Assembly: GCA_022703565.1 (NCBI GenBank)
Contig: JAKLDK010000004.1
Location: forward strand, 1 to 45,603
Source of the DNA: Candidatus Omnitrophota bacterium
GTDB lineage: Bacteria > Omnitrophota > Gorgyraeia > Zapsychrales > Zapsychraceae
Reading direction: 5' to 3'
DNA length: 45,603 nt
Shown here: positions 1 to 45,603 of the stretch, piece by piece
Numbering within the stretch: position 1 is the stretch's first letter
How the letters are laid out: every line of letters starts with the position of its first letter
Made by a program: the position numbers and the translations under genes
The notes under the pieces: model-generated
Database searches by the model: none
What the model was told of the DNA's origin: nothing
The model's input: the letters and a program-made list of their open reading frames with translations, nothing else

Positions 1-1
1 G

Positions 2-1522
2 TTAGAAAAGGCAAAAAAGAGGTTAGAAGTTAGTTTGATTAATAGAAAACAAAAATCTTCCGGCATAGCCGATTCTTTGGTTGCCGACGAGGCTCTAACC
101 GGAGATTATAACTTCTCGCAGAAATATATTAAAGGGCTGGAATCGGCCAGGAAAGAAGATGTTCAGGCGGCAGCTTTAAAATATCTTAAGCGCGATTATT
201 TGACAACAGTTGTAGTGCGGCAGGAAAACGGACAAGCTTTGCCGGTAAAAGATACGAAGATTGAAAAAGGAGACATAAAAAAGATAGTTTTGGAAAACGG
301 ATTAACAGTGCTTTTAAAAGAAGACCAGTCATTTCCTTTGGTTAATGTCCGCTTAATGCTGCGCGGAGGTTTGTTGCAGGAAGATTCTCAGCTAAATGGT
401 ATTTCCAGTTTGATGTCTGATGTTTGGATTAAAGGCACTAAATCAAAAACAGCAAAGCAAATATCAGAATTGACCGAATCGCGAGGGATTTCTTTAGGCA
501 ATTTTTCCGGAGCAAATAGCTTCGGACTAGCGATTTCCGGATTATCTTCCGACGCAAAGTTAATTATTGATATTTTAGAAGACATTATAAAAAATCCGAA
601 GTTTGATGCGAATGAAATTGAAAAAGTTAAGTCAGATATGCGGGCGGCAATAAAGGAGCGCGCGGATAGCGTATTTCAAACTGGTTCTTATAACCTAAAA
701 CAAAAGTTATTCGCAAATCATCCCTATGGTTTTGATACAAACGGTACCTTTGAATCAATAGAAAAGATTACGCGTAATGATGTGATCAATTTTTACAAGG
801 AAAACGTTGTCCCTTCCAACATGGTTTTAACGATATTCGGGGATATCAGCTCCGAGGAGATTATTCTTGAACTTAAAAATAAGTTAGGAAAACTTAAAAA
901 ATCAAGCGCGGTTATAAAACAATATTCTGATAATCCTTTGGCTAGTGTTATGATTGAGAAAATCAATATGGATAAAGAGCAGGGTTTGATTATGGCTGGA
1001 TTTAAAGGGACAACCATTGACTCCGAAGACCGTTATGCCGTCGATGTCCTGGCTTCAATCCTAGGCTCTTCTTTTAGCGGCCGGCTTTTTAAGAGTGTGC
1101 GGGAAAACGAAGGCAACGCTTATAATCTCGGCGGGTTTTCAATTCCCGGCATTGATACCGGATATATCTATTTTTATGTCTTAACTTCACCCGAAGGCAT
1201 GGAACCATCTAAAGAAATTTTACTAAATGAATTGGTTAAAATTGCCAGTGAAGAGGTCTCGGAGAAAGAATTAAATGACACAAAGTCGTTTCTAAAAGGC
1301 ACGTTTAGAGAAGGGCTCGAGACTAATTCCGCGCTTAGTTTTGTTTCGGGGCTGGACGAATTATACGGCATGGGCTTTGATAATTACAAAGAATATTCTA
1401 AACGAATTGACAATGTCACCGCGCAGGATATTTTGTTTTTGGCCAAGAAATATTTAAATAAAGACGCCATGATTCTTTTGACTGTTGAGCCAAAAGGTGT
1501 TGAAGCGAGTGAAATAAAATAA
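2..1522 (+). CDS. M16 family zinc peptidase, C-terminal part (5' end outside window)
   Basis: The frame is open from base 2, so this is the 3' part (about 506 codons) of a longer gene; the TTG at 35 is not a real start. The first ~85 residues are the tail of one M16 half. From the KIVLENGLTVLLKED stretch onward there is a second complete M16 half. Its typical GLAHLLEH-type position reads NGISSLMSD, so the zinc HXXEH is replaced and this half is non-catalytic; the catalytic half must lie upstream. The VRENEGNAYNLGGF segment matches the conserved R/Y region of M16B inactive halves. Known role of the family: ATP-independent degradation of peptides, periplasmic in Gram-negative bacteria. Periplasmic location here is inference because the signal peptide is not in the window. 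Confidence 0.88.
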   Translation, partial: LEKAKKRLEVSLINRKQKSSGIADSLVADEALTGDYNFSQKYIKGLESARKEDVQAAALKYLKRDYLTTVVVRQENGQALPVKDTKIEKGDIKKIVLENGLTVLLKEDQSFPLVNVRLMLRGGLLQEDSQLNGISSLMSDVWIKGTKSKTAKQISELTESRGISLGNFSGANSFGLAISGLSSDAKLIIDILEDIIKNPKFDANEIEKVKSDMRAAIKERADSVFQTGSYNLKQKLFANHPYGFDTNGTFESIEKITRNDVINFYKENVVPSNMVLTIFGDISSEEIILELKNKLGKLKKSSAVIKQYSDNPLASVMIEKINMDKEQGLIMAGFKGTTIDSEDRYAVDVLASILGSSFSGRLFKSVRENEGNAYNLGGFSIPGIDTGYIYFYVLTSPEGMEPSKEILLNELVKIASEEVSEKELNDTKSFLKGTFREGLETNSALSFVSGLDELYGMGFDNYKEYSKRIDNVTAQDILFLAKKYLNKDAMILLTVEPKGVEASEIK

Positions 1523-1574
1523 TTAATACTATCATATTTACTTTGTATAAAATTGGTGCTAAATTAAATAAAAA

Positions 1575-2948
1575 ATGAACGATTTCTTAGACGAAAACTT
1601 AATTCTTAAATTAGAAAATAGAATAGTTGACCTCCTTTTGGGTAAAATGAACCTTCTCTTATCGCAGAATGAAAGAGAAGTAATTATCGAGGAGGCATTG
1701 CTCGAAATATTTGTCAAAGGCGAATTTCCGGAAATAAAAGATTTTATTGAGAAGAGGGAGAACCGGATAAAATTCATTAAGACGTTCCTTTCCTACGGTA
1801 TTGTTACCAACCTTTTATGCGATATTGATGTCGAAGATATAATTATCAATAATCTAAAGCCAATATATATGCATCATAGCCTTAAAGGTTTTGTTTCAAC
1901 CGAGGTGCGTTTTACCAGCCAAAAACAAATTAATTTGTTTATAAAGAAATTGCTACTTTTTTCTGGACGTGGCAAGATGGGGAAAATCGCTAATCTGGAG
2001 TTGCCGAATCTAGAGGGCAGAGTAAACATCGCGCATTCAGCTTTTGGCCCGCAAATAACAATAACTAAAGCCAAAGTCTCACCTTTAAGTATTATGGATT
2101 TAATCCGCCGGGGAAGTCTAACCCATGAGGCGGCAGCACAACTCTGGTTATATATCGAAGGAATGCAAATAAGGCCGGCCAATATCATTCTTGCCGGTGG
2201 GCCGGGTGTCGGCAAAACAACTCTTTTAAACGCATTACTAGGATTTATTCCGGATAGTGACCGTATTGTTGTAATTGAAGACACACTCGAATTGAATACA
2301 TTTTTGGAAGATAGTTGCTCCCGTTTGGAAAGTGATGAAGATATGTCGCTCCAGGATTTAGTTAAGAATAGTTTGAGAATGCGCCCGGAAAGGATTATTA
2401 TCGGCGAAGTCCGTGGGATTGAGGCCAGAGATATGATTACGGCCTGCAACATTGGTAAATATTGCATGTGTACGATTCACGCCTTGACTTGCCGGGAAGC
2501 AATTATCAGGATGCAAAATGAACCGATGAATATTCCTGAAATGTTGGTTAATTTGATTGATGTTTTTGTTGTCCTGAAACGCTATCATGTCAAGGACCGG
2601 ATATTTAGAGTTGTTGATGAGGTCAGCGAAACTAGCGGAATGGAGCAAGTAAAAATATTGCTTTCGAATGTTTTCAAATATGACTACGATACCAATGTCC
2701 TTAAACAACAAAATCCCAGCACTGTTTATCGCGATAGATTGGCTCGTCAGGCCGGGTTAACTCCAAAAGATATTTTAAGAGAGCTTATGTTACGTGCTTT
2801 TATGCTTAAACAGCTTGACGAAAGAAATATGACGACAACTAAAGAGGTTTCGACTTTTTGCCGGGCATATTCAAAAAATCCTAAAGAAGCTGTAGCCGGT
2901 TTAGGTTTTGACCGGGATCAATTATTTAGCGGTGTAAAAGAAAAGTAA
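1575..2948 (+). CDS. CpaF/TadA-family secretion ATPase (type II/IV secretion superfamily)
   Basis: Hexameric ATPase family that powers Tad pilus assembly or related secretion at the inner-membrane cytoplasmic face. Visible in the 457-aa protein: a helical N-terminal region (~1-80), Walker A GGPGVGKTT near residue 207, the ED-TLEL acidic segment near 235, a Walker B-like RPERIIIGEVRG near 270, and the His-box TIHA near 301, in the order expected for CpaF. The C-terminal ~60 residues (LARQAGLTPKDILREL onward) extend beyond the ATPase core. The gene stands 53 bp after the M16 peptidase and is not followed by tadB, tadC, cpaE or a prepilin peptidase, so it is an orphan here. It could serve the prepilin-like genes at 16.6-19.1 kb or a Tad system elsewhere (inference). 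Confidence 0.85.
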   Translation: MNDFLDENLILKLENRIVDLLLGKMNLLLSQNEREVIIEEALLEIFVKGEFPEIKDFIEKRENRIKFIKTFLSYGIVTNLLCDIDVEDIIINNLKPIYMHHSLKGFVSTEVRFTSQKQINLFIKKLLLFSGRGKMGKIANLELPNLEGRVNIAHSAFGPQITITKAKVSPLSIMDLIRRGSLTHEAAAQLWLYIEGMQIRPANIILAGGPGVGKTTLLNALLGFIPDSDRIVVIEDTLELNTFLEDSCSRLESDEDMSLQDLVKNSLRMRPERIIIGEVRGIEARDMITACNIGKYCMCTIHALTCREAIIRMQNEPMNIPEMLVNLIDVFVVLKRYHVKDRIFRVVDEVSETSGMEQVKILLSNVFKYDYDTNVLKQQNPSTVYRDRLARQAGLTPKDILRELMLRAFMLKQLDERNMTTTKEVSTFCRAYSKNPKEAVAGLGFDRDQLFSGVKEK

Positions 2949-2992
2949 AAAGAGCTGTTTTTACCGAATACGTAATACAAGGCACATCGCAC

Positions 2993-3020
2993 TTGCCAAT
3001 TCAAATACTCCTGCTATAAT
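2993..3020 (+). promoter_or_regulatory. Probable promoter of the repeat/tRNA-Arg transcript
   Basis: TTGCCA at 2993-2998, 16-bp spacer, TATAAT at 3015-3020. It lies upstream of both foldback repeats, so the predicted transcript (start about 3027) would carry both hairpins in its 5' leader before the tRNA. Read by eye. Confidence 0.5.
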
Positions 3021-3063
3021 TATCCAGTTAATTTTTTTAAATTGTTATTTGTTATGTAAAAAG

Positions 3064-3216
3064 GAAAATTGCGCCTGGCATTGATTTCTCTAGTGTTAAA
3101 TTAGAGGTAATCAATACAAGTGCGCATTTCATCAAGTATAAAGATTATAGAAAAATGCGCCTGCATTGATTTCGCTAGTGTTAAATTAAAGGGAATCAAT
3201 ACAAGTGCACATTTTC
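3064..3216 (+). repeat. Two tandem foldback repeats mimicking the tRNA-Arg ends
   Basis: Unit 1 is about 3064-3130 and unit 2 about 3151-3216, separated by 20 bp. Each begins with an A-rich stretch plus TGCGCCTG, runs into ATTGATT, has a central CTAGTGTTAAAT loop, then AATCAAT-ACAAGT and GCGCATTT or GCACATTTT. The ATTGATT/AATCAAT arms and the TGCGC/GCGCA ends pair in each unit; unit 1 has an extra inner CTCTA/TAGAG stem that unit 2 has lost. Unit 2 shares the 13-mer AAAAATGCGCCTG exactly with the tRNA gene's 5' flank and acceptor strand (3234-3246). The motif recurs at about 85 and 83 bp, with the tRNA as the third unit. Confidence 0.8.
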
Positions 3217-3239
3217 CTCTGAAAACATTAAGGAAAAAT

Positions 3240-3313
3240 GCGCCTGTAGCTCAATTGGATAGAGCATTTGCCTACGAAGCAAAGGGTTAGAGGTTCGAAT
3301 CCCCTCAGGCGCA
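3240..3313 (+). tRNA. tRNA-Arg (anticodon ACG)
   Basis: The 7-bp acceptor stem GCGCCTG (3240-3246) pairs with CAGGCGC (3306-3312), followed by discriminator A. The D arm (TAGCTCAATTGGATAGAGC), the anticodon stem TTTGC/GCAAA with loop CTACGAA giving anticodon ACG, and the T arm with GGTTCGAATCC are all intact. CCA is not encoded. The acceptor stem can extend outward (AAT before, ATT after). The wobble A34 is the known substrate of TadA, whose gene starts 31 bp downstream. Confidence 0.95.
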
Positions 3314-3344
3314 TTAATTATTTAAGCTTTAATAACATATAATT

Positions 3345-3833
3345 ATGTTCACAAAAGAAATTCCTCCGGAAGAGATAATTCATATCCATTTTATGCGGGA
3401 AGCGATTAAGCAAGCCAAGATTGCTTATGAGCATGATGAAGTGCCAGTCGGAGTAATCATAACTCATCAGAATAAGATAATTGCCAAAGCCCATAACCAA
3501 GTAGAAATGCTTAAAGATCCTACTGCTCACGCCGAGATGATTGCTATTACTCAAGCAACAAGTTCAATGTCTTCAAAATGGCTTTATGATTGCAATATGT
3601 ATGTTACCCTTGAGCCTTGCAGCATGTGTGCCGGGGCATTAGTGTTAGCGCGAATAAAAAATCTTTATTTCGGGGCGAAAGACAAAAAGACTGGGGCTTG
3701 CGGCTCTGTTTTTAACATCCCGGAATCTGAAAAAGTAAATCACAAAATTGAAGTTAAAACGGGCTTATTAGAAGCAGAATGCAGCGAAATAATGACCAAT
3801 TTCTTTAAATCCAAACGAAACATTGCCAATTAA
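3345..3833 (+). CDS. tadA: tRNA-specific adenosine deaminase TadA
   Basis: Deaminates A34 to inosine in tRNA-Arg(ACG), allowing one tRNA to read several CGN codons. The 162-aa protein shows the cytidine-deaminase fold motifs: H62-A-E64 (TAHAEMIAI), with E64 the proton shuttle, and P-C92-S-M-C95, which with H62 forms the zinc site. The later VNHKIEVKTGLLEAEC stretch is typical of bacterial TadA. Length is normal if translation begins at Met17 (3393, MREAIKQAKIAYEHDEVPVG); neither that ATG nor the one at 3345 has a strong ribosome-binding site, so the start is uncertain. Encoded directly after its substrate tRNA gene and could be read from the same transcript. Confidence 0.93.
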   Translation: MFTKEIPPEEIIHIHFMREAIKQAKIAYEHDEVPVGVIITHQNKIIAKAHNQVEMLKDPTAHAEMIAITQATSSMSSKWLYDCNMYVTLEPCSMCAGALVLARIKNLYFGAKDKKTGACGSVFNIPESEKVNHKIEVKTGLLEAECSEIMTNFFKSKRNIAN

Positions 3834-3909
3834 AAATAATAATATCTGTCTTTAAAAAACAATCACAAGATGCTATATTAAGAACAACATCAAAATTGGC
3901 GAGGTTAAT

Positions 3910-4371
3910 TTGAAAAAGAAAATTATTCGCAATCTTTTCGCAAACGTAAATAAATATCAAACATCCCTACTTTATCCTGTACTTATTTCTGCTTTAATAG
4001 TATGTATTTCGTCTTTTGTATTAATCTTTAATGTTTATAATGTTAACAAAAACCTTTCTTTTTCTTACAACATTTCGACCAATTCTTTGCAGGCTAATAT
4101 TCAGATTAATGACTTATTCTCGATTTTAAAAGTGATTCCCGGCGTGATAACTATTTTAGCGGTTTGTATTTTATTAATAACCCTATGGGCATTTTATGTG
4201 TCTAATAAACTGCTGGGTTCGGTGCAAAGAATTATTCGCGAATTAGACGATATAATCGCATCCAAAGAGAAGAGGTTTCTCGAAACAAGAAAAAATGATG
4301 AACCATTAGAGGATTTATTAAAACGGATTAATGTCTTAATTAACCGGGCAGGTAAGAATGAAATCTCCTAA
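3910..4371 (+). CDS. Two-helix membrane protein with HAMP-like stub (paralogue 1)
   Basis: 153 aa beginning with TTG, chosen because GAGGT sits just upstream. It has a short basic N-terminus with NKYQTSLL, TM1 about residues 20-42, a ~30-residue extracytoplasmic loop, TM2 about 76-97, then a HAMP-like amphipathic segment (SNKLLGSVQRIIRELDDI ... LLKRINVLINR). It lacks kinase, methyl-accepting or cyclase output. The next gene is a clear paralogue with the same plan (NKYQ near the start, WAFYVSNK versus WAYFVSKN, LLKRINVLI versus LLKRINILI), and their reading frames overlap by 14 nt, so they are probably co-translated. Precise function unknown; by architecture a membrane signalling stub or partner of a separate output protein (inference). 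Confidence 0.7.
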   Translation: MKKKIIRNLFANVNKYQTSLLYPVLISALIVCISSFVLIFNVYNVNKNLSFSYNISTNSLQANIQINDLFSILKVIPGVITILAVCILLITLWAFYVSNKLLGSVQRIIRELDDIIASKEKRFLETRKNDEPLEDLLKRINVLINRAGKNEIS

Positions 4372-4786
4372 TAAAAGAAGTTTATTCCGCATCAACAAAT
4401 ACCAATCGGAAATATTCTTTATTTCCTTGGTGCCGGCGTTAATCTTAGCCATACTTTTAACTCTACATTTGAGATTCTTCCACGGGAAGTTATTAGATGT
4501 TTTATTGTACGGGACATTTGAGGAGAGCCTGAAGTTTATAAATAATATGACCTTGTTTATTTTGATGGTTATTTGGGTGTTTTTTATTTTTGTTACTGTT
4601 TGGGCATATTTTGTTTCAAAAAACACTTTAGGTTCTTTCCCGAGGATAATAAAAGAATTGGAAGAGATCAATTTAAAAAAAGAAGTCAAATATCTAAGAG
4701 CCCGCCCTGATGATAAGCTTGCCACCGAATTATTAAAGCGTATAAACATCTTGATTAAGAATTCTAAAACCGCTGGTAAAGAATAA
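4358..4786 (+). CDS. Two-helix membrane protein with HAMP-like stub (paralogue 2)
   Basis: 142 aa. Same layout as the preceding gene: basic start with FRINKYQ, TM1 about 20-40, extracytoplasmic loop, TM2 about 65-87 ending WAYFVSKNTLGS, then a charged helical region ending LLKRINILIKN. Its ATG lies 14 nt inside the previous frame, with GGTAAG just upstream serving as a weak ribosome-binding site, so expression is likely coupled. The two proteins look like a tandem duplication that has diverged; a heteromeric pair is a reasonable guess but not shown. No catalytic residues recognised. Confidence 0.7.
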   Translation: MKSPNKRSLFRINKYQSEIFFISLVPALILAILLTLHLRFFHGKLLDVLLYGTFEESLKFINNMTLFILMVIWVFFIFVTVWAYFVSKNTLGSFPRIIKELEEINLKKEVKYLRARPDDKLATELLKRINILIKNSKTAGKE

Positions 4787-4808
4787 AAGAATTGCGGATA
4801 AAAAATAC

Positions 4809-4837
4809 TTGATTAAACAAATCTTATCCATTATTCT
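4809..4837 (+). promoter_or_regulatory. Possible promoter upstream of the tRNA-Ser repeat array
   Basis: TTGATT at 4809-4814, 17-bp spacer, TATTCT at 4832-4837 (4 of 6 matches to the -10 consensus). It is weak, but it sits just before repeat unit A, which parallels the promoter position at the tRNA-Arg locus. Confidence 0.3.
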
Positions 4838-4859
4838 ATCTAATCTAACCTAATAAGTT

Positions 4860-5047
4860 TTGGAAACTCCGCCAAATAAATATATTTGGCGAGGCAGGTA
4901 TTTGTCATGATATTGTCGAAGTAATTGGAGAGTCCGCCAAATCAGTAAATTTGGCGAGACTTGTTGTAGAATATTTAGAGGAATTAATTGGAGAGTCCGC
5001 CAAATGAGTAAATTTGGCGAGACTTCTCCAAAATTTCTAAAGAAATT
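4860..5047 (+). repeat. Three tandem foldback repeats preceding tRNA-Ser
   Basis: Units start at 4860 (A), 4925 (B) and 4988 (C), with spacings of 65, 63 and then 60 bp to the same word at the tRNA (5048). Each contains TCCGCCAAAT, a short loop, then ATTTGGCGAG, forming a hairpin with one bulge. Units B and C begin TTGGAGAGTCCG; the tRNA gene begins TTGGAGAGGTGCCG, so the first six tRNA bases GGAGAG plus two flanking Ts are reproduced. In unit C the outer TTGGAGA also pairs with TCTCCAA (5025-5031), imitating an acceptor stem. Unit A is the most diverged (TTGGAAACTCCG). Confidence 0.8.
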
Positions 5048-5054
5048 TTGGAGA
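5025..5054 (+). repeat. Perfect palindrome running into the tRNA-Ser acceptor strand
   Basis: TCTCCAAAATTTCT (5025-5038), two As, then AGAAATTTTGGAGA (5041-5054): a 14-bp perfect stem with a 2-base centre. The last five bases of the right arm (GGAGA) are tRNA-Ser nucleotides 1-5, so in the precursor RNA this hairpin and the acceptor stem are mutually exclusive. Confidence 0.85.
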
Positions 5055-5138
5055 GGTGCCGGAGCGGCTGAACGGAGCTGCCTGCTAAGCAGTTGACCTG
5101 GGTAACTGGGTCCTCGGGTTCAAATCCCGACCTCTCCG
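5050..5138 (+). tRNA. tRNA-Ser (anticodon GCT)
   Basis: Acceptor strand GGAGAGG (5050-5056) pairs with CCTCTCC (5131-5137), discriminator G at 5138. The anticodon stem GCTGC/GCAGT encloses the loop CTGCTAA, anticodon GCT (codons AGC/AGU). The long variable arm (GACCTGGGTAACTGGGTC) is typical of class II serine tRNAs, and the T arm holds GGTTCAAATCC. CCA is not encoded. Its 5' five bases are shared with an upstream palindrome, and a partial copy of its 3' end lies 133 bp downstream. Confidence 0.95.
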
Positions 5139-5140
5139 TT

Positions 5141-5174
5141 TTATTTGAAAAGCCCTTTCTGGCTTTTCAAATAA
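5141..5174 (+). terminator. Strong hairpin just after tRNA-Ser
   Basis: TTATTTGAAAAGCC (5141-5154), a 6-base loop, then GGCTTTTCAAATAA (5161-5174): 14-bp perfect stem starting 2 bases after the tRNA. No U-tract follows on this strand, so it may be a terminator of non-canonical type or a 3'-processing hairpin. Confidence 0.5.
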
Positions 5175-5256
5175 AAATAAGATGACATGATGAACCTATG
5201 CATAACATGGGTTTTGACTGAGCGAAGCGAAGAAACCCCCCATAAAGAAGTGAGGG

Positions 5257-5270
5257 AATCCGACCTCTCC
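5257..5270 (+). repeat. Partial copy of the tRNA-Ser 3' end
   Basis: AATCCGACCTCTCC repeats the tRNA-Ser 3' strand (AATCCCGACCTCTCC ending at 5137) with one C missing. It lies 133 bp downstream, just ahead of the beta-lactamase gene. It could be a recombination scar or another tRNA-derived repeat; no integrase gene is seen nearby. Confidence 0.6.
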
Positions 5271-5301
5271 ACATCAATGTTTGAAAAACGGAGGCATACT
5301 T

Positions 5302-6087
5302 ATGAAACGAATTATCTTGTTTTTTTGCTTGATTTTAATGCCCGCAGTTTTGAATGCTCAAGAAATTGACAAATCGCTTTTTAAAAATTATGATACAGCT
5401 CTTGTAATTTATAACCGCTCTTCGCAAGAGACTATCAATATAGATTCTACCCTAAGCGCTCGTCGGTTATCACCTTGCTCAACTTTTAAAGTTTATAATA
5501 CGTTAATTGGTTTAGAACTTGGTTTGATTCCAGGTGCGGATAACCCGTGGTATAAATGGGATGGGATTAAGCGTGATATATACGGTTGGAACAATGATTT
5601 AACGCTTCGCGAAGCTTTCAAGGTATCTGCTGTACCGGCTTACCAGATTTTGGCACGACAGATTGGTGCTGAGCGAATGAAAAAATACATTGAAGAAATT
5701 AATTATGGGACAAAAGATATCTCGTCTGGCATTGATACATTTTGGTTGCCAAGAGAGGGTAGCAACTCAATTTTAATTAGTGCTGATGAGCAGGTTGAGC
5801 TTTTGAATAAACTTCTAGACGGAAAATTGCCATTTGAAGAAAAAAACGTGGCAATATTAAAAGATGTAATGAAGGTTGCTGAAACTGAGAATGGAAAACT
5901 TTATGGCAAGACCGGGTCGGGTATGAATATTGACGGGAAATGGTCTTTAGGCTGGTTTGTCGGTTTTCTTGAGCATGGTGAAACAACATATGTATTTGCC
6001 TGCAATATCACCGGCGGAGAAAATCCTTCGGGAAAATCCGCCCGGGAAATCGTTGAAAAATATTTTAAATCCAAAGGACTACTTTAA
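5302..6087 (+). CDS. Class D (OXA-type) beta-lactamase
   Basis: Serine beta-lactamase, expected to hydrolyse penicillin-type substrates in the periplasm. The ATG at 5302 is chosen because GGAGG lies 8 bases upstream and gives a clean 19-residue signal peptide (MKRIILFF... ending LNA). Class D landmarks in the 261-aa protein: S60-T-F-K63 (nucleophile and the lysine that is carbamylated), S109-A-V111, W148 in the DTFWL segment (the tryptophan that supports the carbamylated lysine), ISADEQVELLNKL, and K203-T-G205. The usual YGN box reads YGT (135-137), a small departure. A 3'-like tRNA-Ser fragment lies 31 bp upstream of the start, but codon usage looks like that of its neighbours. Substrate range cannot be told from sequence. 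Confidence 0.92.
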   Translation: MKRIILFFCLILMPAVLNAQEIDKSLFKNYDTALVIYNRSSQETINIDSTLSARRLSPCSTFKVYNTLIGLELGLIPGADNPWYKWDGIKRDIYGWNNDLTLREAFKVSAVPAYQILARQIGAERMKKYIEEINYGTKDISSGIDTFWLPREGSNSILISADEQVELLNKLLDGKLPFEEKNVAILKDVMKVAETENGKLYGKTGSGMNIDGKWSLGWFVGFLEHGETTYVFACNITGGENPSGKSAREIVEKYFKSKGLL

Positions 6088-6088
6088 T

Positions 6089-6124
6089 GAGCCGCTATAA
6101 TAAATGTAAATAAGGAAGCGGTTC
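6089..6124 (+). terminator. Candidate terminator after the beta-lactamase gene
   Basis: GAGCCGCT (6089-6096) pairs with AGCGGTTC (6117-6124) with one G-U pair across a 20-base loop; a T-rich stretch follows. The loop is long, so this is moderate evidence. Confidence 0.4.
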
Positions 6125-6172
6125 TTTGAATTATTTATTTTTCATTATAAATATTGATAAGGAGTAAAGCTT

Positions 6173-6901
6173 GTGGGTAAGAAAAATTATTTGTTGAAAG
6201 CATTTTTGTCTGCTTTTGAAAATGAAAAACGCGGCAAAGTATTAGATATCGGCTGTGGCAATGGCGATTATGCCTATGAATTGCATAATATGGGGTTTGA
6301 TGTCTTAGCTGCTGATATGGATGTCGAACGTTTTAGATACGGCAATAAGATTAAGTTCCAAAAGTGTAATGTAACTGATAAGCTGCCTTTCGAGAACAAT
6401 AGTTTTGACTTTATTGTGTTTGCAGAGGTAATCGAGCATTTAAAAAATCCCTATGATGTTGTGAGCGAATTAAAGAGGCTTCTTAAGCCAGGTGGAAAGA
6501 TAGTTTTATCAACGCCTAATATCCTGAATTTGAAATCCAGAATGCGATTTTTGATTGAAGGCTGCTGGGAATACTTTAGAGAAATTCCTCTCGAGCATTC
6601 GAAAAATCCAAAAGAGGTTATTTGGAATTTACATCTAATGCCTTGGCGTTATCACGAATTAGAGTATCTTCTTTACTACAATAATCTTGAAGTCGAGAAT
6701 ATTTACACTAGTAAGTATGAGGGCTGGGGATTGTTTTTCCTGGTGCCGATTATTTATTTCCAGGTCAAATCTAAGGAAAATCGAGCAAAGAGAAAAGGTG
6801 GTATTGATTTTTCCAGAATTAATAAAATCTTACTTTCCAAAAAGATGTTATTTGGCGAACATCTGATAATCAAAGCCGTTAAAGAAATGGAGAGCGTTTA
6901 A
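6173..6901 (+). CDS. Class I SAM-dependent methyltransferase
   Basis: 242 aa starting at GTG, preceded by AAGGAG at a good distance. Motif I VLDIGCGNGDYAYEL (about residues 23-37) is the SAM-binding glycine loop; AADMD provides the acidic residue at the end of strand 2; FVFAEVIEHLKNP and LLKPGGKIVLSTPN are motifs of the Methyltransf_11/UbiE-like group. The later part (IPLEHSKNPKEVIWNLHLMPWRYHELEYLL, then FFLVPIIYF) resembles enzymes acting on lipid-linked or glycan substrates, but the acceptor cannot be named. Its stop codon overlaps the ATG of the next gene (TAATG), indicating co-translation with the ferredoxin-nitroreductase. Confidence 0.82.
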   Translation: MGKKNYLLKAFLSAFENEKRGKVLDIGCGNGDYAYELHNMGFDVLAADMDVERFRYGNKIKFQKCNVTDKLPFENNSFDFIVFAEVIEHLKNPYDVVSELKRLLKPGGKIVLSTPNILNLKSRMRFLIEGCWEYFREIPLEHSKNPKEVIWNLHLMPWRYHELEYLLYYNNLEVENIYTSKYEGWGLFFLVPIIYFQVKSKENRAKRKGGIDFSRINKILLSKKMLFGEHLIIKAVKEMESV

Positions 6902-7725
6902 TGGCTGAATTTAAAATTGATAAGAAATTATGCAAAGGTGACGGAAGATGTGTAGAGGTCTGCCCGATGCAAATATTAAAATTAAATGAAAAAGATAAGA
7001 CTCCTGAATTTATCCTGGGAGGAGCTGAGATTTGTATAAATTGCGGGCACTGTTTTGCTTCATGCCCTTTTAATGCTATAAAGTTGGCCGGGCTTAATAG
7101 TGATTCTACTGTGAAACTAGATCCAGCTAATCTGCCGAATCCTAAACAAGTTGAGATGTTTCTTAAAGGCCGCCGGTCAATTCGTTTGTATCAAGATAAA
7201 CCTGTGTCAAAAGATTCGATTGAAAAACTTTTGGATATAGCCCGTTACGCCCCTTCCGGAATAAATAGGCAGCCGGTAAATTGGGCGGTTGTTATGGGAA
7301 AAGAAAATATCTATCAGTTAGGAAGTTTAGTCGTAAAATGGATGGAAAATCTTATAGCCGAGAAATCACCGATGGCGGAAGCATTACGTTTTGAAAGGTT
7401 GGTTCTTTCATGGAAAAAGGGCGAAGATTTGATTTGTCGCAATGCGCCTTGCGTCGTTATTGCTTATGGAATTAAGGATGATCCCATGGTTCCGCAGGCC
7501 TGTACAATTTCAGCAACATATCTTGAGTTGGCTGCTTTTGGCTTAGGTTTTGGTGCTTGTTGGGCCGGGTATGTAAATATAGCAATTAATACATCTTTAG
7601 AGGTTCGAAAATTTGTCGGACTTTCTTCCCGCGCATATGCTGGCGGAACAATGATGCTAGGGTATCCGAAATATGAATATAGTTCTATACCTGCTAGAAA
7701 TCCTGCTAAAATTATCTGGAAATAG
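6901..7725 (+). CDS. Ferredoxin-nitroreductase fusion protein
   Basis: 274 aa. Residues ~1-65 form a two-cluster ferredoxin: CKGDGRCVEVCP then CINCGHCFASCP, each with the cysteine pattern for a 4Fe-4S centre. From ~80 on (FLKGRRSIRLYQDKPV, RYAPSGINRQPVNW) it is a nitroreductase-family FMN domain, ending with GGTMMLGYPKYEY and a basic tail. This fused architecture is common in anaerobes; the domain would bring electrons from a low-potential donor directly to FMN. The substrate is unknown. Translationally overlapped with the methyltransferase gene upstream. Confidence 0.9.
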   Translation: MAEFKIDKKLCKGDGRCVEVCPMQILKLNEKDKTPEFILGGAEICINCGHCFASCPFNAIKLAGLNSDSTVKLDPANLPNPKQVEMFLKGRRSIRLYQDKPVSKDSIEKLLDIARYAPSGINRQPVNWAVVMGKENIYQLGSLVVKWMENLIAEKSPMAEALRFERLVLSWKKGEDLICRNAPCVVIAYGIKDDPMVPQACTISATYLELAAFGLGFGACWAGYVNIAINTSLEVRKFVGLSSRAYAGGTMMLGYPKYEYSSIPARNPAKIIWK

Positions 7726-7805
7726 TATAAAATCAGATAGTATGCCTTGACCAAAGCTTCTTAAATTGTTTATTCCCAATAGTATTTGTCTCTCCGATAA
7801 AAATG

Positions 7806-7834
7806 TTGACTTTTTCTTGTTTTTCCAATATTAT
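7806..7834 (+). promoter_or_regulatory. Promoter of the two-partner secretion operon
   Basis: TTGACT (7806-7811), 17-bp spacer, TATTAT (7829-7834), about 41 bp before the tpsB start codon. Close to the sigma-70-type consensus. Confidence 0.6.
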
Positions 7835-7874
7835 CTTTGAACAATATTAAAAAATCTTTAAAAAGGATGATGAT

Positions 7875-9605
7875 ATGAAAAAGATTCAAAAGCTTCCCTT
7901 AGCAGTTATTTCCTTGATTTTAACCATACCCTTTTCTATTTCTTATGCCCAGACCCCTCCGGCAAGCCAAACTGGCGGCGGGCAATTGCAACAAATAAAA
8001 CAAATTGAAGCGGGACAAACTATAGAAAAAACAATTACTACTGAAAAAGCTTCTGAGGGAGAAGAAATAACTCCTGACATTATTCCGGAAGATGAGGGAG
8101 AGAAGGTATTAATTAATAAGATTTTAGTTGAAGGCGCAACTCTTTTGTCTCAGCCGGAAATTGACAAGGTTATTTCGCAATTTTTAGGAACAGAACTTTC
8201 TTTAAAAGGTATGCAAAGAGTTGCGGATTTGTTAACTGACGAATATCGCAAAAAAGGCTATGCCACGTCACGTGTTTATATACCTCCGCAGACCATGAAA
8301 GAGAATACTCTTATTTTGAGAGTAGTCGAAGGCAAAATGGGTTCATATGAAATAAGAGGAAATAAATATTTTAAAACGGCGTTATTAGAGAAAAAATTAA
8401 ATTTAAAGCAAGGCGCGTATTTTGATTATGGACAATTGCAAAAGTCTTTAACATATATTAATGAGCATCCGGATAGAAATGCCAAGGCTGTTTTAGTCCC
8501 GGGAAAAGAACCGGGAACAACTGATTTAGTTATTGAAGTAAAAGACCGTTTGCCAGTTCATATCGGGTTTGAATATGATAATTTTGGGTCAAGATATGTC
8601 GAAACAAACCGCTGGTCAAAGGTCTTTGAACACAACAATCTTTTAGGTTTTGATGACAAGGCTTACTTTAAAATGCAACGTTCCGAAGACACTCTTTCCA
8701 GGCTTAAGCACGGGCGTTATTCTTTCCCGGTCAATCCGACTCTTGATGTCGGTATGTATATTGTTAATACTACGACCAAATTAGGAAAAGAATATATTAA
8801 CCTTTCTTCCCGAAGCTATGCCTTTGTCGTCGGTGTATTTGCAAACAAAATGCTTTATTCGGATGATGTCTTAGATGTGCGTTTTAATTTGGGGTATGAT
8901 TATAAGAATATAGAAAACTATTTGTTAGATGCCATAAGTTCAACTGATAATGTCCGGGTTTTAAAAGGCGGCCTTGATGTTGATTTCAATGATAAATGGG
9001 CGAGAAATATTTTAACTATGGAAATTGATACTGGTTTGCCTGAAGTTATGGGCGGTATGCATGCCAAGAGCGATTCATCATCTCGCGGCGGTGCTGGTGC
9101 AGGCGGGCGTTTTGTTAAGCTGTATGGTAACTACTATCGTTTGCAACCATTTTATTTAGATACAAATTTGTTGTTTAAAAATACTTTTCAATTCTCAAAT
9201 TATGATTTAGTAGCATCTGAACAATTCCAAATCGGCGGCCCGGCCTCAGTCCGCGGATATTCACCGGCGGAATTCTCCGGAGATAAAGGAGCTTATTCTT
9301 CGGTTGAATGGTCTATGCCGGTATATTTATTAGGTAAAAAGACCAAAGTACCTTTCACCAAAAATACCTCGTTTTACGATTCTTTAAAATTCGTTACCTT
9401 TTATGACTGGGGTACAACTCATGTCAATACTGTTTTGGCTGGTGAGAAGAAATACCGTAATTTAAGCGGATGGGGTGTAGGAGTAAGATTTAACCCTAAC
9501 GAAAATATTTCGTTGAGAGTTGAATTTGGTTATCCGTTAAATGAATATAATCCCTCAGACGATAAAAATGTCCGTCCCTGGGTTGAAGTTATAACGAAAT
9601 TTTAA
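7875..9605 (+). CDS. TpsB outer-membrane transporter (ShlB/FhaC family)
   Basis: Two-partner secretion pore that recognises the TPS domain of its exoprotein and moves it across the outer membrane. 576 aa: signal peptide (cleavage after A25, SISYA-Q), a Q/T-rich linker, POTRA domain 1 about 76-150 (INKILVEGATLL ... ILRVVEGKMG), POTRA 2 about 152-225 (YEIRGNKYFKTALLEKKLNLKQG), then the beta-barrel. The barrel's conserved loop-6 motif V459-R-G-Y462 is present (GGPASVRGY), and the protein ends in the expected aromatic residue (EVITKF). The partner exoprotein gene follows 145 bp downstream. Confidence 0.93.
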   Translation: MKKIQKLPLAVISLILTIPFSISYAQTPPASQTGGGQLQQIKQIEAGQTIEKTITTEKASEGEEITPDIIPEDEGEKVLINKILVEGATLLSQPEIDKVISQFLGTELSLKGMQRVADLLTDEYRKKGYATSRVYIPPQTMKENTLILRVVEGKMGSYEIRGNKYFKTALLEKKLNLKQGAYFDYGQLQKSLTYINEHPDRNAKAVLVPGKEPGTTDLVIEVKDRLPVHIGFEYDNFGSRYVETNRWSKVFEHNNLLGFDDKAYFKMQRSEDTLSRLKHGRYSFPVNPTLDVGMYIVNTTTKLGKEYINLSSRSYAFVVGVFANKMLYSDDVLDVRFNLGYDYKNIENYLLDAISSTDNVRVLKGGLDVDFNDKWARNILTMEIDTGLPEVMGGMHAKSDSSSRGGAGAGGRFVKLYGNYYRLQPFYLDTNLLFKNTFQFSNYDLVASEQFQIGGPASVRGYSPAEFSGDKGAYSSVEWSMPVYLLGKKTKVPFTKNTSFYDSLKFVTFYDWGTTHVNTVLAGEKKYRNLSGWGVGVRFNPNENISLRVEFGYPLNEYNPSDDKNVRPWVEVITKF

Positions 9606-9750
9606 TAGCCGAGACAAGTTTTTTTTGCTTTTTGGCTAAACATATTTTATACTTTCTAAACAAGTGGAAAAGAAAATTCTTTCTCTCGCAAAATTTACAT
9701 TTCCAGTTCATATAAATATATAGTAAAACATAATTTAGGAGGATTTTTTA

Positions 9751-12700
9751 ATGTTAAAACGGTTAATTTCTTTGCTGACTGTAGTTTTTTTCATGCTTAC
9801 GGTTGTTTGCCCGCCGGCAGTATTCGCTAATCCCGAAGATCCCAACGTTGTAGTTGGCGATGTTACATTTGAAGAATTGATGAATCAGTTAAACATTAAT
9901 ATCAACTCACAGCAGGCAATAATCGAATGGATTTCTTTTTGTATCGCTAACGGAGAGACTGTTAATTTTAATCTGCCAAACTCATCTTCAATAGCCTTAA
10001 ACAGAGTAGTTGGTATGGATCCTTCCTATATATTGGGCAACCTTATTTCCAACGGACAGATTTTTCTTATTAATCCTAACGGTATTTTATTCGGAGCGAA
10101 TTCGAGAGTTGATACGGCTGGGCTAGTTGCGTCTACTTTAAACATATCAAATGACGACTTTTTAGCCGGAAGGTATACCTTTTACGGCCCTGGTGGTTCT
10201 GTTGTTAACCAGGGAATTTTATCTGCTCCGGGTGGATATGTAGCTCTTTTAGGAAACCGGGTTGAGAATTCAGGATTAATCACATCTCAACTGGGAACTG
10301 TTGCGCTTGCTGCAGGTGAAAAAATCACATTAGGTTTAGACCCGCAAGGATTAATTAGTGTTGTTATCGAAGAAGCAGTTACGCAAAATGCTGACGGGGC
10401 ATCTGATGCTGTTTTAAACTCCGGTACGATTCAGGCTAATGGCGGAACAGTTATTTTAACAGCCGATGCTTTAAATGGTGTTTTTGATAATGCGGTAAAT
10501 AACGCCGGAATTATAGAGGCGAGAGGGCTGGAAAACAATAATGGCGAAGTACTATTGTATTCGCAGGGAGAAGAGTCGGTTGTTACTAATACCGGGATAA
10601 TTGATGTTACTGCAATGGAAGCAGGAGCAGAAGGCGGGCATGTTGAATTGAGCGGAGGTATCTTAAATTATGAAACAGGTACAGTAAATCTTGGCGGAGG
10701 TTCAATACTTTTTGACCCAACAAACTTTTTCATAGGAGATATTGCTGAACTAGTTTTGCAGTTGTTAAACGGTGATATTACAATAACTGCCAGCAATAAT
10801 ATATATCTTATGCTGGGTAGTTTGGGCGGGGATGACATTTTAAATTTATATAATATTACCGGCGGAGAAACGTTTACTTTATTGGCAGGAAATAATATAT
10901 TCTTTAGCAATGATACGATTGTGACAAACGGAGGAGATGTAAATTTACTAACTGATTTGACCGGCTGGTATGGCTGGGGAACAGGATGGGTTAATTCCGA
11001 TGGCAATGGTACTGTTAACTTGGGGACCGGCGGCGGAGTTATTACCAATGGCGGAAACATAAACATTGATACTAATGATATCATTTTATCGGCAGCTTTG
11101 GATGCGGGTAGTGGTGATATCACGATGGTGGTTGATAATGATATCGTTGATTCACACAGCGGGTTAGACATTATTGCCAACAGCTTGTCGATATATGCTT
11201 CAAACGGCATCGGCTCTAATGATGCTATTGAAACTGCTGTATCAGAAATACTGCTAGCGAATTATTCCGCAGGAGATATTAATATCGATAATGATGGAGC
11301 GTTGAGCGTCGCAGGAATTAATAATGCCGGAGGCAGTGTAGCTATTAATGCTTATTCGCCCATTACAGTAAACGGCGATGTCATTTCACTAGACGATATA
11401 ACTTTAATTGCAAATGGTTCGGATGGAGATTTGACTGTTAACGCCGATGTCATTTCCACAAATTCCGGTGAAGTTTATCTGGAAGCGGGTAATGACTACA
11501 TCCAAAACGGCGATTCTTCAGTGCATTCGGACTATTCCGTAAGGCTCTTAGCCAACAATGATATCGTTATGAATGATAATGCAGCTATTACTGCGGGATT
11601 CCTGGGAATAGCGGCCTTAAATAATATGACAATGAATGGAGGCTCGGTTATTGACAGTAACGGTTTTGATTTCCTTCATGTCGGGAATGATTTGGTAATG
11701 AATGATAGTTCGTCTGTTCAAGGCGCACTAGATATTCTAAATGTCGGAAACGATATGACGATGAATGGCTCTTCAAGCCTTGACGCGATTGGGGTATTAG
11801 TTACGGTAAACAACAATTTAACGATGAATTCAATGTCCTCAATTAATGGATCGCTAGGGTTAATGTTCATTGGCAATGATATTGTTATGAATGGCAATTC
11901 GGCTATTGATGTCGGTGATATTGATATTGACATCGATAATGACTTGGTAATGAACGATAATAGCCAAATACTATCAGATGATTTAAATATTAATGCTGGC
12001 AATAATGTTTATCTAGGTGAAATTGTTAGCAGCTATACTAATATTTCTGCTGGTGGTGCAATCCTTGATAACAATGGTAGCGACACCAACATATATGCTG
12101 ACGATCTTGACTTAGAAGCTAACAACGGCATTGGTTCTGGAGATGCTTTGGAGACAGCAGTTTCAAATTTACAAGCCAGCAATATTTATTCCGGTAATAT
12201 CGAGATTGATAATACCGGGGCTTTAAATATTTATGGAAACGGCGTTATTAATGAAGCCGCCGGAGGCAGCATTATAATTTCAACAGCTTCTCCATTATAT
12301 GTAATTGATGCGCCGATATCAGCTGACGGGGATGTTATATTATCAGCTAATGGTGCCAATGGCGATATCTATACGGGTGGATGGCAGGAACCGGCAATTG
12401 AATCAATATCTGGAAATATAATCTTAAGCGCGAGTAACGATATTTATTTAGGTTATGGCGGATATGGCGACCTAAACGCGTTTAATGGTAGTATTTATTT
12501 AAATGCCGTTAACAATATTACAACAGATAATGATTGTTATGTCTTAATCGGCGATGGCGAAATAGTTTTTGGAGCCGGAAATGATATTAATATCTTGTCA
12601 ACTTCATGGATACATTCTAATTTGGGAAATATCAGTTTCCAGGCTGGAAATGATTTTTATCAAGTGGCAACAGCTGAAATAGCAACAGAAGGTGGCAGCG

Positions 12701-13812
12701 TATTTGCCGGAGCTGATATGGACGCTGATGGTAATGGTGGATTTACTCAAGAAACTGGCGCCGCGATTGTTTCCAACGGAGGGAACATATCTGTCCAGGC
12801 CGGCGTATTTGAATATACCGGCGGAGAAAATATATTCCTAAGCTTACTTGATGCCGGTACCGGTAATGTATTTATCGGGTCAGGATTAGGTGCTCTGATT
12901 GATAACAATGGCGACAGTGTAAATATTATTGCCAATGAATTGGATATTTGGGCCGCTAATGGAATCGGCAGCAATGTCGATGCCTTAGACTTAAATGTTA
13001 ATTACTTAACGGCTTACACCGATGGCGATATGTTTACCAACGAATTAGACGGAATAGTTTATGGTGACATAACATCCGGCGGGCAAGTTAATTTGTTGTC
13101 CAACGGTTTTACTTCGATTAACGGCGATATCGTCGGTAATGATTTCGTTACTGTCCGGACACAAAATGACGATTTATATTTTGACGGCGGATCAGTACAA
13201 TCGCTTAATTCGGGCGTTGGAATTACGACAGATAACGGAGATATTTATGCTTTAACCGAAGGGCCACATGTTATTGCTAACGGTGATTCGTTTATCAGCG
13301 CGCCATTTGGTAAAGTTACTCCGGGATTATTCCCCTTAGATGTTTTTATCAATGGTGATTTATTATTAAATATTTCCAATCTCGATGTTTTGATTCCGAC
13401 ATTCCAAGTTTACGGAAACTTAATCGGTACGGTAAATGGGACAATAGAGTTTCCATTATTGTTCCCAACTAGTTTTCCGGCTCCGTTAAATCCTCCGGGA
13501 TTTGTGTATTTTAACGGGACTCAAATTTGGCCGCCGACCAGTAATGCGATTTTCCAATTGATGGCTAACGCGGCATCGACAGTATTTACGAGAAATTATT
13601 TTGAATTCTTGAATGATTACCGTTATGTAGCTGCTGACACCGCAACGCCGCAATTCTACCTATATCATCCGCTTAACGAAACTGACTCAGCGGCTTTTGA
13701 TGGTATTGGGTTAGATGCCGATGCTTACGAGTTTATCGAAGACAATATTAAATCAAAACGTCAAATGAGCCCATATTATGGTTCAGAAGCAGAAGGGCAA
13801 ACACAAGAATAA
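9751..13812 (+). CDS. TpsA exoprotein with filamentous-haemagglutinin N-terminal domain
   Basis: 1353 aa, preceded by AGGAGG. Signal peptide (about 1-26, ending VFA-NPED), then a TPS secretion domain with the hallmark N108-P-N-G and the GLVASTLNIS segment. The rest is Asn/Gly/Asp-rich short beta-strand repeats typical of a right-handed beta-helix. Three longer modules share NGIGS-(DAxET)-(V)S followed by a GDINID/GNIEID stretch (around residues 485, 790 and 1070). A compact array of ~21-residue units occupies 602-750. The C-terminus is not hydrophobic or anchor-like (ends KSKRQMSPYYGSEAEGQTQE), so the protein may be released or held by TpsB. Cysteine content appears very low, usual for TpsA. 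Role in adhesion is family knowledge, not shown here. Confidence 0.9.
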   Translation: MLKRLISLLTVVFFMLTVVCPPAVFANPEDPNVVVGDVTFEELMNQLNININSQQAIIEWISFCIANGETVNFNLPNSSSIALNRVVGMDPSYILGNLISNGQIFLINPNGILFGANSRVDTAGLVASTLNISNDDFLAGRYTFYGPGGSVVNQGILSAPGGYVALLGNRVENSGLITSQLGTVALAAGEKITLGLDPQGLISVVIEEAVTQNADGASDAVLNSGTIQANGGTVILTADALNGVFDNAVNNAGIIEARGLENNNGEVLLYSQGEESVVTNTGIIDVTAMEAGAEGGHVELSGGILNYETGTVNLGGGSILFDPTNFFIGDIAELVLQLLNGDITITASNNIYLMLGSLGGDDILNLYNITGGETFTLLAGNNIFFSNDTIVTNGGDVNLLTDLTGWYGWGTGWVNSDGNGTVNLGTGGGVITNGGNINIDTNDIILSAALDAGSGDITMVVDNDIVDSHSGLDIIANSLSIYASNGIGSNDAIETAVSEILLANYSAGDINIDNDGALSVAGINNAGGSVAINAYSPITVNGDVISLDDITLIANGSDGDLTVNADVISTNSGEVYLEAGNDYIQNGDSSVHSDYSVRLLANNDIVMNDNAAITAGFLGIAALNNMTMNGGSVIDSNGFDFLHVGNDLVMNDSSSVQGALDILNVGNDMTMNGSSSLDAIGVLVTVNNNLTMNSMSSINGSLGLMFIGNDIVMNGNSAIDVGDIDIDIDNDLVMNDNSQILSDDLNINAGNNVYLGEIVSSYTNISAGGAILDNNGSDTNIYADDLDLEANNGIGSGDALETAVSNLQASNIYSGNIEIDNTGALNIYGNGVINEAAGGSIIISTASPLYVIDAPISADGDVILSANGANGDIYTGGWQEPAIESISGNIILSASNDIYLGYGGYGDLNAFNGSIYLNAVNNITTDNDCYVLIGDGEIVFGAGNDINILSTSWIHSNLGNISFQAGNDFYQVATAEIATEGGSVFAGADMDADGNGGFTQETGAAIVSNGGNISVQAGVFEYTGGENIFLSLLDAGTGNVFIGSGLGALIDNNGDSVNIIANELDIWAANGIGSNVDALDLNVNYLTAYTDGDMFTNELDGIVYGDITSGGQVNLLSNGFTSINGDIVGNDFVTVRTQNDDLYFDGGSVQSLNSGVGITTDNGDIYALTEGPHVIANGDSFISAPFGKVTPGLFPLDVFINGDLLLNISNLDVLIPTFQVYGNLIGTVNGTIEFPLLFPTSFPAPLNPPGFVYFNGTQIWPPTSNAIFQLMANAASTVFTRNYFEFLNDYRYVAADTATPQFYLYHPLNETDSAAFDGIGLDADAYEFIEDNIKSKRQMSPYYGSEAEGQTQE
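11554..12000 (+). repeat. Seven ~21-residue beta-helix repeats inside TpsA
   Basis: Residues 602-750 consist of seven units of 20-22 residues, each starting N-(N/D)-(D/M/N)-(I/L/M)-(V/T)-M-N-(D/G/S) and followed by small polar residues and a hydrophobic stretch. About one beta-helix turn per unit. In DNA the word AATGAT...ATGAAT recurs at 60-66 bp. Confidence 0.85.
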
Positions 13813-13838
13813 TTTTCATGCCGCTATATGGCAGTGAT

Positions 13839-13869
13839 AAAACAGGAAGGCCAAAAGCCTTCCTGTTTT
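13839..13869 (+). terminator. Rho-independent terminator after tpsA
   Basis: AAAACAGGAAGGC (13839-13851), loop CAAAA, GCCTTCCTGTTTT (13857-13869), then ATTTTG. A perfect 13-bp stem ending the tpsBA transcript. Confidence 0.88.
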
Positions 13870-13940
13870 ATTTTGACATTTTTGTTTACCTATTTAATTG
13901 GTTTATAGTAATATATTAATATTAAATACAGGAGGTTGTT

Positions 13941-14489
13941 ATGAGAAAAATGATTTTTGTCTTAGCTCTGGCCATTATCTTTTCCGGATGTTTTAATAAA
14001 CCCGCTGAAAAACCCGCAATAAAAGTTGATAATATTTCGATATCCGCGGAAGATTTTCAAAAAGCTTATGATGCCTTGGCTTTTTCTAATTTCAGCATGG
14101 TAAAAAAACAAGACTTCCTGCAAACCTTTATCGACCGTAAATTAATTTTAAGAGAAGCGGAAGCTTTAGGGCTGGATAAGGACCCGGAGTTCTTGCAGGA
14201 TATCCAGGCTTTTTGGGAACAATCGCTCCTTAAAAGAGTCCTAAAAAGAAAAACGATTGACCTGCAAAAACAAATTACGGTAAGCGAAAAAGAAATAAGC
14301 GATTTTTATACTAAGTATAAAGATACTGAATATGTTTCTAAGTCGTTAGCCGAAATTAAAGATCAGATAAAAGGATTAATACTTAGAGAAAAACAACAAG
14401 CGGCAATTCAGGAATGGGTTAAATCTCTCGAGCGTAAATCTAAAATCGAGATCGATTATAAAAAACTTAATTTGCCTCAACAAAAGTAG
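13941..14489 (+). CDS. Lipoprotein with SurA-N-like chaperone fold
   Basis: 182 aa with AGGAGG upstream. A lipobox IIFSG-C17 marks a lipoprotein. The mature part (VDNISISAEDFQKAYDAL ... LQTFIDRKLILREAEALGLDKDPEFLQDI) has the helical pattern of the SurA/PpiC N-terminal chaperone region, and the C-terminal helix continues it; the parvulin PPIase domain is missing. Such proteins handle unfolded outer-membrane or secreted polypeptides in the periplasm. Its place directly after tpsBA suggests a chaperone for TpsA or TpsB, but a terminator separates them, so this is inference. Confidence 0.75.
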   Translation: MRKMIFVLALAIIFSGCFNKPAEKPAIKVDNISISAEDFQKAYDALAFSNFSMVKKQDFLQTFIDRKLILREAEALGLDKDPEFLQDIQAFWEQSLLKRVLKRKTIDLQKQITVSEKEISDFYTKYKDTEYVSKSLAEIKDQIKGLILREKQQAAIQEWVKSLERKSKIEIDYKKLNLPQQK

Positions 14490-14498
14490 GAGGATAAT

Positions 14499-15068
14499 AT
14501 GTCCGCATATCAAAAAAGGAAGAATTACTTTATTGATAAAAGCTTCCAATCCCGGTTTATAATTACTTTTTGTTTGGTTGTCGTTTTATCTTCGATGCTT
14601 ATTATCGGGTATTTGCTTTTATCTTTACAAAACTCAAACACGGTTGCAATCGAGAATACAAAGGTTACCGTTAAGAAAACTGCGGATTTTATCTTTCCGA
14701 TTACGCTTGAAACCGTTTTGGTTGTTTCTTTGTTTTCCGGCGCGGCAGTCTTAGTTTTGACCTTGCTTGCTTCGCACAAGATTTCCGGGCCGCTCTTTCG
14801 TTTAACAAAAGACATTGATAAATTATCCGAAGGCGATTTATCGACGTTGTTTCGGATTAGGGGGAACGACCAGCTGCAGCAATTAGCCCAAAAGCTTAAC
14901 GATATGACGGTATCATTAAAAGAAAAATTAAAGCTGATTAAATCCGCACAAAATGATGTTAAGTCGTTCTTAAATGATAAGAATAAGAATATCCCGAGAG
15001 AAGAGTCCGAAGAATTGCTGATTTTATTAAATAACCTTGAAGAAAAAATAAATAACTTTAAGTCCTAA
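14499..15068 (+). CDS. HAMP-domain membrane protein without output domain
   Basis: 189 aa, 9 bases after the lipoprotein gene and preceded by AGGAGG. TM1 about 19-41, a ~30-residue extracytoplasmic loop, TM2 about 66-88, then a recognisable HAMP domain (HKISGPLFRLTKDIDKLSEG then LQQLAQKLNDMTVSLKEKL), followed by a coiled-coil tail rich in Lys/Glu. There is no kinase, GGDEF or chemoreceptor module. It shares its plan with the two stubs at 3910-4786 but has a clearer HAMP. Likely acts through a separate partner. Confidence 0.8.
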   Translation: MSAYQKRKNYFIDKSFQSRFIITFCLVVVLSSMLIIGYLLLSLQNSNTVAIENTKVTVKKTADFIFPITLETVLVVSLFSGAAVLVLTLLASHKISGPLFRLTKDIDKLSEGDLSTLFRIRGNDQLQQLAQKLNDMTVSLKEKLKLIKSAQNDVKSFLNDKNKNIPREESEELLILLNNLEEKINNFKS

Positions 15069-15081
15069 TAAAGTTTTACTA

Positions 15082-15669
15082 ATGAACGTAAGAAATAAAA
15101 TATTATTATTCGGCGTCCTAATGGTTTTGTTATTTCCCCGTAACGCTTTTTCCCAGTCAGCTGAAGAGAGAGGCTTGCGATTGTTGTCTAAGGGCAAATA
15201 CTTTACGCTTTATGGCCCGACAAATTTAAACATTTCCGGGATTTTATCAAAACTTGATTTTGATTATACTTCTCAATTCGATACATTGTATGAGAAGGAT
15301 TCAACCGATTTAACCGATATCTTGGCCAAGACTATTGATTCAATATATTTAGAATCAGCGGATATATTGGATATCCACGTTTATAGTTTTGAGGGGAATA
15401 TCAAGTTTTTGTTCAACCAAAATGATGTGGAAATAGTTTTTAAGGATTATTTCAAGCAATCTTTAGGCGAAAGGTCATTTTACATCGCTGATAATAAGAC
15501 TATTTATATCTCCTATGAAGATTTAACTTTAGGGATGCTCGCTCATGAAATTGCCCATGCCATAATGAGTGCTTATTTTGTAGTTCCTCCTCCGACAAAA
15601 GTACAGGAAGTTTTAGCCGGTTATGTAGAGTATACTTTACGCAAGAAATCCGGTAATCTCAGCAAATAA
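15082..15669 (+). CDS. Secreted HEXXH protein, putative zinc peptidase
   Basis: 195 aa, 13 bases after the HAMP gene. Signal peptide MNVRNKILLFGVLM... ending AFS-QS. H155-E156-I-A-H159 forms the HEXXH zinc motif in LGMLAHEIAHAIM, and E176 (KVQEVLAGY) is a plausible third ligand of gluzincin type, 17 residues after the second histidine. The protein is short for a peptidase and the N-terminal ~130 residues match nothing I recognise. Whether it is catalytic is not shown. It closes the cluster after the lipoprotein and HAMP genes and may process a surface protein such as TpsA (inference). Confidence 0.65.
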   Translation: MNVRNKILLFGVLMVLLFPRNAFSQSAEERGLRLLSKGKYFTLYGPTNLNISGILSKLDFDYTSQFDTLYEKDSTDLTDILAKTIDSIYLESADILDIHVYSFEGNIKFLFNQNDVEIVFKDYFKQSLGERSFYIADNKTIYISYEDLTLGMLAHEIAHAIMSAYFVVPPPTKVQEVLAGYVEYTLRKKSGNLSK

Positions 15670-15784
15670 CCCCGCAATAAATTATCACACAAAACTATTT
15701 CCTATATCTATTAATATTAGTAGAATTATATTAAGGTTAACCTCTATCTAAATGCGATTTATAAATAAAATGGCTTAATTTATT

Positions 15785-16621
15785 ATGGATGATGATAAGA
15801 AGAAAAAAGAAGAGTATATCGAAATATTGGCTTATTTAGCCGGTGCCAAGAAAACAAAAAAAGATTCTTATTTCGATAAAATAAACCTGCTGACATTCGT
15901 ATTTATTTTTTTTATTGTCCTGCTATTGTTTGTCGTCCCTCGTCCGCCGTCAATTGTTGACAATAATGACTATTCGTATGTAACTGATTTAGCCAGTAAC
16001 CTGGCGCAACAACTAAAAGTTCCGGAAGCTAATAAATCGTCAGGCCCAAAAAGATTAGGTATCCTTAGTGCTTTTGACGAAGTTAAGATTGTTAAAAAGT
16101 TAAAATTTTCACCCGGGCGTGACTATATGGAAGGGTTCTTTTATATCGGAGATAATATCATTGCCAGCCAAAAAATTGTGGCGGATAAAGTTGTTGAACA
16201 AAATGGCAGTATTCCTGATGGGAAAGTGGAAGTTATTAATGAAGAGGACGAGACTTACGGAGAAGAATATTACCGGGATAATAAAATAAACGGAGTTTCC
16301 CGTATTTATTATTCTGATGGTAAGCTCAAAAGAGAAGCGGTGTATTCTTTTGGCAAATTAACTAAAGTAAAAGATTATTTCAAAAGCGGTACCCCCCAGA
16401 TGGAAGTTGATTATTCTGATGCCAAAGACATCGCGGGGCAAAAAGAAACCGGAATCGGTAAATTATACTTTCGCGATGGTAAACTAAAGTATGAATGGGA
16501 TATCACCGAATCAAATGAGCGCGGTTATAAAAAATCTTACAATAATGATGGCGAAGTAACATCTTCAATCTATTATGACTATCCTAAAGAAAATACGGCG
16601 ACTAATCAGGAAATTAAGTAA
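15785..16621 (+). CDS. Membrane-anchored protein with YwqK/MORN-like repeats
   Basis: 278 aa. A charged cytoplasmic start (MDDDKKKKEEYIEILAYLAG), one TM helix about residues 36-56, then an extracytoplasmic region. Residues ~150-265 hold MORN_2/YwqK-type units: GVSRIYYSDGKLKREAVYS, a KDYFKSGTPQMEVDYS unit, GIGKLYFRDGKLKYEW, KKSYNNDGEVTSSIYY. YwqK-like proteins are often called antitoxins, but the fold is general, and the membrane anchor and position before prepilin genes suggest a pilus or surface-assembly role instead (inference). The 3' end overlaps the next gene by 47 nt. Confidence 0.7.
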   Translation: MDDDKKKKEEYIEILAYLAGAKKTKKDSYFDKINLLTFVFIFFIVLLLFVVPRPPSIVDNNDYSYVTDLASNLAQQLKVPEANKSSGPKRLGILSAFDEVKIVKKLKFSPGRDYMEGFFYIGDNIIASQKIVADKVVEQNGSIPDGKVEVINEEDETYGEEYYRDNKINGVSRIYYSDGKLKREAVYSFGKLTKVKDYFKSGTPQMEVDYSDAKDIAGQKETGIGKLYFRDGKLKYEWDITESNERGYKKSYNNDGEVTSSIYYDYPKENTATNQEIK

Positions 16622-17006
16622 AAGCCCCAAGTTTAAAGGGTTTACTTTGGCTGAATTAATGATGGCTTCGGCGATTTTGTCAGTTGTTTTAACCAGTTAT
16701 CTACAGCTTTTTATTTATTGCTCAACTTTAGCTGAAACTTCCGCCAATTTGTCTTTTGCCATCAACGCGGCCCAAGCCAAAATGGAAGAAATCCGTAATG
16801 TTCTTTATGATGACATTATTACAACTTATGATGGGGTAACTTTTTCGCTGAATTTGCCTCCTAATGCTGATGGTGAAATTACGGTAAACGAAATCGGCGC
16901 GGATGTCCCGGGTGATTTGTTGGAGATTGATATTGATATAAGTTGGCAAAATAAAAATAGAAGAAACGCTACAACATCATTAATCAGTTATATCGCACGC
17001 CGTTAA
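16575..17006 (+). CDS. Type IV/type II secretion prepilin-like protein
   Basis: 143 aa. A 21-residue basic leader ends in KG, followed by FTLAELMMASAILSVV: the prepilin peptidase site G|F with Glu5 and a hydrophobic helix. The remaining ~100 residues resemble small pseudopilins of the GspI/PilV type (AAQAKMEEIRNVLYDDI). The ATG at 16575 has no good ribosome-binding site and lies inside the upstream gene, so translation is probably coupled to it; no better start is seen. Part of a three-gene minor-pilin set with the next two genes. Confidence 0.82.
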   Translation: MTILKKIRRLIRKLSKSPKFKGFTLAELMMASAILSVVLTSYLQLFIYCSTLAETSANLSFAINAAQAKMEEIRNVLYDDIITTYDGVTFSLNLPPNADGEITVNEIGADVPGDLLEIDIDISWQNKNRRNATTSLISYIARR

Positions 17007-17021
17007 TCAGGTGAAATAATA

Positions 17022-17588
17022 ATGTTATTGCTGATAAACAAAGTAAAAAATAAGAAACCTGGCTCCGGAGTTACTCTGGTTGAAACAATGGTTTCTTTAC
17101 TTATATTTTCGGCCATGGCAACGACATTTATGGTGGTATTTGTCGCCGGGCGTAAATCATGGGATGTGCACAAAGCCCGAATCGAGTTGCAGCAAGATTT
17201 GAGGATAGCCGCGGATAGGATGAAGGATGAGCTTTCGGAGGCTAGTAGCGGATCGATTGTTAATGTTGATGCGGACGATACGTGGTATACAAGTATAACC
17301 TTTAGGGTGCCGGAAAGCGTGGATGGATATGGGAATATCACCTGGCCGGCGGATACGACAAAATTCTTAAGGCATGAAACAAAAACAAATCAACTCATCC
17401 GTAGATTCGCCGAAGGTACTGCTTATCAGAACGATAGGGTATTGGCTGAAAATATCGCTGTACTCAAATTTAGGCGTTTAACAACAGCCCCAAATATATT
17501 GGAAATAAATATTAAAGCTGAAAAAGATGTTGTCCCGAATCAAAAAACAAGTATTGAAAATACATATAAAGTTAATTTACGTAATTAA
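17022..17588 (+). CDS. Prepilin-like protein of GspJ/PilW type
   Basis: 188 aa. Basic leader ending SG, then VTLVETMVSLLIFSAMATTF: prepilin cleavage site G|V with Glu5. The globular part (RIAADRMKDELSEASSGSI, TFRVPESVDGYG, RRFAEGTAYQNDRVLAENI) fits larger minor pseudopilins. Starts 15 bp after the previous prepilin gene and its stop overlaps the next ATG (TAATG). Expected to join the tip complex of a pilus or pseudopilus. Confidence 0.82.
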   Translation: MLLLINKVKNKKPGSGVTLVETMVSLLIFSAMATTFMVVFVAGRKSWDVHKARIELQQDLRIAADRMKDELSEASSGSIVNVDADDTWYTSITFRVPESVDGYGNITWPADTTKFLRHETKTNQLIRRFAEGTAYQNDRVLAENIAVLKFRRLTTAPNILEINIKAEKDVVPNQKTSIENTYKVNLRN

Positions 17589-19129
17589 TGAATAAGGAAA
17601 ATAAAATTAAAGTTTACCGGATACTAAATAATAAGGGTTCGGCTTTGATGACCGCTTATTATTTTTCGATTGTACTCTTGGGTTTGAGCATGGCTTTTTT
17701 GATTTATAGTATTAATGAAGGCAAATCAGCTGAGAGGCAAAGAAGGACACAAGTGGCTTTAGGAATTGCCGAAGCCGGAATTGAGCGGGCGGTTTATGAC
17801 TTAAGGCAGGATTGCGTTGACACTCCAACCGACCCGGATTGGGATGACGGGAATATTAACGGAATCGCGATTGGGCCGGACACGGAAAACTTTTATGAAA
17901 TAAGCGCCTATGCCGGGAACTCTCTTAATAAAGGCAGTTATAATGTTAAGCTTAAAAATGTCGTCGGTGATGACCGGGCTATTTGGATTAAATCACAAGG
18001 TAGCGTGTCGGATGCCAAACAAACAATCCTGGCTTATGTAAAGATTTATAACATTTCGCCTTTAAACACCGCTGTTTTTGCCGGTGCGGGTGAGAATAAT
18101 GTGGTTATTGATAGCAACGCGAACATCTTTGGTTCAGTGCATTTAATCGGCAGCAGCCTGGATCCGACGGACTTTGCTATTGATTTAGGCGGTGATGCCT
18201 ATTTTATCGGTAATAATTATAAAGATATGCCGGCTGGATTAAAAGCCATGGTTCCCGCTTTAGCAACAATCACCTACAACGGCGAAACAGTTGAAACGCT
18301 AAATAGTACTTTGTGGGTTAAATCCGGATTAGTCGGATTAAGCGGTTCCGGCACGGTTGGAAAGGCTGATCAAACCGGCAATTCCTACAAAGAAAGAGTT
18401 GACGGAGTATACGTTAATGACGGCTTTGGCGGAAGCCAGGGCGCGAGTAATGTATATTCTGACAATGGAACAGCCGCGGCTTATTTATTGGGTGATTCGA
18501 TAACTTTTCCCAGTTTAACTGACAGCTATCCGGCGCATGATAATTATCAGGATTATTTATATGATACATCGCTCGTAATAAATGACCCGGCGGATTTGGC
18601 TGAATTTGCTAATTTATCATCTGAATCCAATTTCACTTTTACCGATAGTGTTAACGGTTACGGCAGTATCAGTATGGATGGAGCGGGGAATTTGGCAATA
18701 TCGGGTAAGGTTTACTTGGACGGCGGAGGAATAACAATTATTGACGGGGCAACTCCCGATGGCATCAAATATACCGGAGAAGGCATTATTTTATCCGAAG
18801 GCAATGTCGAAATCGGCGATACTTTAACAACAAATGGGAATAATTCTTTCCCGGCGAATATCTTAGGAATAATGACACCGGGTACAATTACTTTCAATCG
18901 TGCGGGTTCAAGCGTGATGGGTTTATTCTACGCCGAAGACACCATAAGCATAACGCAGGATTTAACAATAGTCGGAAGCCTAATAAGCAATTATATTAAC
19001 ATGGGTGAAAATGGGCCGGATATTTTCCAAGTGCCCAATGTTTCAAGCAATATTCCCGCCGGAATGATTGGAAACAATAACACCTGCTACGTCAAAGTCC
19101 TCTCATGGCAGAAACAACAAAATGAATAA
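17588..19129 (+). CDS. PilX/GspK-like pilus-assembly protein with long extracellular region
   Basis: 513 aa. Start NNKGSALMTAYYFSIVLLGLS: a PilX_N-type segment with an N-terminal TM helix but without the canonical Glu5, as in PilX and GspK tip proteins. LGIAEAGIERAVYDLRQD after the helix is characteristic. From ~160 on it is Gly/Asn/Asp-rich with many short beta-strands (VVIDSNANIFGSVHLIGSS, GNVEIGDTLTTNG), like a bactofilin or beta-helix domain. It is translationally coupled to the GspJ-like gene upstream and overlaps tex by 8 nt downstream. Confidence 0.78.
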   Translation: MNKENKIKVYRILNNKGSALMTAYYFSIVLLGLSMAFLIYSINEGKSAERQRRTQVALGIAEAGIERAVYDLRQDCVDTPTDPDWDDGNINGIAIGPDTENFYEISAYAGNSLNKGSYNVKLKNVVGDDRAIWIKSQGSVSDAKQTILAYVKIYNISPLNTAVFAGAGENNVVIDSNANIFGSVHLIGSSLDPTDFAIDLGGDAYFIGNNYKDMPAGLKAMVPALATITYNGETVETLNSTLWVKSGLVGLSGSGTVGKADQTGNSYKERVDGVYVNDGFGGSQGASNVYSDNGTAAAYLLGDSITFPSLTDSYPAHDNYQDYLYDTSLVINDPADLAEFANLSSESNFTFTDSVNGYGSISMDGAGNLAISGKVYLDGGGITIIDGATPDGIKYTGEGIILSEGNVEIGDTLTTNGNNSFPANILGIMTPGTITFNRAGSSVMGLFYAEDTISITQDLTIVGSLISNYINMGENGPDIFQVPNVSSNIPAGMIGNNNTCYVKVLSWQKQQNE

Positions 19130-21257
19130 AAACTATATTGCCGTAATTTCGCAGGAATTATCTTTAAAAGAAACGCAAGTTAAAAATACTGTTGAATTGC
19201 TCGACGAAGGTTCGACCATTCCTTTTATTTCCCGATACCGGAAAGAATTGACCGGAAGCTTGGATGAAGTAAAGGTGTCTAGTATCCGTGACCGTATTTC
19301 CCAACTGCGGGAACTGGATAAGAGGCGGGATGCGATTATTGAATCAGTAAAAGAGCAGGGCAAACTCAATGATGAATTGCACGCGAAATTTCTAAAAGCG
19401 CAAACTTTAACTGCCCTGGAAGATTTATACCTTCCGTATAAACCTAAAAAACGCACTCGCGCGATTATTGCCAAGGAAAAAGGCTTAGAACCATTGGCCC
19501 GAATTATTCTTGAGCAAAAAGGCATTGACCCGGCTAAAGAAGCGGTAAAATATTTGGATAAAGAAAAGAAAGTTGAAACAATTGAGGAGGCTTTGCAAGG
19601 CGCGCGCGACATTATCGCTGAATGGATAAATGAAGACGCGCAAGTTCGTACTAAACTTAGAAAATTATTTTTAGAAAGGGCTTCTCTAAAATCAAAACTT
19701 GTTAAAAACAAAGAAGAAGAGGGAAGCAAATTTAAGGATTATTTTGAGTTTGAAGAATTGGCCAAGAATTCGCCTTCGCATCGGGTACTAGCAACCCGAC
19801 GTGGTGAAAAAGAAGGTTTTCTGATGTTGCGTGTTTTACCGCCCGAAGAAGAGGCCTTGCAGATATTATCTGAAAGCTATGTTAGAGGGAAGAGGGATGA
19901 CTCTGTTCAAGTTGCCGTTGCGACAGTTGACAGTTATAAGCGACTTTTGTCGCCGTCTTTGGAAACAGAATACCGCTTGGAATTAAAACAAAAAGCGGAT
20001 AAAGACGCGATCGATATCTTTGCTAAAAATTTAAAACAACTGCTTTTAGCGTCTCCTATGGGGCCTAAACGTGTTATGGCTTTGGATCCGGGTCTACGTA
20101 CCGGGTCAAAAATAGTCTGCCTTAACGAACAGGGAAAGCTTTTAGATAATACGACCGTTTATTTGCTTGATGAAGACCGGCATGATGAAGCGGGTGAGAA
20201 AATAACTGAGCTTTGTAAAAAATATAAAATAGAAGTTATTGCCGTCGGAAACGGTACTGGCAGCCGCGAAACTGAAACATTCTTAAAGAAAATAAAAGCT
20301 TTAAAAGGCATAAATATTATTATGGTTAGTGAAACCGGGGCCTCGGTTTATTCAGCTTCAGAAGTTGCCCGGGAAGAATTTCCCGACCACGATGTCACGG
20401 TAAGAGGCGCGGTATCAATCGGACGCAGGTTGATGGATCCTTTAGCCGAACTGGTTAAAATTGACCCCAAATCAATCGGCGTCGGACAATATCAGCATGA
20501 TGTCGACCAGAAATTGCTCAAGAATTCACTTGATGACGTGGTTGTAAGCTGTGTCAATATGGTCGGAGTTGAGATAAATACCTCCAGTAAAGAATTATTA
20601 ACTTATGTGTCCGGTTTAGGACCGGCCAGGGCCAAGGCGATTATTGAATATCGTAACAAAAATGGGAAGTTTAAGACCAGAGAAGATATTTTAAAGGTGT
20701 CTGGCTTGGGGCCAAAGGCGATTGAGCAGGCAATTGGTTTTTTAAGGATTTATGACAGCCCGAATCCTTTGGATGCCAGCGCTGTTCATATTGAAAGATA
20801 TGATATCGTTAATAAAATGGCGGAAGACTTGAAATGCAAAATAGAAGAATTGGTCCAAAATGATGTTTTGATTAAGAAAATAAATCTGCAAAGTTATGTT
20901 TCGGCTGATTTAGGTTTGCCGACGCTAACTGATATAAAAAACGAGCTTTTAAAGCCCGGGCGCGACCCGCGTGAGCCATTTCACATTTTTTCATTCAAGG
21001 AAGGTATTGAACGGATGGAAGATTTAAGCGAGGGTATGATTTTGCCTGGAGTGGTTACAAATATTACGGCTTTCGGATGTTTTGTTGATGTCGGCGTCCA
21101 CCAAGACGGGCTTATTCATATAAGCAAATTATCCGATAAATTTGTTAAAGACCCTAATGATATTGTTAAAGTCCACCAGCGAGTAGAAGTAACGGTTTTG
21201 GAGATTGATATAAAAAGAAGGCGGGTTTCTTTGGCGTTAAATAAAATATTAAAATAA
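19122..21257 (+). CDS. tex: Tex-family RNA-binding protein
   Basis: 711 aa from the ATG at 19122 (MNKNYIAVISQELSLKE), the start that matches Tex N-termini; longer upstream frames only read through the pilus gene. Domains in order: N-terminal helical region with PFISRYRKELTGSLDE (about 30-45), a YqgF/RNase H-like domain beginning MALDPGLRTGSK, a helix-hairpin-helix region (LLTYVSGLGPARAKAIIEYRN and KVSGLGPKAIEQAIGFLRI), and a C-terminal S1 domain (GMILPGVVTNITAFGCFVDVGVHQDGLIHISKLS). Tex binds RNA and is linked to transcription fidelity and stress survival. Normal length. The 8-nt overlap with a pilus gene is unusual for this housekeeping protein. Confidence 0.95.
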   Translation: MNKNYIAVISQELSLKETQVKNTVELLDEGSTIPFISRYRKELTGSLDEVKVSSIRDRISQLRELDKRRDAIIESVKEQGKLNDELHAKFLKAQTLTALEDLYLPYKPKKRTRAIIAKEKGLEPLARIILEQKGIDPAKEAVKYLDKEKKVETIEEALQGARDIIAEWINEDAQVRTKLRKLFLERASLKSKLVKNKEEEGSKFKDYFEFEELAKNSPSHRVLATRRGEKEGFLMLRVLPPEEEALQILSESYVRGKRDDSVQVAVATVDSYKRLLSPSLETEYRLELKQKADKDAIDIFAKNLKQLLLASPMGPKRVMALDPGLRTGSKIVCLNEQGKLLDNTTVYLLDEDRHDEAGEKITELCKKYKIEVIAVGNGTGSRETETFLKKIKALKGINIIMVSETGASVYSASEVAREEFPDHDVTVRGAVSIGRRLMDPLAELVKIDPKSIGVGQYQHDVDQKLLKNSLDDVVVSCVNMVGVEINTSSKELLTYVSGLGPARAKAIIEYRNKNGKFKTREDILKVSGLGPKAIEQAIGFLRIYDSPNPLDASAVHIERYDIVNKMAEDLKCKIEELVQNDVLIKKINLQSYVSADLGLPTLTDIKNELLKPGRDPREPFHIFSFKEGIERMEDLSEGMILPGVVTNITAFGCFVDVGVHQDGLIHISKLSDKFVKDPNDIVKVHQRVEVTVLEIDIKRRRVSLALNKILK

Positions 21258-21436
21258 TCAAGCAGTTCGCCATTGCGGTGAATGAAAAGTGTTTTTAACG
21301 AAGGGACTGACAGGGACATGTTCCATAAAGTCAATTAGAACGTATCCCGTAGAAAATGGTGACACGAATTTATAATTCTGACGGTTCACGCTCCAAGGCA
21401 TCCTTTGTAATTCCCGTGGTTGGTGATTTTGTTTTT

Positions 21437-21509
21437 GTCATTCCCGCGAATGCGGGAATCTTTTAAAGAATTAATGTTTCTGAGATTCCGGCACTTCGGC
21501 CGGAATGAC
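21437..21509 (+). repeat. Cruciform-type palindromic repeat in the tex-dnaX gap
   Basis: Outer arms GTCATTCC (21437-21444) and GGAATGAC (21502-21509) pair. Inside are two further hairpins: TTCCCGC-GAAT-GCGGGAA (21441-21458) and TTCCGGC-ACTTCG-GCCGGAA (21486-21505). This matches a widespread class of intergenic palindromic repeats found in many bacterial genomes. The rest of the 426-bp gap has no gene that I can support; a GGGACTGACAGGGACATG stretch near 21304 also looks repeat-like, and the dnaX promoter lies at its far end. Confidence 0.75.
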
Positions 21510-21604
21510 AACGTTTTCTAAACTTGAGTTTGAAGAATAATTTTAGTTGCCCAATTATTGAATACTAACATCTGTTTCTGTTTAATATTTTTCGCCCTAT
21601 TTTA

Positions 21605-21633
21605 TTGACATTCTTTTCTTTAAACTGTAACAT
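21605..21633 (+). promoter_or_regulatory. Probable promoter of dnaX-recR
   Basis: TTGACA (21605-21610), 17-bp spacer, TAACAT (21628-21633), 50 bp before the dnaX start codon. Perfect -35, weaker -10. Confidence 0.55.
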
Positions 21634-21683
21634 AAAATTCGTTGATAACTTTTAAACAGCGGTTAAATTAGAATAATATATAA

Positions 21684-23288
21684 ATGAGTTACTTAGTCTT
21701 AGCCCGAAAGTATCGGCCGCAGCAATTCAAAGAAATCATCGGCCAAGAACATATTATCGAAATACTTAAAAGTGCCATCGCAAACGGCAAAATTGCCCAT
21801 GCTTATTTGTTCTGCGGGCCGCGCGGAATCGGTAAAACTTCTTGCGCCAGGATCTTGGCCAAGGCTTTAAATTGTGTTAATGGGCCCACTGAAAATCCAT
21901 GCGGAAAATGTAATGCCTGCCTGGAAATAACCAAGGGAAACAGTTTTGATGTGCTTGAGATTGACGGCGCATCTAACCGCGGCATTGATGAAATCCGGAC
22001 CCTTCGTGAAAATATTAAATTTGCCCCGACTTACGGTAAATTCAAGATTTATATCGTCGATGAAGTCCACATGCTTACAACCGAGGCTTTTAACGCGCTT
22101 TTGAAAACATTGGAAGAGCCGCCGGAACACGCTAAGTTTATATTCGCGACAACGGAGCCTAACAAAGTCCCGCAAACAATACTTTCGCGCTGCCAAAGGT
22201 TTGATTTTAAAAGGATTTCTGTTAAGACTTTAAAAGATAATCTGGTCGCAATTTCAAAAAAAGAAATTATTAATATCGAAGATGAAGCCTTATTCGCGAT
22301 CTCAAAAGCCGCGCAAGGAAGTTTCCGCGATGCCTTAAGCATTCTTGACCAATTAGGCGCTTTAAGCCAGCGCACGATTTCATCGGAGGACGTTTATTCC
22401 ATGCTGGGTTTAGTTGAGCTGGATTATTTGTTCAAACTGACCGATTATTTAACGGAAAAGAACCCAATCAAAGCCTTGAGCGTGGTTAACGAGATTATTG
22501 AAAAAGGAAAAGACCTTAGGCAGTTAAATAAGAATATTATCGAGCATTTCCGTAATATGATGATTATAAAAATCGGCGAAAAACAGTTGGAAAAACTCGT
22601 TGAATACCCGTCGGCAATTAAAGAGATGCTGTGGCAGCAGGCCAGTAAATTTGAGGTTAATGAGATAATAAAAATAATTGAATTGTTTATCGAAAATCAG
22701 GAAACAGCGCGCATTACGGAAAATCTAAGGTTCCCCTTAGAGGTTACGATCGCAAAAATAACCGCCTCCGGCATTGCTCCTAAAAGTAGCGCTCCGGTTG
22801 CGCCGGCGAAAGAAGCTCCGGCTAAAGAAGAGAAGAAGCCGCAAAGCTTTGGATTTACTCCGGCTAAGGTATTAAAAAGTGAAAAAGGCCAAGTTGATAT
22901 TACTGGCCATAGTGAGCCGGAAACACAAGATGCGCCGGTTGAATTTAATTTGCAAAAGATTGCTAAAATGTGGGATATTTTAACTCATGCGATAAGCAAG
23001 ATAAAAATGTCGACAGCGACATATTTGCAGGAAGGCAAGCCGGTCGAGTTAGAGGGCAACATTTTAACTGTGGCTTTTCCTAAAAGTCATTCTTTCCAGA
23101 AGGAATCTTTGGAAACGGCCGTTAATATCGCCTTGGTTGAGAAAATACTGTCCGAAAATTTGCGCAATGATGTTATCGTAAAGTATAAATTGGTTGACGC
23201 ATTGTCTTACGAAAATTATGAGCCGGGTGTGCAAAAAGTGATTGATAAATTCGCCGGTAAAGTTGTCAGCCAGTGGCATAACGAATAA
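21684..23288 (+). CDS. dnaX: DNA polymerase III subunit gamma/tau
   Basis: Clamp-loader ATPase of the replicative polymerase. 534 aa: Walker A GPRGIGKT (45-52), zinc site C64, C73, C76, C79, Walker B/sensor VDEVHML (near 127), LLKTLEEPPEHAKFIFATTEPNKVP and SRCQRFDF typical of the family, domain III to ~360, then a Pro/Ala/Lys-rich linker (SSAPVAPAKEAPAKEEKK) and a C-terminal tau-like domain (IAKMWDILTHAISKIKMS). The full-length product therefore looks tau-like. Its stop codon overlaps the recR start (TAATG). Confidence 0.96.
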   Translation: MSYLVLARKYRPQQFKEIIGQEHIIEILKSAIANGKIAHAYLFCGPRGIGKTSCARILAKALNCVNGPTENPCGKCNACLEITKGNSFDVLEIDGASNRGIDEIRTLRENIKFAPTYGKFKIYIVDEVHMLTTEAFNALLKTLEEPPEHAKFIFATTEPNKVPQTILSRCQRFDFKRISVKTLKDNLVAISKKEIINIEDEALFAISKAAQGSFRDALSILDQLGALSQRTISSEDVYSMLGLVELDYLFKLTDYLTEKNPIKALSVVNEIIEKGKDLRQLNKNIIEHFRNMMIIKIGEKQLEKLVEYPSAIKEMLWQQASKFEVNEIIKIIELFIENQETARITENLRFPLEVTIAKITASGIAPKSSAPVAPAKEAPAKEEKKPQSFGFTPAKVLKSEKGQVDITGHSEPETQDAPVEFNLQKIAKMWDILTHAISKIKMSTATYLQEGKPVELEGNILTVAFPKSHSFQKESLETAVNIALVEKILSENLRNDVIVKYKLVDALSYENYEPGVQKVIDKFAGKVVSQWHNE

Positions 23289-23890
23289 TGAGCTATCCCA
23301 AATTACTCGAAAATTTAATTGAGAAATTCTCCAAACTCCCGGGTGTGGGCCGCCGCTCGGCGGAAAGAATGGGTTTTTGGATTCTAAACAATTCCAAAGA
23401 AGACGCGGAAGGTATCGCGAGCGCGATTACGGAGCTTAAGAACAACTTGGTTTTCTGCCGGATTTGCAATAATTTGTCTGACACTGAAATTTGCCTGGTT
23501 TGCAGCGACACGTCGCGTGACCAAGGGACAATCTGTGTTGTTGAAACTCCGAAAGACTTACTCGCGATTGAAAAGACCGGGGCTTATAAAGGAATTTATC
23601 ACGTATTACTGGGGAATATTTCTCCACAAGACGGCCGCGGCCCTGAAACTTTAAACGTAAATCAATTGCTTGAGCGGATAAAAAAGGAAAATATAAAAGA
23701 AGTTATTATCGCAACTGATCCGGATAATGAAGGTGAGATGACCGCGCTATATTTGTTTAAGCAGTTAAAAGATTTACCTGTCAAGGCAACTAGAATCGGT
23801 TTAGGATTACCCGTCGGAAGCGCGGTTGAATATAGCGATATGTCGACTTTAAGTATGTCGATGCGCGCCAGGCGGGAGATACATATTTAA
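23288..23890 (+). CDS. recR: Recombination mediator RecR
   Basis: Works with RecO/RecF to load RecA on gapped DNA. 200 aa, normal length: N-terminal HhH region (FSKLPGVGRRSAERMGFWIL), zinc finger C57-x2-C60 ... C69-x2-C72, TOPRIM domain (ICVVETPKDLLAIEKTGAYKGIYHVLLG), and the C-terminal GLPVGSAVEYSDMSTLSMSMRARREI. The TOPRIM acidic motif reads A-T-D144-P-D-N-E-G-E, nearer to topoisomerase DPDxEGE than to the common RecR NPTVEGE. dnaX and recR overlap directly; the ybaB gene that usually sits between them is missing. Confidence 0.96.
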   Translation: MSYPKLLENLIEKFSKLPGVGRRSAERMGFWILNNSKEDAEGIASAITELKNNLVFCRICNNLSDTEICLVCSDTSRDQGTICVVETPKDLLAIEKTGAYKGIYHVLLGNISPQDGRGPETLNVNQLLERIKKENIKEVIIATDPDNEGEMTALYLFKQLKDLPVKATRIGLGLPVGSAVEYSDMSTLSMSMRARREIHI

Positions 23891-23903
23891 CAATAACGGT
23901 ATT

Positions 23904-23932
23904 GTCATTGCGAACGATAGTGAAGCAATCTC
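23904..23932 (+). repeat. Short dispersed-repeat remnant after recR
   Basis: GTCATTGCGAACGATAGTGAAGCAATCTC holds the ATTGC/GCAAT inverted arms (23907-23911, 23925-23929). It resembles the common intergenic repeat with a GTCATTGCGA start and GAAGCAATCT end found in many bacteria. May fold after the recR stop. Confidence 0.5.
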
Positions 23933-24004
23933 TTTTAAAATATAAATCGTTTTCTGTTAGAAGCTAATTATCGCGGCTCAAGATATTTTTTGAAAACTGT
24001 AAAG

Positions 24005-24032
24005 TTGACTTTTATATTTTTTCTTGTATAAT
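24005..24032 (+). promoter_or_regulatory. Promoter of tRNA-Asn
   Basis: TTGACT (24005-24010), 16-bp T-rich spacer, TATAAT (24027-24032). Predicted start about 24039, giving a short leader to the tRNA at 24071. No foldback array here, unlike the other two tRNA loci. Confidence 0.7.
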
Positions 24033-24070
24033 TTCACTACATTTTAATTGTTCTTTAAAAAAATATTTAT

Positions 24071-24146
24071 TCCCCTGTAGCTCAGTCGGTAGAGCGGTTG
24101 GCTGTTAACCAATAGGTCCGAGGTTCGAGCCCTCGCGGGGGAGCCA
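24071..24146 (+). tRNA. tRNA-Asn (anticodon GTT), CCA encoded
   Basis: Acceptor TCCCCTG (24071-24077) pairs with CGGGGGA (24136-24142) with one T-G pair; discriminator G then CCA (24144-24146) is encoded, unlike the Arg and Ser genes in this window. The anticodon stem TTGG/CCAA encloses the loop CTGTTAA, anticodon GTT. D arm (TAGCTCAGTCGGTAGAGC) and T arm (GAGGTTCGAGCCCTC) are intact. Confidence 0.96.
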
Positions 24147-24155
24147 ATATAAAAC

Positions 24156-24183
24156 GGGGTGTCCAAAAGGCACCCCTTTTTTT
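24156..24183 (+). terminator. Rho-independent terminator after tRNA-Asn
   Basis: GGGGTG (24156-24161) pairs with CACCCC (24171-24176); the inner CC/GG pair closes an AAAA loop. Seven Ts follow (24177-24183). Confidence 0.9.
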
Positions 24184-24285
24184 ATGCTTTTATTTCATAA
24201 AATAAACATTCCAATGTGTATCATCCGCAAATAATAACTCCCAATAATTCTCTTAAAATTTGCTTCTTTTTGAAAAGAAAACTTA

Positions 24286-24294
24286 TGATATACT
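24286..24294 (+). promoter_or_regulatory. Extended -10 element placing +1 at the glycosyltransferase ATG
   Basis: TGATATACT carries the extended -10 TG plus TATACT (24289-24294). The usual 6-7 base distance puts the transcription start at the ATG at 24301, implying a leaderless or near-leaderless mRNA. There is no Shine-Dalgarno at proper spacing. Confidence 0.4.
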
Positions 24295-24300
24295 AAGGCC

Positions 24301-25512
24301 ATGAATAAAGAATCATGCTCAATTCCGCAAAAGAACGACGGACAAGGGTATATTGTTAATTGCGCCGGCGAAAGAGTAGCTATTACAGATACGGGTTTTA
24401 CGTCGCGCTGCGCTATCGGAAACACAGATGATTATCTGAAAAAGTTTAATAATTATATCAATTCCGAGATTGTTTCAATTGGTAAACCGGCATCAATTTC
24501 TATTGTTGTGCCTTCTTATTCCTCGGATGAAGAAGCCCTTTCTAAAACTCTTATTTCACTATGCTCGCAAGAATATTCTGTGTCTACCGAACTATTGGTG
24601 TTTATTAACGAGCCGGAAAAACCCTCTGAGAAAATCCGGATAATTAATGGCCATAACGAACGTTTTCTCCGCTTTTTTGAAAATATCAAATCAGCGCATA
24701 TTTCTCCGGAGTTAACAAAAACACAAAAACTTTTATTAGCGGCAATATCCAAAAGTAGGGGGAATATCACCTTAAAGTGCGTTAGGCAAGCTATTTCGGG
24801 AGGGTTGCCCGGAGCTTACCAAGTTATAACCGCTTCATTTATAGCCCGCGTGAGAGCTTTTTGCGATAATCTTACCAGCGGGTGTGACCGTCAGGAAAAA
24901 ATAAAAACTATTTCAGGGTATCTTAATAATACCATGCTCTTATTTTGTGATGATGATATGGAAATAAAAGATTCACAGACTATTTCTAAGGCTTACGATT
25001 ATGCCGTTAATAACGACGCGGTTGTTTTGGGCCGGCTCAATATTGAGAGCGTTAATACTTCAGGTAAGAATAAGAGTGTACTCCGCGATCTTATGCAATT
25101 GTTCTTTGATTTTAAATATGACCGCGGGCTTAATTTTCTGACACCACGAGGAATATTGCTAAAGAATATTCTTAAAGCCGGAGGGGTTAAGATTGGGGAA
25201 CCATTTGCCGACCAGATGTTTTTTGCTTCTGCTGCCCGGGGGAATAAACAGTATTTGCTGGAGGCAATTACAAGTATTAGCGAATCAGATTACCCCGGCA
25301 ATGGTATTTTCTTAAAAAAAATAAGGCTATATCTCGAGGGCGAGAATAATAACGCGCTTAATATATTTGAAAATGTATTAAAACGTTATCAGGAAGATAA
25401 GCATAACGGAAAATATCAGGCCGCTCATATTGAAAAGCTTATCCAAGTTTTGAAAACGCGCGATATTGGCAGAATTTCCGATTTAGTCTCGGAGCTTTTA
25501 GCCATCGCTTAA
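24301..25512 (+). CDS. GT-A fold glycosyltransferase (family 2-like)
   Basis: 403 aa, soluble. Residues ~60-140 start a GT2-type nucleotide-sugar domain (PASISIVVPSYSSDEEALSKTLISL), and DDDMEI near 217 supplies the DXD metal/nucleotide site. FADQMFFASAARGN near 305 occupies the place of the acceptor-site ED motif. The first ~60 residues (cysteine-containing) and the 180-residue helical C-terminus are not standard, and the region between 100 and 210 is longer than in simple GT2 enzymes. No TM helices. Donor and acceptor unknown; no polysaccharide cluster surrounds it. Confidence 0.72.
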   Translation: MNKESCSIPQKNDGQGYIVNCAGERVAITDTGFTSRCAIGNTDDYLKKFNNYINSEIVSIGKPASISIVVPSYSSDEEALSKTLISLCSQEYSVSTELLVFINEPEKPSEKIRIINGHNERFLRFFENIKSAHISPELTKTQKLLLAAISKSRGNITLKCVRQAISGGLPGAYQVITASFIARVRAFCDNLTSGCDRQEKIKTISGYLNNTMLLFCDDDMEIKDSQTISKAYDYAVNNDAVVLGRLNIESVNTSGKNKSVLRDLMQLFFDFKYDRGLNFLTPRGILLKNILKAGGVKIGEPFADQMFFASAARGNKQYLLEAITSISESDYPGNGIFLKKIRLYLEGENNNALNIFENVLKRYQEDKHNGKYQAAHIEKLIQVLKTRDIGRISDLVSELLAIA

Positions 25513-25548
25513 AGTTTAAATAGAGAACGCGAATATTCCTGCGTAGAA

Positions 25549-25576
25549 TTGACACCGGGCAATAGGATGTTAGAAT
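25549..25576 (+). promoter_or_regulatory. Promoter of the cupin gene
   Basis: TTGACA (25549-25554), 16-bp spacer, TAGAAT (25571-25576), 24 bp before the ATG. AAGGGG acts as the ribosome-binding site. Confidence 0.6.
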
Positions 25577-25600
25577 GTAAACTTAAGGGGCTTAAGAATT

Positions 25601-25951
25601 ATGGCAAATAACAAAAAATCCGGCAATAAGGTAGCAAGCATTATTGCCCACGCCGCAAAACTTTCCGAATTAATCGATTACCAAAATAGTTCCGTTGTAA
25701 GCAAAGAAATCATTAAAAAAGAAAAAGGGACAGTCACGCTTTTCGCTTTTGATAAAGGCCAGGGTTTAAGCGAACATACCGCGCCTTTCGACGCTATGGT
25801 CTATAATTGCGGCGGCAAGGCCGAAATAACTATCGACGGTAAACCGCATATTCTGCGGGCCGGTGAAATCATAATAATGCCGGCAAATAAACCGCATTCC
25901 TTAAAGGCGGTGGCGCGTTTTAAGATGCTTTTGATAATGATTAGAGCGTAA
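25601..25951 (+). CDS. Small single-domain cupin protein
   Basis: 116 aa. The C-terminal ~75 residues are a cupin beta-barrel: FDKGQGLSEHTAPFDAMVYNCGGKAEITIDGKPHILRAG region with cupin motif 1 residues (H at the EHTAPFD position) and motif 2 PANKPHSL with a further histidine. The usual first-motif HxH is reduced, so metal binding is uncertain. Such small cupins are often sensors or stress proteins; the target is unknown. Monocistronic with its own promoter. Confidence 0.8.
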   Translation: MANNKKSGNKVASIIAHAAKLSELIDYQNSSVVSKEIIKKEKGTVTLFAFDKGQGLSEHTAPFDAMVYNCGGKAEITIDGKPHILRAGEIIIMPANKPHSLKAVARFKMLLIMIRA

Positions 25952-26008
25952 ATATTTAGCTGCGGGAATTTTAAAGAAATTAAATATAATACTTCAGGAG
26001 GATATGCA

Positions 26009-26527
26009 ATGAACAAAGAATTTGGCGAAGGAGCGACGAGAAAGCTATTGAACGAGACGACTGCGGAAGAAGTTATGTCTAAGCCGGTTAAAACACTGCA
26101 TGTTGATGAGCCTTTTAGTGAAGTGGAGAATATCTTTGTTAATCACCACTATCGGCATTTGCCCATTGTCAACGATAAGCGCGAGCTAGTCGGCATTATA
26201 ACGCAAAAAGACCTCTATAAATTGGTTTCGCCGAGGAGGGCAGTTGCCAAAACTATTGAATATGACGGCGACAAGATATTAGACGGGAATAGCTATTATA
26301 GTAAAGAGATTCTTGATTCTTATATTTTGCGGCATGTTATGACGAAAAATGTCCACACCTTGGGGTTAAAAAACACAATTGGCGAGGTTATCCATTCGAT
26401 CGTTTCCAATGATATCAGCTCGGTTGTTATTGTCGACGACAAAAGAAAGGTTTTAGGACTGGTTACTACTTTTGATATTATGAAATTAGCGGATAAGATA
26501 TTTATGGGAAATCAAAAGAATGGTTGA
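26009..26527 (+). CDS. CBS-domain pair protein
   Basis: 172 aa preceded by AGGAGG. Two CBS domains: first about 20-75 (AEEVMSKPVKTLHVDEPFSEVENIFVNHHYRHLPIVNDKRELVGIITQ region), second about 108-165 (LRHVMTKNVHTLGLKN ... SSVVIVDDKRKVLGLVTTFDIM). The pair forms a Bateman module that binds adenine nucleotides; no catalytic domain is attached, so it probably regulates a partner. No clear partner among the neighbours. Confidence 0.9.
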   Translation: MNKEFGEGATRKLLNETTAEEVMSKPVKTLHVDEPFSEVENIFVNHHYRHLPIVNDKRELVGIITQKDLYKLVSPRRAVAKTIEYDGDKILDGNSYYSKEILDSYILRHVMTKNVHTLGLKNTIGEVIHSIVSNDISSVVIVDDKRKVLGLVTTFDIMKLADKIFMGNQKNG

Positions 26528-26556
26528 TGGGACCGGCTGGTAATGGAAAAGGAATA

Positions 26557-26594
26557 GAAAGCCCTCTGTGATTAATGAATCGCCGAGGGTTTTC
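26557..26594 (+). terminator. Terminator between CBS and SpoIIAA-like genes
   Basis: GAAAGCCCTC (26557-26566) pairs with GAGGGTTTTC (26585-26594) with one G-U pair across an 18-base loop, then TTTAAAA. Confidence 0.6.
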
Positions 26595-26614
26595 TTTAAA
26601 ATAAAGCGACTAAT

Positions 26615-26998
26615 ATGAAATATGAAATAACCTGCTCTGATTCGGATAGATTGTTTATTGTTAAGACCGAAGGCCAAATGAACGCTAATGATTTTATTGC
26701 CATGGGAAAGGATTTGTTAAAGCATCCCCGATTTAGGGCAAATGGTAACGCGATATTTAACCATGTGGATTTAGATTTTAGCGCGGCAACTCTTGTTGAT
26801 TTGGAAAAAATCAGGGCCTTTCATATGAAGAATGAAGAAAGAATAGGGCATGGCAAATCAGCCATGGTAGTCAAGGTTGGCATGATAAGCGCGTGGAACA
26901 GGCTGTGGTCGCAAGGCGAAAAAATTAAATCAGGAAACAAGGTTAAGATATTCGAAGATTACAATAGCGCGTTAAAATGGATTGCTGATATCAAATAA
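26615..26998 (+). CDS. SpoIIAA/STAS-like protein
   Basis: 127 aa. MKYEITCSDSDRLFIVKTEGQMNANDFIAMGKDLLKHP and the later AMVVKVGMISAWNRLWSQ plus KVKIFEDYNSALKWI fit the SpoIIAA-like group (alpha/beta STAS-related fold). These proteins lack a clear enzymatic role; some bind lipids or regulate partners. No phosphorylatable STAS serine can be assigned confidently. Stands alone before the zinc operon. Confidence 0.65.
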   Translation: MKYEITCSDSDRLFIVKTEGQMNANDFIAMGKDLLKHPRFRANGNAIFNHVDLDFSAATLVDLEKIRAFHMKNEERIGHGKSAMVVKVGMISAWNRLWSQGEKIKSGNKVKIFEDYNSALKWIADIK

Positions 26999-27027
26999 AT
27001 AGCGGATAAACCCCGCTTCCCCAAATC

Positions 27028-27094
27028 AAAATCATTTCTGTTTACATCCCTAAGCTTTTTTACTATAATCTCTAGATAAAAATCATTTCTGTTT
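27028..27094 (+). promoter_or_regulatory. Two identical direct repeats: candidate Zur/Fur-family operator
   Basis: AAAATCATTTCTGTTT occurs at 27028-27043 and again at 27079-27094, 51 bp apart (about five helical turns). The first overlaps the -35 hexamer, the second lies at or just after the transcription start. Each contains the AAT-C-ATT core shared by Fur-family 7-1-7 boxes. A regulator bound at both sites would cover the promoter. Function is inference from position and from the Fur-family gene that follows. Confidence 0.7.
27041..27069 (+). promoter_or_regulatory. Promoter of the Fur-znuACB operon
   Basis: TTTACA (27041-27046), 17-bp spacer, TATAAT (27064-27069); start about 27076. GGAG at 27095-27098 is the ribosome-binding site for the ATG at 27110. 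Confidence 0.75.
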
Positions 27095-27109
27095 GGAGAT
27101 AATCGTGTT

Positions 27110-27529
27110 ATGGATGGTTATGTCGCAGTTCTAAAAGATAATGGATTAAAAATTACGCCTAAGAGAAAAGCAGTAATTGAGCTTTTCTTGAAAAAGAAAA
27201 AGCGGATGCACCCTTATGAAGTTTTGGCCGGGATTAAAAACTTACTACCTAGCGTTGGTTTGCCCACGATTTATCGGATACTTGACGAGTTCAAAAAGGT
27301 CGGGATATTGATTCAGGTCTTTTCTGATGATTGCCAGCTCTACTATTCGCTTTGTTCCATGCCGGAAGCGCATCACCATCATTTTCTATGCCGGAAATGT
27401 AAAAAAATAGAAGAGGTTGATTATTGTAACTTTAAGGAACTTTCCAAATTTATAGAGAAAAAACATAATTGCAAAGTTGAATCGCATTTACTGCAAATTG
27501 AAGGCTTATGTGGAAAATGCAAGAAATAA
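27110..27529 (+). CDS. Fur-family metal-responsive repressor, probably Zur
   Basis: 139 aa. Winged helix with LKDNGLKITPKRKAVIELFL and PSVGLPTIYRILDEFKKVGI (recognition helix), dimerisation domain with a histidine run H88-H91, C94-x2-C97 and C134-x2-C137 (structural zinc site) and further H/E ligands. Fur-family proteins repress at high metal and release DNA at low metal. The 10-bp gap to znuA and duplicated candidate operators in its own promoter make Zur the best assignment; Fur or PerR cannot be excluded from motifs alone. Confidence 0.88.
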   Translation: MDGYVAVLKDNGLKITPKRKAVIELFLKKKKRMHPYEVLAGIKNLLPSVGLPTIYRILDEFKKVGILIQVFSDDCQLYYSLCSMPEAHHHHFLCRKCKKIEEVDYCNFKELSKFIEKKHNCKVESHLLQIEGLCGKCKK

Positions 27530-27539
27530 TGGAAATTTT

Positions 27540-28466
27540 ATGAAAAAGATATTTTTATTAGCGGTTTTAACAATGCTTTGTATCGCATCTTATGCACAAG
27601 AAAAATTGCCTTTGAAAGAAGAAAAAATTGAAATTGTGACAACACTTTTCCCTACATACGATTTTGCCCGGCAAATCGGCGAAGATAAAATTAATGTTGT
27701 TTTATTGCTTCCGCCTGGAGTTGAATCGCATGCCTTTGAGCCCAGGCCGGGAGACATTGCTAAAATCAATAAAGCCGATATCTTTATTTATACCGGCAAA
27801 TTAATGGAGCCCTGGATTGAAGGTATTCTTAAAAGTATTACAAACAAAGATTTGCTAATAGTTGATGCCAGCCAGGGAATTAAATTCTTAGAAAACAATG
27901 AAGGCGAGGATGGGGATAAGTTACATCACGATGGCAAAGACCCGCATATTTGGCTGGATTTAGGTAATGCTCAAATTATGGCCAATACAATCGCTGCTGC
28001 TTTTGCGAAAAAAGATCCGGGGAATATAGGGAATTACTTAAATAATGCTAAGAATTATAACGAAAAAATCGCAAACCTTGATAATCGCTTTAAAGAAACT
28101 TTTTCAAATTGCAAGCACAACAAGATTATTTACGGCGGGCATTTTGCTTTTGGATATTTTGTAAAACGCTACAGCCTAGGATACGAATCACCTTATGATG
28201 GATTTTCACCTAATGCTGAACCAAGCCCAAAAGCAATCGTAAATCTTATAAAAAAGTTAAAAGAAACAGGTATTAACACGATTTATTATGAAGAATTAAT
28301 TGACCCCAAAGTGGCCCGGATAATAGCGGAAGAAACTAAAGCTAATTTGGAGCTTTTGCACGGGGCCCATAATATCAGCAAAGATGAATTATCAAACGGA
28401 GTTACTTTTATTGATATTATGGAAAATAATTTAAAGAAATTAAAAATAGGCCTGGAGTGCCAATGA
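27540..28466 (+). CDS. znuA: Zinc/manganese-type ABC transporter substrate-binding protein ZnuA
   Basis: Periplasmic metal receptor of the cluster-9 family. The ATG at 27540 gives a proper signal peptide (MKKIFLLAVLTMLCIASYA-QEK); longer in-frame starts only extend into the upstream gene. Metal ligands expected of the family are visible: His in GVESHAFEP, His in DPHIWLD, His in GGHFAFGYF, and an acidic residue in YYEELIDP. A short histidine/acidic loop (EGEDGDKLHHDGKDPH) precedes the second ligand, as in ZnuA proteins but much shorter than in E. coli. 308 aa. Overlaps znuC by 4 nt. Confidence 0.92.
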   Translation: MKKIFLLAVLTMLCIASYAQEKLPLKEEKIEIVTTLFPTYDFARQIGEDKINVVLLLPPGVESHAFEPRPGDIAKINKADIFIYTGKLMEPWIEGILKSITNKDLLIVDASQGIKFLENNEGEDGDKLHHDGKDPHIWLDLGNAQIMANTIAAAFAKKDPGNIGNYLNNAKNYNEKIANLDNRFKETFSNCKHNKIIYGGHFAFGYFVKRYSLGYESPYDGFSPNAEPSPKAIVNLIKKLKETGINTIYYEELIDPKVARIIAEETKANLELLHGAHNISKDELSNGVTFIDIMENNLKKLKIGLECQ

Positions 28467-29206
28467 ACGTAATAGAGGTCAATAAATTAAGCGTGCAATA
28501 CCGAGGCGTTGAAGCCCTTTCCCGTATTTCTTTTGATGTGGAAGAAGGTGATTATATCGGTATTGTCGGCCCTAATGGTTCGGGCAAAACAACTTTAATC
28601 AAAGCCCTTTTAGGGCTTATTCCTTATGAGGGTAAAATATTGTTTCAAGGAAAGAGCCTGGAACAATTTACCCATTCCAAAAAACATATCGGATACCTGC
28701 CCCAGAAGATGTCTTTTATCGACGAGATGTTTCCGGCGAAAGCGATTGAAATTGTGGCCTCGGGTGTTTATTGCTGTAAGAAATTTCCAAAAAGATTAAC
28801 TGGCGAAGATTATAAAGCCGCCCTTAAAGCGATGGATATCCTAGGGATTAAGAATTTAAAAGACCGGCCGGTGGGAAAACTTTCCGGCGGGCAACAGCAA
28901 AGGGTTTTATTGTCCCGGGCGTTAATTCATCAGCCGGATGTTTTGATTTTAGATGAACCGACCGTGGCTTTGGACCCGCAAGCGCGGGACACGTTTTATG
29001 CGACAATAGAGGAGCTTAACAAAGAAAATAAGACAACGATACTTTTTGTGTCGCATGATATCGGTTCCGCCGGTAATTTTGTGTCAAAACTGCTTTATCT
29101 GGATAGAAAAATCGTATTTTTCGGGACATTGGATGATTTTTGCAAATCACCTCAGATGTCGGATTATTTTGGGCATGACCAACATTTAATTTGCCATAGG
29201 CATTAA
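28463..29206 (+). CDS. znuC: Zinc ABC transporter ATPase ZnuC
   Basis: 247 aa from the ATG at 28463 (ATGA overlap with znuA; GGAG just upstream). Walker A GPNGSGKTT (about 36-44), Q-loop YLPQKMSF, ABC signature LSGGQQQR, Walker B VLILDEP, H-loop FVSHD. The C-terminal tail DQHLICHRH is histidine-rich, as is often seen in metal-transport ATPases. Energises the ZnuB channel. Confidence 0.94.
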   Translation: MNVIEVNKLSVQYRGVEALSRISFDVEEGDYIGIVGPNGSGKTTLIKALLGLIPYEGKILFQGKSLEQFTHSKKHIGYLPQKMSFIDEMFPAKAIEIVASGVYCCKKFPKRLTGEDYKAALKAMDILGIKNLKDRPVGKLSGGQQQRVLLSRALIHQPDVLILDEPTVALDPQARDTFYATIEELNKENKTTILFVSHDIGSAGNFVSKLLYLDRKIVFFGTLDDFCKSPQMSDYFGHDQHLICHRH

Positions 29207-29207
29207 T

Positions 29208-30032
29208 ATGGAAAACACATTTAACCAAATCTTTGAAGCGCTGCAATATTCATTTATCCAGCGGGCGATAATTGCCGGAAGTTTTATGGCTTTGGGCTGT
29301 TCATTTTTGGGAATATTCTTAGTTTTACGCCGGTTTTCTTTGATAGGGGATGGGTTGGCTCATGTCAGTTTTGCCTCTATTGCAATCGCGCTTCTTTTAC
29401 ATGCCCAGCCGGTAATAATTTCAATTCCTTTAGTCGGATTGGCTTCGCTGGCGATTTTAAAATTAAATGAAAAAACAAAAGTTTATGGCGATGCGGCGAT
29501 AGGGCTAGTTTCCTCATTCGGCATTGCCTTGGGCGTAATCATCGCCAGCACATCCGGTGGATATAATGTAGATTTGTTCAGCTATTTATTCGGAAATATT
29601 CTTTCCGTCAGCACGTTTGAGGTTTGGATAACAGCGGCTTTGTCTTTATTGGTTATGTTAATTGTTATTCTGTTTTACCACGATTTGTTTTCTATTACTT
29701 TTGACGAAGATTATGCCCAGGTGTCTGGAATAAAAGTCCGCCTGATTAACAGGATACTCATATTATTGACTTCAGCCATTGTTGTTTTAGGGATAAAAAT
29801 CGTCGGGACAATGCTGGTGTCGAGTTTGATTATTTTGCCGGCAATATCCGCGTTGCAATTGGTGCGGAGTTTCCGTTCGACTATTATTTTGGCCGCTATT
29901 TTTGCTTTTTTATCAGTATCCATTGGAATATTTTTATCTTATATCTTTAATTTGCCTTCCGGGGCAACAATCGTTATGGTAAATTTTATTTTCTTTGCCG
30001 GGGCTTTCTTTCTGCACAAAGTAAAAGGTTAA
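29208..30032 (+). CDS. znuB: Zinc ABC transporter permease ZnuB
   Basis: 274 aa, starting one base after the znuC stop. About eight TM helices; FLVLRRFSLIGDGLAHVSFASIAIAL is the conserved ABC-3 family region, and LVSSLIILPAISALQLVRSF the coupling segment. Forms the transmembrane channel for zinc uptake with ZnuA and ZnuC. Last gene of the operon. Confidence 0.94.
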   Translation: MENTFNQIFEALQYSFIQRAIIAGSFMALGCSFLGIFLVLRRFSLIGDGLAHVSFASIAIALLLHAQPVIISIPLVGLASLAILKLNEKTKVYGDAAIGLVSSFGIALGVIIASTSGGYNVDLFSYLFGNILSVSTFEVWITAALSLLVMLIVILFYHDLFSITFDEDYAQVSGIKVRLINRILILLTSAIVVLGIKIVGTMLVSSLIILPAISALQLVRSFRSTIILAAIFAFLSVSIGIFLSYIFNLPSGATIVMVNFIFFAGAFFLHKVKG

Positions 30033-30102
30033 ATCATTAATAGGAATATTAAGGCCGGCAGTATAAAATATATAGGTTGTTAACAAAAAAAGGAGAGCAA
30101 AT

Positions 30103-30495
30103 ATGCCTTTATTAGAATGGACAAGAGAATACTCGGTTGGTTCTGAAAAAATGGATAATGAGCACAAAATGTTATTTTCCATAATCAATGACTTGGCTGA
30201 TCATGTGCAGCAGGGCGAGGGCAATGTTGCATTGCCGTATGCTTTTACGCAAATGAAGGCCTACAGTATTTATCATTTCGCTTCCGAAGAATCGATGCTG
30301 GATAAATTAAATTATGCTGAGCTGGATATTCAAAAGAAAGAGCATGCTGCTTTTATTGAAAGAATCAATTTGCTTGAAAAAGATTTTGAACAGATGAGGA
30401 TGGGAACAATCGATAGCGTCATAACTTTTTTAAAAAGCTGGTGGACCGCGCATATTTTAAGAGAAGACAAAAAGTATGCTGGTTTTATTAAATAA
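30103..30495 (+). CDS. Bacteriohemerythrin
   Basis: 130 aa with AGGAG upstream. Diiron ligands in order: H21 (DNEHKMLF), H58 and E62 (YHFASEESML), H81 (KKEHAAF), H117 and D122 (WWTAHILREDKKY), a nearly complete hemerythrin set with WTREYSVG at the start. Binds O2 reversibly; in bacteria it may deliver, store or sense oxygen. Free-standing, not fused to a signalling domain. Followed closely by a small membrane protein and a diguanylate cyclase. Confidence 0.94.
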   Translation: MPLLEWTREYSVGSEKMDNEHKMLFSIINDLADHVQQGEGNVALPYAFTQMKAYSIYHFASEESMLDKLNYAELDIQKKEHAAFIERINLLEKDFEQMRMGTIDSVITFLKSWWTAHILREDKKYAGFIK

Positions 30496-30519
30496 ACGAT
30501 AATAGACATAAGAGGAAAA

Positions 30520-30849
30520 ATGAAAACTGAAACTTTCGAAGAAAGAACCGAAGAAAACATCTCGATACATATTTTTTCAGTATCAGCAGGTATGGTGGGA
30601 GCCTGTTTTACAATTATTGGACTTTTGCATATCAGCAATGCTTTAAAGACTATTGAGGGAATAGGAGATGATTTGATTGCGCTTGACTCGATGCTGTTTT
30701 TGTTGTCTTGCTTAATTTCTTATTTCGGCATAAAAACAAAAGAAAGAGGAAAAAGGCTCCATCTTGAGAGGGTAGCGGACTTAATATTTATTCTTGCGAT
30801 TTCTTTGATGGTTTTGGTTATTATGTTTATTGTTTGGAAATTAATTTAA
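30520..30849 (+). CDS. Small three-helix membrane protein
   Basis: 109 aa. TM helices about 20-41, 55-72 and 86-107, with KTKERGKRLHLER as the cytoplasmic loop between the last two. No family recognised. Starts 25 bp after the hemerythrin gene (AGAGGAAAA before ATG) and ends 22 bp before the cyclase gene, so likely co-transcribed. Confidence 0.65.
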   Translation: MKTETFEERTEENISIHIFSVSAGMVGACFTIIGLLHISNALKTIEGIGDDLIALDSMLFLLSCLISYFGIKTKERGKRLHLERVADLIFILAISLMVLVIMFIVWKLI

Positions 30850-30871
30850 ATTATTGTAAAGAAAACATTAC

Positions 30872-31732
30872 ATGGCATTCTCATATAATAATTTTAACAA
30901 TATTAAAAGAATACTCGCATATGATGCTGTATTTTTTTCTCTCAACTTCATATTTGTTATCCTACTAGGTGTTATTGACCATTTGTCCGGTTATGAGATT
31001 TCGTTTTCCTTGTTTTATTTGTTTCCCATATTAATTGTCGCCTGGCACAAGGCAATATTTCCGGCATCGTTGTTTTCTGTCATTAGCGCGGGGATATGGT
31101 TGTTCGCCGATTTATCTTCGGGACATATTTATTCCTATTACTTAATACCGATATGGAATATGCTGATGCGGCTGGCCTTTTATATAATTATTGTTTATTT
31201 CGCATCTCGTTTAAAAAAAGACCTTTTGCTGGAAAAGAAATTATCTCGCACGGATATTCTTACAGAGCTATACAACTCTCGAGCGTTTTTTGAAACATCT
31301 TCGATAGAGCTTAAACGGGCTTTAAGATTTAATCGCCCTCTTTCTTTAGCTTACATTGATGTGGATAATTTCAAGTCGGTTAATGATAATTTCGGTCATG
31401 ATACCGGGGATTATCTATTGCAAGTTTTATCAAAGACCTTAAAAGATAATCTGCGCGGATATGATATAATCGCCCGCTTAGGTGGCGACGAATTTATAAT
31501 AATGTTTCCGGAAACAGATGAACACAACGTCCAGCTTGTTATTAATAAACTTCGCCAATCACTTCTTGAGGCGTCTCAAAGAATAACCAAATTTGTTACA
31601 ATAAGTATCGGGGTTGTAACTTTTATTCGAATGCCACTTTCAATTCAGGAAGGAATAAGGGAAGCTGATAATGTTATGTATTCCGCTAAGAAAAGCGGTA
31701 AAAATACTGTTAAGTATAAAATAATTAAATAA
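30872..31732 (+). CDS. Membrane-bound diguanylate cyclase
   Basis: 286 aa. Four or five TM helices in the first ~115 residues form a MASE-like sensory domain; the GGDEF domain follows (LSRTDILTELYNSRAFFE, LAYIDVDNFKSVNDNFGHDTGD, ARLGGDEFIIMFPET). The active GGDEF (near 204-208) is intact and an RxxD inhibitory site (RGYD) lies exactly five residues upstream, so product inhibition by c-di-GMP is predicted. Makes c-di-GMP from GTP. The membrane sensor ligand is unknown. Confidence 0.93.
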   Translation: MAFSYNNFNNIKRILAYDAVFFSLNFIFVILLGVIDHLSGYEISFSLFYLFPILIVAWHKAIFPASLFSVISAGIWLFADLSSGHIYSYYLIPIWNMLMRLAFYIIIVYFASRLKKDLLLEKKLSRTDILTELYNSRAFFETSSIELKRALRFNRPLSLAYIDVDNFKSVNDNFGHDTGDYLLQVLSKTLKDNLRGYDIIARLGGDEFIIMFPETDEHNVQLVINKLRQSLLEASQRITKFVTISIGVVTFIRMPLSIQEGIREADNVMYSAKKSGKNTVKYKIIK

Positions 31733-31756
31733 AGAATAACCAAAAAAAGAGGTTTT

Positions 31757-32233
31757 ATGAAAAAATATCAAAAAATAATGATTTGGTTCTTGCCGTTAAT
31801 TGTAATCGGCGGAATTTTTGTGCCGTACTTAGGATATTTAATGTTAATAATGATGGCGATATTCTTGCCATTATCATACTTTAAAGGAAGATTCTGGTGT
31901 TCAAACCTTTGCCCGCGCGGGGCATTCTTGGATGGTATTTTATCAAAGGTAAGTTTCGGCAATAATTTCCCGAAGCTTTTTTCGAACATAAAATTCCGCT
32001 GGGGCATATTTGTGCTGTTTGTTTTATTTATTACATATCGTCTATCGCAAACCGGCGGAAGTATTATTCTTATAGGCGCAGTTTTTGTAAGCATGTGTTT
32101 GATAACGACCATTATTTCAATTGTTTTAGGGGTGGCAACAAGGCATCGCGCTTGGTGCGCATTATGCCCAATGGGAACATTGCAGGGGAAGTTGCATACG
32201 TTAAGGAATAAAAACAAAAAACAAAACTTATGA
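31757..32233 (+). CDS. Membrane 4Fe-4S protein of NapH/RnfA-like type (short)
   Basis: 158 aa with about four TM helices and two cytoplasm-facing cysteine clusters: FWCSNLCPRGAFLDG (about 47-60) and WCALCPMGTLQG (about 132-143). The pattern C-x3-CP with Arg/Met-Gly is typical of NapH/NosR/CcoG-type membrane iron-sulphur proteins, but the soluble ferredoxin tail is missing. Probably an electron relay from membrane to an unknown partner. Its stop overlaps the start of the next gene (ATGA). Confidence 0.8.
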   Translation: MKKYQKIMIWFLPLIVIGGIFVPYLGYLMLIMMAIFLPLSYFKGRFWCSNLCPRGAFLDGILSKVSFGNNFPKLFSNIKFRWGIFVLFVLFITYRLSQTGGSIILIGAVFVSMCLITTIISIVLGVATRHRAWCALCPMGTLQGKLHTLRNKNKKQNL

Positions 32234-32973
32234 AAAAGCATATAAATTGGCAATTATTTTTATCGCTCGTGCTTGTTGCCTTATCAATTCTTTTTTATTT
32301 TATCCACTATCTTATTTTCCGCGATTCACATCATATCTTTGTTTATTTGATAGGTGATATTGCTTTTGTTTTTATTGAGGTTTTATTGGTTACAATCGTT
32401 TTGCATCAACTGCTACATTTTAGGGAGAAAAAAGCAATAATTAATAAGGTCAATATGGTTGTTGGAGCATTTTTTAGTGAATTAGGGATGGATTTGCTTG
32501 AAGGTTTTTATAAGCTTGATGAAAAAGCGGAAAGTATCGCCCCCAAGCTATTAGTAACCCAAGAGTGGAATGAAAAAGATTTTGATAGAGTGGAACATGA
32601 AATTTCAAAATATATACCGGTAATTGCCGTTAATGATACTATTTTAGCAAGGCTTAAATTGTTATTGTTGCATAAAAGAGACTTTGTTTTACGCCTTTTG
32701 GAAAATCCCCATATGTTTGAACATGAATCTTTCACAAACTTGATTCTTTCAGTTTCGCATTTAATAGATGAACTTTCGCACCGTAAGCAAATATTATACT
32801 TACACCAAGCTGATGGCGAACATATCAAAGGCGATATTAAGAGGGCATATAAGAATTTACTGCTTGAATGGCTTTTTTATATGAAGCATTTAAAAAATAA
32901 CTATCCATACTTATTTTCGCTTGCACTTCGGCTCAATCCATTCGATAAAAATGCCTCGGTTGAGATAAAATAG
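32230..32973 (+). CDS. Conserved membrane protein of unknown function
   Basis: 247 aa. Two TM helices at the N-terminus (about 8-28 and 38-60), then a charged, mostly helical cytoplasmic domain (FREKKAIINKVNMVVGAFFSELGMDLL ... WLFYMKHLKNNYPYLFSLALRLNPF). The closing segment is one I associate with uncharacterised proteins of anaerobes, but no function is known to me. Several histidines (HKRDF, HLIDELSHRK, HQADGEH) might bind metal or heme; not shown. Translationally overlapped with the 4Fe-4S protein, suggesting a complex. Confidence 0.65.
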   Translation: MKKHINWQLFLSLVLVALSILFYFIHYLIFRDSHHIFVYLIGDIAFVFIEVLLVTIVLHQLLHFREKKAIINKVNMVVGAFFSELGMDLLEGFYKLDEKAESIAPKLLVTQEWNEKDFDRVEHEISKYIPVIAVNDTILARLKLLLLHKRDFVLRLLENPHMFEHESFTNLILSVSHLIDELSHRKQILYLHQADGEHIKGDIKRAYKNLLLEWLFYMKHLKNNYPYLFSLALRLNPFDKNASVEIK

Positions 32974-33284
32974 TTATATTTATATTGATAGATAGAACTA
33001 TTAAGATACAAAAATATACGGCCCGCGCTTGTTTTATTGCTCTGTTTCTTCAAAAGAACAATCTTTTTCCAAGGAAAGCCCTTTCATAAAGCTAGCTCCC
33101 AGCCATTGTTTTTAGATAATTCAATGCTATATTTTGAGCAGAGTCTCGGTTTGCAGTAAAGTGGTTTATTAACAAAAAGTGCTCTGAAACTTGACAAATG
33201 GCATGCTTTTATCTGTCTATCCGTAACTTTGAATTTTAATAATAAGGAATATTTGATTTTCTTATCTTAACTAAGGAGGGTTTT
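32974..33284. other. 311-bp gap with no supported gene
   Basis: A TTGACA at 33191-33196 looks like a -35 hexamer but has no good -10 at 15-18 bp. No tRNA, terminator hairpin or frame that resembles a protein is seen. AAGGAGG before the GTG at 33285 is the ribosome-binding site of the next gene. Confidence 0.5.
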
Positions 33285-34727
33285 GTGAAAAAAGCTGCAT
33301 TTATTCTAACGGTGGTATTTATCTTTCTTTTTGTTTCTTCAGATAGCTTTGCTAAGACAAATAAAATATTGCCGAAAAGATTATTCAATAATAATTTGTC
33401 CAATGTTGCCCCGCCAATTAATCCAGATGCCGACCAGGATGGGTATAACTATATTAAATACGGTGGCAATGATTGTAATGACGTCGATGCGACAATCCAT
33501 CCTAACGCAATAGAAGTATGCGGGAACAACATTGATGAAGATTGTTCCGGCGCTGATTTATCCTGCGATTATGATTCGGACGGATTTATCGCAATTGAAC
33601 TCGGCGGTGATGATTGTGATGACGAAAACCCGGATATTTACCCTGGCGCTAATGAGATATGCGGTAACAATATTGATGAAGATTGCTCCGGTGCCGATTT
33701 AGTTTGCACGGATACGGATGTTCCTTCCATATATTCAATATCGAGCAATTCTCTAGTTAATGGCGAAAGTATCACGATAACAGGCATGAATTTTGGAGTG
33801 AAAAGCCCTGTTGAGCCGATACATTGGGACAATTTTGAACATGGAACTTTGGGCGGAAATATTCAGACACCTCCGCAGGGGATTCCGTATGCTTTGGCCA
33901 CACCGGGTGTTACTACATATGGAAGTGATTGTTATGAAGGAAACCGCTGCTCTTATTCGTATAGCATGCCGAATTCGTTAAAGCCGGGGTTGTCTATTAT
34001 GGTTAGCCCGCGTAATCCGGCGACAGAACCGAAAACAAAATTATTTGCCTCTGCAAAAATTAAGCTTCGTTCTTCAGACGGAGAATTAGGATATATCGGT
34101 TCTAAATATTTTCGTTTTAATACAAATGATGACGGAAGTTTTGTCCATGGTGGGCCAAATTATGATTACGATTTAGCCAGGGCACTCCTGACCAATCCTC
34201 CGACTCCTCAATATAATGTTTCCGGAAAACCTCTTCATGGCTCATATGGAATGTGGTATTTCGGAGGCTTTGATCCATTGCCTCATAATGAATGGGTTGA
34301 TTTATCTATTTGGTCGCGTATCGGGGATGTGGATACTCCCAACGGTTATGTTGGCAGGTCATATAATGGCGAAGTTTTAAATGCCAATGGAGTTACAATT
34401 GACGGAACATGCGCAGATGATGGATACCGTAATGTTGCCATAGTTACCTATATCGATAGAAACGCTGCTCCGGGAAGGATCGTCGAGGTATCAATAGACG
34501 ATGTTTATATTGATGATAAATTCTCGCGGATTGTGTTGGCTCAATACCCTGATTGGGATAACCATGGGAAAGACGCTTTACAGATTCCGCATACCACTTG
34601 GTCTGATGATACCATTGAATTTACCGTAAATCTCGGTGGTTTTACTCAAGAAGAAATAAACAATGGTTTATACCTTTTTGTGGTAGATGAGAATGATAAT
34701 GCCAGCGAGGGATTTCTAGTGCAATAG
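33285..34727 (+). CDS. Secreted protein with MopE-like repeats and a split TIG domain
   Basis: 480 aa, GTG start after AAGGAGG. Signal peptide (ending SFA-KTN), then two MopE-type metal-binding repeats (about 46-145): DADQDGYN ... GGNDCNDVDATIHPNAIEVCGNNIDEDCSG, then a second similar unit. An IPT/TIG fold begins near 146 (SIYSISSNSLVNGESITITGMNFG) and its last strands seem to be at 420-480 (WSDDTIEFTVNLGG, NGLYLFVVDENDNASEG), with about 230 residues of a jelly-roll-like insert between. The repeats probably bind calcium and carry disulphides. Function unknown; surface or carbohydrate binding is a guess from the fold. Confidence 0.8.
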   Translation: MKKAAFILTVVFIFLFVSSDSFAKTNKILPKRLFNNNLSNVAPPINPDADQDGYNYIKYGGNDCNDVDATIHPNAIEVCGNNIDEDCSGADLSCDYDSDGFIAIELGGDDCDDENPDIYPGANEICGNNIDEDCSGADLVCTDTDVPSIYSISSNSLVNGESITITGMNFGVKSPVEPIHWDNFEHGTLGGNIQTPPQGIPYALATPGVTTYGSDCYEGNRCSYSYSMPNSLKPGLSIMVSPRNPATEPKTKLFASAKIKLRSSDGELGYIGSKYFRFNTNDDGSFVHGGPNYDYDLARALLTNPPTPQYNVSGKPLHGSYGMWYFGGFDPLPHNEWVDLSIWSRIGDVDTPNGYVGRSYNGEVLNANGVTIDGTCADDGYRNVAIVTYIDRNAAPGRIVEVSIDDVYIDDKFSRIVLAQYPDWDNHGKDALQIPHTTWSDDTIEFTVNLGGFTQEEINNGLYLFVVDENDNASEGFLVQ

Positions 34728-34808
34728 CTGGCTTGTAGAAGGATAAGGATTTATTGATAAATATTTAACAATGGGCATACAAAAGATATGTAAAAAAAGA
34801 GGCGTACT

Positions 34809-37712
34809 ATGCAAAACAAATCATCATCTCTAACAAAAATACTAATAATTTCAACCGGGATGCTATTAATAGCCAATTATGCTTTTTCCGCTGTTCCGAA
34901 TAAACGCGGTAATAATGCGGTTAGCAATATTGCTCCATTTAACGGTGATGCAGATAGAGATAGGTTTGTCGCGACTAAATACGGCGGCACCGACTGTAAT
35001 GACCTTAACTCCGCAATACATCCCAAGGCTGTTGAAATTTGCGGCAATAATATAGATGAAGATTGTTCCGGCGCGGATTTAGCCTGCGATTATGATGCGG
35101 ACAATGATGGTTATGATGCCATACCTTATGGCGAAGATTGTAATGACAATAATGCCAATATTCATCCAAATGCCATTGATATTTGCAGCAACAATATAGA
35201 TGAAGATTGTTCCGGAGAAGATTTGATTTGTTTAGCCTGTCCAGACGGAGAAATAGAGGAACGTTGTTTATGCGGAGGGAACCTTTATGATGATGGCTAT
35301 TGCTGCAACAATGTCTATCAGCCCGAAGCATGCTTAGAGTTTGACCCATTAATAACTTTACAACCTTACCAAGGTAACGTAAACATTGCCCGTATTGATT
35401 CTCAAGTATCATCTTACCAATGGTATGTAGATAATGAATTAATTGAAAATACTACGCCGGAAAATGTTTTCTTGGCGCATTATAACAATTCTCTTGAGAG
35501 CGTGGATGGCGAAATACCTCTATCCAACACGTCGATTTCCTATGAACCGTCTTTTTTCGAACAAGGATTTATCGGAAAAGCGCAATACTCGGCACCGGAT
35601 AATATAAGTGTAGACGAAGGGACAATCGAGCTTTGGGTAAAACTCAATATGCCATTAAGTGACCCGGCGTTTGCCAGCGAACCATACCTTTTTAAACATT
35701 ACGGCAGTTCCGGTGATTTTCTAGGTTTAAATGTTAAGCCCGAATATAGCGCAATATTGCTTACTGCTTTTGATGGTAATCAGGCCCATTGGGGAACTGC
35801 GGTTCAGATGGGTACTTTTAAAAATGATATTCCGACGGGAGAATATGTTTATATGGCGGTAACATATTCACGCAGTACCAATGTCGCATCTTTTTATATT
35901 AATGGTTTCAAAGCGGCCCGTTCAAGGTTTGACGTGCCTCTTTCGGCTGGTTCAATATTTGAAATAGGCAACTCTCACGTTACTGTTGATGAATTAAGAA
36001 TTTCCGACAGGGCAATGACTGCTACTGAAATTAAAGAAAATTACCTGCGCGGGCTTCCTTTTGCCAGGAATGAAGCTATTTTGCCAATGTCAGTTAATGC
36101 CGGCCAGGTTGTCCGAATTGTTGCGCAAACTGTGGCGGGAGAATTAGAATCGGCAGCAATCGTGAAAGAACCAAAAATATCACTGGTTGCACCGGAGGGA
36201 TACGTCCTTGCCAATACAGCTAGCATTCCGGTTACATTTACAACAAGTACTCCAGCTCAATGCAAATATTCAGACAAACCATCTTCATTTGCTAATATGA
36301 ATAATGTTGCCGCTGGAACTGAAACCACTCATTCTTATGTTATTCCTGTAGTAGAAACTGTTGATTCAAAAAATATCTATATAAAATGCCAAAATGAACA
36401 AGGGGAGGATGACTACTACTTTTATAGAAGATTGCGTGTACTTCCGCCGATAAATAATAGGTATCCGAAATTAGCGACAGAGTATTCTTCGCTACATCTT
36501 GACCCGGCCAATGCTGTTCAAATGGAATTAGCTTCAAGGTATGACTACATTGGTTTGGCAAAGGAAGTATTACAATATCCGTTAATTCCTAAAATATTAA
36601 GAGAAAGGAATCCTAATATTTTAGTTGGACTTTACACTACCTCTTACGGAAATTCCCATTGGACGGGAGGATTTGAAACCAGCTTCGCGCACACTGATTT
36701 TGACGAAAGGCTTAGTGATGATTGGCGACTCAAGAATTCGGCAGGAGAATATATTTACGACTTATACTTTGATTGCGACGTTATGTATAATATCAATCCT
36801 GATTTGCCTTTTGCCGAAACATTAGCTGACCATTTAGAATGGGATGTTTTTGCCCGTGGAGATTGGGATACTCTTTTTCTGGACAATGAAGAAACTACTT
36901 TTTGGTGGATGTACGATTACGCGCAAGGAATGTTTACTCAATACCCTGATTTCAATCTCGACGGTATTGATGAGGATTTAAACGATCCGGAGACATTAGA
37001 ATGGGTTAAAGACCTTTGGCTCGATGGCCTGGTTGAAGAACTAACTCTTATTCGGCCTAGGGTTGGCCGAGATATGTTGATAATGGGCAACAATGCTTCC
37101 CAGTATCCGGAGCTTTACAACGGCAAGAATTGGGAAAAGATATTTTCAGTAACAACTGGCAATAACTTTACTACTCTGTATGATCCACAAAATACCAATG
37201 GTCTTGCTTATTGGCGGATAAATGCAAAATCTCCTAAACTCAACAGATTTCAGCATGCTAGCACGGAAAACAATTATCGTTCAATGCGTTATGGTTTTGC
37301 TGGAACCGTAATCCAGGAAGCCTATTTCGCCTCAGTTGCTAATACTGGTGTATATGCTGTTTTAAGGTGGTACGACGAATATTGGGTTGACATTGCTACC
37401 GGAACTCCGACACTGGATCAAAATATTGGCCGGGGATATCTCGGTGAGCCGGTAGGCGAGCCGGTTTTGGTTTCAGCTGGTGTTTGGAAGAGAGAATTCC
37501 AAAACGGAATCGTTGTCCTAAATGATAATGTTGCCTCGCAGACAGTGGCTTTAGGTGCTTATTACCGCCATATTAATGGCGTTCAGGATCATGCCGCAAA
37601 TCCGGGCACCCTTGTAAATACAGTCGTATTGCAAGGACGTGACGGACGGGTGTTTTTAAGAGCCCTTTGTTCAAACAATCCCAGCGGAGACCCGCTTTGC
37701 ATAAATAGGTAG
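34809..37712 (+). CDS. Large secreted protein: MopE-like repeats, LamG domain, putative glycoside hydrolase
   Basis: 967 aa. Signal peptide (AFSA-VPNK), two or three MopE-like repeats (about 46-140) closely resembling those of the gene upstream, and a cysteine-rich link (CPDGEIEERCLCGG). A LamG/concanavalin domain spans about 218-418 (DEGTIELWVKL, NVASFYINGFKAARSRF, VDELRISDRAMT). From ~545 on there is a TIM-barrel region (PKLATEYSSLHLDP, NPNILVGLYTTSYGNS, WDTLFLDNEETTFWWMYDY) like the uncharacterised GHL15 group; the D-N-E-E cluster after LFL could supply catalytic acids. Likely a secreted polysaccharide-binding and cleaving enzyme (inference). Confidence 0.78.
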   Translation: MQNKSSSLTKILIISTGMLLIANYAFSAVPNKRGNNAVSNIAPFNGDADRDRFVATKYGGTDCNDLNSAIHPKAVEICGNNIDEDCSGADLACDYDADNDGYDAIPYGEDCNDNNANIHPNAIDICSNNIDEDCSGEDLICLACPDGEIEERCLCGGNLYDDGYCCNNVYQPEACLEFDPLITLQPYQGNVNIARIDSQVSSYQWYVDNELIENTTPENVFLAHYNNSLESVDGEIPLSNTSISYEPSFFEQGFIGKAQYSAPDNISVDEGTIELWVKLNMPLSDPAFASEPYLFKHYGSSGDFLGLNVKPEYSAILLTAFDGNQAHWGTAVQMGTFKNDIPTGEYVYMAVTYSRSTNVASFYINGFKAARSRFDVPLSAGSIFEIGNSHVTVDELRISDRAMTATEIKENYLRGLPFARNEAILPMSVNAGQVVRIVAQTVAGELESAAIVKEPKISLVAPEGYVLANTASIPVTFTTSTPAQCKYSDKPSSFANMNNVAAGTETTHSYVIPVVETVDSKNIYIKCQNEQGEDDYYFYRRLRVLPPINNRYPKLATEYSSLHLDPANAVQMELASRYDYIGLAKEVLQYPLIPKILRERNPNILVGLYTTSYGNSHWTGGFETSFAHTDFDERLSDDWRLKNSAGEYIYDLYFDCDVMYNINPDLPFAETLADHLEWDVFARGDWDTLFLDNEETTFWWMYDYAQGMFTQYPDFNLDGIDEDLNDPETLEWVKDLWLDGLVEELTLIRPRVGRDMLIMGNNASQYPELYNGKNWEKIFSVTTGNNFTTLYDPQNTNGLAYWRINAKSPKLNRFQHASTENNYRSMRYGFAGTVIQEAYFASVANTGVYAVLRWYDEYWVDIATGTPTLDQNIGRGYLGEPVGEPVLVSAGVWKREFQNGIVVLNDNVASQTVALGAYYRHINGVQDHAANPGTLVNTVVLQGRDGRVFLRALCSNNPSGDPLCINR

Positions 37713-37723
37713 TTTTTTTAAAG

Positions 37724-37749
37724 AACCCCCGCTTGAAAAAGCGGGGGTT
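37724..37749 (+). terminator. Strong GC hairpin after the secreted glycoside hydrolase gene
   Basis: AACCCCCGCTT (37724-37734), GAAA tetraloop, AAGCGGGGGTT (37739-37749). 11-bp stem with a short T run on both sides, so it may stop transcription from either direction. Confidence 0.8.
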
Positions 37750-37819
37750 TAGGCCTACTAAATTTCCTATCTAGTATCATAACTGAACTAATCATTCCCC
37801 AGATTAATATTTATATGAA

Positions 37820-37848
37820 TTGACACTATTATATTAAATTTATATAAT
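37820..37848 (+). promoter_or_regulatory. Consensus promoter of the radical SAM gene
   Basis: TTGACA (37820-37825), 17-bp spacer, TATAAT (37843-37848): a perfect sigma-70-type match, unusual in this window. The leader is about 67 nt and ends with AAGGAAAT before the ATG at 37922. Confidence 0.8.
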
Positions 37849-37921
37849 ATAAAATCCAAATTTGGGAAATATGGATAATTACTAATCAATTTAAATAAAA
37901 GTTTTAAGATAAGGAAATAAA

Positions 37922-39484
37922 ATGTTTGATTTAAATAAGCCGCGATTAAGATTTAGAATTGTTGTGCCTGCATTTGCAACCTTTAATATTTACTCTTCGA
38001 TTGCTGAAACTACAACAGCCTTAGGCCCGGTATGTGTTGCTACTGTTGTAAACAAGATGGAAAATTGGGATGCTGAAGTTATTGATGAGAATAACCTTAA
38101 TCTTTACGGGCCTAGGAATCCTTACCGGGGGGCTGATCACGAGTATCTCCAAACAATCCGTCCGGCTGATATAGCTGGATTTTACGGCGGGTTAACCAGT
38201 ACAATTCCCAGGCTTTATGAAGTTGCTAAATTTTATAAAAAGAAGGGGATTCCAACATTTGGCGGTGGACAGCATTTTGTCGATGAAAATTTACTGGAGG
38301 GGCTAACTTCCGGATTGGATTACATAATCCTGGGAGAAGGGGAAGAAACTGTAAAAGAATTGTTAACTGCTTTAAAAGAAAACAAAGATATCAGCAAAAT
38401 AAAAGGCTTGGCCTATCTTAAGGATGGTAAAGTTTTTAAAACTGATCCGCGCGGCCCTATTTTAGGTTTTGAACATTTGCCTTTACCTGACTTTGCATTA
38501 GTACGTTATGCCAAATTAAAACTTTATCCGGTAAATTGGACCAGGGGCTGCGGAATGGATTGCGAATTTTGCACAGTTCGCGGAAAGCCACGCAGTTCAT
38601 CAGCGGATAAGGTCTTAGAAAATATTAGGTTCTTACTCGAAACTTTCGATGCCCGTCATTTCTTTATTGTTGATGACCTTTTTGGCCAACATCGCGGAGA
38701 AGCGATTCGCTTCTGCCAAATGCTTCGCGATTATCAACGCCAAGTCAAGAAAAGAATCGATCTTACTGTGCAAATCAGGCTAGATAAAGCGCATGATAAT
38801 GAGCTTTTGAGCGTTATGCGTCAGGCGGGAATCAATGCTGTTTGTATTGGGTTTGAATCCCCGATTGAAGACGAGCTGAAAGCCATGGATAAAAAAATAA
38901 AACCGCAAGATATGATAAATTTGACAAAGGTTTATCATAAACACGGATTTTTAGTGCACGGCATGTTTATATTCGGCTATCCTTTAAGAGATGTTAAGCT
39001 GAACCTCACTTTAGACCAAAGAGTTAAAGCGTATAAAAGTTTCATTAAAAAAGCTCAAATTGATACGATTCAGGTATTGCTTCCGGTTCCTTTGCCCGGG
39101 ACAGAATTTAGAGATAGGTTAAAGGAACAAAAGAGAATTTTCCCGCTAAAAGAAATCGGCTGGGAATATTACGACGGAAATTTCCCGTTATTTCAGCCTG
39201 ATGAACCTTTAACTCCCGAGGAATTGCATATTGCTGTCCATAAGATAATGGGCCGATTTTATAAATTTAAATATATTCTGATGATTTTCTGGCATATATT
39301 TACTTTTCCGGCGCTAGTATTCTTCTTTAGTAATATAAAATTCGGTTGGAGACAATGGTATCGGCAATGGCGTAACGCCCTGGTGAGATTTGGCGGATGG
39401 TCAATAATGAAAGGGTGGAAGAAAGAATATAAAAAAGGTTCTTTCTCCGATAAACTTCAGAAGGCCAAAGATTCTTTGAAATAA
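37922..39484 (+). CDS. B12-binding domain radical SAM enzyme with membrane C-terminus
   Basis: 520 aa. N-terminal cobalamin-binding-like domain (about 20-170: TTALGPVCVATVVNKMENWDAEVIDENN, GGGQHFVDENL, ILGEGEETVKELL), then the radical SAM core with C210-x3-C214-x2-C217 (RGCGMDCEFC), an AdoMet-binding 4Fe-4S site. IGFESPIEDELKAMDKK and the GMFIFGYPLRD segment are typical of the class. The C-terminal ~90 residues hold one or two hydrophobic helices (YILMIFWHIFTFPALVFFF) and a basic tail, anchoring it to the membrane. This architecture occurs in enzymes acting on lipids or lipid-linked compounds, but the substrate is unknown. The histidine ligand of B12 (DxHxxG) is not evident. Confidence 0.88.
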   Translation: MFDLNKPRLRFRIVVPAFATFNIYSSIAETTTALGPVCVATVVNKMENWDAEVIDENNLNLYGPRNPYRGADHEYLQTIRPADIAGFYGGLTSTIPRLYEVAKFYKKKGIPTFGGGQHFVDENLLEGLTSGLDYIILGEGEETVKELLTALKENKDISKIKGLAYLKDGKVFKTDPRGPILGFEHLPLPDFALVRYAKLKLYPVNWTRGCGMDCEFCTVRGKPRSSSADKVLENIRFLLETFDARHFFIVDDLFGQHRGEAIRFCQMLRDYQRQVKKRIDLTVQIRLDKAHDNELLSVMRQAGINAVCIGFESPIEDELKAMDKKIKPQDMINLTKVYHKHGFLVHGMFIFGYPLRDVKLNLTLDQRVKAYKSFIKKAQIDTIQVLLPVPLPGTEFRDRLKEQKRIFPLKEIGWEYYDGNFPLFQPDEPLTPEELHIAVHKIMGRFYKFKYILMIFWHIFTFPALVFFFSNIKFGWRQWYRQWRNALVRFGGWSIMKGWKKEYKKGSFSDKLQKAKDSLK

Positions 39485-39501
39485 AGCCATGAATATTTTT
39501 T

Positions 39502-40680
39502 ATGGAAAAACCAATTAATACAAAGAAATTAGCTTTACAATTTATTATTCTGATGGGTTTTATCAGCCTTTTCGCTGATATTACATATGAAGGTGCGCGC
39601 GGAATAACCGGGCCATTTTTATCAATATTAGGTGCCAGCGCCGGAATGGTCGGGCTCATGTCGGGAATAGGCGAATTCGCCGGATATATGCTTCGGCTTC
39701 CTTTTGGTTATTACGCCGACAAAAGCAAAGCTTACTGGACATTAACTATCCTTGGTTATGGTTGTATTTTGGCAATTCCTTTCTTGGCCATTGCCGGAAA
39801 TTGGCAATTGGCTATTGTATTTATCATTATCGAACGTGTTGGTAAAGCTATCCGCAGTCCGGCTCGTGACGCCATTCTTTCATATTCGACAAAACAAATC
39901 GGGCGTGGTTTAGGGTTCGGAATTCATGAGGCAATGGACCAAATTGGAGCTTTGACTGGCCCGCTTTTAATGGGCTGGATACTATTTCGCACCGGGAGTT
40001 ACCGTCAAGGATTTGCGATTTTAGCGATACCGGCGGTTTTAGTTTTAATCATTCTTTTTGTTGCCCGCAGCCGGGTAAAATTACCTCAAGAGTTAGAAAC
40101 CAAAAAAATAGCCAAGGCCAAGCTTTCCAAAACATTTTGGGTTTATACTATATTTATTTTTCTAACGGTATTGGGTTTTGCTAATTTTCAGTTAGTTTCT
40201 TATCATATTAAAGCCAGAGGCATTTTTACCGACGCGCAAATCCCAATGCTATATGCCTTGGCAATGGGAGTGGATGCTATTGCCGCTTTAATTATCGGAA
40301 AAATGTATGATAAATTGGGAATGAAAGTCCTTTTAACAATACCGGTATTAACAATTTTTATTCCGGTTTTAACGTTTTCATTAAGTCATAAATTGATTAT
40401 TGCCGGAGTTGTTATTTGGGGCATAGTTATGGCTATTCATGAGACTATTATGCGGGCGGCTATCGCTGATTTAGCGCCGATACAAAACCGCGGATTCGCT
40501 TATGGTGTTTTTAACACGGCTTATGGTGCCGCATTTTTCGTCGGCAGCACAGTAATGGGATTTTTATATGAGCGCTCAGTTATATCTTTGGTTTATTTTG
40601 CCACAGCGATTATTTTTGTTTCCTTGATTTTTTATTATAAATTAATTAATTTGTCAAAAGATACTTCTTTACCCGAATAA
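39502..40680 (+). CDS. Major facilitator superfamily transporter
   Basis: 392 aa with about 12 TM helices. GFISLFADITYEGARGITGPFL opens the first helices, and YYADKSKAYWTLTILGYG holds an MFS motif A-like loop; SPARDAILSYSTKQIGRGLGFGIHEAMDQIGALTGPLLMG is the family's conserved central segment. Starts 17 bp after the radical SAM gene, so probably co-transcribed with it. Substrate cannot be read from sequence. Confidence 0.88.
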   Translation: MEKPINTKKLALQFIILMGFISLFADITYEGARGITGPFLSILGASAGMVGLMSGIGEFAGYMLRLPFGYYADKSKAYWTLTILGYGCILAIPFLAIAGNWQLAIVFIIIERVGKAIRSPARDAILSYSTKQIGRGLGFGIHEAMDQIGALTGPLLMGWILFRTGSYRQGFAILAIPAVLVLIILFVARSRVKLPQELETKKIAKAKLSKTFWVYTIFIFLTVLGFANFQLVSYHIKARGIFTDAQIPMLYALAMGVDAIAALIIGKMYDKLGMKVLLTIPVLTIFIPVLTFSLSHKLIIAGVVIWGIVMAIHETIMRAAIADLAPIQNRGFAYGVFNTAYGAAFFVGSTVMGFLYERSVISLVYFATAIIFVSLIFYYKLINLSKDTSLPE

Positions 40681-40715
40681 GTATTCTTGTTTGAATAAAA
40701 TTTAAGGGCAGCGTT

Positions 40716-41312
40716 ATGACAAACTTTTTCTTAGCCTTTATCCCTATTTTTGTGGCAGTAGACGCAATTGGCGTGCTGCCTATTTTTATTTCACTCACCC
40801 AGCATCTGTCTAAAAAAGAGAAGAATAAAATCGTCGTTCAATCTCTCTGGACGGCAATAATCCTCGCGGTTGGGTTTATTTTCTTAGGTAAAAGCGTTTT
40901 TTCCTTCCTGGGAATAACCATGAGCGATTTTATGATTGCCGGCGGAATAATTTTATTCTGCATATCGATTTTAGATTTATTGCAATCTACAAAAGATAGA
41001 AGGGCGCCATTTCCTGATTCAGGTGTTGTGCCTTTGGGGACACCATTAATAGTGGGCCCGGCAGTATTAACTACATCGTTGATGCTAGTTGATCAGCATG
41101 GAGTTTTGTTAACATTAGCCTCAGTCACGATCAACATTTTGATTACCGGATTATTTTTTATTAGCAGCGACAAGCTAATGCGCGTTTTAGGCCAGGCTGG
41201 TTCGCGGGCGCTTTCAAAAGTTTTTTCTTTGCTCCTAGCAACCATTGCCATCATGATGATAAGAAAAGGCGTAATCAAACTAATACTAACCTATACAACA
41301 CAAACCACTTAA
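40716..41312 (+). CDS. MarC-family integral membrane protein
   Basis: 198 aa with six TM helices. Conserved MarC features: LAFIPIFVAVDAIGVLPIFISLT, the SDFMIAGGIILFCISILDLL segment, and PLGTPLIVGPAVLTTSLML. The family has no agreed function. 35 bp after the transporter gene; the next gene begins 4 bp after its stop. Confidence 0.9.
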   Translation: MTNFFLAFIPIFVAVDAIGVLPIFISLTQHLSKKEKNKIVVQSLWTAIILAVGFIFLGKSVFSFLGITMSDFMIAGGIILFCISILDLLQSTKDRRAPFPDSGVVPLGTPLIVGPAVLTTSLMLVDQHGVLLTLASVTINILITGLFFISSDKLMRVLGQAGSRALSKVFSLLLATIAIMMIRKGVIKLILTYTTQTT

Positions 41313-41315
41313 TTT

Positions 41316-41858
41316 ATGCCAGAGACCACCTCAATATTATTTCAATGGGCAATCTTACCTTTACTGATATTTTTCGTCAGAATTGTCGATATGTCGATGG
41401 ACACGATTAGAATTTTGCTTTTGTATAAGGGAAAAAAGATGCTTGCCCCAGTAATCGGATTTTTCCAGGTTTTAATTTGGCTTTTTGCTATCCGCCAAAT
41501 TTTTCTTAATTTGTCCAATGTCGCTTGTTATGTCGCTTATGCTGGAGGATTCGCCTGCGGAACATATGCTGGCATGATTATCGAAGAAAAGCTGGCAATC
41601 GGATTCCAAGTCATCAGGATTATAACCAGAAAAGATGGAGCATCTTTAATCGCAAGCTTAAGAGAAAAAGGTTATGGCGTGACTACTATCGACGGGCAGG
41701 GGACAACCGGAAAGGTTAGTATAATCTTTACAATAGTAAAACGCTCGCAAATCCCGGCCGCCTTAGAACTAGTTAAAACTTATAATCCAAAGGCCTTTTA
41801 TACCATAGAGGATATTAGGTCAATAAACAAGGATACAAACTATGAAAATATTATGTAA
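41316..41858 (+). CDS. DUF5698/DUF2179 (UPF0316-type) membrane protein
   Basis: 180 aa. Three TM helices in the first ~85 residues (VDMSMDTIRILLLYKGKKMLAP, VAYAGGFACGTYAGMIIEE), then a DUF2179 domain (GASLIASLREKGYGVTTIDGQGTTGKVSIIFTIVKR), a small ferredoxin-like fold also found at the end of YitT-like proteins and thought to sense a small ligand. Overlaps the next gene by 17 nt. Confidence 0.85.
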   Translation: MPETTSILFQWAILPLLIFFVRIVDMSMDTIRILLLYKGKKMLAPVIGFFQVLIWLFAIRQIFLNLSNVACYVAYAGGFACGTYAGMIIEEKLAIGFQVIRIITRKDGASLIASLREKGYGVTTIDGQGTTGKVSIIFTIVKRSQIPAALELVKTYNPKAFYTIEDIRSINKDTNYENIM

Positions 41859-42366
41859 CATTTTATTAATTCTGCTTCTTGGTTTTGTTTTAGCAACAAC
41901 AAATAATTCATACGCTGAGAAATTGGATGATTTCTCTGTCAACTCTGAGTTTTCAATTGACGAAGAACCTGGCTTTACGAATGACGAGGATAGTATCATC
42001 TCAGTAGATATTCCCGACGGATTCAAGGATGAATTTGATTTGGTAATTAAAATCAAAAATGTCTCTGATGAGCCGTTAGTAATGGCTTTAACTAAAATTG
42101 ATTTGCTGGGTAAGGATTATGTTTTGGTGAACACAAAAGAGCCTTTTCTTAAAGAAATAACTGATGATTTTAAGCCTGGAGAGACAAGGAATTATTCTTT
42201 GAGAATCAAAAAAGATTCAGCCTTGGCTGCAAAGGGCATGACCACTTTTAAATTCTCAGTTACATTTAAATACCCCGCCAACGACGAGGATAAGGGCAAA
42301 ACTTCTAACCATTTATTCGCCGAGAGAAAATATTCTTACGAAGAAGCCATATCAATAAAAAAATAA
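41842..42366 (+). CDS. Secreted protein with beta-sandwich-like region
   Basis: 174 aa. Signal peptide MKILCNILLILLLG... ending SYA-EKL. An acidic linker (DEEPGFTNDEDS) precedes a region of alternating strands (FDLVIKIKNVSDEPLVMALTKIDL, GETRNYSLRIKKDSALA, TTFKFSVTFKYP) suggestive of an immunoglobulin-like fold. No family recognised. Begins inside the previous gene and is followed 15 bp later by the methionine sulfoxide reductase gene, both exported. Confidence 0.6.
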   Translation: MKILCNILLILLLGFVLATTNNSYAEKLDDFSVNSEFSIDEEPGFTNDEDSIISVDIPDGFKDEFDLVIKIKNVSDEPLVMALTKIDLLGKDYVLVNTKEPFLKEITDDFKPGETRNYSLRIKKDSALAAKGMTTFKFSVTFKYPANDEDKGKTSNHLFAERKYSYEEAISIKK

Positions 42367-42381
42367 ACTATGGGGTGTGTT

Positions 42382-43428
42382 ATGTCCGAAAAGATTATTA
42401 TTTCCACATTATTGCTTCTTTTTGTTAGCGGAGTTAAGTTAGCTAAAGCAAGCGAGGAATACAAAAAAGCAACTTTTGCCGGTGGATGTTTCTGGTGCAT
42501 GGAAGCGGCTTTTAAGGAATTAGAAGGAGTTATTGAAGTTAAATCCGGCTATTCCGGCGGGCAAAAAGCAAACCCAAAATACGAAGAAGTATCGTCAGGG
42601 AAAACCGGCCATATGGAGGCAATTCAAATTACTTATGATCCCAATGTTATCAGTTACGAGTCGTTGCTGGGAGTCTTTTGGCGGCAAATAGACCCGACGG
42701 ATATTAACGGACAATTTGCCGATAGAGGGAGCCAATATCAAACAGCTATACTTTATCACGACGAGGAACAAAGGATAAAAGCCGAAGGCTCAAAAGAATG
42801 GCTGGAAAAATCAAAGATATTCGCTAAGCCGGTTGTTACGCAAATAAAAGAATTTAAGAACTTTTATCCGGCGGAAGAATACCACCAGGATTATTATAAA
42901 AAAGAACCGGCAAGGTATGATGCTTATAAGAAAGGTTCGGGGCGCGAAGATTTTATAAATAAAGTTTGGGAAAAAGGGAATAAAACAATAAGTATCTGCC
43001 CTTTGCCTAGAAAAAAGAATTTGAGTAATTTAACTTCCTTGCAGTATAAAGTCACGCAAGAAAACGCGACCGAAACACCGTTTAAGAATGAATTCTGGGA
43101 CAATAAAAAAGATGGTATTTACGTCGATATAGTTTCCGGCGAACCGCTTTTTAGCTCTAAAGACAAGTTCGATTCTAACACTGGCTGGCCTAGTTTTACA
43201 AAGCCAATTGAATCGAAAAATGTTATTGAAAAAGAAGACGATTCGTTTTTTATGAAAAGAACTGAGGTTAGAAGCAGCTCAGCCAATTCTCATTTAGGCC
43301 ATTTGTTTAACGATGGGCCTGGTCCGGATGGCTCAAGATATTGCATTAACTCGGCCGCTTTAAGATTTATCCCGAAAGAAGACCTGGAAAAAGCCGGTTA
43401 CGGAAAATATAAAAAGCTTTTCGAATAA
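42382..43428 (+). CDS. msrAB: Exported bifunctional peptide-methionine sulfoxide reductase MsrA-MsrB
   Basis: 348 aa. The ATG at 42382 is preferred over 42370 because GGGGTG sits before it. Signal peptide about 1-23 (ending AKA-SEEY). MsrA: GGC36FWCMEAAF with the catalytic Cys, then [26 protein letters not shown]. Msr[12 protein letters not shown] and the catalytic [11 protein letters not shown]; the second CxxC zinc pairs are absent ([10 protein letters not shown]), as in zinc-free MsrB forms. Together they reduce both S- and R-methionine sulfoxide in periplasmic proteins. The electron donor is not encoded here. Confidence 0.93.
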
Positions 43429-43461
43429 AAATCACATTACGTAAATTCAGTGGAGGATTCT

Positions 43462-44064
43462 ATGAAAATTTTAGTTGCCTTGGCTCATCCCAGTAAAGAA
43501 AGCCTTAATTACGCCATTGCTGATACTGCCGTAAAAACGTTAAAAAAAATTGGGCATGAAGTTATTTTTCATGATCTTTATTCGGAAGGATTTAATCCGG
43601 TTATGCCGCTTGACGAAGTTAAAGCCCCCAAGTATAAGACTGACAATACGGAAATATTGTCTCATCGCGAAGATTTAAAAAATGCCGACGGAATAATTAT
43701 TGTGCATCCAAATTGGTGGGCACAACCACCAGCAATAATGCGTGGCTGGGTTGACCGAGTTTTTGTTCCGGATATTGCTTATAAATTCGGAGTAAATGAT
43801 AAGGGCGAAGGCGTGCCTATCGGGCTATTAAAAGCTAAAACTGCTATAGTTTTTAACACCTCCAATACACCGCAAAACCGGGAAGAAGAAATTTTCGGAG
43901 ATCCGTTAGAAAACTTATGGAAAATTTGTATTTTTGATTTTTGCGGAATAAAGAATTTCTATCGCCGGATGTTTAATGTGGTTGTGGTAAGCACTTTAGA
44001 AGAAAGACAAAAATGGTTAAAAGAAGTTGAAGAAATTGTAAAAAAATATTTTTCAAAGAAATAA
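43462..44064 (+). CDS. Flavodoxin-fold NAD(P)H quinone oxidoreductase
   Basis: 200 aa from the ATG at 43462 (GGAGG just before). ILVALAHPSKESLNYAIADTAVKTLKK is the NQO1/KefF-type start, GIIIVHPNWWAQPPAIMRGWVDRVF the FMN/substrate loop, and DPLENLWKICIFDFCGIKNFYRRMF the conserved C-terminal segment. Likely two-electron reduction of quinones, protecting against redox cycling; fits beside the methionine sulfoxide reductase. The following gene starts 1 base after its stop. Confidence 0.9.
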   Translation: MKILVALAHPSKESLNYAIADTAVKTLKKIGHEVIFHDLYSEGFNPVMPLDEVKAPKYKTDNTEILSHREDLKNADGIIIVHPNWWAQPPAIMRGWVDRVFVPDIAYKFGVNDKGEGVPIGLLKAKTAIVFNTSNTPQNREEEIFGDPLENLWKICIFDFCGIKNFYRRMFNVVVVSTLEERQKWLKEVEEIVKKYFSKK

Positions 44065-44065
44065 A

Positions 44066-44464
44066 ATGCCTGCCAAAATTTTAATTATAGATGATGAGCC
44101 AACTACAGTGAAAATGTTGCAAAATTGGCTAAAAAGTGCCGGAAGAAATTCAATTGTAGCCTATGATGGTTTATCTGGCTTTGATTTGGCAAAAAAGGAC
44201 CTACCAGATCTAATTTTACTGGATTTAATGCTGCCAAAAGAAACTGGAACAAAAGTAGCGGCTAAATTAAAGAGAGATCCCATAACTAAAGAGATACCTA
44301 TAATTTTCATAACAGCTATGATGGGAGTTGAGAATGATAAGGGAGACGAATTTATTGAAATAGAAGGTTCCCATTATAAAGTTTTTGCTAAACCATTGCA
44401 CCGCATGAAGTTACTAAGCGAAATCCGCAAGCAATTAAACATTAAAGCAAATAAAAACAGATAA
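44066..44464 (+). CDS. Single-domain response regulator (CheY-like)
   Basis: 132 aa. Receiver fold with acidic pair D9-D10, phosphoacceptor D53 (LILLDLMLP), IIFITAM threonine and FAKPL lysine. No output domain, so it acts by binding a partner. A short insert (GVENDKGDEFIEIEGSHYK) occurs between the Thr and Lys motifs. Its cognate kinase is not in the window. Confidence 0.92.
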   Translation: MPAKILIIDDEPTTVKMLQNWLKSAGRNSIVAYDGLSGFDLAKKDLPDLILLDLMLPKETGTKVAAKLKRDPITKEIPIIFITAMMGVENDKGDEFIEIEGSHYKVFAKPLHRMKLLSEIRKQLNIKANKNR

Positions 44465-44610
44465 ATCCACTCATAACGTAAACCTCTCTTGTTCAAAGAC
44501 TTATAAGAATATATCCCGGGAATATGGAATTAATTGCCTTAAAGACAATAATTAATTCTTAAATTATTGATTTTAAAGCTTTTGTATAAAATATCCACGA
44601 ATAAAAACTG

Positions 44611-44639
44611 TTGACAGAACGCCAATAATATCATATTAT
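44611..44639 (+). promoter_or_regulatory. Promoter of the GT4 gene
   Basis: TTGACA (44611-44616), 17-bp spacer, TATTAT (44634-44639); start about 44646 and a leader of about 78 nt. AAAGGA precedes the ATG at 44724. Confidence 0.75.
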
Positions 44640-44723
44640 TTACAGCTAGCGTTCGAGTTCTTTTATAACTTCATCAATTACAATAGTTAGCACTAATTAT
44701 AATTAATATAAAAGGATACTAAT

Positions 44724-45603
44724 ATGAAAATAGCCATGCTGTCTTGGGAATCGCTCCATTCTGTATCTGTTGGAGGAATTGCCGCACACGTAACTGAACT
44801 TGCTTGCGCCTTGGAACGCAAAGGCCATGAGCTACATATATTTACAAGAATGGGCCGTCATGATCATCCAATGTATGAAAGAATTCATGGCGTTCATTAT
44901 CACCGCTGTCCTTTTAACACTCACCACAATTTTATCGAAGAAGTAAACAATATGTGCCGTTCATTTGTTCATTCTGTTTTCCATACCGAAGACTATATGG
45001 GTTCCGGATTCGATGTTATTCATGCTCACGATTGGCTTACCTCAAATGCCATGGTTTGGATATCACAAGGGCGCGGCCGAAAAGGGATTTTAACAGTTCA
45101 CTCAACTGAATATGGCCGTTGCGGTAACAATTTTTTTGGTGGAACATCAGCTGCTGTCCGTGACCATGAAAGACACGGAACATTTTGCGCTTATAAAGTA
45201 ATTGCTGTTTCCAATGCCTTAAAGCGTGAAATACAATGGATGTATAACTGCCCGGATTGGAAAGTTAATGTAATATATAATGGCGTAACCCCAAAAAACT
45301 ACGATGGTTGGATTGATCCTTTCGATGTAAAAAGAAGATACGGAATGGGACCCATGGATCCGATGGTTTTATTTGCCGGAAGAATGGTTTATCAAAAAGG
45401 ACCGGATATTTTAGTTTCGGCGATTCCTCACGTTTTAAGATATTATCCGAACGCAAAATTTGTTTTTGCTGGCGATGGCCAGATGCGCGGAAGCGTTGAA
45501 GAACAGGCTAAGCGCATGGGAGTCTATCATGCGTGCCGATTTTTAGGATTTAAAAATGGCTGGGAATTAGCTGATCTTTTTAAAGCCTGCGATCTTGTTT
45601 GCG
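44724..45603 (+). CDS. GT4-family glycosyltransferase / glycogen synthase-like, 3' end outside window
   Basis: At least 293 codons are visible without a stop. The start MKIAMLSWESLHSVSVGGIAAHVTELA holds the GGI loop that contacts the nucleotide sugar; DVIHAHDWLT is the Rossmann-fold signature of the N-terminal GT-B half. VIYNGV and VLFAGRMVYQKGPDILVSA begin the C-terminal half, and FVFAGDGQMRGSVEEQ follows. The D-W and HAHDW pattern matches glycogen/starch synthase-related or trehalose synthase-like GT4 enzymes; the E-x7-E site lies past the window edge, so specificity is open. Confidence 0.9.
   Translation, partial: MKIAMLSWESLHSVSVGGIAAHVTELACALERKGHELHIFTRMGRHDHPMYERIHGVHYHRCPFNTHHNFIEEVNNMCRSFVHSVFHTEDYMGSGFDVIHAHDWLTSNAMVWISQGRGRKGILTVHSTEYGRCGNNFFGGTSAAVRDHERHGTFCAYKVIAVSNALKREIQWMYNCPDWKVNVIYNGVTPKNYDGWIDPFDVKRRYGMGPMDPMVLFAGRMVYQKGPDILVSAIPHVLRYYPNAKFVFAGDGQMRGSVEEQAKRMGVYHACRFLGFKNGWELADLFKACDLVC

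Follow-up and report, generated by a model that had tools for sequence, protein, structure and literature searches.

Tandem units upstream of tRNA-Arg(ACG) and tRNA-Ser(GCT)

The analyzed stretch of DNA (the window, 45,603 nucleotides) is contig C120 of a 1.87 Mb MAG of Candidatus Omnitrophota, the genome G000. Two repeat units of ~60 nt each lie upstream of an intact tRNA-Arg(ACG) gene, which is followed by a tadA-like ORF. The features of this locus are:

2993–3020, plus strand: putative sigma-70-like promoter 5' of the Arg array (TTGCCA-16-TATAAT, TG before the −10; consensus match only)
3070–3129, plus strand: Arg unit 1, with the copy of the tRNA-Arg 5' end TGCGCCTG (3070–3077), an internal hairpin and a right arm
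3120–3129, plus strand: right arm of Arg unit 1, GTGCGCATTT, bulged and complementary
3156–3214, plus strand: Arg unit 2, with the copy of the tRNA-Arg 5' end (3156–3163), an internal hairpin and a right arm
3205–3214, plus strand: right arm of Arg unit 2, GTGCACATTT
3239–3314, plus strand: intact tRNA-Arg(ACG)
3345–3833, plus strand: tadA-like tRNA adenosine deaminase ORF, just 3' of tRNA-Arg(ACG)

Each Arg unit opens with the first 8 nt of tRNA-Arg, TGCGCCTG. This word occurs at four sites in the 45.6 kb, namely in the two units (3070–3077 and 3156–3163), at the tRNA 5' end (3239–3246) and on the minus strand in the acceptor 3' strand (3306–3313). Only 0.85 occurrences are expected, and none of 100 shuffled sequences contained four copies. 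The copied block of unit 2 starts at 3151 and corresponds to tRNA-Arg positions −5 to +8, so that the 13-mer AAAAATGCGCCTG is found at 3151–3163 and 3234–3246, exactly where the original prediction had placed it. The near copy that it reported in unit 1 exists as AAAATTGCGCCTG, at 3065–3077 and not at 3066–3078. Of the two spacings claimed between copy starts, 83 bp was correct and the other is 86 bp instead of 85 bp. The remaining parts of the two units (3078–3129 and 3163–3214) are 92% identical.

Both units are predicted to form hairpins that close on the copy of the tRNA end, with z-scores of −5.6 and −3.0 (0 of 200 shuffles), which bears out the proposal that tandem foldback units copying the tRNA 5' end precede tRNA-Arg. 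The units had also been described as closing with tRNA-like ends on both sides. This holds only for the 5' end, because the 3' arm forms the bulged complement to the 5' copy (AAGTGCGCATTT versus CAGGCGCAT); a copy of the tRNA 3' end is thereby ruled out for these arms. The promoter proposed to precede the array was located at 2993–3020, with 11 of 12 hexamer matches, in a stretch where 2.2 promoter-like sites are expected by chance. Other strong hairpins in the window (fold scan, −17 kcal/mol) were mostly located in coding sequence or were terminator-like and followed genes.

A second array, composed of three units (4860–5033) with hairpins different from those of the Arg array, precedes tRNA-Ser(GCT):

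4860–4897, plus strand: Ser unit 1, diverged, TTGGAAAC and hairpin CGCCAAAT..ATTTGGCG
4925–4962, plus strand: Ser unit 2, copy of the tRNA-Ser 5' end TTGGAGAG (4925–4932) and hairpin
4988–5033, plus strand: Ser unit 3, copy of the tRNA-Ser 5' end TTGGAGAG (4988–4995), hairpin and right arm CTTCTCCAAAA
5049–5139, plus strand: intact tRNA-Ser(GCT)

For the right arm of Ser unit 3, two pairing partners are possible, the left arm of the same unit and the tRNA-Ser 5' end. The latter pairing, within 5023–5056, would extend over ~15 bp and include the flank of the tRNA. Such an arm could act as an acceptor-stem block or as a switch.

tRNA genes flanked by copies of their own ends

In the window's genome, 9 of 40 tRNAs are preceded, at a distance of at most 300 nt, by a copy of their own 5' end. 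The figure is 5 of 30 for a congener, 8 of 38 for a member of the same family and 2 of 37 for a member of the same order. When tRNAs were swapped as a control, 0.08–0.30 upstream 5' copies were obtained per genome (0.23 for the window's genome). Copies of 5' ends downstream of the tRNA numbered 0–1 per genome over these four genomes, with 0 in the window's genome. Own 3' ends were copied downstream of 2, 3, 5 and 0 tRNAs in the same order of genomes, with 0.14–0.66 in the swapped control. Own-end copying beyond chance is thus established in these genomes, and the Arg foldback repeats belong to a phylum-wide Omnitrophota pattern of tRNA-end copies beside intact tRNAs. Taxonomic breadth rests on the tRNAs in TadA loci, among which copies occurred in Omnitrophota and in two Calditrichota records. 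In these two records (L095 and L121), outside Omnitrophota, own-5'-end copies with hairpins precede tRNA-Gln, tRNA-Glu and tRNA-Ser.

Of 31 3' copies, 20 have their break point in the T-loop, including 17 that break after nucleotide 55 or 56, whereas the T-loop makes up 9% of positions. The corresponding count for 5' copies is biased because it omits copies shorter than 10 nt; those of just 7–9 nt break at the acceptor/D junction, which is not a SegB-like site.

At some loci, an intact tRNA has the two halves of a further copy on either side, giving the appearance of one tRNA nested in another. This was the case for Thr in genome G009, for Arg in L148, L151 and L155, and for Gly(tcc) in the window's genome. 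At the Thr locus (L163, G009:C61), nucleotides 1–35 of tRNA-Thr(tgt) are located upstream and nucleotides 36–76 downstream of the intact tRNA-Thr, with the split in the anticodon. At the Gly locus (L010, G000:C151, 300–540, minus strand), a tRNA-Gly(tcc) is interrupted in its anticodon loop by a second, intact tRNA-Gly(tcc), and the insert has the ends TCCCGC/GCGGGA. The outer copy differs from the inner one in its acceptor and T stems, where both sides have changed, as though it is or once was functional. At L012 (1500–1810), the 3' half of tRNA-Lys(ctt) (nucleotides 29–47 and 58–75) is located downstream of the tRNA, with several palindromes inserted.

Integrative elements that target tRNA genes have att sites that duplicate tRNA ends, and the att sites of tyrosine recombinases give T-loop and anticodon-loop break points and downstream 3' fragments. 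The partial copies beside intact tRNAs and their break points could therefore be remnants of such elements, that is, ordinary integrase scars, and partial tRNA genes left behind by integrated genetic elements are known in prokaryotes (PMC9897764). However, the inserts measure only ~50–500 bp, and in those that were translated no integrase was recognized and at most a GIY-YIG protein is encoded. Hairpins are integral to the units, which form arrays of two to four, and upstream 5' copies are at least as frequent as downstream 3' copies. We consider an origin as integrase scars decidedly unlikely.

Variable occurrence of units among related genomes

The tadA-like ORF served as a syntenic anchor for comparing the presence and absence of Arg arrays. 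At the syntenic tRNA-Arg(acg)-tadA locus, 5' copies were present in L049, L053, L063, L067 and the window, and absent in L050, L054–L057, L060 and L073. Of the two congeners, only one has units at tRNA-Ala(ggc), two in number; at Arg(tct) and Phe, both have units, with different hairpins. The inner hairpins thus vary from tRNA to tRNA, and also between congeners at one and the same tRNA. Immediately 5' of tRNA-Ser(gga), the congener has TGGAGAGGTG and a 53-bp hairpin segment; 10 nt of this unit copy the 5' end of the tRNA. In the window's genome, the same flank joins the tRNA directly and the unit is absent. The Ser(gga) comparison was made by direct reading, as the MAFFT alignment misplaced the gap there.

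Scattering of the units over loci without tRNA genes had been named as evidence against a tie to tRNAs. The Arg unit had no significant copy elsewhere in the window's genome or in 23 relatives. One unit family, that of the Ser(gga) unit, is common to different loci, and its significant matches are located solely beside tRNA genes. The units resemble MITE and REP repeats in being short, palindromic and non-coding, but unlike them are not dispersed, and a repeat of that type was rejected for these genomes.

GIY-YIG endonuclease genes between tRNA fragments and intact tRNAs

Larger inserts encode a GIY-YIG endonuclease of 80–110 aa between the tRNA fragment and the intact tRNA. This arrangement was found for Lys (L259), Asp (L261), Gln (L286), Ala (L197), Ser (L069), Arg (L063) and Asn (L265). 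Five tRNA-adjacent proteins from the window's genome and its relatives matched Pfam PF01541 above the curated cut-off. With PHROG, one of the five GIY-YIG proteins gave weak homing-endonuclease matches and another a weak generic endonuclease match; for two, the group I intron endonuclease model scored below its cut-off. The window itself contains no GIY-YIG gene. The sole intact small GIY-YIG gene of its genome is a 98-aa ORF at L247 (1468–1764, minus strand), directly downstream of tRNA-Gln(ttg) and before a glmU-like gene.

The main bridge from the window's ORF-less units to the nuclease-bearing ones is provided by two mixed arrays. The Gln array of L286 begins with an ORF-less unit (TTGCCCTG, hairpin, TGGGCAA) of the same build as the window's units, after which come two GIY-YIG units that encode identical proteins. 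In the Ala array of L197, an ORF-less unit is likewise followed by a GIY-YIG unit.

A phylum-wide search with the L286 GIY-YIG protein showed that 17 of the best 30 loci have a tRNA within ~500 bp, compared with about 3% by chance according to our estimate. The four closest of these 30 relatives, all more than 50% identical, are located at tRNA-Gln, and three of the four carry a Gln fragment. On a tree of 62 GIY-YIG domains, tRNA adjacency required 7 changes, compared with 20.9 after shuffling (0 of 300 as low), and tRNA isotype 18 changes, compared with 21.0 (1 of 300 as low). The clades are structured by tRNA adjacency and partly by isotype. Only part of the family is linked to tRNAs, because about half of the small domains in this tree have no nearby tRNA.

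Repeat units and nuclease genes might also have accumulated passively, by slippage or unequal crossing-over at tRNA genes, with the hairpins as by-products and the GIY-YIG genes as passengers settling near tRNAs. Whole units are in places duplicated exactly in tandem, as seen for 88 bp at Ser in L128 and for the two 96-aa GIY-YIG units of L286. It is quite unlikely as the explanation of the pattern, given that break points favor the T-loop, that the GIY-YIG genes separate the fragment from the intact gene, and that their clades track tRNA adjacency.

Folding of the units and a possible role in the tRNA leader

The original prediction had seen acceptor-stem mimics that may be decoys or substrates for RNase P or RNase Z. 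More broadly, the units could be functional RNA elements of the pre-tRNA leader that regulate tRNA maturation, and their position between a promoter-like site and the tRNA suits such a role. The folding survey was confined to units with short copies, as the class of copies >13 nt, which contains neighboring intact tRNAs, was left out. In the survey, 26 of 37 units outranked at least 95% of their shuffles in folding, and pairing of the copied end within its own unit was more frequent than in shuffles (0.68 versus 0.57, p 0.001). On these grounds, the hairpins are, as far as folding models go, real structures. In the Arg array, the predicted folds show the copied ends in competition with the acceptor stem of the tRNA, an effect that the units' right arms lessen. 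The acceptor stem formed with a probability of 0.58 in the native leader, 0.17 with the right arms shuffled and 0.99 with both shuffled.

However, this shielding did not extend to leaders in general. It was observed in 20 of 45 (p 0.33), and hairpin shielding as a general rule was rejected; for copies of ≤10 nt, a subset chosen post hoc, the value is 14 of 18. A shielding role is suggestive at best. Moreover, the presence of units varies at the same syntenic tRNA and between congeners. A leader element gives no account of the downstream 3' copies or of the GIY-YIG genes, and because tRNA-specific copying includes both, the decoy or processing-substrate idea is unsupported. We regard a function of the units as leader RNA as unlikely. 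The other proposal, which sees the units as relics of tRNA-anchored amplification, has good support and applies generally beyond the Arg site, so the earlier interpretation is partly supported overall.

Comparison with known systems

The closest known system is SegB of phages T4 and T6. SegB is a free-standing GIY-YIG homing endonuclease. It cleaves tRNA genes internally at RAWTSGAAC, whose reverse complement, GTTCSAWTY, is the T-loop consensus, and drives tandem amplification of the tRNA together with segB via homologous recombination (PMC13096335); in T4, segB is located between tRNA genes (PMC2988022). Like SegB, the Omnitrophota elements pair a gene for a small putative GIY-YIG enzyme with tRNA genes. 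A GIY-YIG domain is encoded by the five tRNA-adjacent ORFs and is lacking from the window's ORF-less units, and the close association with tRNA genes is evident from the 17 of the best 30 loci and from the tree. Unlike SegB, which resides in a phage genome and amplifies whole tRNA-segB segments, the Omnitrophota elements are chromosomal and contain duplicated tRNA ends. They also differ in their hairpins, ORF-less arrays and partly isotype-linked clades; in the portions of the SegB papers available, neither tRNA-end copies fused to hairpins nor ORF-less arrays are reported (PMC13096335; PMC2988022).

Group I introns in bacterial tRNA genes are likewise mobile DNA, some with homing endonuclease genes (PMC3984707). 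The Omnitrophota elements resemble them as DNA inserted at tRNA genes, in some cases with an endonuclease gene, but introns rely on splicing, whereas these elements preserve the tRNA by duplication beside the insert. A group I intron was rejected for the window, where Rfam at the gathering threshold gave only three tRNAs and no group I ribozyme.

The arrays are also similar to the rtT repeats of E. coli tyrT, which are tandem, lie downstream of the tRNA and copy its 3' end. No link of rtT repeats to a nuclease is known, nor any spread over many tRNAs. No publication on bacterial tRNA-flanking GIY-YIG elements was found among the open-access papers searched.

tRNA-anchored insertions as the preferred explanation

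The pattern points to a selfish insertion family that targets tRNA genes and leaves them working. GIY-YIG-driven insertion or amplification is the best-supported inference as to its origin. A GIY-YIG protein would cut tRNA genes in conserved loops, as the phage enzyme does. Recombinational repair would then insert or amplify the unit and duplicate the tRNA end, and only events that retain one intact tRNA would survive. Units may later lose the nuclease gene and remain as hairpin arrays, such as that at 3070–3214. The window's Arg array, which is without a nuclease gene, can be read as an ORF-less member or relic. It is probably a small ORF-less member of a GIY-YIG-driven, tRNA-gene-anchored insertion family that is common in Omnitrophota.

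Some observations speak against GIY-YIG-driven insertion. The window lacks a GIY-YIG gene, and the one intact small gene of this kind in its genome is at tRNA-Gln(ttg). Where intact tRNAs adjoin the elements, their T-loop is uncut, and the model gives no explanation for such self-immunity. The inner hairpins are variable, unlike those of a conserved mobile element. The 5' copies of 7–9 nt end at the acceptor/D junction, and about half of the small GIY-YIG genes examined have no tRNA close by.

A broader reading, to which we give an even chance, is that Omnitrophota, and perhaps Calditrichota, harbor selfish chromosomal elements whose tiny, isotype-specialized GIY-YIG nucleases insert into tRNA genes and rebuild them by end duplication, giving rise to ORF-less arrays of hairpins next to a large fraction of the tRNA genes. 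If so, the tRNA genes of a whole bacterial phylum would be under invasion by minimal selfish elements consisting of a ~100-aa nuclease and hairpins, for which copying of the tRNA end would solve the problem of hitting an essential gene. Isotype-specific nucleases would be predicted. Such elements would account for one class of tRNA fragments, and for unusual tRNA leaders, in MAGs. They would be the chromosomal equivalent of the SegB-driven amplification of tRNAs in phages.

Follow-up and report, generated by a model that had tools for sequence, protein, structure and literature searches.

Polar copies of tRNA ends, separated by palindromes and occasional GIY-YIG genes, flank many tRNA genes across Candidatus Omnitrophota

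The window analysed here is a stretch of 45,603 nucleotides, contig C120 of a 1.87-Mb Candidatus Omnitrophota draft genome (G000), and it carries three tRNA genes: Arg(ACG) at 3240, Ser(GCU) at 5050 and Asn(GUU) at 24071. Repeat arrays lie at tRNA-Arg and tRNA-Ser, and tRNA-Asn(GUU) has no array. All features described below are on the forward strand. In the Ser array, hairpin units starting at 4860, 4925 and 4988, followed by the word TTGGAGAG at 5048 (spacings of 65, 63 and 60), were re-found as given in the preliminary description of this DNA. The intact tRNA-Ser(GCU) spans 5050–5138; its mature 5′ end is G5050, and the TT before this base belongs to the leader. The view that the units carry the 5′ word of the tRNA holds for units B and C, both of which contain its first six bases (GGAGAG), and fails for unit A (4860–4897), a CTCCGCCAAAT..ATTTGGCGAGG hairpin whose start (TTGGAAACTCCG; TTGGAAAC) lacks this word and which is just 69% similar to unit B. 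Unit B (4925–4964) consists of the leader TT, the acceptor strand GGAGAG, a CCGCCAAAT..ATTTGGCG hairpin and a degraded 3′ arm, AGACTTG. Unit C (4988–5029), with the structure GGAGAGTC-CGCC..GGCG-A-GAC-T-TCTCC, is the conserved Ser module, in which 12 bp are base paired in all nine aligned leaders. Over 45 nt, units B and C share 96% identity.

At the RNA level, unit C is predicted to fold as GGAGAGUC-CGCC..GGCG-A-GAC-U-UCUCC. Its 3′ arm and the following linker have a near-perfect alternative pairing with the leader and 5′ end of tRNA-Ser, giving a linker hairpin at 5023–5056 (CTTCTCCAAAATTTCT / AGAAATTTTGGAGAGG) whose 3′ arm is the leader plus the 5′ acceptor strand of the tRNA. The predicted RNA fold of 4855–5139 is much stronger than those of shuffled sequences (z = −7.06), and in the minimum-free-energy fold the tRNA acceptor stem stays formed. 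A strong palindrome (TTTTATTTGAAAAGCC..GGCTTTTCAAATAAAA) occupies 5140–5177, immediately 3′ of the tRNA, and further on, at 5257–5270, the 3′ end of tRNA-Ser recurs in degenerate form (AATCCGACCTCTCC, where the tRNA itself reads AATCCCGACCTCTCC), a copy absent from the preliminary description. Several downstream 3′ copies (among them window 5225–5256 and loci L169, L205 and L206) share a tGAGCGAAaGCGAAACC-like hairpin before a T-arm remnant. Searches of the window with Rfam returned three tRNA matches only, with no rtT match, and no T-box covariance-model match. Further along the window, 5281–6087 encodes a PF00905 protein with an STFK motif that resembles a class D beta-lactamase or a sensor domain, and 7875–13812 holds a two-partner secretion pair, a POTRA/ShlB transporter and a 1353-aa TPS-domain protein.

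The Arg array has the same design. Unit 1 (3071–3128) contains GCGCCTG, a REP-like hairpin at 3078–3117 and the 3′ arm AAGTGCGCATTT; unit 2 (3157–3215) contains GCGCCTG, a REP-like hairpin at 3163–3202 and the 3′ arm AAGTGCACATTT; and the intact tRNA-Arg(ACG) follows at 3240–3313. Upstream of the array lies a sigma-70-like promoter (2993–3020; TTGCCA-16-TATAAT, matching the consensus at 11/12 positions, with a TG). Judging from this consensus match, the Arg array is probably within a transcribed leader; no promoter as good was found upstream of the Ser array. The bodies of the two arrays are unrelated, as had been proposed: a covariance model of the Arg-type hairpin matches both Arg hairpins, and 4860–5029 is not among the matches listed.

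The preliminary description had suggested that a tRNA's own first bases recur in the repeats upstream of it, and a scan of all tRNAs indeed finds the own 5′ 7-mer enriched over mismatched tRNA-leader pairs. In G000, an exact copy of the own 5′-end 7-mer is present in the 350-bp upstream region of 16 of 41 tRNAs, compared with 0.8 expected from mismatched pairs and a maximum of 5 tRNAs in 2000 permutations of these pairs. A stricter test that masks other tRNAs and anchors the 7-mer at tRNA position 1 gives 10/41 in G000 (0.39 expected), 4/23 in G001 (0.52 expected), 6/35 in G012 (0.34 expected) and 10/33 in G018 (0.72 expected). In G004 and G008 the signal is weak or missing, so that the pattern, although general, is patchy. 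The shared design with unrelated sequence, in which the intact tRNA comes last, likewise recurs as anticipated, at Ala, Arg, Asn, Gln, Gly, Met, Phe, Pro, Ser, Thr, Val and other tRNAs, in several families.

The strongest result of our analysis is the polarity of these copies. When 11-base words from along the tRNA were sought on both flanks with at most one mismatch, the 5′-end word was found upstream of 21 of 192 tRNAs in seven genomes (0.7 expected) and downstream of 1, and the 3′-end word was found downstream of 15 of the 192 (0.4 expected) and upstream of 0. An independent sample drawn phylum-wide from outside the order (151 tRNAs, 89 loci) has 5′ words upstream in 9 cases and 3′ words downstream in 21 (0.6 expected for each), with 1 case of each opposite combination. 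Our analysis as a whole covers draft metagenome-derived assemblies that are all from Omnitrophota, with several loci read by eye, and a literature search of incomplete coverage found no earlier report of the pattern in this phylum. In E. coli, the tyrT/rtT tandem repeats lie beside a tRNA and carry part of it. The Omnitrophota arrays resemble these repeats in adjoining a tRNA and containing part of its sequence, and differ in comprising both upstream copies of 5′ ends and downstream copies of 3′ ends. The idea of a 5′-only counterpart of tyrT must thus be given up, as 3′-end copies are equally specific downstream, including at the window tRNA-Ser.

Of 50 units, 19 have a copy that ends exactly at tRNA position 7, where the acceptor strand finishes, and 23 have one that ends at positions 8–12; the rest end at 13–19, with one at 29. 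The sequence after the copy end is usually a palindrome. Leaders are poorly conserved and most k = 7 units lack a leader duplication; in some units (G001 Arg, G012 Pro and Phe) the leader is also repeated. At several loci, longer partial tRNA copies (Thr, Phe, Pro, Glu) have palindromes placed with precision in a D, anticodon or T loop. In G000 (C151, L006/L034) and G004 (C11, L191), a split outer tRNA-Gly encloses an intact tRNA-Gly(UCC) within its anticodon loop, with the inner and outer sequences swapped between the two genomes; G012 C179 (L136) has the 5′ side only of this nested arrangement. Hairpin density is moderately higher at copy-bearing than at other tRNAs (1.78 versus 1.25 per 250 nt, p = 0.002). 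Within units, own-arm pairing occurs 11 times compared with 1.6 expected (score ≥6, strict cutoff), and hairpins of at least 9 points that join upstream sequence to the leader and acceptor strand occur at 16 of 159 tRNAs compared with 3.1 expected. Two candidate readings were rejected: complete tRNA shells, for which tRNA-3′-like strands in upstream units are just modestly enriched (24 versus 15.1 at an edit distance of ≤2), and tRNAs present only in interrupted form (introns), as a search of G000 for split genes for His, Glu(UUC), Ile and Ala(UGC) found none.

The Ser module is specific to tRNA-Ser and conserved across families. The word GGAGAGYCCGCC occurs 13 times in six genomes, and 11 of these occurrences are in tRNA-Ser leaders, including one before a truncated tRNA-Ser; the other two are isolated and have no hairpin. 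This word is thus not the general repeat independent of tRNA-Ser that had been raised as a counter-explanation. Matches to the Ser-leader pattern are confined to Candidatus Omnitrophota records. An alignment of nine Ser leaders from several genomes has hypervariable tips in both hairpins, whereas there is almost no variation in the outer arms, in the AAAATTT..AAATTTT linker or at the start of the tRNA. Across these leaders the 12 pairs of the unit stem are formed in 100% of cells, with one U-A/C-G covariation, and the 14 pairs of the competing linker stem in 99%, with one covarying pair. At one Ser locus (G008 C54:7700, L061), the module precedes a tRNA-Ser that is truncated near the anticodon, and a GIY-YIG gene lies just upstream.

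The Arg-type hairpins have a different character. Twenty-five hairpin bodies from different tRNAs can be aligned and share a conserved TTNTCTRA..AAGGTA core and a 7-bp stem with double changes at every pair (44 cells) and 1–2 G-U; this near-exclusive Watson-Crick exchange is as expected for DNA palindromes. Among the matches listed for G000, the Arg-type covariance model hits tRNA loci only. The same model has at least 99 matches in G012 and at least 83 in G018; many of these are not at tRNAs, and inverted pairs are frequent, so that the spacer hairpins are dispersed palindromic repeats in the sister genomes and not a tRNA-specific RNA. In addition, a composite of about 125 bp seems to have jumped, apparently inserting with a duplication of about 2 bp, as read by eye from two pairs of copies. 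The dispersed, often inverted copies and this apparent insertion mark the Arg-type body as a REP/BIME-like mobile palindrome. Like REP/BIME elements, these are imperfect palindromes of about 40 nt, present in about 80–100 or more copies per genome (G012, G018) and often in inverted pairs. Unlike them, the listed G000 matches are confined to tRNA loci, the arms at tRNA loci copy tRNA ends, and the Ser body stands outside the Arg hairpin family, with no match listed at 4860–5029. The Y1 transposase domain PF01797 was not found in G000 and is present in all six relatives, a domain-level match that does not distinguish the RAYT subfamily. A genome-wide linker motif, TTCTRNAN{3,14}AAGGTAA, was rejected: it has 10 matches compared with 4 in a reversed control, just some of them at tRNAs. 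At G012 C71:1031-1249 (L274), away from any tRNA, alternating palindromes are arrayed in tandem with an identical 88-bp period.

Small GIY-YIG genes clearly occupy the same niche as the hairpin fillers. In seven genomes, 8 of 27 non-UvrC loci have a small GIY-YIG ORF within about 125 bp of an intact tRNA, for which the chance estimate, from about 40 tRNAs per ~2 Mb, is well under one. Phylum-wide, 16 of the best-scoring 29 GIY-YIG loci have a tRNA within about 1.5 kb, inside the ~3-kb locus, with an estimated 2 or so expected. In G004, tRNA-Glu copies (1–29, 46–60) are followed by a GIY-YIG gene and the intact tRNA-Glu, and a tRNA-Gln copy (1–31) by a GIY-YIG gene and the intact tRNA-Gln. In G012 (C159:17141 and 17539, L308), two identical 398-bp units, each a GIY-YIG gene and then the 5′ part of tRNA-Gln, precede the intact tRNA-Gln(CUG) beside hairpin-type units, and G018 has the mirror form, an intact tRNA-Val, a GIY-YIG gene and a Val 3′ copy. 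From the tRNA side, GIY-YIG genes are rare: they lie at 2 of 36 copy-bearing tRNAs compared with 4 of 156 others in the seven genomes (p = 0.31), and at 2 of 29 compared with 1 of 122 outside the order (p = 0.09). The association is not significant, and the tRNA side thus gives no support for GIY-YIG genes as a general cause of the arrays. No GIY-YIG gene was found near the window tRNA-Ser.

A precedent for such genes comes from phages T4 and T6, in which SegB is a free-standing GIY-YIG homing endonuclease at tRNA genes with the reported motif RAWTSGAAC (PMC13096335, PMC2988022). Experiments on the T6 enzyme have shown that it cleaves DNA within tRNA genes and causes a 718-bp tRNA+segB unit to be amplified in tandem (PMC13096335). 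By our reading, the SegB motif would be the complement of the tRNA T-loop sequence GTTCSAWTY. The Omnitrophota loci resemble the phage system in that a GIY-YIG gene adjoins tRNA genes, lies between a target fragment and the intact target (G004 Glu and Gln, G012 Gln and, in mirror form, G018 Val), and forms tandem units with tRNA sequence (G012 Gln). In contrast to SegB, the Omnitrophota case involves a bacterial chromosome, partial tRNA copies and putative cleavage, and has gaps filled mostly by hairpins, with no GIY-YIG gene at the window Ser and Arg loci.

Starting from the polar copies, the types of filler, the conserved Ser module and the base-paired arms, all directly observed, we lean towards an insertion or repair process at tRNA genes, acting throughout the phylum and always leaving one tRNA intact, of which the window array would be one case. 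DNA would insert at or within a tRNA gene, or a break at the gene would be repaired, such that one complete tRNA is kept and a 5′ fragment is left upstream, a 3′ fragment downstream, or both. The gap would be filled by palindromic REP-like hairpins or occasionally by a small gene of the homing-endonuclease (GIY-YIG) type, and repeated rounds would yield tandem units with the intact tRNA last. We infer that breaks or insertions create the copies, that a GIY-YIG nuclease or another enzyme may make the breaks, and that surviving arms may persist since, when paired to one another, they do not trap the tRNA 5′ end. Breaks or insertions resolved with one intact tRNA would explain the polarity, the filler, the tandem growth and the tRNA-last order, and the 3′ copies, dispersed hairpins and GIY-YIG fillers argue for such a process rather than a rule with a known function. 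This suggests that mobile DNA or faulty repair repeatedly reworks the edges of essential genes with one copy left whole. Several observations are at odds with this proposal. Random duplication breakpoints do not predict copies that end at exactly position 7 (19/50) beside poorly conserved leaders. Selection or recent spread is suggested by the Ser arms, which do not vary across families although the tips do. GIY-YIG genes are rare from the tRNA side, and all listed G000 body-hairpin matches are at tRNAs. Decay alone does not explain the position-7 stop and the invariant Ser arms, which call for either structure-guided insertion or selection for paired arms.

A role in regulation is the main competing account, and one that we consider doubtful: the array would act as a leader RNA in which the unit and linker hairpins are mutually exclusive, the linker form hides the leader and the tRNA 5′ strand, and co-transcriptional folding or RNase P processing is thereby controlled. 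Both the unit stem and its competitor are kept in the nine Ser leaders (12 pairs at 100% and 14 at 99%), upstream-to-acceptor hairpins and own-arm pairing exceed expectation as given above (16/159 versus 3.1; 11 versus 1.6), a good promoter precedes the Arg array, and the fold of 4855–5139 is strong; a regulatory role through alternative pairings with the tRNA 5′ end is thus possible. However, the Ser stems show very little covariation, presence is patchy between close species and isoacceptors, the body stems have almost no G-U pairs and are dispersed repeats elsewhere, the minimum-free-energy fold keeps the tRNA acceptor stem formed, and the downstream 3′ copies and GIY-YIG fillers are left unexplained. 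We are also skeptical of a further version, in which domesticated mobile palindromes and self-derived acceptor copies would form a conserved leader switch with two exclusive folds, one hiding the tRNA 5′ end, so that tRNA output is set by a cis RNA rule that many isoacceptors share despite differing sequences. Functional arms would represent a new type of tRNA leader.

Ordinary tandem-duplication slippage, with one breakpoint in the tRNA and one in the flank, would place 5′ copies upstream and 3′ copies downstream, with hairpins then accumulating in the dead copies. This would account for the polarity without any enzyme, and it fits the units in which the leader is also repeated (G001 Arg, G012 Pro and Phe) and the two identical 398-bp units at G012 Gln. 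We nevertheless find it improbable, given that most k = 7 units have no leader duplication, that ends cluster at exactly position 7, that precise hairpins interrupt partial copies at tRNA loops, and that a split outer tRNA-Gly encloses an intact one. Very improbable, in our view, is an origin as remnants of integrase-mediated island insertion with att duplications at tRNA genes. As attB is usually at tRNA 3′ ends, the downstream 3′ copies, the commoner class outside the order (21/151), fit this origin; it leaves unexplained the 5′ copies upstream, the tandem 60–85 bp units and the hairpins at copy ends, and the copies lie within 350 bp of the tRNA, with little room for an island.

Under the insertion or repair process that we favor, a homing- or break-driven origin would show selfish DNA repeatedly invading essential genes without killing the host. 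Independent of origin, a statistically strong polar self-copy pattern exists at tRNA genes throughout a poorly studied phylum, and it connects the borders of essential genes with dispersed palindromes and with GIY-YIG genes. Rickettsia palindromic elements are mobile hairpins inserted into genes, and the split tRNA copies resemble them in having precise hairpin insertions inside gene-like sequence; the Omnitrophota hairpins differ in always lying beside a restored intact tRNA and in having locus-specific arms. At one further locus (G015 C11, L056), a near-complete tRNA-Ser copy lies directly 5′ of the intact tRNA-Ser, with TCCGCC..GGCGGA hairpins in its D and anticodon loops.
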